From NCBI GenBank assembly GCA_963931925.1, contig OZ007567.1:81043186-81107185 (forward strand): DNA of 64,000 bases, read 5' to 3'. Positions 1 to 64,000 of the stretch are shown here, in pieces. The translations under genes were made by a program, and so were the position numbers. Each line of letters starts with the position of its first letter. Positions within the stretch are counted from its first letter, which is position 1. The stretch comes from Onchidella celtica (lineage: Eukaryota > Mollusca > Gastropoda > Systellommatophora > Onchidiidae). The notes below the pieces were generated by a model. The model ran no database searches. It was not told the origin of the DNA and saw only the letters and a program-made list of their open reading frames with translations.

Positions 1-2727
1 CTGTGGTCGAGTATGAGCTCAAACGCAATGTGGTCCCTCTCAGGTTCGTAACCAACCTTTTGTCACCACCCTACAGAAAAAGGTCATGGGATGGTGGTCT
101 TTCATTGAGTTTTGCCTGAAAGCCCCGGTTGTTACGGATCACAATAATGAATAGGGCCAGACGGCAAAATTAGCTGCCCATAAAGTCGTGATTGAAGGGA
201 CGAAATACTTCACACAACTGGTCCACTGAAACGAAAAGTAAACTTGTTGGTAACAGAGCAGGCAAAAAGGCAATCTGGCACCTTCTTTGACTGGTAAAAA
301 AATCGGACCGATCAGTTCAGTACATTTCCATGGAATCGAATTGAGACTTGTAGTCTGGCCAGGTACAACATCGAAGTAAAATCCAATTTTCCATTCTCAA
401 ATAAAACAGATTGATGCAGGTATGACTCATCGAGTATTTTCTACTTTATTTCAAGGACCTAAAAATCGTCCCCTATTGTAAAAATCCGTGCTGGGAACTG
501 TTGGAAAAAGCATCTGAGGTTTCCGAGTCGTGTAATCAGTGTCCATGATGACAAAAGTTACATTCCAACGAACAGTTTCCATCATTGTTGTACAGTCAAT
601 TCACTGATTTTTGCGGTTATGCGAAATATCATGCTCAGCTGAAGTCTTTCAATAACGGTCCTTGATCAAATTCACAAATTTAATAAATAAATAATAATAA
701 TAATAATAGAAAGTTCCAGCAATGTGATTTAACTAAGATATCTTTACTTTAAAAGACATAATCAACATCAGTAAGTAACAAAATTCACTCCTTAAACATC
801 CCATTAATTAGAAAACAAGTCGTTTTCATTAGTGTTTCATTTGTAGTACCTATGAGGCATAATCATATCAAGGACGCCAGGCTAGTAAAGACGCATACTT
901 TGGGCACTCTTAAACACTAAATGCTAGACGCATTTTGTTCTTTGTCGTCCTCCAGAACACCAGGTAACTACATGGCTTCGTGGAAGGTAATCACTTGAGA
1001 CCATTGCTTGAGATTCACCCCGGATTTACGACTTTATGTTTTCAAACCCAAATATACGTACTAATTGCCATTACTTGAGTCGCTCTACTTTAGAATGTTC
1101 TTATTCCTGAGGTTGAGCAGGGAAACCCAAATGCTTCAGCTGATAGCACAAGCCGAGTATACAATTATTATGTCTTCAAAAGAAACTTGTCTTTTTGCTG
1201 TTGCTGACATTCCTGTCTGCTGCAGTCTAGCTCAATCTCTAGTAATTGGTTTAATTAAGGCGTCATCCACGCTAACAAGCGACAAGAAAATCCCAATTTA
1301 GCCCCAAGGGTTGTTTCGCTTTCAGGTAGATTAGCAGTGCGGTGAGACTGCATGACGTGTCGTGTGTTACACCGACGGTCTGCCTTTTGCCTCTTGCATT
1401 CCAAGCGCGAGCAGTGCAAAACGTAACGATCGCACGCTTTGATCTGATGTTGTTAGGTAATTCTCAATGAGAAAGGTAATTCGGGCTACATTACTGTTAA
1501 ACACACATTGTGATGATCGATACTGGTTGGAAAGAGGAACACTGAGAAACAGTTTAAATTATTACCATGGCACATAATAGCTATATAATGGTACAGGCAG
1601 TCACTAATCAGCCAATGCCGTGCTCGCAGAAAATTTTGCATCTAACTCACGGGCCCACTACCGAGGGTTAACACACAAGCATAAAGCTTCTTACAGCAAA
1701 TTGACACAGCCCATTCTCTCGCAGTATTCTGTTCACGAAATAGGCCTTTTCTCCCAAGTTTACACGAAGTGACTAGGCTGTGTGTACCTTTAGCTCACAC
1801 TGAAAAACCTAGATGAACAAACACATTATCATGCAGAACTCATTCCAAACGGTAAGTGGGGCCGACTGCGGTTAAGGTGTTGGCAGGTCGGAATGCAGAT
1901 TCTTGTTATGAAAATTCTTCACATGATTTAAGCAGTTACTTCTAATAATCTTTCAGTACATTACGAATGCATGCACCTGTCGCATTAGATTAGTTAAGCA
2001 CACACACTCGCCTGCAAGTCAATGTAATACCTGATTTAACGTTACACCTGCAGGGGGTGACTACGGATTTGGCGTTACTAACTTTTCTGGAACCCAAATC
2101 AGACTGTCTAGACGTTCTTTTCTAAACCATTCTTGGCTCTAATGAAACTGTATGAGCATCCAGACAGCTAAATAACATCCAAACTCATCAGCTTGTCTCT
2201 CACTGCTTTTGTTCAAGTTGACACGGGATAATGTTTGTATACAGGTCATTTCCCTTCTCTATAATATCGGAGATTTTCGTCAAATAGACTGCCAAAGTTC
2301 TTGGCTACACCACCAGAAAATAAGAGCACACATTAAAGGTCTACAATGGGAAATCAAAGAAAATCCAACCGGGCCCATTTCTTCATATAAATCAAACCGA
2401 CACACGGTTATTAAAAAAATATTCCATGCCAAATAGCAAAAAACATAGTCATAAAATAAACAAGCTGAGAATTAGGTTAATTTGCCACACACGAAGAAGA
2501 CATGTTTGGCGTATTTCATTTTTTTATGATCTGTACCATAATTATAGACCATTCGTAATTGTATCATAGAAGTACCAAAAATGCTGTACATTTTGTATGT
2601 ACTCAACATCATTAATGCTGTCACTGCAAGTTACGTAATTAGAGTTTCCCCGTGACATGCGGTCTCAATGTTAGAGGATGCCAATAATGTGCTGTATTTT
2701 GTATGGCAATCGTAGGCATATTCGTTG

Positions 2728-2761
<34 letters not shown>

Positions 2762-3836
2762 GAGAGAGAGAGAGAGAGAGAGAGGCAGACAGACAGACAG
2801 AAAGAGACAGATGCCTTCGAATCCCTTATTCCGCACTGTTTTCGTGTAGTCTGTGCTTTCCAAGACAGCGTGATATTTCTTTGTTTATCATACCCATATC
2901 TCCATAACTCTTGAGCTGTCAGTATCTGCAAGAAATATTCACCTTATATTTTGGCGCAGATTCAGACTACGTATCTGTGATTCCTTTTGATAATTTAATC
3001 AGCACAGGTAACCCACTGATATGGGTCGTTCAGTAGATGATGTTAACAACCACTCGTCATGACATTTATTGCTGGGTTTTAATGTAAACCCAGGTCTCGG
3101 CTCAGATACACAAATGTGGTATCTGAGTGCGGCCTGGGCTACTTACCTAAGGTGTAGATGTACTTGTTTGTTAACTCTGTCTAAAGTCAGCACCTTGCTG
3201 GATGTGTTAATCTGACAGAATACGTGCAGTACTAATATTACCGTTTACCTCTGATCATTCCATCCACAGTCACCTTGTCTCGGGGGGAAGGGTCTGGAGA
3301 AAGGCTTGGAGTTATCCTTTCTCAAATGATCTAACGTTTCAACCATTTACTTGATTTTTGGATCTGTTCGGCCACGGGAGACTGGAATGCTGTTTTCGGA
3401 CATTTATAATCGTAATATATGTCTTCATGTTATAATCAGCTTGTCTCTGAGGGCTGAGTATGGGCCTTGGTTGATCCCTTTTCCAAGGATTTTAAGTTTT
3501 TCAAATATTTACTTTGTTTTGGATCTATATGGTCACGCGGCCCTGGCATGTCTTATCTCCAATGTGCATTCCAATGTGCAACCAACATGCGGCTCGTTTA
3601 GATAGGATAAGTTACATTCTAAACATAAAAATGTGAAGAGCCCTAGGATGATGTTGGAGTTGTTGACAGTATATAAACGTATAAATGTGCACTAGCAATA
3701 AACGTTAAGCAACCCGAGAAGCCACGTAGATAAACAAAGGGACAAGGACAACATTAACCAGAGCCCTGGCAAGGTGAGCAATGTTTAGTTTATCATTTCT
3801 ACAATCAACATCAACTATTTCTTTCATTCAACTTAC
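1..3836. other. Non-coding stretch left of the last LRR exon
   Basis: No convincing exon is seen. The stretch probably belongs to an intron or the 3' side of the minus-strand LRR gene. It holds the CT/GA palindromic microsatellite at 2731-2784. A plus-strand reading frame is open from base 3 to 119 without a start codon and could be an exon fragment cut by the window edge, but nothing in it is recognisable. Confidence 0.5.
2731..2784. repeat. (CT)n-(GA)n palindromic microsatellite
   Basis: A run of CT repeats (about 2731-2761) is followed immediately by a run of GA repeats (2762-2784). The two halves are reverse complements and could fold into one long hairpin. A short (GACA)n tract follows directly. 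Confidence 0.9.
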
Positions 3837-3908
3837 AGTCTTTCCAGCTTGGTCATGGAAGCAAATAAAAAATCTGGGAGCGATCTCAGCTGGTTTCTGT
3901 CAAGTCGC
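3837..3908 (-). CDS. 72-bp leucine-rich repeat exon (most 3' of three)
   Basis: On the minus strand a pyrimidine-rich acceptor ending in TTTTTCAG lies just before base 3908, and a GTAAGT-like donor follows base 3837. The exon is exactly 72 bp. It opens with one base that completes a codon and ends two bases into the next (phase 2-2). The reading contains RLDRNQLRSLPDFLF followed by SMTKLERL, which fits the LRR pattern LxxLxLxxNxLxxLPxxxFxxLxxL. There are no internal stops. It can be spliced in frame to the exons at 12442-12513 and 18764-18835. Exons of one 72-bp LRR with phase-2 borders are known from LGR/relaxin-type receptors, Slit and related extracellular proteins. The family assignment is inference; the LRR call itself is strong. 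Confidence 0.85.
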
Positions 3909-4469
3909 CTGAAAAAGAGAAAAGAACACAAAACAAATAGTGAGTCATTGCTAATGTGGAACAAAACATTGTTACAGCAAGAACAAAAGGAAGGCACTCA
4001 TTGTTTCAACGCAATCGCCCCTCAAACTCGTTTCGCTGTAGTGTTCTAGTGTGAGGTAACGGTAGTGCCTCTGAATGCACGAAACATTGCCATAGGAAAT
4101 TAGTTGGAATTTTAGATACTTTAGAAAGAAAAAATTCTGCTTGTCTGCTAATTCCAAGTCAAAATAATGTAGGTGTGTATTTGTTAATAATATTACGAAG
4201 GTATGAGATTTCGGTACACTTTTTGGGAAATCTCAAACATGAGAAAACAAAATCAGATTCTGTGTTCTGAAACATTTCCAGGTTTTAGCACAGGTAGGAT
4301 CTTGGACCCCAGGTCGTAACTTCAGACGATCCCAATAAGACAAAATGGTAGCATTCTCTGAAAAGGTCTGGTGGCATTCTCCAAAGGTCTAGTCACCTCC
4401 CACTTGCTCTCAGACTTGTAAGAATGCGCCCAAAGCAGAGGAAAAGCACTTCAGTGGTGGCAATGTTGA

Positions 4470-4490
4470 CGTCATTTTCATGACGTTGGC
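4470..4490. promoter_or_regulatory. CRE-like palindrome with inverted half-site
   Basis: A perfect TGACGTCA (CREB/ATF consensus) is followed after four bases by ATGACGT, giving ACGTCAT/ATGACGT arms. The sequence is exact. Any regulatory function is inference, and there is no identified promoter nearby. Confidence 0.3.
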
Positions 4491-4655
4491 CACAATGCAA
4501 GACGTGTCAAGAGGAGTTATGACACAAAATATGGCCAAGCGTGTACGTCTTAAAAAAGGGCATTTGCGTGTCCTTGAATCAGTAACTGCCATCACTAAAC
4601 CCACGCTGAGCCCACGCCGAATGTATATTTATCTAACACAAGTAACATGCCTAGA

Positions 4656-4855
4656 NNNNNNNNNNNNNNNNNNNNNNNNNNNNNNNNNNNNNNNNNNNNN
4701 NNNNNNNNNNNNNNNNNNNNNNNNNNNNNNNNNNNNNNNNNNNNNNNNNNNNNNNNNNNNNNNNNNNNNNNNNNNNNNNNNNNNNNNNNNNNNNNNNNNN
4801 NNNNNNNNNNNNNNNNNNNNNNNNNNNNNNNNNNNNNNNNNNNNNNNNNNNNNNN
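4656..4855. other. Assembly gap of 200 N
   Basis: Two hundred undetermined bases, a round number typical of a scaffolding gap of unknown true length. Reading frames that cross it are meaningless. Confidence 1.
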
Positions 4856-5400
4856 CGTACTATCAGAAAACAAGGAAAGCTGCAATTTTGTGCCAGGCCT
4901 ATAGAATTAACTAGCCCACAATTACACGTAATTCTCTCGTATGTCCTGTTATACTGTGTACATGCGCGTTTGAAACCTTTGGGTAAAAGTGTAAAAAGGC
5001 CTAAATTTTTCGAATCCGATTATCAGATTTAGCCGACTATGTTCGATTGTCGGAACAGCTGTTAGAGGCGACATTTGATTGGGCTATCTGTCAAAAGTCG
5101 AATGGATCTCCGGTACGTGAAGCAGACTTTGATTTACATAGGGTAGTCACTAAGTCTAGAGCTATTGGTCTTCACAATACATAATCTTCCTAGAATAAAT
5201 ATTTATACGCAAGTCTCATGGGTTCTGCCAGTACAAATTATAATACATAAAATCCTGCAACAGACGTCCCGAGACGCTTTCACACCCTTCTTTCATTTCC
5301 CATATCCGGTGTCTCTTCATCATCATCAGGCCACGAAGACACCAAAGCACATTCAGTCTGTCTTATTACTTAACCTTTTCCATCACCCATCTCCCCCCTC

Positions 5401-5414
5401 CCCCCCCCCCCCCC
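5401..5414. repeat. Poly(C) tract, 14 bases
   Basis: Uninterrupted C run inside a CT-rich segment. It is one of about 18 G/C homopolymers of at least 10 bases in this window. Confidence 0.9.
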
Positions 5415-8400
5415 TTCAAAACCCTACATGTCCATACTCGAAAGAAAAGAATTCCATCTCCTGCGTTGGGGCTCCATGATGTTTCTTTTCAGATTTAGGC
5501 CCACCTAAAGTCTACGTTGTTCTCCAGTAGAAGACAATAAACTTTGCCCCAAGTTCATCCAAGGTAGAATGAAAGTTTTTATTTCCTTCCCGTTTCTGAG
5601 AATTACATAATCTACATCATTTGATCATTATTACATTGTACGCAAAAAACAACAACAATAACAATAGACAATGCTTAAATAGAATGGTTTCGCATTCCGC
5701 CGTTCTTAAGCAACCCTTACGCATTATTGCTATAGTTTAAGAGAAAGCAAACAGCACAGTTTACCAAAGAAGAGAAAAAGAGTACGATTAAGCGTTCGCC
5801 TCAAAACTGTAGTCTCATTTCTCACTTGCCCAAAATGCTTAGCCGTCGTCCACAAGTTGTATAAAACACGAAACCTTCGGGGAAAGTTGGTGTTGAGAAG
5901 AGGGAGAAAAAAGGCAAAAAACCCCCACAAAACAACAACAACTTCAGCCACTCTCTAGCCCTAGATCGTAGGCCACCAAGAGATACACTAACTTGTCTAA
6001 AAAACGCACAGATTTCGAGGACCTGGCCGTCCAAACGTTTCCTTCCCCAATCTGAACACCCCTCTAACTTGCACCAAACGCTCTGTGGAGAACTTTGTGA
6101 GTACTGGAAGCATCGCTCTATTGAACCTGACAACAAAATGAATTGTAACTTAATAAGCTCAGCATGACTGAAGGTTGCGGAAATCTGGGAGTGAGTGCAA
6201 TTTTAGAAATCCTGCTTTTGCAAAGACATTACTTTCTCTGGGAGGTCACGTTTCCTCTTGGGTTCTGAATACTGCAGAGGTGAAATAAATAATGCACCAG
6301 GTAGATCTTGTTTTAAACCCCGTACAAACCAAAAATAGCTTGAAATGCAACTTTCCGACAAAATGGATTTTAAAGTTAGGGGTAGATTTCTATTTACCGA
6401 TAACCGATTATTTCAAGATTTTATTGGCGATAATTCTTGATAAATATATCTTGCGTTACCGACATCCTCACTACTGGTACGGACATAAAGTGAAATGAAA
6501 CATGGAAAATAAGGTAACAAGTCCCAAATACAGCTGAAAGGATGTCACAGTGACAATATCTAATTGAATACTATCTGTATTTTACATCATCCTCAGAACT
6601 AACTCCAGTCTACAAAGTTGTAATCTCAGCGGCTAAATTAGACTGTAAATTAATAACTAAATGTGCTTGAAGAGGGACATGGGTAGATGAAAACAACTCA
6701 AGCCAGTGGAATTTTAGTGGCGTGGCGCCACATTCACTTTATGCCATGTTACATTAAACCCGATTCCCTTTCCAGAGTCTGTGATATATTATCGCACTAA
6801 TTTCTATATCCTGTGTTCCTTTTTCCGAATGTAATTGAAGATGAAAAAAACTGGATTGAGTGTACAAGGACTTTCTAATTAGAGAGAAACCTGTGCCTGG
6901 TATTGCTAACAACCTGCCACAGCATGTCTATTTTCAGGGCCAATTACATGGCAGTGCAATGCTGGAACAACTTCTGCCTCAACGAGTGTAAGCTGATATA
7001 TTGCAAATTTTGTACCATATCTGTTCAAAAATGCAGTTAAGTGCTGCTGAGAAAGAAAAGCAATTGTATAATTAGCTGATCTAATAAATAATGTCGGTAA
7101 AGATAGCAGCTGATGGCATAGATAAGCTTTAGATAAGCTGTCTCCAGAGTACAGGACTTTTTAGTGCAGTCACAATAAATTAACCATTCACTTCATCTCA
7201 TTCATCGCGGAATAAAATACTAAAGAGCGTATGACAGCGACATGGGGGGTTTTCAGCAACAATCAACCATGTCTAATAAAAAAAATCCATGTAAGAAATT
7301 CAGCAAAACAAATAGAGTTTTAAATTTTATTAACAACAACACACGCACAAAAAAAATTATTAAAAAATGACGAATCTTCCTATGGAAAACATAGACTACG
7401 ACTAATTTTTGTTTGTGTCAATATGCAGACTCCCTCACAGTAAATAGAGCTATCTATTGTTCATTCTTGTATTGACAGGAACCCCTCTGGAAAATGTAAA
7501 ATATGTTTGGAACCCACAGAAAATCTATGGGGATGGCTGCAGGACTTGCAACACAAGTGTGGCGGAAAAGAATAAAAACGTTATAATATTATGAAGCATA
7601 GCCCGGCGTTTGAGACAGAAACAATAAATTCCAAAACGTTCTAGATCTAGACTTATATGAATATCTCATTGGAAGACAATTTGCTTCTAGAGTTGTTTGC
7701 TGACACTTAAGTGCGATTCGTGCCTTAAACCTTTATGAGTTTATAAAGTAATCAGTGCTAAAATCCGGTATTTTCTGCAAGTTGCACTCAATATCCGTCA
7801 AGATCTCACCTTGATCGTGCAGAGCACATTTTGGTTCCCGTGCTCATTTCAAATGCCAAAAATGTAAGGTCTGGCTAGAGCGTTTTTTTCACTTTGACAA
7901 CTAGGCAATGTTGGAAACAGCCTGTACACATCTTCACCAACCAGTATGTCAGACCATTCGTTGTTTCGCCACAGCAAGCCAAGCCCATCTTCCCGGCGGT
8001 GTCTGGTGCGTGAGTATCTTGCACGTTTAAGCTGACGAGTGTGTGGACTTTGATGAGAATAGGACCTGATGGTGTACCAGTAAAACCACCGCAGCCATTA
8101 CCAAGGGTGGATTGTTTTCTGGTCCCGACATGACGGTATGTCAAAATATCCCTGGCTCTATAATTCTGATGTTCGTTTTTCTCGGCCTCAGTCTTGTCTT
8201 CGCAATGACAAAAGCCAGGTACAAATCATGTCTACAATTTTCGCATATCTTTTTGTCGACATCAGTATTCTTTGCAAAATATTTGCAACATGTTTATAAC
8301 CCTCCAAGTTAAATAAGATTTGCAAAGATAAAACTAAAACACACACACACACACATAACTTATATGATACAGCTTTTTTTTTTCTTTTTACGGAATAACC

Positions 8401-11193
8401 GCAGTTTTTTGACAACAGGAGATACGATATAGGAGATTTAACATTACAGGTTTGTCAGTAAGCACGGTATAATAAAAACCTTCCTTATTGTCAGCCCCAG
8501 GAATGAATGGCGTGTGTAAATGAAATCTCTTCCATGAGGTACCAACACAAAATAAGGGGGAAAAAGGGTAAAGTTCAAACTATCAATGTTTTGCAGAGTT
8601 TAAGTACGGTTAAGAAAAGGAAAGGGGGGTGGGGGGGGGGGCATGTTACAAAGCCGAGCGTAAGGGCAATAAAGTCACGACACGACCGTTTTCGTTTTTT
8701 GTTTTGTTTCTGCTTTGCCATATTTAAATATCAATTTTATTCCAAACCGTGCTGCGACCTCACAGATTTTCTGTTTTTCTGTTGTAGTTTTTCTTTTTTT
8801 GTGTGCATATTCTACAGAATCGGAAATATAGGATAACAAAAAAAACAACAAAAACGATGACAGTAAGCTGAAGACAAATGAGCAAGCGACACAACACTAG
8901 CCAGGCCAAACAAAACAATGAGATGTATTGTTGTCTGTCATACAAAAATCAGAGACCAAATTCGTGACTGTGACAAAGAACCGTACAGGCTGAACGTGGG
9001 GAAATGGGTGAGAAATATTATTCAGGTAATATCAAATGTTTAATATGCTTAATATCAGACATGATTTAAGAAACAGTTCTCATCAGCCAGAATTATGTCA
9101 ATAACCGCACCCATTTTCCCTCTTTTTTAGACACACAGATAATCCACTCCCACCGAGACAAATCGAAGCCGTTCGGTGATAATAACTGAATGGCGTACTG
9201 ACGTGTTTCGTTTCTAACGACAGCAAAAACTCGGACCTAAGGCCTGTATCCATGGTCCGCAATTTTGATACGCTTTGCACACGTTTTGCGGACCGAAACT
9301 TGAAGGACAAAAGAAGTGCGCAGTTTTAAAACATTCATGCTACTATTTCACTGTGGGCATTTCCACTGGTCATTTAGAAAAACGCACCTTGGAATTAAGT
9401 ACTACTCCTGCACAGCCCATGGGTCCGTGAAAGAAAAAACGTACGTAAAATATACGTTTCGTGGGAAGCGACCCTTACTTCCTAACATAAATGACATGAA
9501 TTTCACAGCAATTCCAACAGTCAAGGACACTGAATTACATTTCAGTGTTATCTTATGTAATTAGGTCAACGGGAGAAAATAGTTGCAAAGGATCGAAGAT
9601 GTCAGGCGTCGGGGTGGAGACTTTAAAAGTATTATTAAAAAGCCGAGGGCGAAAATGCCTGTCAGGTGCGTCTTTGATATACCTGAGTAATGAGTCAGCA
9701 GAGACGAGAATAAAAGTGTAACGTGTATAAAAATTTTGATCGAGTATTGTTGGGATTTTGTGATGTAATGCATAAAACATTCTGCAAAAAAAAAAAAAAA
9801 ATTCGTTAAAGAGGGTGTAAATCGTTGATTTTTAAGGCTATTTATTTCGTTATCTTTTGGTTTTCTTTGGGAAGGGGGCGTTTCTCTATTTTGTCTATTT
9901 TAAATAACGACTTAATTTGCACCAGCGACTATCCACGTTGCTCACAAAAAGGACGAAAAAAAAACCCCACACCATAATCTATTTTCGAAGCAAAGATAAG
10001 TTTTAATAACGGTAACCAAGACAAGAATGAATCACTGTATTGTAACTTGAAAATCCTTTGAAGAAAACACGAGGTGTCAATAAAAGCACGTTTCTCTGTC
10101 GATTCCTGTGCATGTTATCTGGTAAAATAAATACGTCACAACAGTGAATTCTTTGTTTCGTTGTTTTTACATGCCATGCCGCCATAGGGCTCAGTACACA
10201 TCGATAATTTATATTACTGCCTATTGCGGGCTCCAAAATTTAACACTTAGGTATCAGTGACAGGTGAAAAATAGTTTGTTCATTTTTATGGAACAAACAG
10301 AGAGAACACATGCCTGATAAGGAGAAATGCCAAAGAAATCTTGGCTGATACACATCAGACTGTATTCAGTCAAAGTTTTCTTTCACTGTTTTGATAGTCG
10401 TGGACAAACTTTTAACTCTTTTCACTTTTCTTCATTTTCTTTTTTTTCCGTCCGCTTGTCTCATACATTTTACTGGTGAGGATGGAGATTATTCCTGCAT
10501 AATCTTAAAAGAAATACAAATGCAGATTACAGTCTCATGAGCTGAAGGTTTGAAAGACAAAATGTTATTACCTAGAGTCGTCTTCGAACTTCGCAATTAA
10601 TTTTGCACATCTGCAAGTACTTAATCAAGCCATTCTATGCTCCGAAACAGGACATAAACCTATGCGCAGCCCATCAGCTTGCATGAAATTGAATCTGTGT
10701 GAACTGTGAGCTTTTAGTCTCAGAGAGAAAGGTTCAGCTGAACAATCAAGCAATAATTTTACGGTTATTCAGTGAATCCAACTGACATGACTGATGTAGC
10801 CTACTGACTTGTTACGGTATACAAAACACCGGTTTGCTGTCCAAATGAGGACGAATTTTGATGTTCCTATTCATTCGCAACTCTCAGACAAAACGCATGA
10901 TCAATCGTTCACTTTCGGAAATTAGAGCAAGTCACCAATAGTTTACCTTCTTATATTTCAAAAGAGAAAGTAGAGACTTTACCATTAAGGGGGTAATGAA
11001 CGGAAAGCGACGCTCACGCTAAAACTCTAGCTGCACTCTGGCGTGACACCAGCAGGTAACAAAAGTCTTAATTGTTAGAAGATATTTGTTTTGACTCCGC
11101 GAAATTTTGTTTTCTTTTTTTCTCTCTCTCAGTCTTTCTATCTCTTTCCCTAATGTCACTAGACCTTAATTTGTCTGTGAACGTTTATTGCAG

Positions 11194-11350
11194 CGAGATG
11201 AGGACTGGATAACAACTCCGTTACGTAAATACATCGGCGTGATAGACGCCCCAAAAGCCACTGTTTATGTATCCCACGGCGCGTTCGGGCTCACACCCCA
11301 AGTAAAACAATTCAGCGTGCTAAAAGCCGCGCTTAGAGAGAAATTTCAAG
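11194..11350 (+). CDS. Possible exon of an unrecognised gene, plus strand
   Basis: A pyrimidine-rich stretch (about 11109-11150) leads to TTTATTGCAG, followed by 157 bp open in one frame and then CAAG|GTAGTT. The peptide starts RDEDWITTPLRKYIG and includes VYVSHGAFGLTPQVKQF. I do not recognise it. The segment is richer in C and G than its surroundings, which favours coding sequence. It would end in phase 1, compatible with the acceptor at 13226/13227. It lies inside an intron of the LRR gene on the opposite strand, so it would be a nested gene or a remnant of a mobile element. Splice borders and an open frame are seen; being a real exon is inference. Confidence 0.35.
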
Positions 11351-12441
11351 GTAGTTGGGAATTGATGGAGGTGTGACGATGTTTCCAGTTCAAATCCATT
11401 CTGTCTTTTAGTGGTCTGGGCCTGATAATGGTTATTGTTGATTGCTTGGAAAGGGCAACACCCATGGAGAAAGAACAGCCTGGAAGTCACGGACCGAGTG
11501 TTTACAAACTGGTTAACGGCAAGAGTGTGTGTTTACGAGACAAAACGCTAGCCCACGTTCTCTAGTGTCGCCAAATCAACTCAAGAATTCCCTCAAAAAA
11601 CGTTCAACATTGTTTCGTTGGCAGCTGGAAACGATACACCCTAAGCAGACATTCAACAATTTTCCTTATCTCTTAGGGCCCCGGGTAAAGGGTTTCACAA
11701 TTAACACAAATAAGAATGGAAACGTTCAGGTAAGAAGCATAAAGAGGAAACGGTAAAGGTGAATTCAGGAGATTGGCTAGGTTCTTGAAACGGGCTTTAT
11801 ACTCGCTCTCTGCCCGCTCTGAATCCCAGCTGGGGCATTCGGAGGTCACAAAACATCACCACTTATAGCAAGTATTTTAAAAAGAAGTAATTTCAGCCAC
11901 TAAAACCGGCTAAGCCAGGAGTCACCATATCATGAAGCAGACAATACGCCAGGCATCATACGATGAACGAAGTGACCAAGATCCTCATGAACGGCGTTTC
12001 TTGTGTTTTTTACCAGCTGCCCTAAACGGCCCCACCCTCAGTTACAAGAATTAATACGTCACTAGCTTGCTAAAAATGTACATCTATTGGAAAAGTATTT
12101 TATTTCGATCTGGTGACTTCCAATGAAGTAAAAAAAAAAATACATCTCTAACTCCCGGACATAAAGTGTCACTTTCATGACCATTGATCAAGCAACGAGT
12201 TGCAACAATAATTTATAATTTATACAACCAAACAACCCTCTTGCACAAATCTGATATCGATCCGACAAAAGCACTGAACTTCTGTCGAATACACAAGCTG
12301 TCGGTCCTGAACGACTGTTTCTAACGGAAATTGGTTAAAGGGCATCGCCAAATTAACAAGCACTTTCAATATTAATGTGGTAATTGAAAACACATCTAAA
12401 GAATTACACTGTTTTCACAAAAAAGAATGTAGAATACTTAC
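11351..12441. other. Non-coding stretch between exon candidates
   Basis: Part of the 8.5-kb LRR gene intron. Short open frames occur, but none has convincing splice borders or recognisable content. Confidence 0.5.
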
Positions 12442-12513
12442 AACCGAATCATCGAACTAAGGTCTTGGAATGCTCCCTTTTCCACTGTGTGTATCTGATT
12501 ATCCAACAGTTGC
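12442..12513 (-). CDS. 72-bp leucine-rich repeat exon (middle of three)
   Basis: The minus strand shows the acceptor TTTATTTATTTCTCAG before base 12513 and the donor GTAAGTATT after base 12442, close to the consensus. The exon is 72 bp with phase 2 at both ends. Its peptide includes LLDNQIHTVEKGAF and then QDLSSMIRL, a canonical extracellular LRR with the Asn ladder residue, the GAF segment and the closing L-x-x-L-x-x-L. It splices in frame to 18764-18835 upstream and 3837-3908 downstream, each exon ending after the fourth position of LxxLxLxxN. It probably forms one blade of a horseshoe-shaped ligand-binding ectodomain. Which receptor it belongs to is not decided by this sequence. Confidence 0.88.
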
Positions 12514-13213
12514 CTGAGAAATAAATAAAAGAAAAGTTGAACATCAATAGAAATCCTTGTTCAGTGCCAGGGAAACCCGCCAATCTAGAACAGTATGACA
12601 TACAACTGACTCCGTGGTCAGACTCTGCTAAATAACAGTTTTCTGTACACTTTAATGCAAACAAAATGAATATATTCACGTCAATCTTGAGATAAACGAA
12701 GTAAATAACAAACACACATACACACACAAAAAAGCAATGCCTGTGACAAATCAGCACTACCAGCAATATAAAGCGTCTTTAGTATCACAGAGAAAGGAAA
12801 GGCGGAGAGTGAGAGGCACAGCAACCCTTCATCATAATTATTATTATTACCTGTACACGGCTGACCCCTTGGCTGCCTAACAGAGATTCCTTGATACAGA
12901 TAACAACAACAAAAACAAAACAAACGACAGCTAGCTGTTCCTTCCACAGGAAAATGCTCCAAGTTTATTACCAATGCATAATGTCCAGATCAAGCGTTCC
13001 GTTTTTAATTGAAATAAAATTAATAAAATTTAACCAAAAAATATAGAAAGTTTGTGATTATAGACAGACATGGGCATTTCTCTCGCAACATACATACATA
13101 CCAACATACATACACAGGCCGAACCCTGCAAACCGAAGACATTCAAGCCTTTACTTGTGACAAAGTAGCTGCATACATGTATTGGCAGATTCTGCTACAT
13201 CAGTGGGAAGTAA

Positions 13214-13373
13214 ATGAGGATGGCAGGAGATTCCCTTGTGTTCTACCATCCCTTCCAACCCAAACTCGTGAAGTGTACAGTAATCTACTTCCCCACCAAC
13301 TCGTGGCCAAATGGGATGAACAGATCCCACCAACGATCCCTGAGCTGTCGACGGGATTACTTTAAAGCTAATG
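13214..13373 (+). CDS. Possible exon of an unrecognised gene, plus strand
   Basis: An open frame starting at an ATG (preceded by a stop) runs to a consensus donor AATG|GTAAGT after 13373. The peptide includes GDSLVFYHPFQPKLVKCTVI and ends CRRDYFKAN. An acceptor could also lie at 13226/13227 (GGATGGCAG); used in phase 1, it would join the exon candidate 11194-11350 in frame, but its pyrimidine tract is poor. Overlapping frames on both strands are also open here, which weakens the coding argument. I do not recognise the protein. The donor site is the best evidence. Confidence 0.3.
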
Positions 13374-15300
13374 GTAAGTCCGCCGTAGGGATTTGGGGAG
13401 GATTTTTGTATCAGTATGGCGAAGGAAAACCCGCATCCGCTTAGTCAAAAGCTGACTGTGGTCAAGTCATGTTTGACTGACACCTTTACAGAACTGAAAT
13501 CTACAGATTGTATGGGTGATTATAATCAAGTCACTTATGGTCTGAGATGCTTGTTTACTAAGACTCTTTGCCATTGGCACTGAAACTTTGTTTTCTGATT
13601 TGTTTTTCACTGTTCCTCCTATTTTCTTCTGGTCTTCAGTTTTTTACTCTTTCTCTATATATTATTGAACCACTTGAAATATTTCATAATGTGGGTATCA
13701 AGAGGACACAAATAAAAAGCTCCCAATTAAGGAATGCATAATTTATTTATTTATTTATTCCGCATAAGTCATTATAAGTATACAGGTTGGTAAACCGATC
13801 ACTATAACTGTTGTCGGCAATTATTAATCTTCTTGTGTCAAATTCACATATCTTGTGATAACAAAGTGTCTCGAACAAACATTTCCAGATTTCAGCTTTA
13901 CGGAATATTTTTAAAGTTGCATGTCAGCATAATAAAATACTGACGCTTCATTCACCTCAGCAAAAAAAATAAAAAAATCAATCGATCCATTGTGATACAT
14001 GTTAACATAATAGAAATTTGCAATGGGAGTGAACAATTTTTCCTTGAGAATTTTAATTGTCTGAATTGGTGCAAATACTTAACAAATATCTCTCTAACCC
14101 ACGACTTTCTTGTTTCCCAAATGCAAAGTTCAGCTAGAGTGGACTATTCATAATGAATGAACACATCACGATGATTTCGCAAGTAGAAAAAAACTCCATC
14201 TACCATTTTTCTGCAAAGAAGGATACAGAGTTTTTACATTCCATGCATGTCGTGTCAGGCTTTTTCTTAACGACCTCATGCGCCTTTTCACACCTGTGTC
14301 GTCCACTGACTAATGCCCCTAATGGTCCTTAAGTGTATGTTGTATGAATTAAAGCATGCCATTAACGACCACTTAATGTTTCTGTCATGCCATCTCATGT
14401 GGGTTACTATACCAATTAGGAAGAGGCAGTGACCCCTCTCCGGGCATGGAGAGCTCTTAAACGAGTCAATAGGACTAAATTACTCAAAGGAGATCCCACG
14501 GGCCAATGTTGAGTTAAAGATACCTTGTAGAACCACTCCACAGTTCTGTTACTGACCAGACATTCACAAGAGGCAGTTGAATGTTGAACAGTCCTCCTAG
14601 TTTCGGTGGGAACAATAATATATTCGGACGGTTTCTTTTTCTGACATTACATCTAAACCCTTACTGGCGATTGCAAATGATTTCACTGTGCCAAAATTTT
14701 AAAAAGAATATTTTGAGTTAAATAAATATTGGGGACTTTTCTGCATCTTGACTAAAATGGCTTTGTGCGGCGCTTGTGAATTTTGGGAATATTTCCCTAT
14801 CTGGCTGTGAGCAGGAGAGTCCACGATTATTTTATCGATTCTTATGATTGTAGATTGGTCTAATGTGGATATCTTAGATAGATCTCGAGTGATCTACTTT
14901 GTTTTTGCCCGTAGTTATGGAAACGTTTAATATCCGCTTGGTGCTTGAAATTATGGTTGTAAGTGTGCTTTTTCACATGAAAGTGGCTGTCTACGCACCT
15001 GGGCTTGACGTGTGTTTTAAAAAAAACAACTGTATCAGTATAATCATTTCACTTCCGTATGGAACTAACATAACACAGAAATACCACCTTGCAGCTGTGG
15101 GTATAGCACATTAAACTGTTCCTTTTCCGAGCAGTGTCAGAAAGATATCTATTCAAATTTTCTGTAAATAATTCTGTGACCACAAAAGTAAGAAAGAGAG
15201 CCATATGGCTTCTTTTTCATGTTTCTTGTTGTCAACATTTCCACGGGAAAAACTATTAGTATAAACATTGGGGATACCACATTCTTGGACAGAAACATAT

Positions 15301-15480
15301 GGGCCGTCCACAAAGTACCTATGTTCGACGTTGGCTTGCCATGTACGGTTTTCATGTTCTTGCCCTCACGCCCTCCAGATTCCCCCTCCCCCATCCCCAT
15401 ATAAGCATTTCGTTAACTGAAAGCACCCCCCCCCCACACACACACACAGTTTCCGGTGCACATACTTTGTGGATGGCTCC
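15301..15480. mobile_element. MITE with GGGCCGTCCACAAAGTAC-type ends (mariner-like)
   Basis: The left end GGGCCGTCCACAAAGTACC is mirrored at the right by a segment whose reverse complement starts GGAGCCATCCACAAAGTATG. The flanking bases are ATAT on both sides, consistent with a TA target. The interior is C-rich with a poly(C)/CA run (15426-15450) and encodes nothing. Ends of this type resemble non-autonomous Tc1/mariner-superfamily elements known from many marine animals; that assignment is from memory of the pattern. A decayed relative lies at 59207-59310. Confidence 0.65.
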
Positions 15481-16416
15481 ATATATTTTGTATTCGGTAA
15501 CTGTATGTTAACACATTCTTGAGTGGGAACTTGCGACTCAATGAACCATTAAATACGAGACATTAATTATTCTGCACTATCCGTGTCTCCCTGTAGTCTG
15601 AGGCCACAAGATGAATGCTACTGTGGTTGATTAACTAACAACCATTCAGAAAAACAAATAAATCTACCACAACCCTTCTAGTTAACTAGCATAGAAAGAG
15701 CATGGAAAAGTTCAGACAGTAAGTGAAATTGATATTTAGATGTGGGACTGAAAATCTTGACACCTGGCGTGGGGATTACAAAACTTTCACAGTTGAAAAA
15801 TCCGATGTCCTCTGTCTGATATTAATGACACGGTCTTTGCCTCAAGGTAAAATAATTATGAAGTGGCGAACTATTTTTACTTCATAAATAATCACTTTCC
15901 AGGTGAGTAAAGACTAGCCTGGGTCAAAGATGCCGCAGACTCGCAGTGTATTTAAGTATCTGAATTAACTGTCAGTTCTGAAACCGAGCCAGAAATGTCA
16001 TGATTACACAAGTCACTGCAGTTGGAACACAAGTTACACAAAGCATACTAAACTTTATTTTTTTTTCCAGCTCATCTGTAAAGTAATAGTAGATCTTCCG
16101 TATGTGTTCTGTACTCTTCACACCTCTATTTTCAACTTTCAACCAAGATAAAACGCGAAACGAACTGGCTCTATTCCCACCGACTCTGAGACACTCTCAT
16201 CACCCATTAAATTTCGTTTCATCGTTCCGCCTGACCCACTTAGCCTAGTAATTTTATTTACTTATTTATTTGTATTGGTTTATACAGGAAGCGGAAGTTA
16301 AATACTGCCACTCCGTCTATCGTGAACACTTGACCTTATCAATCCATGCTAAGCTTTGCCACATGTAAAAAAATAAGAAACGAAGAGCTAAGGGCGTCCT
16401 GATAGAATCTGGAACT

Positions 16417-16437
16417 CCCCCCCCCCCCCCCCCCCCC
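16417..16437. repeat. Poly(C) tract, 21 bases
   Basis: Twenty-one consecutive C, among the longest homopolymers in the window. It lies in the LRR gene intron. Confidence 0.9.
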
Positions 16438-18623
16438 ATCCTGGCGCTACAGCAATCTCAAATCGAATATTTTTTTTATTTTTTTTGTGCTGACTGCATG
16501 CTGGGGCTAGGATACATACTGAAATCAAACGGAACGGCTGCAGGTAAATCTAGGTTAAATCCTCATCAGGAAAAACAAGGCGACTACCAACAAATTTCGT
16601 GCACGATGGAATGCGTTTGATCAAAAATCTGATTTTCCAAAGGAAAACTTCTGTGTGTAATTTGAACAAAATACCTCAGCTGTAATCCCACCAGGATTTC
16701 ATTATCTATCTCGGCTTACCCCATGCGCTGTTACTATTCATAAGTATGATGAGAAGCAAGCAGAGTAGTATTGTCTATATTACAAATGCCGTTTATTAGA
16801 TAGACATAATGCAATCAAGAGGACAAATTAATAATCGTCAGATGTACAATTGGCTAAACACTGCGTTCTTAACAGGTTTAAGAATTTAAGAAGCTCACCT
16901 TACTGTTTGGTGATCACAGACTGTTGAATGCATCAACATTTCGAATATTAACCACTTTACTGTCTTTTAAGTTTCAGTGATCGGTCTATACAAATTTCAG
17001 AAATTACAAATAATCACATTTGCTGGCTGTAAAAGGAAACTTCCGCATACCAGTTCTGTAAATCACATTTTTGGGAAATATTAATAATAAGAGTATTACT
17101 ATTACAGAAGAAATTTATGCAACTGAATTTTTAAATGAACTGACGGATTTTCTTCTAAAGAGAAAAATGACCCATTCCTATCTCATTATGAGGTAAACCT
17201 GCTTTTATTTTCGATGTTGAAAATTAGATATTCAAAATTACTGGGGGTTTCCTCGAGTGCCCCGCCATTGCGTTGTATTTGATAGGCCTCTGGTGAATCT
17301 CCCCAGCGAAAGTTCGAGAAAAGAGCCAAACAAATGCTGCACACAACAAGTAGATCTGTAGAGAAAGAGGGCACATCGGGGAAGCTTGACGGCAGACAAT
17401 ACCATATGGTCGTGCAGAATAACATCTGGCATGCCAGTTGGCCAACCTCCCAGAACTGTTTCCAGTCCATGCTTAGCAGTGACGCCAATGAGACAATTAT
17501 TCTTGAGTAATCTTGCCAGAGGTATTGTGCTGGAATTAACCAACTATTTAAACAGATCTATGGTTGTCTTGCAAAACAAAATGAATATTCAGCATTTACT
17601 TATGAACAGTTTACTTGTATGATTTCCAGATGAAAGATCGTTCACTCTGGCTAATTATTTCCAGATTTGGCGTCCACGAAGATTCAGATTGAATACGTTA
17701 TGGAGTATGAAAACACTCACAAGTCAAAGTAGATGTTTTCGTTAAACTCTGTCAGCTGGGTGTACATTTCTGACAGTCAAAAAATGGGGGAACTTGGGTT
17801 CCCAGGGTTGAAATAGGTGTGAACAGTCAGGATAATTATCAGTAGAGATAACAGTCACGGAGAACTGTTCCCTTTCCAAGGTTTCAAAATCAGATAATAC
17901 GTCGTCGGGGACTCTGGATAATGTTGGCTTCTATTGAAAGGCAGTGACTGACGTAGGTTCATTAGGTAACTTTTTGACACTGAAGACATTAAGAGCAGTA
18001 GATTCTAATTCATCACTGATATCATGAGTTAAATTAAGCTAATGATGTCATTTTATAACAGTGACCTACCCGCTAGAAATTTGCGAGACTTGGATGCGTC
18101 GCTTTTGAGACTGCATACCAGTTAATAAAAGAAGGGTGATTTCATCCGGCGAAAACTCAGATTAATCAAGTAGATTTTCAACGAGAACAATTGTATAGGC
18201 TTACAATCTTGAGATCGAGAAAAGTAATTATCTTCAGGGGTATGAATGGTACGCTTGTAATCAGCCCAATGTACACTTGGGTTATTACTTATTTCAGGAT
18301 TACTTCAAGACTATTTTGTCTTTTCGGTCTTATCCAAAGGCAAGCCACATCAGGATCTCTAACAAAGTTTATAATTCTTGCTTGAACTAAAGCCGATGAA
18401 TATGAATGACTGAGGTAATTCCAGTGCCATTTACCCATAATTTATGGGGTCATTCGCAGTTTGAGCCGCAAGCAGATAAATATATTAATATAATTCACAT
18501 ACATTTGAAGAAGAAATTTCTTCCTTCTTCTTTCCTTTGAATTCGTCATCATCCTTCAGAGGTACCATCATTTATTCCAACAAGTCACAACTTATTATTG
18601 GCACCATTAATAATAATAGTTCA

Positions 18624-18717
18624 TAACAACAATAACATCAACAACAACACCATCACCACCACCACCACCACCACCAACAGCAACAACAACAGCAGCAGCA
18701 GCAAAATAACAACAACA
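18624..18717. repeat. CAA/CAC/CAG compound trinucleotide repeat
   Basis: A run of ACA, CAC and CAG triplets lying about 45 bases downstream (minus strand) of an LRR exon donor. It sits in an intron, so it does not encode the glutamine or histidine run it could spell. Confidence 0.85.
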
Positions 18718-18763
18718 ATCACCACACTGAGACCAACTTTGTGCACACGTAACAAATACTTAC

Positions 18764-18835
18764 AATATCCGTAAGCTACTATATCCCTGGAAGTCTGATT
18801 GACGAATGACAGTTAAATTATTGCCCTGAAGATCT
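18764..18835 (-). CDS. 72-bp leucine-rich repeat exon (most 5' of three)
   Basis: The minus-strand acceptor TTTCTGTTTTTCAG precedes base 18835 and the donor GTAAGTATT follows base 18764. The exon is 72 bp, phase 2-2, with no stops. Its peptide includes LQGNNLTVIRQSDFQ followed by GYSSLRIL, a textbook LRR with Asn at the conserved position. Joined to the exon at 12442-12513 it reads SLRIL then QLLDNQI, keeping the LxxLxLxxN register across the junction. Further 5' exons (signal peptide, any N-terminal module, more LRRs) should lie to the right or beyond the window; none was found with confidence. Confidence 0.88.
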
Positions 18836-20124
18836 CTGAAAAACAGAAACAAATGAAATTTTCATTAACGTGTGAGAAAAACAGACATATCGTAAACAGG
18901 GTTAAGCGGAAACATCTCAGATCGTACCATACTAGTTTATATATATAAATATTGTTTGAATTTCACGCTAAAAATGGATTCCAGATCATTTTATATATAA
19001 TGTACATTGTGACCGTTTTCTTGGAACTAAAATAATGACGGCAACGTACGACACGTATCTGTCGGTGTGAGGATTCCCTTCTTATCTGTAAGGATAATTA
19101 ATGAGAAATTGATGAGCTCCTCTATCATCTCCTTACATCTTTCTGCCTTTCGACTTATCCACAGGTTATATATCCCAACTGGGGGTCAGGTCAACGTGTA
19201 TTTTAAATCAATTCATGAGAATCTCCATTTTCCTTGCCCCCCCCCCCCCCCGCCCCCAATTAAAAAAAACTCACAAAATTTTAACTTCTCATTTCACGCT
19301 GCCACACCCCTAGCCGTTTATACCGAACGCCCACGTTTTGCAAAAGATATATTTCTATAGCGAGTCCTTTCATCATCAGACGCAAGGACAGACAGTCAAA
19401 CAGTTTTTGCCATTATGTAAACAGAGACAGATTGCGGTTTTATGTTATGAAGACATGCAACACATCGCTGAAATTCCGAACCCTACACCGGGTACACTAA
19501 TCCTTACAATCACGATAGCGCAGACTTTAGGCTCAAGCAGAACCGTAGACAGTTGAGTACAGACAGTCTCCACCCTTATTCATTTCCCTCATTCCTAACT
19601 CGCTCCGTACATGTGGGAAAAAAACACACACCTGACACGAAAGAAGAGTTTTTGGGCACGATGGGGATAAATCTTGGAAATGTAGATACCAGAAGCTGAG
19701 ATTTAACCAAAATTTGTATAACTTTTTCCCATGTCGCTACCCTATATAGACCTTGAAATCCACTTCTGAGAATGGGTAAGCTAGGTAGAACGTTGGAAAG
19801 GGGGAAGGAGGGGAGGGGGAGGGGGGGGGGAGGGGGTGGGGAATCCCTACATAAGATGGAGATAAAAAAAAATACTGAAGAAAATACCAAAATTGAGATT
19901 CAACCAAAATTCTATAAATGGTTTAAGTTTGCCATGTCATTGTCCTTAACGCTTCGACACTGACTTCTTGAAATGAGCCAGCTGGGATGAGGTTGTCGGT
20001 GGCCGAGAGAAAGAAAGAGAAAGAGAGAGAGAGAAAAAGAAAGAGAGAGAGATAAAAAGAAAGAGAGAGAGAGAGAAGAGAGAGAGAGACAGGCTGACAG
20101 ACAGACAGACAGACAGACAGCGAC

Positions 20125-20182
<58 letters not shown>

Positions 20183-20710
20183 TAGGTTACGGCAAGGGAC
20201 AGGCAAAACGAATACGACCCTGGGTCTTCCCAATGTTTTCCCTGTGTCTGGCTGGCTGGCCAGGCCCCGGTAAACGTGCACAGTTGTGCAGCAGGATTAG
20301 AATTTGAATGAGATAGCTAAATAGGTTTAAGAGGCTTTGTAGTCTGTTCGTTTCTGTGTCAGTTACACCACAGACAGACAAGACAAGGAAACCGTTGCCA
20401 GATACAATCACCGGCCCAGGGACAGAGTCAGAGATCAAGTGGGTGACAGGGAATAAACAGATTTAAATGCAGCATCCATTGACTTTGAAAGTTATGTCAA
20501 CAAAGCTTGGTCGCTTCTGAGCATTGGGCAAGAATTACCGGTAAAGGGTTATTAACAACGCTGCAGAAAAATCATTTATTTAGATTCATTCTGTCTTTCC
20601 TTTTAGCTGTTAGACACTCAGTAAGGCTGTCAGCCTCTGTAGGCTCTTTTTTTCTACAACTTTCCCTCTCCTTAATTAATTTAATATTTACTGCTCAGTT
20701 TTCTCCTTTA
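18836..20710. other. Non-coding, repeat-rich
   Basis: No exon is seen. It contains a 15-base poly(C) at 19237-19251, a G-rich segment at 19798-19842 and a long GA-rich tract at 20005-20182. Confidence 0.6.
20005..20182. repeat. GA-rich microsatellite with (GACA)n interior
   Basis: Interrupted (GA)n with GAAA variants, then a pure (GACA)n block near 20095-20120, then more (GA)n. Long serine/leucine-type frames on the minus strand are by-products of the repeat. Confidence 0.9.
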
Positions 20711-20828
20711 GGCCCCGCGCGCACTATGTTAAAATTAACCACCCGTTCAATGCAAGCAATCTTTCGTGTGGCGTGCAGCACGGTAAACTCTTTGCCAAGC
20801 AAGCAAAAATCATAGTGCGCGCGGCCCC
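20711..20828. mobile_element. 118-bp MITE flanked by TTAA-like sites
   Basis: The left end GGCCCCGCGCGCACTATG and the right end, read in reverse complement as GGGGCCGCGCGCACTATG, share a perfect 14-base inner part. TTTA precedes the left end and TTAA follows the right end, suggesting a TTAA target duplication with one substitution. The interior has no coding potential. The superfamily is not certain; piggyBac-like or Kolobok-like elements use TTAA. Confidence 0.7.
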
Positions 20829-21192
20829 TTAACAAAATTAATGAAATACCGCAAAAGTACAGATTTCTTGTCCTTTCTTCTGCTTTTTCTAAAGTCTACT
20901 TTTCATACAACTTTAAATGATCATATTCAAGACGCAAACAAGATTAGAAGACAATTATAGGGATGCCAAAGATACTTTATATTTTACATTTATTCTATCC
21001 CGAGCCATCTTGCTGTTTCATTCCTACCTGTGGATTGCCTTATAAAAAGCTGGAATCATAAAATATAATCTCTGACATTAAAAACGCAAATCATTAATCT
21101 ACAGTAATAATACCTAATCTTTTCTGCTTTCCTGGGCTAGAATGAGTGCTAGATGGTAGTATTACTCTTCTCACAGTTCCTACAGATGACCC

Positions 21193-21386
21193 ATAAGATA
21201 AGATAAGATAAGATAAGATAAGATAAATTTTATTCGTCCTTGTACAAGGAAATTTGTTTTGATCATTGAATACATAACAGTACAGTTACAGAAGCAGAAA
21301 GTATGATACATAGCGCGCACACACACATATATACACACACACTGATAAATTAACTAAATTAACAAAATTAACAGTGCACACATGTG
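21193..21386 (-). mobile_element. 3' end of a non-LTR element with (TTATC)n tail, minus strand
   Basis: Read on the minus strand, this ends with the palindrome TCCTTGTACAAGGA, then CGAATAAAATT and a (TTATC)n tail. A nearly identical copy lies in the opposite orientation at 61593-61777, with two differences seen by eye over about 180 bases. A 3' hairpin, an AATAAA and a short tandem tail are typical of LINE or LINE-dependent SINE ends. Sequence matching the same element may extend rightwards, but only the shared part is certain. Confidence 0.75.
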
Positions 21387-22164
21387 CCCGTGATAAATCT
21401 AAACTGCATTTCGGTTTTACACAATCATAATACAGTACATTTTACAGGAGTGTAGAATTATTCTTCATGAACAATAAAACGATGAGTTATCATAGTTTGT
21501 TGTGTGAATGCTAAGAGGACGAATCTGTACTGTTAATGTTTACAAGGCAAGTAGAATTGTTGTGAGTAAAACCCTGTCAGACAATGACTTGCCTGGTGCC
21601 AGTGTCTGGCTCGTTCGTCACAACAAGTACGTATCTTGATTCAGGAAGTAACTTTCAATCTTTGTCCACATAAAGGAATGAGGCCACTGCAACAAACACA
21701 CTTTACTTTACAAAAACAACAAGAACAACAACAACAAAACCCCAAGCCGTTTCTTTTTTCCTTTGTTTGCTCAGTGTTTGGTTCTGATGAGAGGCCTCAA
21801 GCCAAAGAAAGTCTTTTCAGATTCTATTTGAGCAACGTACTTGAAATCTTTCGGACAGTAATTGAAACAAGAATTTAATATCTCTATGAGGAAGGATTAT
21901 TCAGATGTATTCAATGAGCTAATCTTAAAATGAAATATTGAGAATACTGCCATAACTACCCGGCATACGGGTTATTATTATATATATTATTTCACCATCT
22001 TTGGAAAGCGTTCCTTTGCACAGGAGAAATGTGGGAGGCTGGGAGACACTAAGTAAAATTACAAATTCAGAATTAACTGGTAAGTGTTGTGGAAATGTGA
22101 AAATGCTCCAAACTACCTGACTGACAACATTCATTACAAAGACTGACACCCATTCATTACAAAT

Positions 22165-22178
22165 ACACTAGGGCCAAT
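22165..22178. repeat. 14-bp target site duplication, left copy
   Basis: ACACTAGGGCCAAT occurs here and again at 23849-23862, directly outside the SINE composite. It marks the original SINE insertion site. Confidence 0.8.
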
Positions 22179-22441
22179 GATTTGAGGTCTTTATTTTAGG
22201 GGGTTCGCTGCCCTTGGCATTTACACCTCACTTTACTTGTTTTATTATTTCTTGTTCTGGCGGGGGGGGGGGGGGGGGGGGGAGATGATATGGATAAATT
22301 TTAATCTATTAATTTCAATTTTGCCCGGGCAGCGGCCTTTCGGCCTGCTCTTTACGATTTCCAACTGCCAAGGTATCTTTAACGTGCGCAACGTGCACAC
22401 GGGCCCTCCGAATTTTTTCGTCCTTATCCGAGAAGACTAGG

Positions 22442-22446
22442 TACTC
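22442..22446. repeat. 5-bp target site duplication of the solo LTR, left copy
   Basis: TACTC here and at 23640-23644 flank the LTR exactly. Removing the LTR and one copy restores the SINE body seen at 40213-40452. Confidence 0.85.
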
Positions 22447-23639
22447 TGTCACGAGTGGAGTGAGTGCAATTAAGGGGATTGCTACAGAGCGGGTGTAGAG
22501 TAAGAAAGGCTCACAGTAGACAGCAAGTTAAGCGTGCTGTTGTGAGTAGGGGGGGGGGGGGTCTGAAGGAGGCGAAAGCGCTGTATAACTATCACTGCAA
22601 GTTAGAAGGTCCTAGGGAGCGGATCTGTGAATAATAGCCCATCGGGCAGAGATAAAAGGAAGCAGTCGAGAAGACTAGTGAGAGTCTTTCCAGTTATGAC
22701 TGGTATGTAGAACGTTGATTGATTATTATGATTGATGTATTATATTATATTCGTCTATTACCATGATGTGAATAAGTATATGTGAGGAATGTGGAAGTCC
22801 TTGATATTGGATATAGCAATGTGCGCCACGAGCGATAGATGAAAGTGAGTTCATGGATTTGTAGCGCGAGTGAGTAGTGTGTACTCCGATGGAGGTGTGT
22901 TACCGTAAGATGTGTGGTGAGTGAAAGGTGAACTAGTGTGTGTACGCTTCATGGATTGTAAGGAGAGGTGGAGCGAATAGAAATGGTAGGGTATTATACC
23001 AATGTAATGTTATTCTTGTAGGTGTCGGGGACGGGCCGCAGAGCCACCTCGATGAGCACAGGGGATAGGCCAGCGTAGGGCCGGAGGCCACACATAGGCC
23101 AGAAGTGAGGCTGTCAGTGTAGGACAGTGGAGGCACATAAAGTCGTGGCAGTCAGGCCACGGGCAGGGACGTAGATATGAGAGTGAATGAGATACTATGT
23201 TGTTGCCATGTTGATAGGCTAGTGAACTGATATTATGTTGTTGCCATGTTGATGGCTATGGAAATAATAATGTGTTATTGCCCTGCGGAGGTGCTAGGGG
23301 AGTGCTAAGGTGTATGACAATAGGAAGGTGATATTGAGAGACTGCGGTGCCAGTGAATCATTAATGTACTATTAAGACCCTGAGGGGAGAGGCTGAGGCC
23401 GAAGTGCCTTTAGGAGTAACTACCGGATTGTGGATCCGAGGGAGCGTGTGTGTGAGAATAAGGCCGTTGTACGGCAGTCATTTCAATAATATAATATATG
23501 TAATTGCGCTATTATATGTATAATTATGTTTAATAAATGTGTGAGTCTGATGGGTTGTTTTGTTAAGTGTTAAACTTGTTTGTTCGTGATTGTCGTCCTG
23601 TCATAAACTATTACATTTCCCAGTCTGGGATTTGTGACA
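22447..23639. mobile_element. Solo LTR, 1193 bp, inside a SINE
   Basis: The segment begins TGTCAC and ends GTGACA, perfect short inverted repeats with the canonical TG...CA of LTRs, and is bounded by the 5-bp duplication TACTC. No internal region or second LTR is present, so this is the product of LTR-LTR recombination. An AATAAA at 23532-23537 near the end supports plus orientation. It has a 13-base G run (22549-22561) and an imperfect repeat of TATGTTGTTGCCATGTTGAT around 23197-23257. It is unlike the LTRs at 43267 and so comes from another family, probably Ty3/gypsy or Bel/Pao judging by the 5-bp duplication. Confidence 0.85.
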
Positions 23640-23848
23640 TACTCGATCCTACCCCCCAATAGGACCAGGGACTTGAAAATATGAGAAAAATCCAATTTCC
23701 AAGAACTACTCGATCCTACCCCCCAATAGGACCAGGGACTTGAAAATATGAGAAAAATCCACTTTCCAACATGCCTGCACTGCCCGGGTTTAGAACCCGG
23801 GACCCTTGGCATGAGAGGCGAGCACCTTGCCTCTAGACCACCTTCTAG

Positions 23849-23862
23849 ACACTAGGGCCAAT
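23849..23862. repeat. 14-bp target site duplication, right copy
   Basis: ACACTAGGGCCAAT, identical to 22165-22178. Confidence 0.8.
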
Positions 23863-25874
23863 TCATTTTCATGTATCTTAAATATAAGTGTTCAGGGAGA
23901 TATAGACGAGATGCGTCTTCATTCTTCTCAGACAATCTTGAAACTGTTTGCGGTACCATCAGTAGGTTGTCTAGTTCAGACGCATGCATGAATCCTGATC
24001 AGTCGCGTAACCGCAGCAACCGAGGTATGACTATCCGGCAGCATTAGCGTATGAAATCCGTGTCCTTAAGCTAAATCAACATCAGAATCGTTCCTGTGCT
24101 GAGGGTCTGTATTAATCTGCCGCAGTACTGAAATCAATTGATACCACCAATCATAAGCGAACAAGGCTTTGGCATTCTATCTGAATTTTTGATGAAACAT
24201 GGGTTCAATGTAGAATACAAGACGTAAACGTTAATGAAATGCACGCTTTTAAGTCGGCCTGGTGGGTCCATTTTCCGGTGCAAACGCATATACTCTGAGA
24301 ACAGATTCATTCTAAACACCAGGCAAAAAGGGAGCCATCTTCGCCAGTATAATTATTGTGTCAGTGGCAATCATCATCTTCACACCAAATTCTCTATCCT
24401 CATTCGCTCTTTCTCTGCTCTCATCTAGTACTTCACGCAAACACATTCTTCACCAAAACGCGAGCATCAATCATGTCCACGAATAAAAGAATCTTCCAAC
24501 TTCACTTCTGTTGGGATCTGAGACAACCCAACTGTACCTGTAGACGAACTTCCTATCTTTCACTGAAATAAATGTCCAACTCCACACAGACTGAATAAAT
24601 AAGTTTTTGCTGTCTTTTCTGTTAGCGGACTGTTTACATCAAAGTTCCTTCAAATTCTGGAACTCAAATTTCTTAAAATCAATTGAAGCGGAGTTTGACC
24701 ACTCTTTTCTTCACAGGATAAGCAAGTATAGCATCCTGTAGTTTATCCAAAAAAGAACAGCGACTCTGCGGAATATTCACCAGTGCTTCTTTGTATACGA
24801 TCATGCTGGCAATGATAACATACCGATTTTATAACAGAAAATAATACATGGCTCATGTTCACTATCACCCTAGACCGGTGCATTGGAGATAACATTAAAA
24901 AAGATAAAGAAAGCAACCCATGAAAATAAACATCAAATAATCGAGGACTTCAAATTTCTTATGCCATATCCGGCCATCTTTGGCTACCCCCCTGCAGCGA
25001 TTTACGATGGAGTGAGACGAGGTAAAGAGACATCACGCTGAGCCGAATCTCCTTAACATTAATCAATGTCGGCTTTCAAAAATACAAAGCTCATACTTGA
25101 TGCAGAGCCAAAAAGTTGATTCTCAGCTGTTGTTCATGATACGAGCTCGCGGATCCCTTGGCTGCAGACAATACTTTTCTTTCCATTATTCCTGCAAGAA
25201 TTTGATATTAAAAAATAGTATGCAATAGTTAAATGTTTTTTTCTTGGTTACTTGTGTAGATTACAATCCAGACTCTTACACCACCGAAGAGAGTTTAAAA
25301 ATGTGCCAGAGGTGAGAATTTTTAAAAAGTTGCACATAAGATAACGAAAGAAATACGTCAGCAATTCCAGCCGTCGACCAAAAAAAAAAAAGGGGACATT
25401 TATAATTTGTGGAGACAGATAGCTCTCGGCTTATTTATTACTTTGTGTCTGCCTTGGATATCTCTATTTTGTTTCGTACTTTTCGGGTCGATTCTATTTT
25501 TCAAAATCAGACCTGTAAAAATTTGGCTTCTTTTTCTGGCAAAACAGCCAAGCCTAATAAAACAACTACCGGTACTTGGATATTTTAACAAAATTTAGGC
25601 CTGATATATATTTTTTCTTTCTTTCCCGAAGAGTCCGAGGGACGCAAGAAAATTACAGTTAACAGTTCATTGTCTATGATAATTTCGCCCAGCTACTTAT
25701 ACGCAGGTTAATTCATCAGTTACTTCGGGGAACATTGGAAAAGAAATCCCATTTCAGCAATTAAAATTATGTAATGTTTCCTCATCTAAGATAAGATTTT
25801 TTTTCTATCAAGAATAGCAATAATAAAAACAACATCAAAATCAACTTTTAGCCTAATAATGCCAGGGCAAAAAG

Positions 25875-25905
25875 TGACGTCACACTGACAATAACAGTGA
25901 CGTCA
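25875..25905. promoter_or_regulatory. Two perfect CRE palindromes
   Basis: TGACGTCA occurs at 25875-25882 and again at 25898-25905, both inside the longer direct repeat AGTGACGTCA, 23 bp apart. CREB/ATF dimers bind this consensus. No promoter or exon is identified next to them, so function is inference. Confidence 0.35.
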
Positions 25906-26716
25906 AGCTTTGTCCTGAACAAAATCGGACATTGAAACGACTGACAAAAGTAATTCTATTCAGATTTAATATCGTCAGTTTCTTTGCCTGGGGGAAAAAA
26001 AAGGGAAACTTGAAGAATTGAATAGTTTTATTAGTATGTATTGTTGCTAGACACATGGTAAGATAAACAAACAGGCTAACACTGCCCAGAGCCTGGAATA
26101 CCACGGAATCCGCCTTCCCTCAGTAAACTCAAGGCTCGTAATAACATTACTATAAGTTCAGTGTTACAACGAAACGATAATGTAAAGATGCAGCTTCAGA
26201 AGAATAACAAGACAGCTGCCACAGTTAGTTATAAACGTGACATCATGCCAACACAATTATGATTTATGAAATTTCATATCAATAATGAAATGGTGTGAAA
26301 AACATAAAGTTTCGCAATGTGAAAAATAAAATTCGGATCTCGTATTTGGCAACTGATGCCTTTGGACGTAAGTGGGTTGTGTTATTTTTTTTTGTTAATG
26401 CCAATTGATATTTGTTCCCGAGGGCGAAATAAGCTTCAAGTGACTCTGAATCCACAGTCGGTTAACGTTCCTGCAACTGTTTCCGAGGTTACCAAATTCT
26501 GTTGTTAACTACAATGGAGTCATTTTTTTGTGTTTTTGTTTCAAGTTCATCATTATATAATTTTCATTTCCGTGTCTTCCTTCCCGTAAGAGTGAGCTAG
26601 CATTCCGCTCCACACGTCCCTGTCTTGAGTAGCAATGAACAGTTCGGAACCTTTTGCTTGTCCATTTTCAATGTTACAACACTGATAGCTGGTATTAATT
26701 TACTATGCTGTTACAC

Positions 26717-26759
26717 CCGGAGATACCTTACACTAACCGCTAATGTAAGATATCTCTGG
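26717..26759. repeat. Inverted repeat, 16-bp arms
   Basis: CCGGAGATACCTTACA and TGTAAGATATCTCTGG are inverted copies with two mismatches around an 11-base loop. It may be a fold-back remnant or an RNA hairpin. Confidence 0.5.
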
Positions 26760-28883
26760 TTACCCAGCCACTGCTACACTGACTGCATCGTTATAAATTG
26801 ATACTGGTATTATTGCTACTGTGGTTAGAACTTCAAGTGTAATACTCTCGTGCTCACATAGTTACTGGAGTTTGATAAAAAAAAAGAGGAAATTCTTACG
26901 TTCTTACAGGAGACCTTCAGTTACAGACAATCTCGTGAAACAATTACTGTTTCGACCCTTGACTTCCTTAAACATACGTAATAATGCAAAACCTTTAAAT
27001 CTTAAACTCTTGGTACCCCTGAATGAGTCACAAGCATTAACAATCTCTTCCACGCATAGTTTAGCACCGTTTGTTTGTTGTTGTTGTTTTTTTTTTCATC
27101 TCCTAGCACAACAGAAATCTTGCTGGATAATTATAATCCGTTTCCTGAATAAACCAACTTTTCTTTGTGTCTGATATTTCAGCACGGTATCAAATTTGAC
27201 TGCAATTTTGATGCATGCATGAAAAGAACAACGCTGTTCCCCTTTCGGTAGTCTCATGCTCTTCAGAGAAAGGTGTATTTTTTTTCTTCTATATAAAATT
27301 TCATAGTGGAAATACGCTATTCTTGTACTGACGTCGGGCATACAGGGTATAGTTTGTGCCGGTTCCGACGGTAAATAAAAACATGACGGCAAATCAAAGA
27401 CGAAATAAGGAAAATAAAATCTGCTCCAGGTAGTAATAGAGCTACTTTCGGGCAGCTCGTCTCAACAAACAGGGAGGTTCGTCTTCTCGAGCAAACAGAC
27501 TTTTTCACCAGTCGCTTTCAGAAAAACAGGAGGCGCGAGCAGTGAACTGATTTTGTTAATTCTTAAAACATTAAACAGCTCAGTAGACTTTCAATTGCCG
27601 TAGCACTTCAGTTTTGAATCTATGGGAATCTCCCACATCTTCTCATCAGGAAAGAGAAATAATTGAATCTGGAATTCATTTAAAGATATACTGCCTGGAC
27701 ATGCACGCATGTGCCTTGACCCTCTAGTCCCAAGAGTAGATAGAAGACAGATTTTGTTCAATGTACGATAGGATTTCGGCGCATCACCTTCTACCGGCGT
27801 AGAAAATGACATCAAGACAAGGATGTAAAATGCATGGTCTTGCAAATTGGAACTCTGCCTTAGAAGTCGGGTGTCTGTGAATGAAAACCTTCGTATCTGG
27901 CACTTTGGGCTCCAGGAGCTTTAAGCATGCTGCACCATAAATCGAAGGTGGGATGGAATAACGTGGAAAAATCATCTACAATGCCAAAGTGTTGCCAGCA
28001 CTATGATTAAGTAAAAATTACACGCAGTTCTCGTGTTTTTTTTTTTTTTTTTACCATTGAGACTCATCTCGGGATGAAAGATTTTCTCTGATACAAAAAG
28101 ATCGTTGGGTGTGATGTTTACGGCTACACAACGGTATTTCAAGGAAATAGTCGCCCACTATCTTAAAGCCAAAAGGGCCCCATTATGTTTGTATGCTGGT
28201 AACTTTGTGTGCTAGCATTTGCACTGTAATCCCTTGCTAGATGTTTATAGTTATACAAGGTAATCTCAGTAGCATAAACTTGGATAGCCTCAAATTTATG
28301 AGGGCTTCTATACAGTCAAGTAGCATGGATGACAAGGAAGAGTGCTCTGCCATAAATCACGGTGAAAGTGCATGTACTTTTAACTGTAACTTCTCGAAAT
28401 CAAGGATCCTTTACACTTTTCTCTTTCAGGGACACGGTTATCAGTGCCCCGTTAATGTTTTAGTACTAGGTGGCCAGTATACAATAATTAGTATAATTAT
28501 TCTTCTCACGAACATTTTCTAATTTACACGCCAATGAAATTTCGTGATAGATATTCAGAGTTTTTACAGTTCTCTGATCATTTTAAGAGGTTTGCAAATT
28601 TGAGAGGCTTTTGGAAAAGGCAATATATATCTGGCCACAGGACGGACAATGTCAAAGATCTTTTATTGCATATCAAAGCGTGTTTCTCTTAATTACGAGC
28701 CTTAACCTACAACTGAGACTACACTAATGGTCACAATTAAAGTTCCAAATCCCAGTAACTCCTTTCACTTTCTATATAATCCTTAATGCATGTATGCACG
28801 ACTCAGCCGCACGCAAGAGCTTCGGTTTCCCTTCCTTCGACCGTGTGAGACGCAAGGCATATAAAGATAACGTCACGGTTGGA

Positions 28884-28946
28884 GAGAAAGGGAGAGAGAC
28901 AGACAGACAGACAGAGAGACAGTGAGAGAGAGAGACACACAGAGAC

Positions 28947-28989
<43 letters not shown>

Positions 28990-29238
28990 GAGGGAGAGAG
29001 AGAGGGGGGGATGAAAGAGACAGACAGCGAGAGCCAGATAGAGACGGTGAGTGAGTGAGAGAAAAAAAGAAAGAGAAAGAATGAGAGAGAGCCGGAGAGT
29101 GAGTTAGTGAGAGAGAGAGAGAGAGAGAGAAAGAAAGAGAAAGAGGAGGGACTGAGAGAATGAGGGAAAGAGAGAGACAGAGAAGTTCGAAAGAGAGGGA
29201 AAGGGAGAGAAAGCGAGAAAGAGAGAGAGGGGGAAGAG

Positions 29239-29269
<31 letters not shown>

Positions 29270-29403
29270 GAGGCAGGGAGAGAGAGAGTAAAAAAAGAGA
29301 GAGAAAAGAGTAAGGTGAGAGACATAGAGAGAGAGAGAGCAAAAGAGAAAGTGTACGTGTGAGAGAGAGAGAGAAATACGAGGAAGAGAGAGACAGAGAG
29401 AAA
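28884..29403. repeat. GA-rich microsatellite block, about 520 bp
   Basis: Interrupted (GA)n with GACA, AAAG and a (CA)n insert near 29239-29265. It produces long open frames on the minus strand rich in Ser, Leu and Phe that are repeat translations, not genes. Confidence 0.9.
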
Positions 29404-32400
29404 CACTAGCAGTGATTACTTGATTGCCGTCTTTTGGAGTGAATCTTGCCTTGCTAGTACAAAGGGCTTGCACATTAGGACCCGGATGAAAGTTACAGGA
29501 TGTTCCAACCTTCTTGTGGCACCTTTTTGTTGTTCAGGGAGGCATTCGCCTGACCTTTTGGGCTCAGCATTGCCTACCGCATATTAATATCATTTCTGTC
29601 TGCAACATCAAAGTCGGAACTCTGACAATTTCACACTTACCTCGGCATTCCTTGATTTATCTCAACACTGATTTGTACTACCATGCCCAAAAGAAAATTG
29701 CATTTCTCAATCTTGCTGACTTCATTCTTTTCTCCTGTGTTCTTAGAGCTAAGAAGAAAAAGAAGAAGACAAAGAAGAAGAGGAAGAAGAAGGAGAAAAG
29801 ATAACGTTTATCATAAGAAAAAGAACAAAGAAAAAAAAAGGCACAAGTTTCCCCTTCACAGGAATATCCAAATGCATTAACACAAATTTTGTTAGTTATT
29901 ATATGAACCAGAGGTAAAGGTATTAATAGTGCCTGTCTCCGAAAGAGTATTTCTTCGATGTCTCAGCAGATGTAGTATCTAGCATCTTGTGGATTTTGTT
30001 AGCATGTAGCACAGTGGATTTTTTTGGGGGGGGGGGGGGGAGTTATAGGCTTAGGGCTAATAGTAGGTTTTTAGCTTACAGGCCACAAAACCCTCTTCGA
30101 TGACGCCACAGTCTTAATAACTTTCCCTGAAAAATCGACAAAGATTCTTCAGTGAGTATATTAGCTCCGACCCAATTAATTCCAACAAACCCTACCCATT
30201 TAATTACGTCTTTTGGCTGAAGTCGGGCCTGTCATGAAACTGTTTCACGAGAATCACCATTGTTCTTTTCTTACAATGGATTCCACTCAAAGCAGGAACG
30301 AAAAGGTTATTTACTTTTGCCTTCAGAAATTTCTCTCTCCTCGGGATCCAGCGCGACGAGATCCGGAATACACAAGTTCTCTCTTCTTGTTTACACGAGA
30401 GGGTAACATTGTGTTATCTTAGGTTATCAAGAAGCCTTGAGAGAGAACGCGTCTAAAGCTAGAGCCTTGATTACAAACACTAATGTGGGCAAAGGCCCGA
30501 AGATAATAGAGGGAATGGCAATAATGGGATGCGCATGTCCTTCGTTAGGCTCGTTAATTAATTACCTTCCTTGCATTAGCCAGGCATTTCTTTGACTTCT
30601 TATTGTTCAACCCCCATTTGCTGAAGAACCTGGTTTACTGATAGCACTCCAGTAACCGATTACACGCAAGTGTTGGAGTCATGAGTCATGGAAGCATGGA
30701 AAGAACAGAGTAAAAGAGGTACAATGAAAAACCAAGGAAGATCGAATACATTTCCTGGCAAGTGCATCCTCATTTTTACGCCTGTCTATTTTGCAATACA
30801 GAAACATATCCACCAAATTTCTCGCTAATCCCCTTTATTAAATACTCTCCTTTTGGTCAGAAAAGAGCTGAGCAATTCATTTCAGATGAAGAGACAAGCT
30901 GCACTCCGAAGGAAACAATGAAGTACACACGATTAGTAGGAAAGTTTTATAAAGTATCAGTAAAAAAAAAATGTGTTCGTTAGCCCCATGAGTGCTAAAC
31001 TTGTAAATAAAGTCAGTTTTCATGATATTGTTTGGCGTAAATATGGTTACTGCAAATATTCGACTAACAAATTTAATGTTCGGTGGCTGACATGGATTAG
31101 CAAAGAGCCACAATATCACAGATAAGGGCAACAGGCTACTCATAATTTCACACAGTAAGCAGTTAGGAGATTACATGCAAAACTCTAACATCCACTTGTT
31201 TTCAACAATTATCCCATTATCTCAACACAGGAGTTGTTCAGAGAGAAGAGACAATAACGTTCGTATACACAGAGACCGACAGAATAGACCACTGCGCCAC
31301 AGGAAATTTCCTTCCAAACAACAAACATCATTATCACCAAAACCTAAACATCGACAGCATGAACAGCTTAAGATATATATGTCAAAAAATGCATCTGGGC
31401 GGTGTAAAAACAAAAACCAAAAACAAAAAACAAGATGATTTATCGCGAGAACGTCGACAATGCATTAACTTCCAGGTTCTCTGACGTATAATCATTTATA
31501 ATCACATGTATACAGGAGAGCGCCACAAAGCCAGTGTGTAGATGAGTGCCTTCTTATACACTTCCTGCATTGTTTGTAGAATCTGACCGAAGTTTACGCT
31601 GACAAGAATGCATTACACTTGAAGGTATGAAGTAGCTGCTGCTCAGGTCAAGGCTGCCTTGGGTATTTAAAACTGCAGACCTATGCCTTATGTCTAATTA
31701 AATATTGTGTTACATCACGCACTCATTTCCAAAAAGATCGCATAATATCATATCAATTTAAGGTATTGGGCTATAATTTTAGATACTTTATAAGTTTGTT
31801 ACAGCTTGTATCCTGAAAGCAGCTCTGGTCTGCGAACTGTCTTGTAACAATACAGGTCCTTTCGAGGAGCTTTGAAGAAAGCAGAATTTTGCTCTAACTG
31901 ATCTTAAATCGTCATTATCGTTGTTTTTACTGGGAATGCCTGTCGTCATTTGTAATAACAGAAAAGCACGGTGACTTTACATCATCGATCATCACAAGGA
32001 TGTGATAGCTGGGTTACTCAAGCGTGTAGACATCGTTGGTGTAAAATCGATTAACGGAAATTCTCCGGATCGTCCTCAGCGAGACGAATCCATGACGCGC
32101 CTCTTTTTTTCCTACTGCTTTTCTTTTTTTCTTTCCCGTACTCCGCCAGAAAGAGAGATGTTCACATAGTTCTGTGCCTCACGTCGGATCAGAATTTCAG
32201 CGTGATTGACAGGCTGAAACTTCTCAACAACAAGCTGAGTTAAGTGCGTTGTACTCTATTCCTCTTGAAAGCCTAACAGTAGTGGGAGTCCTGTTGGCCC
32301 ACGCTGATGGAAGATATTGAGACTGAGGATGAAACTAAGATGTTGAAGGTCTGGGAATGGGGAGTTAAGATTGTGCTGAATCCAGATGTAAAACCCAAAC

Positions 32401-35400
32401 TTATTTATCTTATTTTAAGTGATTGTAAAAAAAAAAAAAAAATGAACAGTTTTGCCTTAACTTCTTTTTTTATGGTGGCGTCAGGAATTTTATGACGTAA
32501 TAATGAGGACGAACTTTCTCATCAAGGGTTTTACCAGCCTAGAACAGGCCTTTTTAGGACTACAAGCAGCCCTTGCGAGGGCTAAAGAAGGGGAAGAAAA
32601 CCAACACTAAAAATAAGAAGAAATAACAAAAACAATGACAAGAAAAGTGAGAGACTCAAACGCTCACAGCGGTGATCGTCCAAAAACAAAGATCTACATA
32701 CTTATCAACAGAGTGGGTGAAGGAAAGAAACAACCACAACAGCAAAAATGACTAGATGACAGTAGAAGAGGTCGACGGTAAAACGTAGGACTAGGATGAC
32801 TGTGGCTAGCACCCAACCTCGTTTCTGTCCATGACTAAATCATCTTATTATTTTCATCTCTCACTGCGTCCAGGTGTCTCGTCATGCAATAAGGCGCGCG
32901 CACAGTCAGTGCAAATTTCAGCAACAGCGTGCGCGTACCCAGGTACTCACGATAAGAAAAACACACAGGCACGCACCACCATATGGGATTCTTACAAGTA
33001 AAATATAGGTAATCACCCTAATGGTTTACGCAGGTGCAAAATTTTAGGGGCGGCTGGAGTATCTTTGTGTGTGAGCAAGGGCTTAATAAAAACAGCTTTG
33101 AATAGCTCGTAGAAACGATGTCATATCTTATGCAATTTACATTATTCCATGCCAAGGAGACGTACATCTCATAAACATGTCTTTCTCTCCAGAGACCTTT
33201 TCCCCCACAACAAAAACCAGGTGAAAGTCACTGAAAACACCAGGACAGGAGTTGGCATCAGTATGTCATAAATATTTATAAAGAGCACACCTTCAAAGCT
33301 CGTATGATACCCGGTATGTCCCGGCAGGGTAGGGTGAGGTGTATATTTTATTTTATGTGTAGTGTAGAGAACAAACTATCATCAAAGGGCTCATAAGGAA
33401 AGTCTATTTTATTAATTCCCAGCTCAAGTTGAGTTTAGTAGAAGTTTGTGTGCAAGCTGTTATCGTGTCACTGACTGTTCTGGACTGTTACTCATTCCTA
33501 GTTTACGTTTGCCCTTTTTTTGTCCCACTTCTCTAGTATTGTAGAATTTTAATTTCTGAATTATCCATGCACAAAAAGTTTGGACGAATTCGTACCTACA
33601 AAAATTATAATAATAATAATAATAAGTTACCAAGTGAATCCAACGGTCGCAAGGTGCAGTAGCAGAAACATCTGCCAGCAAATTGTAGGACCCAGACACT
33701 GTGATGGAAGTGTAGATATTATCAGAAAAAGACTTTAGAAATGCACCGAGCTTTCAGATAACAAGGATTCGTATCGACTTTGTTTCTGAAGGCAAACAAT
33801 CTTCAAACCCCTAAGTAAAAGTGTCACAAAGATTTTATGTTCACATTAAAAAGAGAGCTATGCCCCTTCTCGTGGAGAAATATTCCGGCACTGTTTGGAA
33901 GCATAAAATCGAAATTGTGGTAGCTCTATAACCTTCCTCAGTGGAGCGACTGTAACCTGGACATAAAAACTCTACCTGCACTTCACTGTTTCGTACTGGT
34001 CGTCACACAACATTGTTTCCTTCGGAGTGCAGCTTGTCACACAACATTAGGAACCTCCTTCACAGTACATAAACAGCGTATAGCTCATGTCAAATAATTA
34101 CAGATATTTGTTTTTAACGAGCGTAAACTTTAGAAATTTTTACTCAGCGCTGAAAGAGAAAGTCGGGGAAAAAAATGAGCAAGCGGGACCCTCGATGTTC
34201 AAATAGATCTGGTTAGTTTGGTCTTTCCGCAGAAGACTTTTGCAGGGCATTTTATTTGGGGGATACGGCTTCTGCCTTTGATGACTGTCATGTCGTTATT
34301 TTGTTTTGGTTTGTATACACATCTCTAAGTTATAATCTTCGCGATAAGCCTTCAGTGAGATAATAAAAGGTAACATGATTTCTGTTGTGAAATATCTCTA
34401 AAACTGAAACAATCTGTAAGTTGTGGAGCTGGAAGTGAATGTAATATTTCCGTGTCCTCCGCAATCAGCTACAATTTCTAACAGATCGTTTTGTCGCCAA
34501 CCATTAGCGATTTGTCATATTCAATACCACAAAAAAAGACACCAAATAAAGCAATTCCAGAGTATAGATAACGGAATGAAAGAGCCAATTTGGCACAGGG
34601 AGAAAATCTACTTACATTACATGCTTAGCTCTTAAAAGGCAAATATCGGAGGGTGTGTCTAGGTTACTAACAGTCTTAGAATAGAAGTGGAGATTTGGTG
34701 GTCATTGCAAAGCGGTTAAGTCGTTAATGGAACATGTAAAGCACATACTGGGCTCTTATATGCCCCGCTCTGTCAGAGATAGCCCGTAGGATAAGCTGGT
34801 AAAGAGGTCAGTTGCTTCGCTGGCAGCCAGGGAACAAGTTAAACTTAGTGTACGTTTGTGTGCATTTCAAGACCATCGACAAGCACTCAGGGCATTTAAC
34901 ATTAGTAGGCTGGACGCTGGGGGTTGGAGAGAAACGTCTGGAACAAGTGATAAGCTTTCCTGGCCGGGCAGAGATCAAACACGAGAGCTGGGATCTGGTA
35001 GATCGATCACTTGGAGTTGTACAGAAAATGGTTTGATATCGTCATGATCACACGAGCTGTACACCTTTACTGCATCATAAAGCGTAAATCTATCTACAAG
35101 TACAGGAAAAGAAGATATTCAGATAGTGAGCACTGGTAAGATTATTGAGTTATATACAGAGTAATGCAAGCATCACCAGACTCACTGCAAGCTGATCAAC
35201 GGCACAATTTTCTTGTATTTCAGCACTTGTAAATTATTTGAAAGTCACAATTATGGAATCGCCAAACTTCGGTGTCAGAGAAAAATGGCACAGGACAATA
35301 CGTAAATGACTGACTGAAATATCATCAATGACCAAAAAAAACGACACTATTTTTTTTTAAAATTGCCGATCATTTTTTGTGACCACCAGTTACAAGATTA

Positions 35401-36999
35401 AGCATTCTGATGACCAAACACTACTGGGTGTAATGTGTGACGTTTAAGCTAATTGTTATAAAGTTATCACTTAATTTTGATGCCGACAATAATGAGACAC
35501 CGCAGGCAACAAATGTATTTCAGTCATTGCAACATCACAACTACGATCACCAGGCTGAGGAGAAAAGATAACACAATAGATAAAAAAAACAAACAACTGC
35601 CATCAATCAATTTTTATAAGAGCGACTTGGAAAATTTACACTGAGAATCCAAAACAACCACAAAACCCGGAAACATACGGATTTCACCTAAATTCCTTAA
35701 AACTAGTGCAGTTTGGGAAGGAAGGGCGAATTTGAGGGTATGTATTCATGTTATGCTCAGCCAGGACGATTTTCAAACTTGACCTCTACCTTTTCCACTC
35801 CGGGTTTTAAAGTCTTAGATTTCCTGCCGGTATTTCTTTTTTCTCCCAATGTTATCTTTGGATGGTTTGGTGGTTCTTTCCGGTACTGCATTAAATTATC
35901 ACGGCGTGTAAAGCAATGCGCATCAAGATGCCGATGAAAGCATTATTTTTATTAGCCCGGGCATTGCCTTGTAGTTTATAATCTACAAACGTAAGCACCA
36001 ATATTATTCTTTTATCTAAATGCAGAAAATTGAGAATGCATATAATATAATAATGCACTTCTTATTTGATTTTGCTTTGATTTTCTTTTGTTGCAGCATT
36101 TTGATCGCAAAAATAAGCTGTGATAAGATTGGGTTATGTATTTATGAATCTATATTAGAATAAGGATTTAATAAACACAAAAACATATCCCAGTCACTGT
36201 TTAAATGCGTGGAATAATATTCATATATCGGGCAGCCTGTACCTGTTCATATCCTGCATGTTTTTTTTATATTTTTTAATATTTATTTACTTGTGTTTTA
36301 GCTTTGGCGTCACATAAATTCATGTAGCAGACACGGCCACTGACTCAGCATGACACGCGTCTAGCATGGACTGGACTGGTCAGGGCAGGTTATAGGTCAA
36401 GGGTCAGACGTGGAAGATAACAAGGGACAGGTGAACATGCTTAATTGTATGTAAATAATGAGGAGTGTGGCAAATTGTGAACAGCGATGATGGTTGGCAT
36501 AGTATCTACATAGCAAGGATGACTGGCGCTGGGGAAGGAAAGATAAAGGCTGAATGGAAGCGGATTTTAAAGAGAAAAAAAATGGGAAGGAAAAAAAAGA
36601 TAAAGAGAAGAAAGTAATGAAACCGTTAACCCTGTTGGGGTGCAAAATCCACAGAGAAATGTGTATGTCTCAACCTCTGTGATCTTTTATCGTAAACATT
36701 GGTGAGATTCTTGTCTTAAGAGTCTTCTTTTGTGTATACGGAAGAATAAAGCTCGCGTTTAATTAGCAGCATTCTCTTTGTATGAGTGAGTTAAGGGTGT
36801 GATTGAGTGTTTTTTGCAGTTTGAATATTGTATGTGTGTCTCTGTGTACATTATGTTGATGTTTGTGCATCGCTGTTCACTGTGTACGTAAAGCGACGAT
36901 ATGACAGTGTGTAGCATGCAAAACGCGTAAACATAGGTGAATATGGAGAAAAATGTACTACTGATTAGAAATCACACAAGCAGGCAAGACGGTCAGACC
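29404..36999. other. Non-coding stretch
   Basis: No convincing gene is present. It contains an AAG-rich tract (29751-29801) and a 15-base poly(G) at 30026-30040. Short open frames are not supported by splice borders or recognisable motifs. Confidence 0.5.
30026..30040. repeat. Poly(G) tract, 15 bases
   Basis: Fifteen consecutive G preceded by a T run. Confidence 0.9.
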
Positions 37000-37509
<510 letters not shown>

Positions 37510-40212
37510 TAGATAGATCATCGCTGGTCTACAATATCTGGCCAGATTAAACCTTGACATTGAAATGGCCACCCGATCAGAATACAGTTGCCGAGTAAAT
37601 ATTATTGAATTCGTACGAGTCAACGAGTCAGAAATTGACAATACAATAACATTCTTTTTCCTTGAGGGGGGGGGGGGGAGGCGTAGGGTGTGGGTGATAG
37701 ACTATAAAATATATAAGGATCCTCCTCACCCCCCCCCCCCTTCCTCAGAGTCAATGTTCCCCAAAGAGAAAACTGATGAGCCGACTAGAGGCTGACAGGC
37801 ACAGTTGCATTATAACTCAGAGAAATCGTTGACTCTGCTTTCAATCTTGTATGATAGAACGCTCTAACCAGCCAGCTATCAATTTAACAAGCGTAAATGC
37901 TGCTGTAAGGTCTTTCCTGAACCTTATTATTATGAGGTAGGCTTTCATTACACAGTGACACGTCGGCTTTTTGGGGGGGGGGGGGTGAGAGCAAGATAGA
38001 AAGAAAAATGAGAAAAACAGCGCGGGGTGAAGGAGGGAGGACAAAAAAAAAACAACTAGATTACACAAAAGAATGAGACAACCCTGCAAAACCTGAACTG
38101 CCAGATAGAGACGACGCACAATAAAGGACAGCCCGTATTGTAAAAAATTTTAATGAAGACGCAAGGTAAATGGCTCGGCGTGGAAGCCAATAGAAAAGTA
38201 TAAAAATGGATTCCCCAATATAATATTTAAACAATGTGCAAAGAGATTTGTTGTTTTGTAAATAATGCAAACCAAGATGGAGTACAAAGGAGGTTAACCT
38301 GTGGTCCCACATCTAATAATGGATCAACTCAAAACAGCAAGGTTTTTTTATACACATGAAAACTTGCCATTAAATAAGACATCCGTTAAACTTCGGATCT
38401 GAATAAGCTACTGACTTTATCATCTGCAGATAAGGGATTTCGTTATGGGTGACATCTTATTAACCCGGATTTCAGCCTTGCTATGTCCAATTTGCGGTTT
38501 GAAAGTGGTTTTATAAATAATTGTAGTTATCACGTCGTGTAGTTTGTTTCATCTTAATTGCACTGTTGCAGAAAATCTGGGAACTGTCATAAAGTTTGGA
38601 GAAGGCGTTTCTCTGCGCTGAGCAGATTGGAGATTTTCTCACTTTCTGCTATTTTATTCAATGACAATGTGAACAAGCCCGTCTTAACGTCGTCGTGGGC
38701 CCCTGAGCAAAGCAAAGGGCTGGTGCTCGCCCACTATGCAACTATTCAGGAATGTGCATGCATGGAGCGCCGTAAACCCTTGAGGCCGCGGGGCAGCTCG
38801 CCAAGTGTGTCCATGTGTTAAAACGGCTCTGGATGTGAGTAACCTTTTGCACCGCTCAATTTGAGCCCGTTGGCGAGTTTGAGTTTGAATCTTAGGAGAA
38901 TGCAGGTCGACACGACAACGGTTATATATCCGAGACACAGGATATCGAGACAGACCAATAAATTCATCATTTTCCGTCCGCCGGCTTGTGCCCGTACCAC
39001 CCATGTCAAAAATGCAACAATTCGCGCCACACCCCCTTCATAATTGAACGAAAAAGACTAGTACTACAGGGCCCTGTGAGTAGTACTCACCATGTTTATA
39101 CGCGCACAAGCTGTGGACTTAATTATAGTGAAAGAAGGAATGGTCCGTCTCGGTATTCTGTGTCTCGGGTTATAATAATATTAGGCAAGGAAAAAGCAAG
39201 ATGTAGACAAGAGTATAACCGAACGATAGGACAGAAGGAGAGAGCCTGCCAGACACGTTCATCAACTACCGGCACTCTATGGTGACATGGTCACGATAAA
39301 TTTCTCCGGAACCGGCCACAATAACTTTCTGGGAAACCGACCACAAAAACCTGGCCACAAATATCCCATAGCGAGTCTTTAGGCAGCACGGCTCAAATAG
39401 CCGCTACTTTCTTTTCCATTTTTTTTCTTTTTACTTTCCATTGTAAATTTACTCTAGTCTCTGCTGTGGTTTCGCTTTCCGTCGACGTGAAGATAACAAT
39501 GAAACGTAAAACTTGTTTAGGGAAACGACCGACAGCTCAATGCAGGACGCCCCTCTCATAGTTTATATTACAAGCACCCAAGCTTGCCAACTATGACAGA
39601 AGTGCTCACGGGAGAGACACTCTGGTGTTTATAACTCGTGTGCTGAAGATGTGAAAAGCAGGTGAGATATTTCGGTTTATTCAAACATTTTTGCGCTCTG
39701 TGTGCGGTAAACATGCTGCAAGATTGCTGATTGTTTCCGCAGGTGAAAACTATGCTTTATGGACTGAGATGACAGCAACCACGGCAACAAAATCACCACC
39801 GAAAAACAACAACATCCGTGACATCAAAATTAGACAGTAGTGGCATAATGAATATATGTTTGTAACTACATACATGTATAATACAACGACGCAGTGTCAG
39901 CAACAACAGCTACACAAGTCACTACAATAATGAGGGTAATGACAATAAATGACAGCAATAATATGGGTGATAAGTGCATGGTAGCCAAGTCGATAATGAT
40001 AACGGTGACGCTGGAGGTGATGACTTTGCTACTCCTTCTATTTGCATTTTGTATTTTTTGTATTTTTTTGTATTTTGTATACTTCTTTAGTCCCATCTGG
40101 GAAATTTGGCTTAGTGTCATTGCAGGGCAGTTATAACTGGAGCAGACACGTCGTACCTACAATGCTGGGCCGGTCGGAGGTTGGTTTTTTTCTGGGGGGG
40201 AGGGGGAGAGGG
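37510..40212. other. Non-coding stretch
   Basis: No exon is supported. It contains an inverted pair of homopolymers (G at 37666-37678, C at 37729-37740) and another G run at 37973-37985. Confidence 0.5.
37666..37740. repeat. Inverted poly(G)/poly(C) pair
   Basis: Thirteen G and, 50 bases later, twelve C, flanked by partly complementary CTTGAG and CCTCAG. It could form a long G:C hairpin. Its origin is unknown; it may be the remains of a short inverted-repeat element. Confidence 0.6.
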
Positions 40213-40452
40213 GGGCCTGCTCTTCTCGATTTCTAACTGCCAAGATATCTTTAACGTGTCCAGCGTGCACACGGGCCATCCGAGTTTTTCGTTTTTATCC
40301 GAGAAGGCTGGGTGCTCGATCCTACCTAAAATAGGATCAGGGACAGGAAAATATGAGAAAAATCCCAAAATTTCGACATGCCTGACCGGGATTTGAACCC
40401 GGTACCCTCGGCATGAGAGGCGAGCAGCTTTCCTCTAGACCACCGTGTCCCC
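40213..40452 (-). mobile_element. tRNA-derived SINE, minus strand, second copy
   Basis: The minus strand carries a perfect A box TGGTCTAGAGG (40442-40432) and a perfect B box GGTTCAAATCC (40399-40389), the internal RNA polymerase III promoter. The body after the tRNA head matches the copy at 22179-23848, including the segment AACGTG..GTGCACACGGGCC. This copy lacks the 67-bp duplication and stops at a G-rich tract (plus strand 40194-40214). No clear target duplication was found, so its 3' end may be truncated or decayed. It is probably not a working tRNA gene because the anticodon arm does not fold cleanly. Confidence 0.8.
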
Positions 40453-40575
40453 GTGTACAGTTGTATCATTAATGAATGGTGTAATTGGTCAGTGGCACCC
40501 GCAGTTCTGTCCTAAGTTTATGAAAAAGCGTTTCAATATCTCGCTCTACTTACCAAAAACTCCTTACTTGAAAAC

Positions 40576-40629
<54 letters not shown>

Positions 40630-40694
40630 TGCTCAGTCTCTTTTTCTTTTTTCTCATCTCTCTTTTGTCTTTCTCTCTCTCTTCCATTTCTCCT

Positions 40695-40724
<30 letters not shown>
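40576..40724. repeat. CT-rich microsatellite
   Basis: Interrupted (CT)n, followed shortly by (AAT)n at about 40749-40771. Confidence 0.9.
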
Positions 40725-40726
<2 letters not shown>

Positions 40727-41158
40727 ATGAATAATGAAACTGATATAACAATAATAATAATAATAATAATACTATAGTAATGACTAACACTCACGTCATA
40801 CTTCATTCGTAAATAAAAACTGCCGGGTTGATAGAAGATCGTGAGTACATTAAATCACAGGAACGAACAGTACAAAAACTGCATAAGTGATGGCAGAAAA
40901 ATTAAACCACACAGACAGAAACCGTCAGTTACCGACTTCCATCAATGCAACAGGTATAACAAATGCAGTCACACTTTGGCTCCATAGATCTCCGCTTTTT
41001 TTTTGCCCAGCATGTAAGCTGGCATAAGCTCACAATATGGTCAGGTTATAAGATAAATGATGACAGAACCCGCCGGAGTGGGTACATACAGAGGAACAGA
41101 TGGAAAACATAGGCGGGAATAAAGAAACGGACTAGCAGAATAACAGAGAAAACAAATA

Positions 41159-41440
<282 letters not shown>

Positions 41441-43261
41441 GATAGACGGGTAGACTTTCTCGAATTTAAATGTTTTGAAAGCTGTAAAGGAATTCTTTTT
41501 GTAATGCACATAATTATTACCGTGGCCATTAAAATTATATTGTATATCACACTGTTAGTAGATAAACAAGGCAAACGTAACTCTTTTCTTCGCCCTTTTC
41601 TGTGGTAAAGAAACACTGAAGTGGTACCAACATATCCCAAAGCTTTCAACTCTCCCATGTGTAACAATATCATTGTTGAACAATCACCTCTTTCATCTAC
41701 ATCCTCGGTTAAAATTAAAGCTGCAGAACAGTGACAAATACACCACCGTACCACGATTTCTCGTCTCCTTTTCCTTTACAATAAGTCTCAACCTTTCACG
41801 CTCCTTTCATAGTTTCATTTTCCAAAGATAGTAACTAAGCCAGACGGATTTAAATACGAGTGTCTTTACACCCCCCAGAAGCGATTTATTGTGATAGTGC
41901 AGAGAGCTTTTTTAAAACACTGCATTCCAAGTTAGTCACAGCCTTTATGCAGGGTAAGGTGCACAGATAAACCTAATCATATTGACGACACAGCGATTAA
42001 AGGTGCACCCTTTCAACCTGTCCCCACATTGCACAACACAGCACTAATAAAATGGAGTCAAATCTATGACGGTGTTCATGATTGCACAGATTGCTCCCGT
42101 TGCAAAGGTGTCATTCCTTATCACGACAAATCATACCGAAAAGATTTGTATATCCCCAAATATTTTCTCCCACGTTGTCAGAGTGAAATCCAGATATTCT
42201 AGCAACTTACTGTGTATCTGAAAATTCTTTTCTGCTGCAGGTAACAGCAAAAACCGAATGTCGATATTTTGGTTAAACAAAGCCCAGGTGATAAACAGAT
42301 AGCGCCACAAGTTATAAGTGGAAACACTCAATGTTCGCCCCCCGAAAAGCTCTGAGGAGGGCCAGCGGACAAGGTTGTTGACATATTCTTGGTGGTGCAC
42401 TGAATCAAGTTGGTTATAACTATGTCTTTAATGTGAGGTCTGGACTGTGAAGTGAAAGGGAGCTCGCCCACTGGAGAGACTGAAATAAGTCTGTTTCACC
42501 AGCTCGGGCGCGTCAAGACTTTCATAAGCCAGCTGTGGAATGACAGGTCTCGCCCACCGAGTCCAAACTGATGTAAAACAGACTAGACCCAGTGCTACGT
42601 CAGTATAAATTTATATCTCTCTTCTCCTCAGATAATGATCTCTTGTCTTACAGTAAATACAAACTGACAGAATGAGGGAATGCAAGTTAGTGTAAATCCG
42701 TGACTAAAATCTACGCTTCAGGATTTTTGTTTTCTTGAATTAACGAATGCACAAAAATCTCAGACATTAAGTCTGTTTCACTCTTCAGTTCCTACTGCTG
42801 TTACCTCTTTCCGCAACTTTCAGCAACAGATCTCATTCTCCAGAGAAATGCGCTGTTTAATGGCCGATGCTCCAACGTTTGTCATCTTATCTCCTGGGGC
42901 ACAAAGCAAATTCGTAACTTTATTATTTATTTACCTATTTATTATGCCCGTCATATTTTACAAACGTTGCGTAATTACTTCGACTTCCTCCTCTACCCCG
43001 GTAATACTCTTCGTCCTCTATCCCCCCCCCCCCCATAAAAAAATAAAAATATTTCTGACTAGATTTCGGTATAGAAGCTCACTGACTAAGATACTATGGC
43101 TTGTGGTCTTCCTTTGCATGTGTATGTGTCTTGGTGGTTGGGGGTGGGGGCTGATATCTAGAAATATTCTAAGGTTTGTGATCTCTTGAACTTCGACAAC
43201 TTCCTCCCCCACTCCACTCTGCACTCTGTACTGTATTGTGTAACTGGTTCTTCCGGGCTAC
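41441..43261. other. Mostly non-coding stretch before the retrotransposon
   Basis: Apart from the weak exon candidate at 42211-42399 nothing gene-like is seen. A 13-base poly(C) lies at 43022-43034. Confidence 0.5.
42211..42399 (-). CDS. Possible 189-bp phase 1-1 exon, minus strand
   Basis: A strong donor GTAAGTTGC follows base 42211 on the minus strand, and an acceptor ACTTGATTCAG precedes base 42399 with only a weak pyrimidine tract. The 189 bases are open in one frame with phase 1 at both ends, the symmetry common for extracellular modules. The peptide includes SELFGGRTLSVSTYNLWRYL and LLLPAAEKNFQI, which I cannot assign. It is on the same strand as, and upstream of, the LRR exons, so it could belong to that gene, but nothing proves this. 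Confidence 0.22.
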
Positions 43262-43266
43262 ATTAG
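43262..43266. repeat. 5-bp target site duplication of the retrotransposon, left
   Basis: ATTAG, matched by 51495-51499 directly outside the other LTR. Confidence 0.95.
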
Positions 43267-44582
43267 TGTCAGGGTTAGGACTAGAAGTGTCGTGCTGGGT
43301 CACGGCGTGTTTATTTCATGGTCTCGTTGATTTTAGCCAGTGCAAATGTCCTTGAACTATTCTCGTGGACAGTTTGTTTTTGTAACGCTTTTTCTTAGAG
43401 ATGGAAAGAAAGTGGGGCAAGATAGAATAAATGGATGGGTTAGCAGTGACGGTGCAGTTCTCGACCCCGTGATTTTGATGAATTCTAACAGGGAAGAGAA
43501 GGGGTGAATAAAAGGGAAATAGTAAATTCGTACATAAAACGTAGAGGGTTGGAGACTTTAGTAAGGGTTTTGATATGTTAATTTGACCTTGGCTGTTACT
43601 AGTGCAAGGCCGTGACCGATTTCCATGCAGAATCTATTAATACTACGAGCTGAGCTCGAAATGGATGCACCAATCAAATTTGGGCAGTTGGCTGGGGATT
43701 TGCAGATGGCCGCGCAGGATATAAGCGGAGCCATCCCTATGTTTCACTACTCCATGCAGAAATATCCTTCTGTGAAGGCAGTCGGCGTGATTCAGCCAGA
43801 GAGAATCAGAAGATTGTTATAGTCATGTCTATGACCTTGATAGACATTGGAATGAGACCATATGCTGCCCACAAATTATCTACTGCTATTATCTCCGGCT
43901 CCCTGATCTCGTATCAGGGACCAAGTGTAAGTGTTTGTCTATTGATTCGACGATGAACGTGAAGCTGACCTTAAATTCTCCAGTAGAAGTGCTACCGAAG
44001 AATGCAAGACTACAATGTATTTTAACTTGCAACTAGATCTAGCATGAATGTCTGGTATACACATTTGTAAATTGAAATTGATGTGTCTGGATGAGGCTGG
44101 GGATTGCCAGCCCATCCTAGAGTAGATCTAGATCTAACTTAACTACGTCAGTTGTATTGACGAGTTTGATCCTTTATCAGCGGTAGGCACAAATAACTGA
44201 GTTAACATTGTCGTCTGAGACATTAGAATATTATTTGTTAGATAGTAGGCAGACTATATCTGGAAGATAGATAAGTAATAATTAAATTGTGAATGAGTCA
44301 GAATGATATAATCTTTTAGGAATCTAGAGGAGACTTCTAGTGATATATTATTGAATATTCATTTGATGCTGCTGATGTTGTCCTTTTAATATGTAAGAGC
44401 TAGACGAAATTTGTTAGGGATTTTAAAGTAAATAAATTTGTGGCCCTGCAGGTCCTTGATAAAACTTATTCGAATTGTTATTAGTATATGTGGCATGGTA
44501 TGGAAGGATAATTCCTAAAAACCTCTCGATATTTTAAATGCAGTCGTAACACCAATAATTCCATATAACCCAACTCGTAACA
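43267..44582 (+). repeat. 5' LTR, 1316 bp
   Basis: It starts TGTCAGGGTT and ends CTCGTAACA (TG...CA). By eye it matches the 3' LTR at every position but 43508 (A here, G at 50420). An AATAAA lies at 44431-44436 and another at 43507-43512; the second is the one changed in the 3' LTR. No clear TATA box was picked out. Confidence 0.97.
43625..43822 (+). CDS. 65-codon open frame inside the 5' LTR
   Basis: An ATG-initiated frame of 65 codons, with a composition like a normal protein (peptide includes FGQLAGDLQMAAQDISGAI). The same frame occurs at 50537-50734 because the LTRs are duplicates, so its conservation carries no evidence of selection. I do not recognise it. It may be chance. Confidence 0.2.
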   Translation: MQNLLILRAELEMDAPIKFGQLAGDLQMAAQDISGAIPMFHYSMQKYPSVKAVGVIQPERIRRLL

Positions 44583-44583
44583 C

Positions 44584-44601
44584 TGGAGAGGGACTCTTAA
44601 A
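44584..44601 (+). promoter_or_regulatory. Candidate primer binding site
   Basis: TGGAGAGGGACTC begins two bases after the LTR end. TGG is complementary to the CCA end of a tRNA. The tRNA could not be identified by eye. Confidence 0.55.
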
Positions 44602-45963
44602 GAACTTAAATAACGCCATGCCATAGGTAAATTATTTTAAAATCTATTGTATTTTTATTCCATTATTTAATATTGTACTGTTGTAACATTGTGTTTTCAG
44701 GTCCTTTTTATTATAGATTTTAGGCAATTTGTATTAATTTAACATTTTGTTTCAATTTCATATGGTGAACTCAACATCCCATTGACCCGACGACACCGGC
44801 GAGGGACACCTTTCACCGTACAGATCTACCTGAGACAGAAACGCATTTTTTGGGCTTGGAGCTATGGTTTGAGGATATTTACCATCTGAATTCCTCAAAA
44901 ACAAAGTTAAGTGAACCATCTATTAACAGTCTTGAGGAGGGCGACGTACTTTCCGCTCTGTGTGTTTCCAGGCTATTTTACCATTTACTATATGTTTAGT
45001 TTAAGAGCGGGAGGTTGGTTGGGGTCATAGTTTAGCATATCTTCTTTGCCATTTCGAAGGATATTGGAGTGCCTTGGTGGCTATTGATAACTCGGGGGGA
45101 TTTGCTTCACTGTGAATAGTTCTTTTAGGGATCCATTATTCGTATAGATTGTGGCGTTTCTTTTCCTTCCTTACATTTTTTAGGAAGATGTCTCTCCTGT
45201 CTTCTTCTTAAACTTTCTGTAATATAAGTTAGGACTTGTAGGGTCTGTTATCGTTCGTATTACTTGTCAGTATAGCGTCTTGTTAATTGTATTTCTTTTT
45301 GCTTCCTTATAAACTTTAAACTACTATACTAACATTGTTATGTTTACAATATATGCCTGAGGTGTTTCACGTGCTAAAACCACGTTGAATTGTAATCTGG
45401 TATTGACATATGAGAGAGAGAGAGATATAATAAATTTTTGTTCACGTGCTAATTTCACGTTGAATATAGAGAGAATAATTTTGCAGTGGCAACAGAATAC
45501 ACTGCGTGTGCGCGTTTTAAGAAGAGAGAAATATTTCAAATTTGTCGCGTTGAGAGAGAGATATAATTTTGATTCGTCGCATTGAGAGAGCGATTCATTT
45601 TTCACAGTGATAACAGAGGACACTGGTTCGTCGCGTTGAGAGAGACATAAATTTTTGAGAGTGATCACTCAAGACACTAATTTATCGCATTAAAGGCGAT
45701 ATATATATTTTATTGCAGTGGGAGCAACGGATAGACGGCACTGCTTTACTAGAATTCATATTCAGAGAGAGAAAGATAAAGTTTTTGCAGTGGAAGACAC
45801 ACTGCCTGCAATTTACAGAGAGAGATAGAACGTTCTTTTCGCGAAGCAGTGCTAACGTAAGACACTGAATTAATATTAACAGAGAATAACTGTTATAAAT
45901 AATATAATTGATACCGCGATATACAGTAGGTAAATACTTACTAATTACAGACTTTAACATATC
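44602..45963 (+). other. Long untranslated leader with repeated hairpins
   Basis: About 1.4 kb between the primer site and the gag start with no substantial frame. Its distal 500 bases contain a tandem series of AGAGAGA tracts alternating with CAGTG...CACTG stem motifs (see the separate entry). Such a leader probably carries packaging or dimerisation signals and may affect translation. Confidence 0.6.
45483..45867 (+). repeat. Serial CAGTG/CACTG hairpins in the retrotransposon leader
   Basis: Paired stem motifs occur at 45483-45488/45500-45505, 45605-45609/45621-45625, 45715-45720/45739-45744, 45787-45792/45800-45805 and 45846-45851/45863-45867. Three use a full GCAGTG/CACTGC stem. A perfect 12-base palindrome GAGTGATCACTC (45659-45670) takes the same position in another unit. 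Units recur about every 60-70 bases and are separated by AGAGAGA(T)ATAA-type spacers. The stems are kept while loops and spacers vary, which suggests RNA structure; function is inference. Confidence 0.65.
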
Positions 45964-48900
45964 ATGGCCGAGTTTCTTAAATACATTGAATCTGCCAAAG
46001 TTCTGGGTATACCAGAAGAAGAACGCGCCTCGTGGTGCGAACGACAATTACAACAAGACCGAGATCGTGAGGATCGAAAAGAAGCAAGAGAAAGAGAAAG
46101 AGAAAAAGAAGTAGAGAGAGAAAAGGAAAGAGAAAGAGAAAGAGAAAAAGAAGAAAGAGAAAGAGAAAAAGAAAGAGAGAGAGAAAAGGAAAGGCAGCAT
46201 GAACTCGCAATAAAGAAGTTAGAGCGAGAATCGCTTGTGACCCCCACTACTGCCACCAATACTTATGCTACCAAACCAAAGCTGCCGACGTTTAATGAAA
46301 AACTCGACCGGATCGACGCATATTTACATCGGTTCGAGCTACACGCTAAATGCGTCGGATGGCAGCAGGCGATGTACAGTTCATGCCTGTCTAATTTACT
46401 AACAGGTAAGGCTCTAGAAGTATTTCATAGCCTCAAAGTAGAGGATGCCAACGACTATGACAAGCTTAAAACAGCACTGCTTAAGCGATTCCAGCATACC
46501 GAGGATGGCTTTCATCAGAGATTTCGCTCATGTAAACCTGAGCCATCTGAAAATTTCTCAACTTATGTGAATCGGCTGAAACATTACTTAGATCGCTGGA
46601 TCGAGCTCGCGAACGTGACTACCGGAAATTATTCCCAACTTTATGATTTGGTCTTAAAAGACCAAATCTATACGGCATGTCATTCCGATTTGGTTGCCCA
46701 CCTTAAAGAGAGATCACCGACATCCTCCGAAGAAATCACATCGTGCGCGGAACGTTATGCGTCCGCCCACCCAAATCGTCCTTTGGCAAAGCCTTCAACT
46801 ACAGCACCGTGTTATGCCAACGTGGGCAAAGGAGCGCCAACCGGACACGATCGTTCAAGGCCGACTCGTCGTCAGGCCCCAAATCCGCGCTCTCAATCAG
46901 AGCCACCTTTTTTTAGACAGAGGGATTTCCCGAATCGAAGTAATGTATCCCCGCGTCGAGGATACCAGACTTACTCTTTTTACGAGCCTCGCCCATATTA
47001 TCGTGGCAACTATCCAGGCCAACAATATAACCGGCCTCAGGGACCGCCGCGACGAGTGCATTTTGATAATAATCATGATTATGATAGACCGCAGAGTCTT
47101 CCTTATCGTGGAAACGATCCTAATCGTATTATGTGTTTTAGGTGTAATAGGGTAGGTCACATACAAAAATTTTGTAACGTGAAAATGGAATCAACAAATG
47201 CCTGCTCGGTTAAATCTACACCTTATGAGACTGACGGTCATTCTGAACCTTCATCGCAATCAAAGGCTACTCCAGTCATGTCCGCCCTACATGAACTGGG
47301 TGAATTAACATTTTACCAGGGCCGCGTGAACGCCATTCGCGCTTCTGTTCTACGTGACTCCGGATGCACGACTATCGGCGTTCGACAGTCACTAGTCCGT
47401 CCAACACAATTTTTGGACAAGGATGTAACTTGTATTACTTTTGGCGGATCTGTAGAGCGATTCCGTCTTGCAGAAGTTTATATTGATACACCTTTTCTCA
47501 CAGGTATTGTTACCGCATGTGTACTGCCTAATCCGGTGGCTGATATAATCATAGGGAATGTACCTCAAGTAAATAAGTTTCCTATCGGTAACTTGGAAAT
47601 TTGGACTGAGGATGAGAGTGTTGCTTGTGCGACAACACGCCTACAATCGAGTCGACGAGCAGACAGTCCATTGAGTAATCCTACTATTGAAGTGAACATA
47701 ACGTCTAGTGCATTTCATGATGAGCAACATTCAGATCCCACATTGAAACATTTGTTTGCTAAGGTTGATCCTACCGCGCTGGATACCTCTAAGTTTCTTA
47801 TTAAGGATGACTTATTATATCGTAATTTTCGGAGTAAGCGAGAGGCCGTTATGCAGCTTGTAGTACCGAGATCTTTTCGTCGCGACATTATTCGTCTCGC
47901 GCATGACACTTCCTTGGCGGGTCACCAAGGAAAGGCCAGAACTAAGTCTCGAATACTATCGCAATTTTTTTGGCCCAGTATTTACGCAGATGTAAACCGG
48001 TTCGTATCAACATGTGACGTATGTCAGAGACGTACTCCTAAAGGAAGAGCATCGCGGGCTCCTCTGCAGGAGATGCCTATGGTCTCCAGACCATTTGAGC
48101 GCGTTGCCGTAGATATAGTTGGGCCCCTACACAAGTCAGACAGAGGACATCGTTTTATACTTTCTGTCATTGACTACGCAACCCGTTGGCCAGAGGCCAT
48201 TCCGCTAAAAGACATTTCAGCCGATCATGTGGCTGAGGCCCTTATTACCATTTTTTCGCGTCTTGGGTTTCCGGTTGAAATTCTATCGGACAGAGGTCCA
48301 CAGTTTACCTCTGAGCTTTTTAAGAAAGTCTTGGAATTGGTCGGGATTAAACAAAGATTGACATCTCCATACCACCCACAGTCTAATGGCTGCTGTGAAC
48401 GGTGGAATGCTACCATGAAAACTATGCTTGCGCGAGTTTCCGCCGACAAGCCGAGTGATTGGGATCGACAACTCCCCGCTATTCTTTTTGCATACCGAGA
48501 ACTACCGAACGCATCGACGGGTTTTTCCCCCTTCGAATTATTGTATGGTCGTAAGCCGCGTGGTCCAATGGCCATACTCCATGATTTATTCGCCGGATCA
48601 GACACCGACGACAACGATACGCGGTCTGCATATCAATACGTTGTAGACTTGCGGCATCGAATTCTTAACGCATGTCAGCTCGCACAAAAATCTTCAGCTG
48701 CGCATGCTAGTCTTTATGAAACCAATTGGTCGGGCCACCTCGCAGCCCTACGACAAGTTTTTATTGCTCTTCGTCGAGCTGGCCTTACGGCGAAACCCAG
48801 TAAGGTGTTTTTAGGATATAATGAAATTAATTTTCTGGGCCATACAATTGCCCACGGCGTTCAGACTCCTGATGACAAGAAGATAACTACCATCTTAAAG

Positions 48901-49497
48901 CTCCAACCCCCTCGAACTAAGAAAGAAGTTCGTAGTTTATTGGGCTTTCTTAACTATTATAGGAAATTCATTCCAAATTTTTCTTCGCTTACAGCTCCGT
49001 TGTCGGACCTCACAAGAAAGAATTTTGCTAATAAAGTGAAATGGACAACCGAATGTGCTGATACACTTCGTACCGTTCAACAACTGTTTTCCACTTCCCC
49101 CATTCTCATACTGCCAGATATAAACCAAATATTTATTGTCCGCACTGATGCGTCGGACAAGGGATTGGGAGCTGTGTTATTACAGGAACGAGACGATACC
49201 TTGCGGCCATGTCTATACGCCAGCCGCAAGTTGCTAGATAGGGAATGCCGCTATGCAATTATCGAGCGAGAGTGCCTCGCTATCATTTTTGCTGTAAACG
49301 CATTTTCGCGATATCTACTCATGTCCGAGTTTATAATTGAAACGGACCATCGTCCGTTGTTATTCTTGAAGGCTAACAGGGCTAAAAATGCTCGATTAAC
49401 GAGGTGGAGTCTTGCACTCCAGGAATACCGGTTTGTTATCCGGGCTATCCCTGGCGGTGACAATTCCCAAGCTGATATTTTGTCACGTCTAATTTAG
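45964..49497 (+). CDS. gag-pol: Fused Gag-Pol polyprotein, 1177 aa, RT catalytic part missing
   Basis: Residues 31-90 are a charged Arg/Glu/Lys coiled coil, and about 105-275 the retrotransposon Gag domain. A CX2CX4HX4C zinc knuckle (C391, C394, H399, C404) is the nucleic-acid binding part. The aspartic protease shows DSG at 465-467 and DIIIGN at 527-532. Integrase has the H647/H654/C684/C687 zinc site and the D717, D776, E812 triad with the usual 35 residues between the last two. After about residue 918 the sequence jumps to NWSGHLAALRQVF, the segment just after the YxDD box of RT. The RT thumb follows, then RNase H with D1062, E1103, D1128 and D1171. RT fingers, palm and YxDD, and the integrase tail, are absent. 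There is no frameshift between gag and pol. The start ATG sits in ATCATGG. Confidence 0.93.
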   Translation: MAEFLKYIESAKVLGIPEEERASWCERQLQQDRDREDRKEAREREREKEVEREKEREREREKEEREREKEREREKERQHELAIKKLERESLVTPTTATNTYATKPKLPTFNEKLDRIDAYLHRFELHAKCVGWQQAMYSSCLSNLLTGKALEVFHSLKVEDANDYDKLKTALLKRFQHTEDGFHQRFRSCKPEPSENFSTYVNRLKHYLDRWIELANVTTGNYSQLYDLVLKDQIYTACHSDLVAHLKERSPTSSEEITSCAERYASAHPNRPLAKPSTTAPCYANVGKGAPTGHDRSRPTRRQAPNPRSQSEPPFFRQRDFPNRSNVSPRRGYQTYSFYEPRPYYRGNYPGQQYNRPQGPPRRVHFDNNHDYDRPQSLPYRGNDPNRIMCFRCNRVGHIQKFCNVKMESTNACSVKSTPYETDGHSEPSSQSKATPVMSALHELGELTFYQGRVNAIRASVLRDSGCTTIGVRQSLVRPTQFLDKDVTCITFGGSVERFRLAEVYIDTPFLTGIVTACVLPNPVADIIIGNVPQVNKFPIGNLEIWTEDESVACATTRLQSSRRADSPLSNPTIEVNITSSAFHDEQHSDPTLKHLFAKVDPTALDTSKFLIKDDLLYRNFRSKREAVMQLVVPRSFRRDIIRLAHDTSLAGHQGKARTKSRILSQFFWPSIYADVNRFVSTCDVCQRRTPKGRASRAPLQEMPMVSRPFERVAVDIVGPLHKSDRGHRFILSVIDYATRWPEAIPLKDISADHVAEALITIFSRLGFPVEILSDRGPQFTSELFKKVLELVGIKQRLTSPYHPQSNGCCERWNATMKTMLARVSADKPSDWDRQLPAILFAYRELPNASTGFSPFELLYGRKPRGPMAILHDLFAGSDTDDNDTRSAYQYVVDLRHRILNACQLAQKSSAAHASLYETNWSGHLAALRQVFIALRRAGLTAKPSKVFLGYNEINFLGHTIAHGVQTPDDKKITTILKLQPPRTKKEVRSLLGFLNYYRKFIPNFSSLTAPLSDLTRKNFANKVKWTTECADTLRTVQQLFSTSPILILPDINQIFIVRTDASDKGLGAVLLQERDDTLRPCLYASRKLLDRECRYAIIERECLAIIFAVNAFSRYLLMSEFIIETDHRPLLFLKANRAKNARLTRWSLALQEYRFVIRAIPGGDNSQADILSRLI

Positions 49498-50167
49498 TTT
49501 CCTATTAGAGAGTGTTGTGTCTTGTATTGGGGTTGGATAGTGCTTGTCCCCCTCAATTCTAGACGGTGGATGGATTCACATTTATCTTGTTCATTACTTT
49601 ATGAACCAGTTTTACAATCTTTTTTTTGTGAATATCCTCTTTCCACCAGCGTCATTCCGGACTGTGACCTGAACTTCTGACAAACCTGACGCCCTTGTCA
49701 GCGGGTCAATGAGATGGAGACATGGCAAACCAAGCTACCAGAGCTACTGCTGCCATTGGATACCACAGTATTTTAATTAACAATATATTGTGTGTGAATG
49801 TGTATATAAGCAGCAATTATGTGTGTTGACTAGATAATTATGAGCCTATTCCTTCAGTAAGGCTTCATTGTTTGATAATAGTTATACTTTAATTCAACAG
49901 TATACAGTGATATACTCATTCTTATTATAGATGTTCCTGAGAATTTTGATTGTGTGCAGTAAGAATGTTTCGATAGAATAGATTCTATAGAACGTGACAT
50001 CAATAATTGTATGCGTTTTGTCCATCCAATATGCACGTTCTTAGTTAGATTTTTTTTTTGGTCTCAAGCTTAAGGCTCGTTTTTCTACAGTAGTACTTAA
50101 GCCCCTACCACAATAACTTTGGGATTTCTTGGATCCTATCGTGTAAATTTTTATTAAAATTTTCACT
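49498..50167 (+). other. 3' untranslated region of the retrotransposon
   Basis: About 670 bases between the gag-pol stop and the polypurine tract. No envelope-like frame is present. Confidence 0.7.
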
Positions 50168-50178
50168 GGGGTGGGGGA
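50168..50178 (+). promoter_or_regulatory. Polypurine tract
   Basis: GGGGTGGGGGA lies directly against the 3' LTR, where plus-strand DNA synthesis would be primed. One T interrupts it. Confidence 0.8.
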
Positions 50179-51494
50179 TGTCAGGGTTAGGACTAGAAGT
50201 GTCGTGCTGGGTCACGGCGTGTTTATTTCATGGTCTCGTTGATTTTAGCCAGTGCAAATGTCCTTGAACTATTCTCGTGGACAGTTTGTTTTTGTAACGC
50301 TTTTTCTTAGAGATGGAAAGAAAGTGGGGCAAGATAGAATAAATGGATGGGTTAGCAGTGACGGTGCAGTTCTCGACCCCGTGATTTTGATGAATTCTAA
50401 CAGGGAAGAGAAGGGGTGAGTAAAAGGGAAATAGTAAATTCGTACATAAAACGTAGAGGGTTGGAGACTTTAGTAAGGGTTTTGATATGTTAATTTGACC
50501 TTGGCTGTTACTAGTGCAAGGCCGTGACCGATTTCCATGCAGAATCTATTAATACTACGAGCTGAGCTCGAAATGGATGCACCAATCAAATTTGGGCAGT
50601 TGGCTGGGGATTTGCAGATGGCCGCGCAGGATATAAGCGGAGCCATCCCTATGTTTCACTACTCCATGCAGAAATATCCTTCTGTGAAGGCAGTCGGCGT
50701 GATTCAGCCAGAGAGAATCAGAAGATTGTTATAGTCATGTCTATGACCTTGATAGACATTGGAATGAGACCATATGCTGCCCACAAATTATCTACTGCTA
50801 TTATCTCCGGCTCCCTGATCTCGTATCAGGGACCAAGTGTAAGTGTTTGTCTATTGATTCGACGATGAACGTGAAGCTGACCTTAAATTCTCCAGTAGAA
50901 GTGCTACCGAAGAATGCAAGACTACAATGTATTTTAACTTGCAACTAGATCTAGCATGAATGTCTGGTATACACATTTGTAAATTGAAATTGATGTGTCT
51001 GGATGAGGCTGGGGATTGCCAGCCCATCCTAGAGTAGATCTAGATCTAACTTAACTACGTCAGTTGTATTGACGAGTTTGATCCTTTATCAGCGGTAGGC
51101 ACAAATAACTGAGTTAACATTGTCGTCTGAGACATTAGAATATTATTTGTTAGATAGTAGGCAGACTATATCTGGAAGATAGATAAGTAATAATTAAATT
51201 GTGAATGAGTCAGAATGATATAATCTTTTAGGAATCTAGAGGAGACTTCTAGTGATATATTATTGAATATTCATTTGATGCTGCTGATGTTGTCCTTTTA
51301 ATATGTAAGAGCTAGACGAAATTTGTTAGGGATTTTAAAGTAAATAAATTTGTGGCCCTGCAGGTCCTTGATAAAACTTATTCGAATTGTTATTAGTATA
51401 TGTGGCATGGTATGGAAGGATAATTCCTAAAAACCTCTCGATATTTTAAATGCAGTCGTAACACCAATAATTCCATATAACCCAACTCGTAACA
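50179..51494 (+). repeat. 3' LTR, 1316 bp
   Basis: Same length and, by eye, the same sequence as the 5' LTR except G at 50420. AATAAA at 51343-51348 is the likely poly(A) signal. The 65-codon frame recurs at 50537-50734. Confidence 0.97.
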
Positions 51495-51499
51495 ATTAG
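51495..51499. repeat. 5-bp target site duplication of the retrotransposon, right
   Basis: ATTAG, identical to 43262-43266. Confidence 0.95.
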
Positions 51500-54170
51500 G
51501 AATTCTCTTTTTTTTTTTTTTTTGAAACACTCGAGCATTGTCAGTCAAGATGAAACGCTGTCACTCGTCAGAAAGAGAACATGTATTTAGAAACACCAAA
51601 TTCTCCCTCACACTGAAGCCACTCTTGACTTTGAAACGGTGAGTTTACATAAAATCTGGACTAATTCTACCCCACAGTTTGGCTGACTGACGTGTACTGT
51701 CGTGCTTGTTTAACTATATTTTATGTCTGTAACGCTGACAGAGATTTATGTCCAGCCAAGGGAAAAATTACAAAGACTTACGTCAGTGTATATTTTGTGA
51801 GGGCTAGAAATGATGTATACCCGCGGTAATCAACGGCTACCCGATAAACTCACGTCTCGTAAAGCAGGGGCTAATTAGCACACAGGGAAGTCATTACTCG
51901 CACCAAACTTAGAGCTTAGCACCAGCATTAATGGTAGTTGTACACCAACACCAGACCTCTTACTCCACTTCAGCACAAGACTGTTGCCCCGGCTCCTTCT
52001 TCAATCCTCCCATATGGTACCCTTAAGGTGTTTGACAACAAACGGCTGTATGTGGAAAATAATATATTTCAAAAGAAAAACTTTAAATACGACGATGAGC
52101 CCCAAATAAGGCGCGGTTAACTGAAAATAAGGTCTAGAACGGTAAAAACAGGGTTTTTAATATTTACTTGGAGAGACATTTAAAAAATAAGAAAATAAAC
52201 CAAAGCGGCTATAACATCAGCTCCACTTTAGATAATAGAAAAATGAATTATTGTTAAGGATGCCTCAAAGTTAAGGTTTTCATTTTCTGTTCATTCCTTT
52301 CCAGTCTAGACTTTGACTGACTAAGGATCACTTTGCAAACTGACATTGGGAATACCCCTCTCCAACACAGAGCCTGATACGCCAAAGACAGCAAAACGTG
52401 GGTACTTACGTGAAAACTGGCGAGACTAGACCAGCATGAAAGAGACTTTGGTTTCCCTGATGCTGAGCAAACTAATTCTGAATACTTATCTATGGTGGTC
52501 TTCACCAACAAGGCATATTATTAGAATGCTCGTTAAGTGTACCATTACTGATGCCGAATTTCCAATTAATTTCCAGCATTATTTCCTATGTATCAGGACC
52601 CTTTCAGTTAATACACTTCAAGAGGAATACTGAAATGTTTCGTGCCACATAAATTTTCGTAATTTAAAAATAAACTGACATCATGCACCTTAAATGTAAC
52701 CTCCGGTCCATGATTCATTTGGTGACATCTGAATGCCTACATTCGAATTTATACTAGCTCAAAGTCGAAAAACACATTTACTGAGCTCCAGGGATAACCT
52801 GATCCCCCATCTAGAAATTAAACTCCATCATGAAAATAACAAATGTTATTAAACATGGGCGCTGCCCAATAGCAAAATCTTATGTTTCTTTTTGATTAAC
52901 TGACTTCCTTTGCTGTTAGAGGTGCCAGTTCTGCTTTCTTTGTATGTTTCCCTTATTTCCGCTTTACCAACTTTCATTCCATTTTTTATAATTCCACTTT
53001 TCCATCAACATTCTCTGCAGGCTGCATCACATTGCTTCCGGTTTGATGCGTCAGATATGTAAACAAATATGGGGAGGTTGAGAAAAAAGAAAAGAAATGT
53101 AAACAAATACGGGGTAGAAAAAAAAACAACAACAACAAAATTCCTTAATAAAAATGGGTCCTAAACCATTAACATTATTCCCCTGAGCCGCTTGTGAGTG
53201 GTAAAACTGTCATCTAAGCCCCTTCAACTAAGGCCACCATCACTAGTGTCCGTGTCCTCCTATTCTTGACTTTGTACTGAAACCTAACTGAACATTGTCC
53301 GGCTCTGAACTCTCTAAACATCATCAAAGTCTGATTCACAAACATCACACATTTCACAACAGTAGCGAACGTTTTCGTTTTCTTGGAAATTTCAAAATAT
53401 AATATTTCATAAATCACCGGCTGGTATTCATGGCTTGGAAACAAAAGATCAGAACATGCTTACGTGCATAGAGAGCTAGGCTTTCAAAGACATAATGCAA
53501 ACAACGAAGAATAGTAATTTAATACTTGGGCGAAGAAATGCCGAATACACACCTTTCGTAATCGGCATGTTGACGATTGCTTTGAAATCTAGGTACTCTT
53601 TAATGTCAATATTCTTTAAAGATTCGTGGTGAGGCTTTATGCGAATGAACTTGTTCACAGAATTTTACAAACAATTATTTTTAATAGCCATCTGTTGCAT
53701 GTGGTGAAAATGTATGGAAATATCATAATAATAACACGATGTTGTTACGTGCATGTATAAACAATGCCGTATTCGGCAATGATTGTTTTGGCAGTCTGGA
53801 GCCTTTGATTCAGCCGAGAATAATAATAATAATAATAGCATTTGAGAAGTGTGTGGGAAATTTGATGACTTCACCACCAATAAGTGTTCGATATTAATAT
53901 ATTAGATGAATCTGCAGGATTATAAATTAACGCAGGCTCCTGCAGGTTGGTAATAGTCCCAAGCTAGATATGAATATAGGCCCCATTTCAAACTACTCAT
54001 TAAGTATTTCTGTAATTAGTGCTAAACACATTTTATTTATCTATCTCCTACGTGCATTCATCTTATGTGAATCTCCTTGAAAATACTAATATTTTATGCT
54101 AAGGCCCCCCACCACCCTGCCCCTGTCACTCTCTTTATAATATCAGTATTTTTGTTTTACCAAAGCTCCT

Positions 54171-54220
54171 CCCCCCCCCCCCCAAACCTATTTTTGTGCC
54201 TCTTGGGGAGGGGGGGGGGG
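54171..54220. repeat. Inverted poly(C)/poly(G) pair
   Basis: Thirteen C and, 26 bases later, eleven G. Like the pair at 37666-37740 it could form a G:C hairpin. Confidence 0.6.
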
Positions 54221-55778
54221 TAGTTAGGCCCCCTCAAAATTGTAGACCCATCTGCCTCTCTCCTCCTCCCCTGGTCTAGGTTGGCTGAATGTTCAACTCT
54301 TTCAAAACAAATTGCAATCAATAACTAACTAAACAAACTCACTCAACTTGTTGACAAAAGAGAATAGCAAAGACAAAATCTAACTACTGTAAGTAAGTGG
54401 TCGCGAGAAATGAATACTGTTGTACGTGAGACATCGAGTAAATAATGATAATTATACCCGTTTTGAAATGAGTAAGGGTAAGAGTTTTTATTGCAAGCTG
54501 CCAAGTAATCCATCTTGTAATCCCAGAACACACACGTTGTCTCATGCCTGACTGGCCGCTGTTTTATGTCGAGGAGACAGATGCATGCCCCAGTGTTTTT
54601 TCAATGTTTGGTGCAGTTTGAAATCTGTTTGCAACGTGTAAAGAATATTTTAGAATCATAACAAGAGGCTTCACTGCAATCTGCTTTTTTTTGTCATTTT
54701 TTGCAACACGTGAAAGAACAAAGAAACAGAGAAACAAACACTCTTTTTTTGTCTCGCATACCGAAATTGTTTCACTTCAGTTTTTTTAATGGAGAGTTGT
54801 TGTGTACGTCATTCACGCTTCGGTGTGTCTCCCGTTTCGGGATTAAAATAAAATGATCATTTAAATGCGAAAATCTAATATTATTACAATAAAAAAAGAC
54901 AGCTCCAACTGGTATCTTACATGGTGGTCTCATTTCTGCACCGTTTCATTTGAAATTTTTAATTAAAAAAAAAAATGTTCAGACTGAAGATGACTCTTTG
55001 AAAGTTTGGCAGCCCCACGTACCGTTACCAGATTTTTAGAAAACAATATTTCCAATGATTTAATTTTCAAATGGTCATTGTTTAAATAACAATGGCGGCG
55101 TTTTTCATGCAATGGCACTGACCGTGTATGGTAAATAAAGGTACTAATTCGCACGTCCAGTTTGGCAGTCTAATTCGGTGGGATTTCCTCGCCAGAAAGG
55201 AAGACGGGCAAGGAAAATTATAATGAGCAGATCTAGCTTTATTGAATCTATAGATCTGAGACGTGAGGGAGAGGGGACAGGCCTATCTTCCTGGGCAAAG
55301 CCGGGTACCTCAGTGAGTGTATGTCAGTACAGTACTCCATAAAGAGGCGGTGTCAAGAGAGCAGTTCACCAGCTTATTAAATCCCTGTATAATAATATTA
55401 CTGAATCTGCATGAACAAACAACTGTTACATAATTATGTCATACAGTGTTACGTACATTTCACCGTCAATACATACACACCAGTGGCGATAGACATGTGA
55501 GGCTTTCATTTTGGAAATATCAGATCTGAAAAAGTATGTATGTATGTATGTATGTGTGTGGGGGGGGGTGGTGTCGGGGGGAGTTGACGTAAAGGGGATG
55601 ACTATGAATATGAGAAGTAACCCATCAGTATGAACATTCTATTCCAACACGCTCCTCCTCTTTGTGGCATGCATAAAGAACAGTTAAAAACTGATTTACT
55701 CATTCACTCACACACACACATATACACATACACTGTGGTTTATACATTTTAGTACCACTTTCTTATCGTCTGCCTCCG

Positions 55779-55801
55779 CCCCCCCCCCCCCCACACACAC
55801 A
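55779..55801. repeat. Poly(C) tract followed by (CA)n
   Basis: Fourteen C at 55779-55792, then ACACACACA. Confidence 0.85.
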
Positions 55802-56224
55802 CTTCCCGGCCCTCTTTTCAGTTTTCCACATTACCTTTTGATTCTTTCCCTTCATCGTTTTCCTCTCTTCATTTTTCTTCCATTATCCTTTCATCTCTGC
55901 GAATTTCTTCTGTGCCCTCTCTATCTCCCTTCCATCAGCCTATTCCGCCACCTTTCTCCCATCAACGTCTCTCACCGGTAACGCAAAATCACTCGTCCGT
56001 CAATATTAATGTTTTGTTTTTAAAAGCTTCACGGGCGTAAAGATTTAATCTGCTGGCCACAGCCGTGCAACCTTGACAATGGGGGCCCATACTCACCCTT
56101 TTTTTCTTCTTCTCATTAAGATATCAGTTTTTAAAATTCTTCTCTCCCAGAAATTAATACCTGCCAATAACTTGGTAGCTCGTGAGCATCAGGCCTTTTT
56201 TTTTTTCTGTCTTTTTTAACGCTC

Positions 56225-56538
56225 GTCTAATCCAGGGGATCCCAATCTGAGGTAAACCTTACCCCAGGGGGTAAATTTCGCCTACCCAAGGGGACACATT
56301 TCCTGATTCTGGATTTGTACCTAGTTTTTGATAACATAGTTATGTCTTAGTTTAATTATTATTTAAATTTGAAGCAAAAATTTTATAAACAGTATTTTAA
56401 AATGTTCCCTTTATCGGTTGCTTTCTTATAGCAGAAGTTTAAACTAAATGTATTTAATAAAACAGGGTAAAACATTACTTTCGCAAATTTGTAAGGGGTA
56501 AATAGGACGAAAAAAAGTTAAGAACCTCTGTTCTAACC
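56225..56538. mobile_element. hAT-type non-autonomous transposon (MITE), 298 bp plus duplications
   Basis: The element spans 56233-56530. Its left end is CAGGGGATCCCAATCT; the right end in reverse complement is CAGAGGTTCTTAACTT. CAGNGG followed by TTCTYAA is characteristic of hAT (Charlie/Zaphod-like) termini. The 8-bp flanks GTCTAATC and TTCTAACC match at six positions, fitting an old 8-bp target duplication. The AT-rich interior has no transposase, so it would have been moved in trans. Confidence 0.8.
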
Positions 56539-56947
56539 ACTGGGGCCTACCGAGCGAAACATTTCCGCTAGACATAGCTGCAATCCTCAGCTCGAGGGCC
56601 CATTAACGAGAGACATGAACACAAGAGCGAGTCCTCTGCAGAATTGAAAAGGAAAAACATGGCGATATTCAAGTGCAAAGTCACGTTACTCTCAGCTGGT
56701 GCCGGCCCTGGCAATGAAAATTATGATGGTCACAGGAAAACCAAAACGGGCATTCGGATGTGTCTTGAAAAGCACTTACGGGATAATCATATTGATAGAA
56801 CATTTATATAGTTGTCAAAAGCCGTGTATTAACGAGGTCAGAGGCGGATATACGCACTAACTGGAAAATTGAGGTGTTATGCGAAATGTAAGTGGAAATG
56901 TAGAACAAAACTTCTAAAATTCATACGCTTTCAAATAAGAAAGGGAT

Positions 56948-57012
56948 GAAGAAGAAGAAAAGAAAGGAAGAAAGAAAGAAAGAAAAACAGAAAGAAAGAA
57001 AGAAAGAAGAGA
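56948..57012. repeat. (AAAG)n microsatellite
   Basis: GAAGAAG units grade into an AAAG tetranucleotide run with small interruptions. Confidence 0.9.
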
Positions 57013-57212
57013 AAATAAGACATTATTATAAATTCTCTTTCTATCTTTATTCATCTAGACTTTTTCTCTTTAGAATGTAGTTTTCTTATTTATTAAAAAA
57101 AAGTGTTGGGGAATGAACGTTTCCCACCGAAATAATTATATAATATTTATTTGAAAAAAAAAAGAGGAATTACTATTGTTTGTCTTCATCCAACAGTATC
57201 TAATACCGTAAA

Positions 57213-57359
57213 GGCAGTGGCTACGTTTACGACAGATTAGGCTTATACCTCAATAGAAAAATACAAAGAAAGGAGGCGCTGCTGTACGAACGGGAATAAA
57301 GCCGAACAGAGAAAAATGATGAGTTGTGTTCACCGGCTGCCGTAAACGTAGCCACTGCC
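57213..57359. mobile_element. 147-bp MITE with 23-bp terminal inverted repeats
   Basis: The ends GGCAGTGGCTACGTTTACG (continuing four more bases) are mirrored with one mismatch in 23. A short direct target duplication could not be identified with certainty. The interior is non-coding and includes GCCGAACAGAGAAAA...TGAGTTGTGTTCA, a core that recurs in the element at 63736-63832. The superfamily is uncertain; ISL2EU/PIF-type elements are a possibility by resemblance only. Confidence 0.75.
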
Positions 57360-59206
57360 CCCAGTAAAACGCTGGGCGTCTTTAGGAAGCACGCACACAG
57401 TTAACGTGATTAATAACTATTTGAGTAAATGTCCCAGGTGTACCAATCTCTTTTCTCGCACCATTAAAAGGCCACAGTAAATAAGTGTTAATTATCTTGT
57501 CCGGGGGACAATTACATCAATGACCTGATGGTGACGTTGCAAAGTGATCTACGGCCATTTCCAAAGACATTTCTAACAGACTTTAAGGATGATACTAGAC
57601 AAAAGTTGACTTTGTTGCCGTTTTGCCTTACATTGGGAAGGTTAGATACATCCAGATGGCCATGGCCTTAAACAATTCTAACTGGTACAGACTTCGAAAC
57701 GTTTGCCTAGAAGGTTTGAGTTTGGAGAATTCACATCGGTACGATAAGGGTTACACTGCGCCAGAGAAAAGCAAGACAATAGACAGAATATATTAACTGA
57801 ACGACATGAGAGAGGGAGACCCACCCAGATGAGCCCATCAACTACCCGCTTGCTTGAAAGGACCACAGTGAATAATATTGTACACTAGTAATTTTGCCAA
57901 TCTTCAAACGTTAAAAGAACAAAAGGCACCAATTCTGACCGAAAGAAATCTGCACAAAAAGATAAGTTTATCAAAGATGTCGAGATATGTAGGGTCACCC
58001 ACACAATTCAGCGAGTTGCAGCTAGTTAGAATAGTATGCAGTTTGCAATAATGTGCGCACTGAGAATTTTGCTGGAAGACATGATGTCATCGGCTCATGC
58101 ATTTGTGAACATGTTGTCGTGAAAAAAACGATAGAAGGTGCACTCAGCGACACAAAGGAAGCTAAAACAAACAACAACCCCACACCAAGCCTCTGCATCA
58201 TTTCCAGTCTCCAATCTCAAAAAGTACCTTCATCGGGACGAAAAGAAGTCACCTTCCAAATTTCACGCAAATCCAAATTCCAGAAGGGGCGGCAGGTTTT
58301 GTTAAAAATTGCGCAAGTTTTTGTGCCTTTTTCTGTAATTTAAACATGGCAATTTCTCACTCGTATTAAATGTTATAAAAAAGATAATAAAATTATAATA
58401 ACAGTATAGTATAAAAGTGCAAAGAAAATAATGTAAGTGAAAGTATAAAACGAAACTTTTCATGTCTTGTATGTTGTAAGCACCACCCAACGCCCTGCAT
58501 CTACGGCCCTGGCCGGAACTTCAGGATTAATGCTGTATTGCAGACAAGCTCATTAATATCAGCTCATGGAGTGGCTTGTCTGACACAACAAACGCTAAGG
58601 CGTTTCTTCAACATGGGCATTGTGTCACTGAACATCGGACCAGCATTAAGGCCTCAACGTCGTAAATTTTTCATCCACTGACGCGGCTCCGGGAAAGCAC
58701 TAAAATACGTGTGGGCGCACTTAGCTGAAATATGCAAACTGCTATGATTAAAACAGCTTTAAGACACACAAGAATAGTGTTAGGATTCATACCACCACAG
58801 CTTTCGCAAACACTTAGTAAGCAAACTACACACAAGTCAGTCTATTTATCAAGTATGTCATAATTATGACACAGTTTCCTCCCATAAAAGATTCGGCTAT
58901 TAGTATTCCCTAAGTCACTTTTGAAACATTACTTTTCACGAAACAGGTGGGACACAATTAAACCCGTCCTCACCTTTTGTACACATTTCATACGCTTGGC
59001 TTCAATCTCCCTTCTCTCTTGTGCCAACGTAAGGCCATTAAAATATTGCATGTCCATGATAAACTTTGAGATTTTGAATGGCATTTTGCATGGACAAATA
59101 TTTGACTGTTTCATTAGAATACATTAGTATTTCATTTTTTATAATCCCACTGTTGAAGAAAGTAAAACAAAAACCAAACCTTTTAATTCCTTATTGTAAC
59201 TGAAAA
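57360..59206. other. Non-coding stretch
   Basis: No supported gene or repeat. A short minus-strand open segment near 57.63-57.69 kb followed by a plausible donor was seen but is too short to call. Confidence 0.5.
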
Positions 59207-59310
59207 GAGTACGTGCGCTTCACAGAACTTCCCCTCCCCCTAAGTACACCTTGAATACGCTGGGGGCATGCCCCCTCCTCTGCCCAAGTACATACTTTAG
59301 GGATGGCCCC
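59207..59310. mobile_element. Decayed mariner-like MITE fragment
   Basis: The right end AAGTACATACTTTAGGGATGGCCCC closely resembles that of the element at 15301-15480, and is followed by TA. The left part (AGTACGTGCGCTT) keeps only a weak match, and the C-rich interior is shortened. Confidence 0.5.
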
Positions 59311-61592
59311 TACACGAAAATCCCTTTCGTAGGCCAGTACTCCAACACGCTAAATGTCCTCTCAATGGTGAGGAAGCAGAAACGAGGAGTATAGACAGAC
59401 TTTGGGCAAAAGGACGCGGATGGCGACGATCAACAAAAAAAAAAAGGAGGAGAAAAGGAAAAGAAAGAGTAGGAAACTGGATGGGGAACATGTAGAAAGA
59501 GAAATTAGATAAAGATAAAATAGGTCTGTACAAAATAAAACACGTGTGGTATAAAGATTTTTTTTTAAATTTCAAAACAGATTTACAGCAAAACTGTAGC
59601 TCCATGGAATGCTTTCATGTTCAATAAAGGACGCACTTCAAACTAAAAATGATAGACTTTTAATTTTTACTGGGCTAACCGAATTTAAACAGTCAGATAA
59701 CTATTTCATCAGTCCAAGATATGTGTTAGATCCTGTACTCAAAGCATCTGAAGATACAATACTTTTAATTGTTTTTTTAAAATTCCTTCGTATTTAGGTA
59801 AACAAAATTAAAAGATCTTTTGTTTATCGCGAAACTCTTAATGGCTTTTTAAATTTTTCTTCATATTTAAGTTAACAAAATTAATGAGACTTGTTTAACT
59901 CGGCAACATCGCGGGGAGATTATTAAAAATAAACAAATAGATAAAGAGAGAAAGCATAAAAACTGTCTATAAATAGTTTATGTATGATTTGAAGATTAAC
60001 CGGCGAGAGTTCGCATCTGGTACGGTGAAAGCAAACCTATGAAGGAAAGGTGAAAGTAAATTCTTTATGAAATAATGAAAAAGCTTTTTTCATATACCTA
60101 TGTTTGAATGAACAGTTGCCGATTTTTCTATAAATTCATTTTTAGCCAAAATCCTCCAAAACGTTGTTTTCTAAATAACTAGTCAGTTACTTAATAATTT
60201 AACCAACAGTACCGCAGAGCTGTGCCTCGATGTAATTTTTTAAATGAAATTATGCAGTAGTTGTAAGTAACTAAGCGAGTGGTATTGACTATGTAGGCAA
60301 CGTAGCCACAACATTTTGTATGTTCTTTTGTGATGAGTTTGTGGTCAGTTTCCGTAAAGACTGTCAATCTCATTAATTTATGCTTATGTTTTTTTTATAC
60401 GATAATGACTAATTTGATTAGAAAGGCAATGTTATGTTGCCATGAGATATCATGCGTCTTTTGGCTTCACAAAAGGAGTCTTTGATCTTCTTTTTTACCT
60501 TCTTCTGCCTTCCATAATTATGCATCTTCCGACAGGCCTGGAGCTTACACTGAGCGTGTGATCAAAGGCACTCGTCTTTCGAAAGTGTCAAAAACCTACA
60601 GTTTTATGGAGACTGATTTCGCGGCAAAATTTCAGTAGTTTCAGAATTAATTTCACTGCTTAATTTCAGTTACTGTCTCGAACATCTGTGCTAAGAGCCG
60701 ATACATCTTTCTCAATTTTCATCGTTTTTCTACGTTTCCTTGCTTCTCCACTCCGACGTAGATTGGTCGCTGACAGTATCCACTATGCGTGACTGAAACA
60801 GTAGAAAGTGAAAATAAATAACCCCATAATATCAAAATCAATACTGTACTAGTGAAGGAACTGACACCACCAAAAACAAAACGGGTAAATAATCATGATG
60901 GATGTCTTCAGTTATCTGCAATCTACCCTCGGTGGGAGATTGGTGACAGAAGGAAGATTTTATCAGTCGTCAGTCAGCTCGGTTTGTGATGGGAAATCTC
61001 AGCAATGGACAAGTAAAACCCTGAGGTCCAGGAATTAGCAGATTGGTCCGCACCCTTTCTTTTACTCCTACTTCAGTTTACTGTTCACTCTCGGCCTCCT
61101 TTAATGCACGCATGTATATTCGCAAAGCTTACACACAAAGCGAGGGGGGGGGGTTAGAAAGAGCTAGACAGGGGAGGGAAGAGGCGAGAGAGAAAAAAAA
61201 AAGAGAAAGAGAGGACAGAAAGAGAGAGGAAGAAAGAGAAGGAAAGACAGAGGGAGAGAGAGAGAGAGAGAGAGAGGGGGTGAGGAGGGAAACAAGGAGA
61301 GACACACAGAGAAAGAGAGGGGTTCAGTCGTCTTTCGCCATAATCCTCCTTCAACCAAGTTCTCCAGCACTGGCAATCCCACATGTAAGCCGGAGATGTA
61401 AGCCTTCACAGGACAGACAATGTTTACCATGTTGCTGGTATAAAAAGAAGAAAAAAAAAGAAGGAGGGGGGGGGGGAAGTGGCAGGAGCCATTGATTCAG
61501 AGACACTGGGGCAAAAATAATGAACAAAACTAGGTGAAATCACCATTATGTCCTGCGTGTCAGGTCAATGTGTTTTAGTTAGGGAAGCATAT
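59311..61592. other. Non-coding stretch
   Basis: No gene supported. It contains the GA-rich block at 61144-61323 and an 11-base poly(G) at 61466-61476. Confidence 0.5.
61144..61323. repeat. Poly(G) plus GA-rich microsatellite
   Basis: Ten G at 61144-61153, then interrupted (GA)n and AAAG units to about 61323. A 150-codon plus-strand frame that crosses it is repeat-driven. Confidence 0.85.
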
Positions 61593-61777
61593 TGTGTGCA
61601 CTGTTAATTTTGTTAATTTAGTTCATTTATCAGTGTGTGTGTATATATGTGTGTGTGCGCGCTATGTATCATACTTTCTGCTTCTGTAACTGTATTGTTA
61701 TGTATTCAATGATCAAAACAAATTTCCTTGTACAAGGACGAATAAAATTTATCTTATCTTATCTTATCTTATCTTAT
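61593..61777 (+). mobile_element. 3' end of a non-LTR element with (TTATC)n tail, plus strand
   Basis: Nearly identical to the reverse complement of 21193-21386: internal (GT)n, the palindrome TCCTTGTACAAGGA, CGAATAAAATT and five TTATC-type units. Similarity to the other copy starts abruptly near 61593, as expected for 5' truncation during target-primed reverse transcription. No clear target duplication was found. Confidence 0.78.
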
Positions 61778-63735
61778 TATTTTACTCAGTGATGACACAA
61801 TTGAAGTTTGCTTTTCAAAACCAGATTGCAAAAGATAATGGCAGTGTCCGTAGTGATAGTTTCTAAGAATGGCATAAAATGCTTTCTAAAAAAATTCGAC
61901 TTTTTTCCCCCTGAATTTTCACATTTGGTTCGCTGTTTCGTAAAAGTGAGGACAAACTTATTTGCCGTAATGTTACCTGAACTAATAAGGGTATCTTAGC
62001 AATGAGGGCCGAGATCGCGGATTCTGCTGGCGGTGTGGTAATAATCTCAACCTATGTATCTAGTCGGTGGGAGACAACGTTCTTAACTTCAACGTCAAAA
62101 GGCTTAGCATGTATAGGCGGACAGATCTTGTCCCCGCCACTTTTTGGCAAGGGGGAGGGGGGAGGAGGAGGGGAGAGTTATAAAACTGTGCAAACGATAA
62201 CGCTCGTCTCTTGAACTTTCATTTGTAGCAAAAAGAAAGACGAGGTCAAAGAACGTTGAAGATACAAATTCATAGAGTCGCCTATCATTCCAACTTCATG
62301 TTCTTCTTCTGCCCTCGGCTAATGCCAGTGTAAACACAACTCTCGTGTAACCCGGTGTTTTCCCAGATAAGGCGCCCCCTACCTACAATCAGGAAATCAT
62401 TTTTCAAGCATCTAATCTGCCGAGGAGTAATCGACGTTGAATAAAGGTGAATTTGATAGTGTGGGGGAATGGGCGGCAGCTCGGAGCAAAACTATTACAT
62501 TTCTAAGCTAAATATCTTGGCATATGATATGTAAACACAATTGTATTTTCACGTACCTGTAAGTAAAGGACGAGGAATCTAAGCGACGTTGGGCGGCGTG
62601 TTGTAAACGTTTCATATTTGAAAACTAAGAGAGGCTACGAACATGATAGAATTTATGATAGCTTAAAGCTACACATTTCCATACTAAATTTCTTCGCGCT
62701 ATAAAATATGTTTTGACGTAAATATAGAAAGAGAAACTATGTTGTTGACGTTTCCTAAATGACACCGGCTATGGAGACGTTCGAATCGCAACCTTCTTAC
62801 AACTCGTAGTGCAAGCGTGGGGAAGGAAAAAAGGAAGGGTTGAATTAAAATTTAAAGGAAATTTACAGCCAGCGGTAGAAGTCTGTATAAACTGCAGTTT
62901 TTATTATGAAATTTTATAAATACAGTCATTATGATGGATGGTCTACAGAAACATGGCGAATAGACCTCTCTTGTGAATGGGGGTGAAAACTATCCACTAA
63001 AATTGCTAAATAAACAGCAGTAGCTGGTGGATTTGGTCGGTATTAAAGATAGGAGGGCTATACCATCCTCACCCCCTTAAACAAGGCATTTTCGAGAAAC
63101 TGGTGCTAAAGATTTTTTGTCTCTGGCAAAAAACTGAAGCTCATTAATTTTCTGATGGATATACCCATGCTTTATGGAAACTATGAAGAAGAAATGAAAG
63201 CTCTATGAAATGTAGAACAAAGCCCATTCTTGGCGTACTGGTGAAATCTGATATAATGGAAAAACCTCGGGTAGCCCACTTGTTTTCAAAACCGACCATT
63301 ATCACCAGATAAAGTTCTTTCGTTACAACCCGTGTAAATACCAAGGCTTAAATCTGTTCTATAAACTATAATCTGAAGATGCACCTTACTTTATTATCAT
63401 CGTTCTCCCATCAAATCTCGGAGAGTGCTATGAATAGATTAGACAATCCTAGTCTCCAGGCCCCTGGGGCCATGATAAGAAGGTAGTGGTTCTCCGCCAG
63501 AAACTCTTTGTCCGCTTTCGATTTTCTTCGTTGTATTTTTCCTCTTGCCAATAAATCATAACGTCACGGTCATTTCACAATTACCTAAGCCATTTTTTTT
63601 TTCGTGTTTTGAGGTGAAATGCTCATCTTAATCAGACAGGCAGGTTACATCTTTCAACATTGTTTTATTTCGCTGACTTATGAGTTCTTAAAGGAAAACC
63701 CACGTCCGCCTAAACCAATCATCTAGACTGTTGTT
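61778..63735. other. Non-coding stretch
   Basis: Nothing gene-like is supported. A G-rich segment lies near 62151-62176. Confidence 0.5.
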
Positions 63736-63832
63736 GGGGGTGCGTAGTCCAATGATACAGCCAAACAGAGAAAATTCTGAGCTGTGTTCAATGTTCCGCT
63801 ATAGCTATCAGTATAAAATACGACGCTCCCCC
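63736..63832. mobile_element. 97-bp inverted-repeat element related to the MITE at 57213
   Basis: The ends GGGGGTGCGTAGT and, in reverse complement, GGGGGAGCGTCGT are inverted repeats that extend outward as TTGTT and TTATT. The interior GCCAAACAGAGAAAA...TGAGCTGTGTTCA matches the core of the 147-bp MITE at 57213-57359, although the termini differ. No coding capacity. Confidence 0.55.
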
Positions 63833-64000
63833 AATAAGAGCTAGCACTATATCCGGAGTAAACAGTTTTCTTTTATTTCCAAACAACATCAGAACATGAT
63901 TAACGCAATTGGACGATACGGTGTAACCCGTTATGTGAGCTTATTTCATACATTTCATTAAACAAATTGGAACTGTTACAACACCTTAAATATGTAAAAA

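What the first reader, a model, noticed from the sequence alone, without database searches (positions are those of the whole stretch)
48700..48750. In-frame loss of the RT catalytic region in a very young retrotransposon
The gag-pol frame passes without a stop or frameshift from the integrase C-terminal side (around residue 915) straight to the RT segment that normally follows YxDD. Fingers, palm and catalytic box are gone, yet Gag, protease, integrase, thumb and RNase H keep their key residues and the LTRs differ at only one of 1316 bases. Either the deletion occurred after insertion, or this is a non-autonomous lineage that supplies Gag, protease and integrase and borrows RT from a relative. 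The second would be an unusual parasitic or cooperative arrangement.
Basis: partly seen in the sequence, partly recalled or inferred. Interest (0 to 1): 0.78.

Follow-up and report, generated by a model that had tools for sequence, protein, structure and literature searches.

The report
One-off deletion in young retrotransposon
A young jumping gene has lost the heart of its copying enzyme through a 960-base deletion that was found in this copy only, while about a thousand relatives in the same genome look normal at that spot, so it is most likely an ordinary broken copy and not a new parasitic lineage.

Summary
The element (43267-51494; LTRs 1316 bp, 1 mismatch; target duplication ATTAG) has one open Gag-PR-IN-RT-RNase H frame that jumps from integrase to the RT thumb at 48713-48717. 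Four copies of the same genome that hold both sides have exactly 960 bp (320 codons) more, between two TTTAT repeats of which the window keeps one. Lost are the RT fingers and palm with YFDD and also the integrase C-terminal domain.

The 41-base junction, up to 3 mismatches, occurs once in the 1.14-Gb genome; the normal sequence at the right-hand break occurs at 1,080 places. The best other LTR scored is some 12-13 differences away (40 of 4,033 candidates scored). Integrase before RT is the known Gmr1 order, found in 120 of 120 listed relatives.

Best reading: a copy-specific deletion by a jump between short repeats, during the reverse transcription that made this copy or after insertion; these are not separated here. 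The open frame is expected at this age and by 1-in-3 chance. Ordinary; low interest.

The parts
43262..43266 (.). left target-site duplication ATTAG
43267..44582 (+). 5' LTR (TGTC...AACA), 1316 bp
   Evidence: 1 mismatch to the 3' LTR at 43508
44583..44602 (+). putative primer-binding site next to the LTR; tRNA not identified
   Evidence: sequence printed; assignment is inference from position
45964..49497 (+). single Gag-PR-IN-(RT C-terminal part)-RNase H open frame, 1177 residues
46507..46770 (+). Gag capsid-like region (SCAN PF02023)
   Evidence: residues 182-269, 27.2 bits against a cut-off of 27
47134..47175 (+). Gag CCHC zinc knuckle
   Evidence: motif by inspection (motif recalled), position
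47347..47382 (+). aspartic protease motif (RDSGCTT)
   Evidence: motif by inspection (motif recalled), position; no Pfam hit
47863..48378 (+). integrase zinc-binding domain (PF17921) and catalytic core (PF00665)
   Evidence: positions of the D, D, E motifs
48713..48717 (+). deletion junction: retained single copy of the 5-bp repeat TTTAT; 960 bp (integrase C-terminal domain, linker, RT fingers and palm with YFDD) missing here
   Evidence: one place in the own genome
48718..49041 (+). remaining RT C-terminal (thumb) part
   Evidence: match to Ty3 RT chain 4ol8_A from its residue 227
49042..49428 (+). RNase H (PF17919, PF17917)
   Evidence: residues 1027-1155
50168..50178 (+). polypurine-tract-like GGGGTGGGGGA
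   Evidence: sequence printed; assignment by position
50179..51494 (+). 3' LTR, 1316 bp
51495..51499 (.). right target-site duplication ATTAG

Best explanation
This is one defective copy of a large, recently active Ty3/gypsy family with Gmr1-like gene order. A single 960-bp deletion between two TTTAT repeats, by chance a multiple of three, removed the integrase C-terminal domain and the RT fingers and palm. Shown: size, repeat, frame, uniqueness of the junction in this assembly, abundance of places with the normal right-hand side, nearly identical LTRs. Inferred: the deletion arose by a repeat-guided jump, a little more likely (about 6 to 4, my judgement) by template switching during the reverse transcription that made this copy, with enzymes of an intact copy, than by microhomology end joining after insertion. 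In either case the copy encodes no catalytic RT and no complete integrase, and there is no sign that it has moved since.
For: Junction 41-mer with up to 3 mismatches: 1 place in 1.14 Gb, the window. Normal YFDD-side 35-mer with up to 2 mismatches: 1,080 places (549 forward, 531 reverse), control 0. In the 176-base junction query 39 of 40 scored places match only bases 71-176. 18 of 20 fetched copies hold all or nearly all of the 960 bases, 2 of these 18 interrupted by an insert; the other 2 hold 836 and 158 bases. Best foreign LTR loses 54 bits against self where the one mismatch of the 3' LTR costs 4. A repeat of 5 or more bases is expected in 0.6% of random deletions. The three other deletions looked at also break at short repeats: 9 bases (L022), 7 judged on the window copy (L020), 4 (L028), read by eye.
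Against: One assembly only; a lineage could exist in other individuals. The 35-mer shows the right-hand break and not the whole 960 bp, and its places include fragments. No reads, so misassembly at 48.71 kb is open. Only 40 of 4,033 LTR candidates and 40 of 2,289 junction candidates were scored. The LTRs leave little time for a deletion after insertion but do not forbid it.
Confidence: 0.88

Rival explanations
1. A non-autonomous lineage that gives Gag, protease and integrase and borrows RT from intact relatives.
For: Frame open; LTRs nearly identical and target duplication intact; relatives with a long open frame including the catalytic box exist, 6 of 20. Precedent: mouse IAP 1delta1, with a 1.9-kb gag-pol deletion and a fusion ORF, causes most new IAP insertion mutations (PMC6466679, passages seen).
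Against: One place with the junction in the genome; no close foreign LTR among those scored; the integrase C-terminal domain is lost too, so it would not supply a whole integrase. The open frame is expected anyway: about 1.3 substitutions since insertion and a 94% chance of no new stop (point changes only).
Confidence: 0.03
2. Deletion strictly after insertion by microhomology end joining at this locus (a sub-case of the best explanation).
For: 5-bp repeat; junction found once.
Against: Little time since insertion (1 of 1316 LTR differences); three other copies with nearly identical LTRs also carry repeat-flanked deletions (L020, L022, L028), which fits errors made while copying but does not prove it.
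Confidence: 0.37
3. Assembly artefact: a collapse between two family copies.
For: About a thousand closely similar places make collapse possible; no reads are held.
Against: An assembly jump has no reason to fall on two TTTAT repeats; flanks, target duplication and LTR pair agree with one insertion.
Confidence: 0.05

Closest known systems
Gmr1 clade of Ty3/gypsy LTR retrotransposons
   Same: Integrase lies before RT; this order is described for Gmr1 in PMC6238403 (passage), PMC8220671 (passages) and PMC2774666 (passage). 120 of 120 listed protein relatives have integrase, RT, RNase H in this order.
   Different: This copy lacks the integrase C-terminal domain and the RT catalytic part.
Mouse IAP 1delta1 elements
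   Same: Internal deletion that leaves a fusion ORF; fuller relatives in the genome (PMC6466679 and PMC7411935, passages).
   Different: 1delta1 is a mobile subtype responsible for most new IAP insertion mutations; the junction here exists once.
[quoted passage not shown]
   Same: Shorter, defective relatives beside competent ones (PMC10924933, passages).
   Different: D-type elements lack functional genes and form 85% of the full-length catalogue; here one copy with an open frame.
Ordinary defective LTR retrotransposon copies with deletions between short repeats (recalled)
   Same: 5-bp repeat, single locus, no descendants seen.
   Different: Happens to stay in frame and to remove the RT catalytic part.

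Membership tests
Gmr1-like Ty3/gypsy elements | Pol order protease-integrase-RT-RNase H | tested here: met
   Window: integrase 634-805, RNase H 1027-1155. Relatives: Pfam order for P0015 and P0012; order by blastp of three P0015 domains in 120 of 120
Gmr1-like Ty3/gypsy elements | RT and integrase group with Gmr1 references in a tree | not tested
   No named Gmr1 reference sequence was fetched
LTR retrotransposon | Two LTRs, target duplication, PBS and PPT positions | tested here: met
   the PBS tRNA was not identified
Autonomous LTR retrotransposon | RT with catalytic aspartates and a complete integrase | tested here: not met
   No RVT_1, no YxDD, no integrase C-terminal domain
Non-autonomous deletion lineage (IAP 1delta1 type) | Several insertions share the same deletion junction | tested here: not met
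   1 place in the genome with up to 3 mismatches
Non-autonomous deletion lineage (IAP 1delta1 type) | Mobilised in trans by intact relatives | not testable with these tools
   Needs an experiment; copies with a long open frame exist, 6 of 20

The most novel reading that the evidence does not exclude
The window shows a non-autonomous element at birth: the deletion was made in the copying round that gave this insertion, and the shortened element, still coding for Gag, protease, integrase core and RNase H among about a thousand relatives, is expressed and can be carried on by their enzymes, its fused product perhaps acting in cis as reported for IAP 1delta1.
Probability: 0.08. Interest if true: 0.45.

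Novelty: new member of a known kind. Interest (0 to 1): 0.2.

Why it matters
It also shows a family with about a thousand places and young LTRs in which different deletion copies (three besides this one were looked at) sit beside copies with long open frames. Non-autonomous lineages could arise in such a setting, and shared junctions could be counted.

Tried and rejected
RT elsewhere in the window: tblastn of 7 relatives gives no hit better than E 0.47 outside the element. Other family pieces in the window outside the element: none by blastn at E up to 0.1. tRNA and Rfam scans of the window: 0 matches. The exact 27-base junction in viral contigs: 0; confirmed relatives of the integrase-RNase H part in viral and prokaryote contigs: none (both may leave out the own genome). 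Same-species proteins: none recognisable. In one search (120 of 1,991 listed) the highest identity is 57% over about half of the queried region; (Gag-protease part, 67 found) the best-scoring hit has 41% over 85% and the highest identity is 45% over 37%. The third protein search was not used. Of 120 listed relatives, 7 lacked the first regular expression for the box; on the alignment 6 of these 7 have a variant box, and P0023, a gene model from Littorina saxatilis, lacks the piece with the box; P0063 also lacks part of the stretch; 118 of 120 hold at least 318 residues where the window holds 7. A first motif-based check of gene order gave 88 of 120 because the motifs were not matched in the right order or at all in the other 32; it was replaced by a domain blastp, 120 of 120. 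Literature: one search gave the Gmr1 papers; a six-term search on helpers and non-autonomous elements gave 0; two searches listed 3 papers each, of which three were opened for passages; on repeat-flanked deletions listed 4 and 5 papers, none used; passages of one of them (PMC12789967) did not support the point. Template switching at short repeats is recalled knowledge. Whether the deletions in L020 and L022 are shared by several copies stayed unanswered (service busy).

Full report
What is there. The element spans 43267-51494 with 1316-bp LTRs that differ at one base (43508) and a 5-bp target duplication ATTAG. One frame, 45964-49497, encodes 1177 residues with a SCAN-like Gag region, integrase zinc and core domains and RNase H; RVT_1 is missing. 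Comparison with solved structures places the remaining RT part from residue 227 of Ty3 RT onwards. tblastn of 7 relatives finds no RT elsewhere in the window (best E outside the element 0.47).

Gene order. Integrase stands before RT. Pfam shows integrase core, RVT_1, RNase H in this order in the full relatives P0015 and P0012, and a blastp with the three domains of P0015 shows the same order in 120 of 120 listed relatives. This is the order described for the Gmr1 clade (PMC6238403, PMC8220671 and PMC2774666, passages only). So the order is known, and the missing part is what differs: 118 of 120 relatives hold at least 318 residues in the aligned stretch where the window holds 7.

The deletion. 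The window lies in a genome of 1.14 Gb in 43 contigs. The four loci that hold both sides of the break (L002, L005, L007, L008, of seven foreign loci fetched) have exactly 960 bp more than the window, a multiple of three, and carry TTTAT at both ends; the window keeps one TTTAT at 48713-48717. The other three (L003, L004, L006) are rearranged upstream and could not be used for the size. In 200,000 random deletions on the same stretch a repeat of 5 or more bases appears in 0.6%. The missing 320 residues contain RVT_1 up to the catalytic box and the integrase C-terminal domain (PF22938; PF24626 just under its cut-off).

Lineage or single copy. The 176-base junction query gives 40 scored places of 2,289 candidates; only the window matches throughout, 39 match bases 71-176 alone. 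The 41-base junction pattern with up to 3 mismatches has one place, the window. The 35-base pattern of the normal sequence at the right-hand break has 1,080 places with up to 2 mismatches and 0 in the reversed control; it shows that break only, not the whole 960 bp, and includes fragments. The LTR search scored 40 of 4,033 candidates: the 3' LTR with its one mismatch loses 4 bits, the best foreign LTR loses 54, so it is some 12-13 differences away. No parent or daughter of this copy was seen. The lineage reading fails in this assembly.

The family. They were chosen by similarity at the right side of the junction, so they are biased towards copies that keep that side. All 20 have the RT thumb and RNase H part; 18 hold all or nearly all of the 960-bp stretch (in L024 and L025 interrupted by an insert), L012 holds 836 and L014 158 bases of it. 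One of the 20, L013, is the copy from which the 960-bp probe was taken (as L005). The 13 copies measured for both LTRs have identities from 99.27 to 99.93% over the longest aligned piece (L015 and L019 over a part only). The longest open stretch with both the catalytic box and the thumb motif is at least 1443 residues in 6 of 20. The family is young and copies with long open frames exist. Other deleted copies exist too: L022 (5' UTR to gag), L020 (5' UTR and gag start) and L028 (5' UTR), with repeats of 9, 7 (judged on the window copy) and 4 bases at the breaks, read by eye. Whether those junctions are shared is unknown, because the searches did not complete.

Why the open frame means little. 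One LTR difference implies about 1.3 substitutions in the frame since insertion and a 94% chance of no new stop (insertions and deletions not counted). A random deletion keeps the frame one time in three. No selection on the shortened protein is needed.

Mechanism. A jump between the two TTTAT repeats explains size and junction. It could have happened while RT copied the RNA (template switching at short repeats, recalled) or by microhomology end joining in the chromosome. The small age of the copy and the other repeat-flanked deletions lean to the first; neither is shown. In the first case the enzymes came from an intact copy for that one round, so a parasitic arrangement is not required.

Precedents. 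[quoted passage not shown]). Cattle ERVK[2-1-LTR] D-type elements outnumber competent ones (PMC10924933, passages). A true lineage here would have been a further case of a known kind. The single copy is ordinary.

Noticed in passing
L022 (oriented) 3524-3542; L020 3592-3635; L028 2838-2858: Other family copies carry internal deletions of 5' UTR or gag with short repeats at the breaks; in L022 the LTRs differ at 1 of 1199 bases and the target duplication CCAGG is intact. Whether these junctions are multi-copy could not be tested.
   Followed up: partly
L012 3561-5825; L018 718-2283 (oriented): Copies with an inverted gag-start plus 5' UTR segment whose one end lies exactly at the LTR/primer-site boundary, as if made by a copying or self-integration error.
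   Followed up: partly
G000:C3:66068650, 66075057, 66081464 and G000:C11:52553458, 52561339, 52569219: Evenly spaced family hits (6407 bp, and 7880-7881 bp between LTR starts) that look like tandem arrays of the element.
   Followed up: no
L011 1158-5690: A foreign insert of about 4.5 kb in a family copy near the same integrase site, with an AGCTGCGCATGCT stretch on either side.
   Followed up: no
window 36937-37550: Long tetranucleotide array (reads DRQT or SVCL repeats) that is open in several frames.
   Followed up: no
window 4656-4855: Run of 200 N.
   Followed up: no
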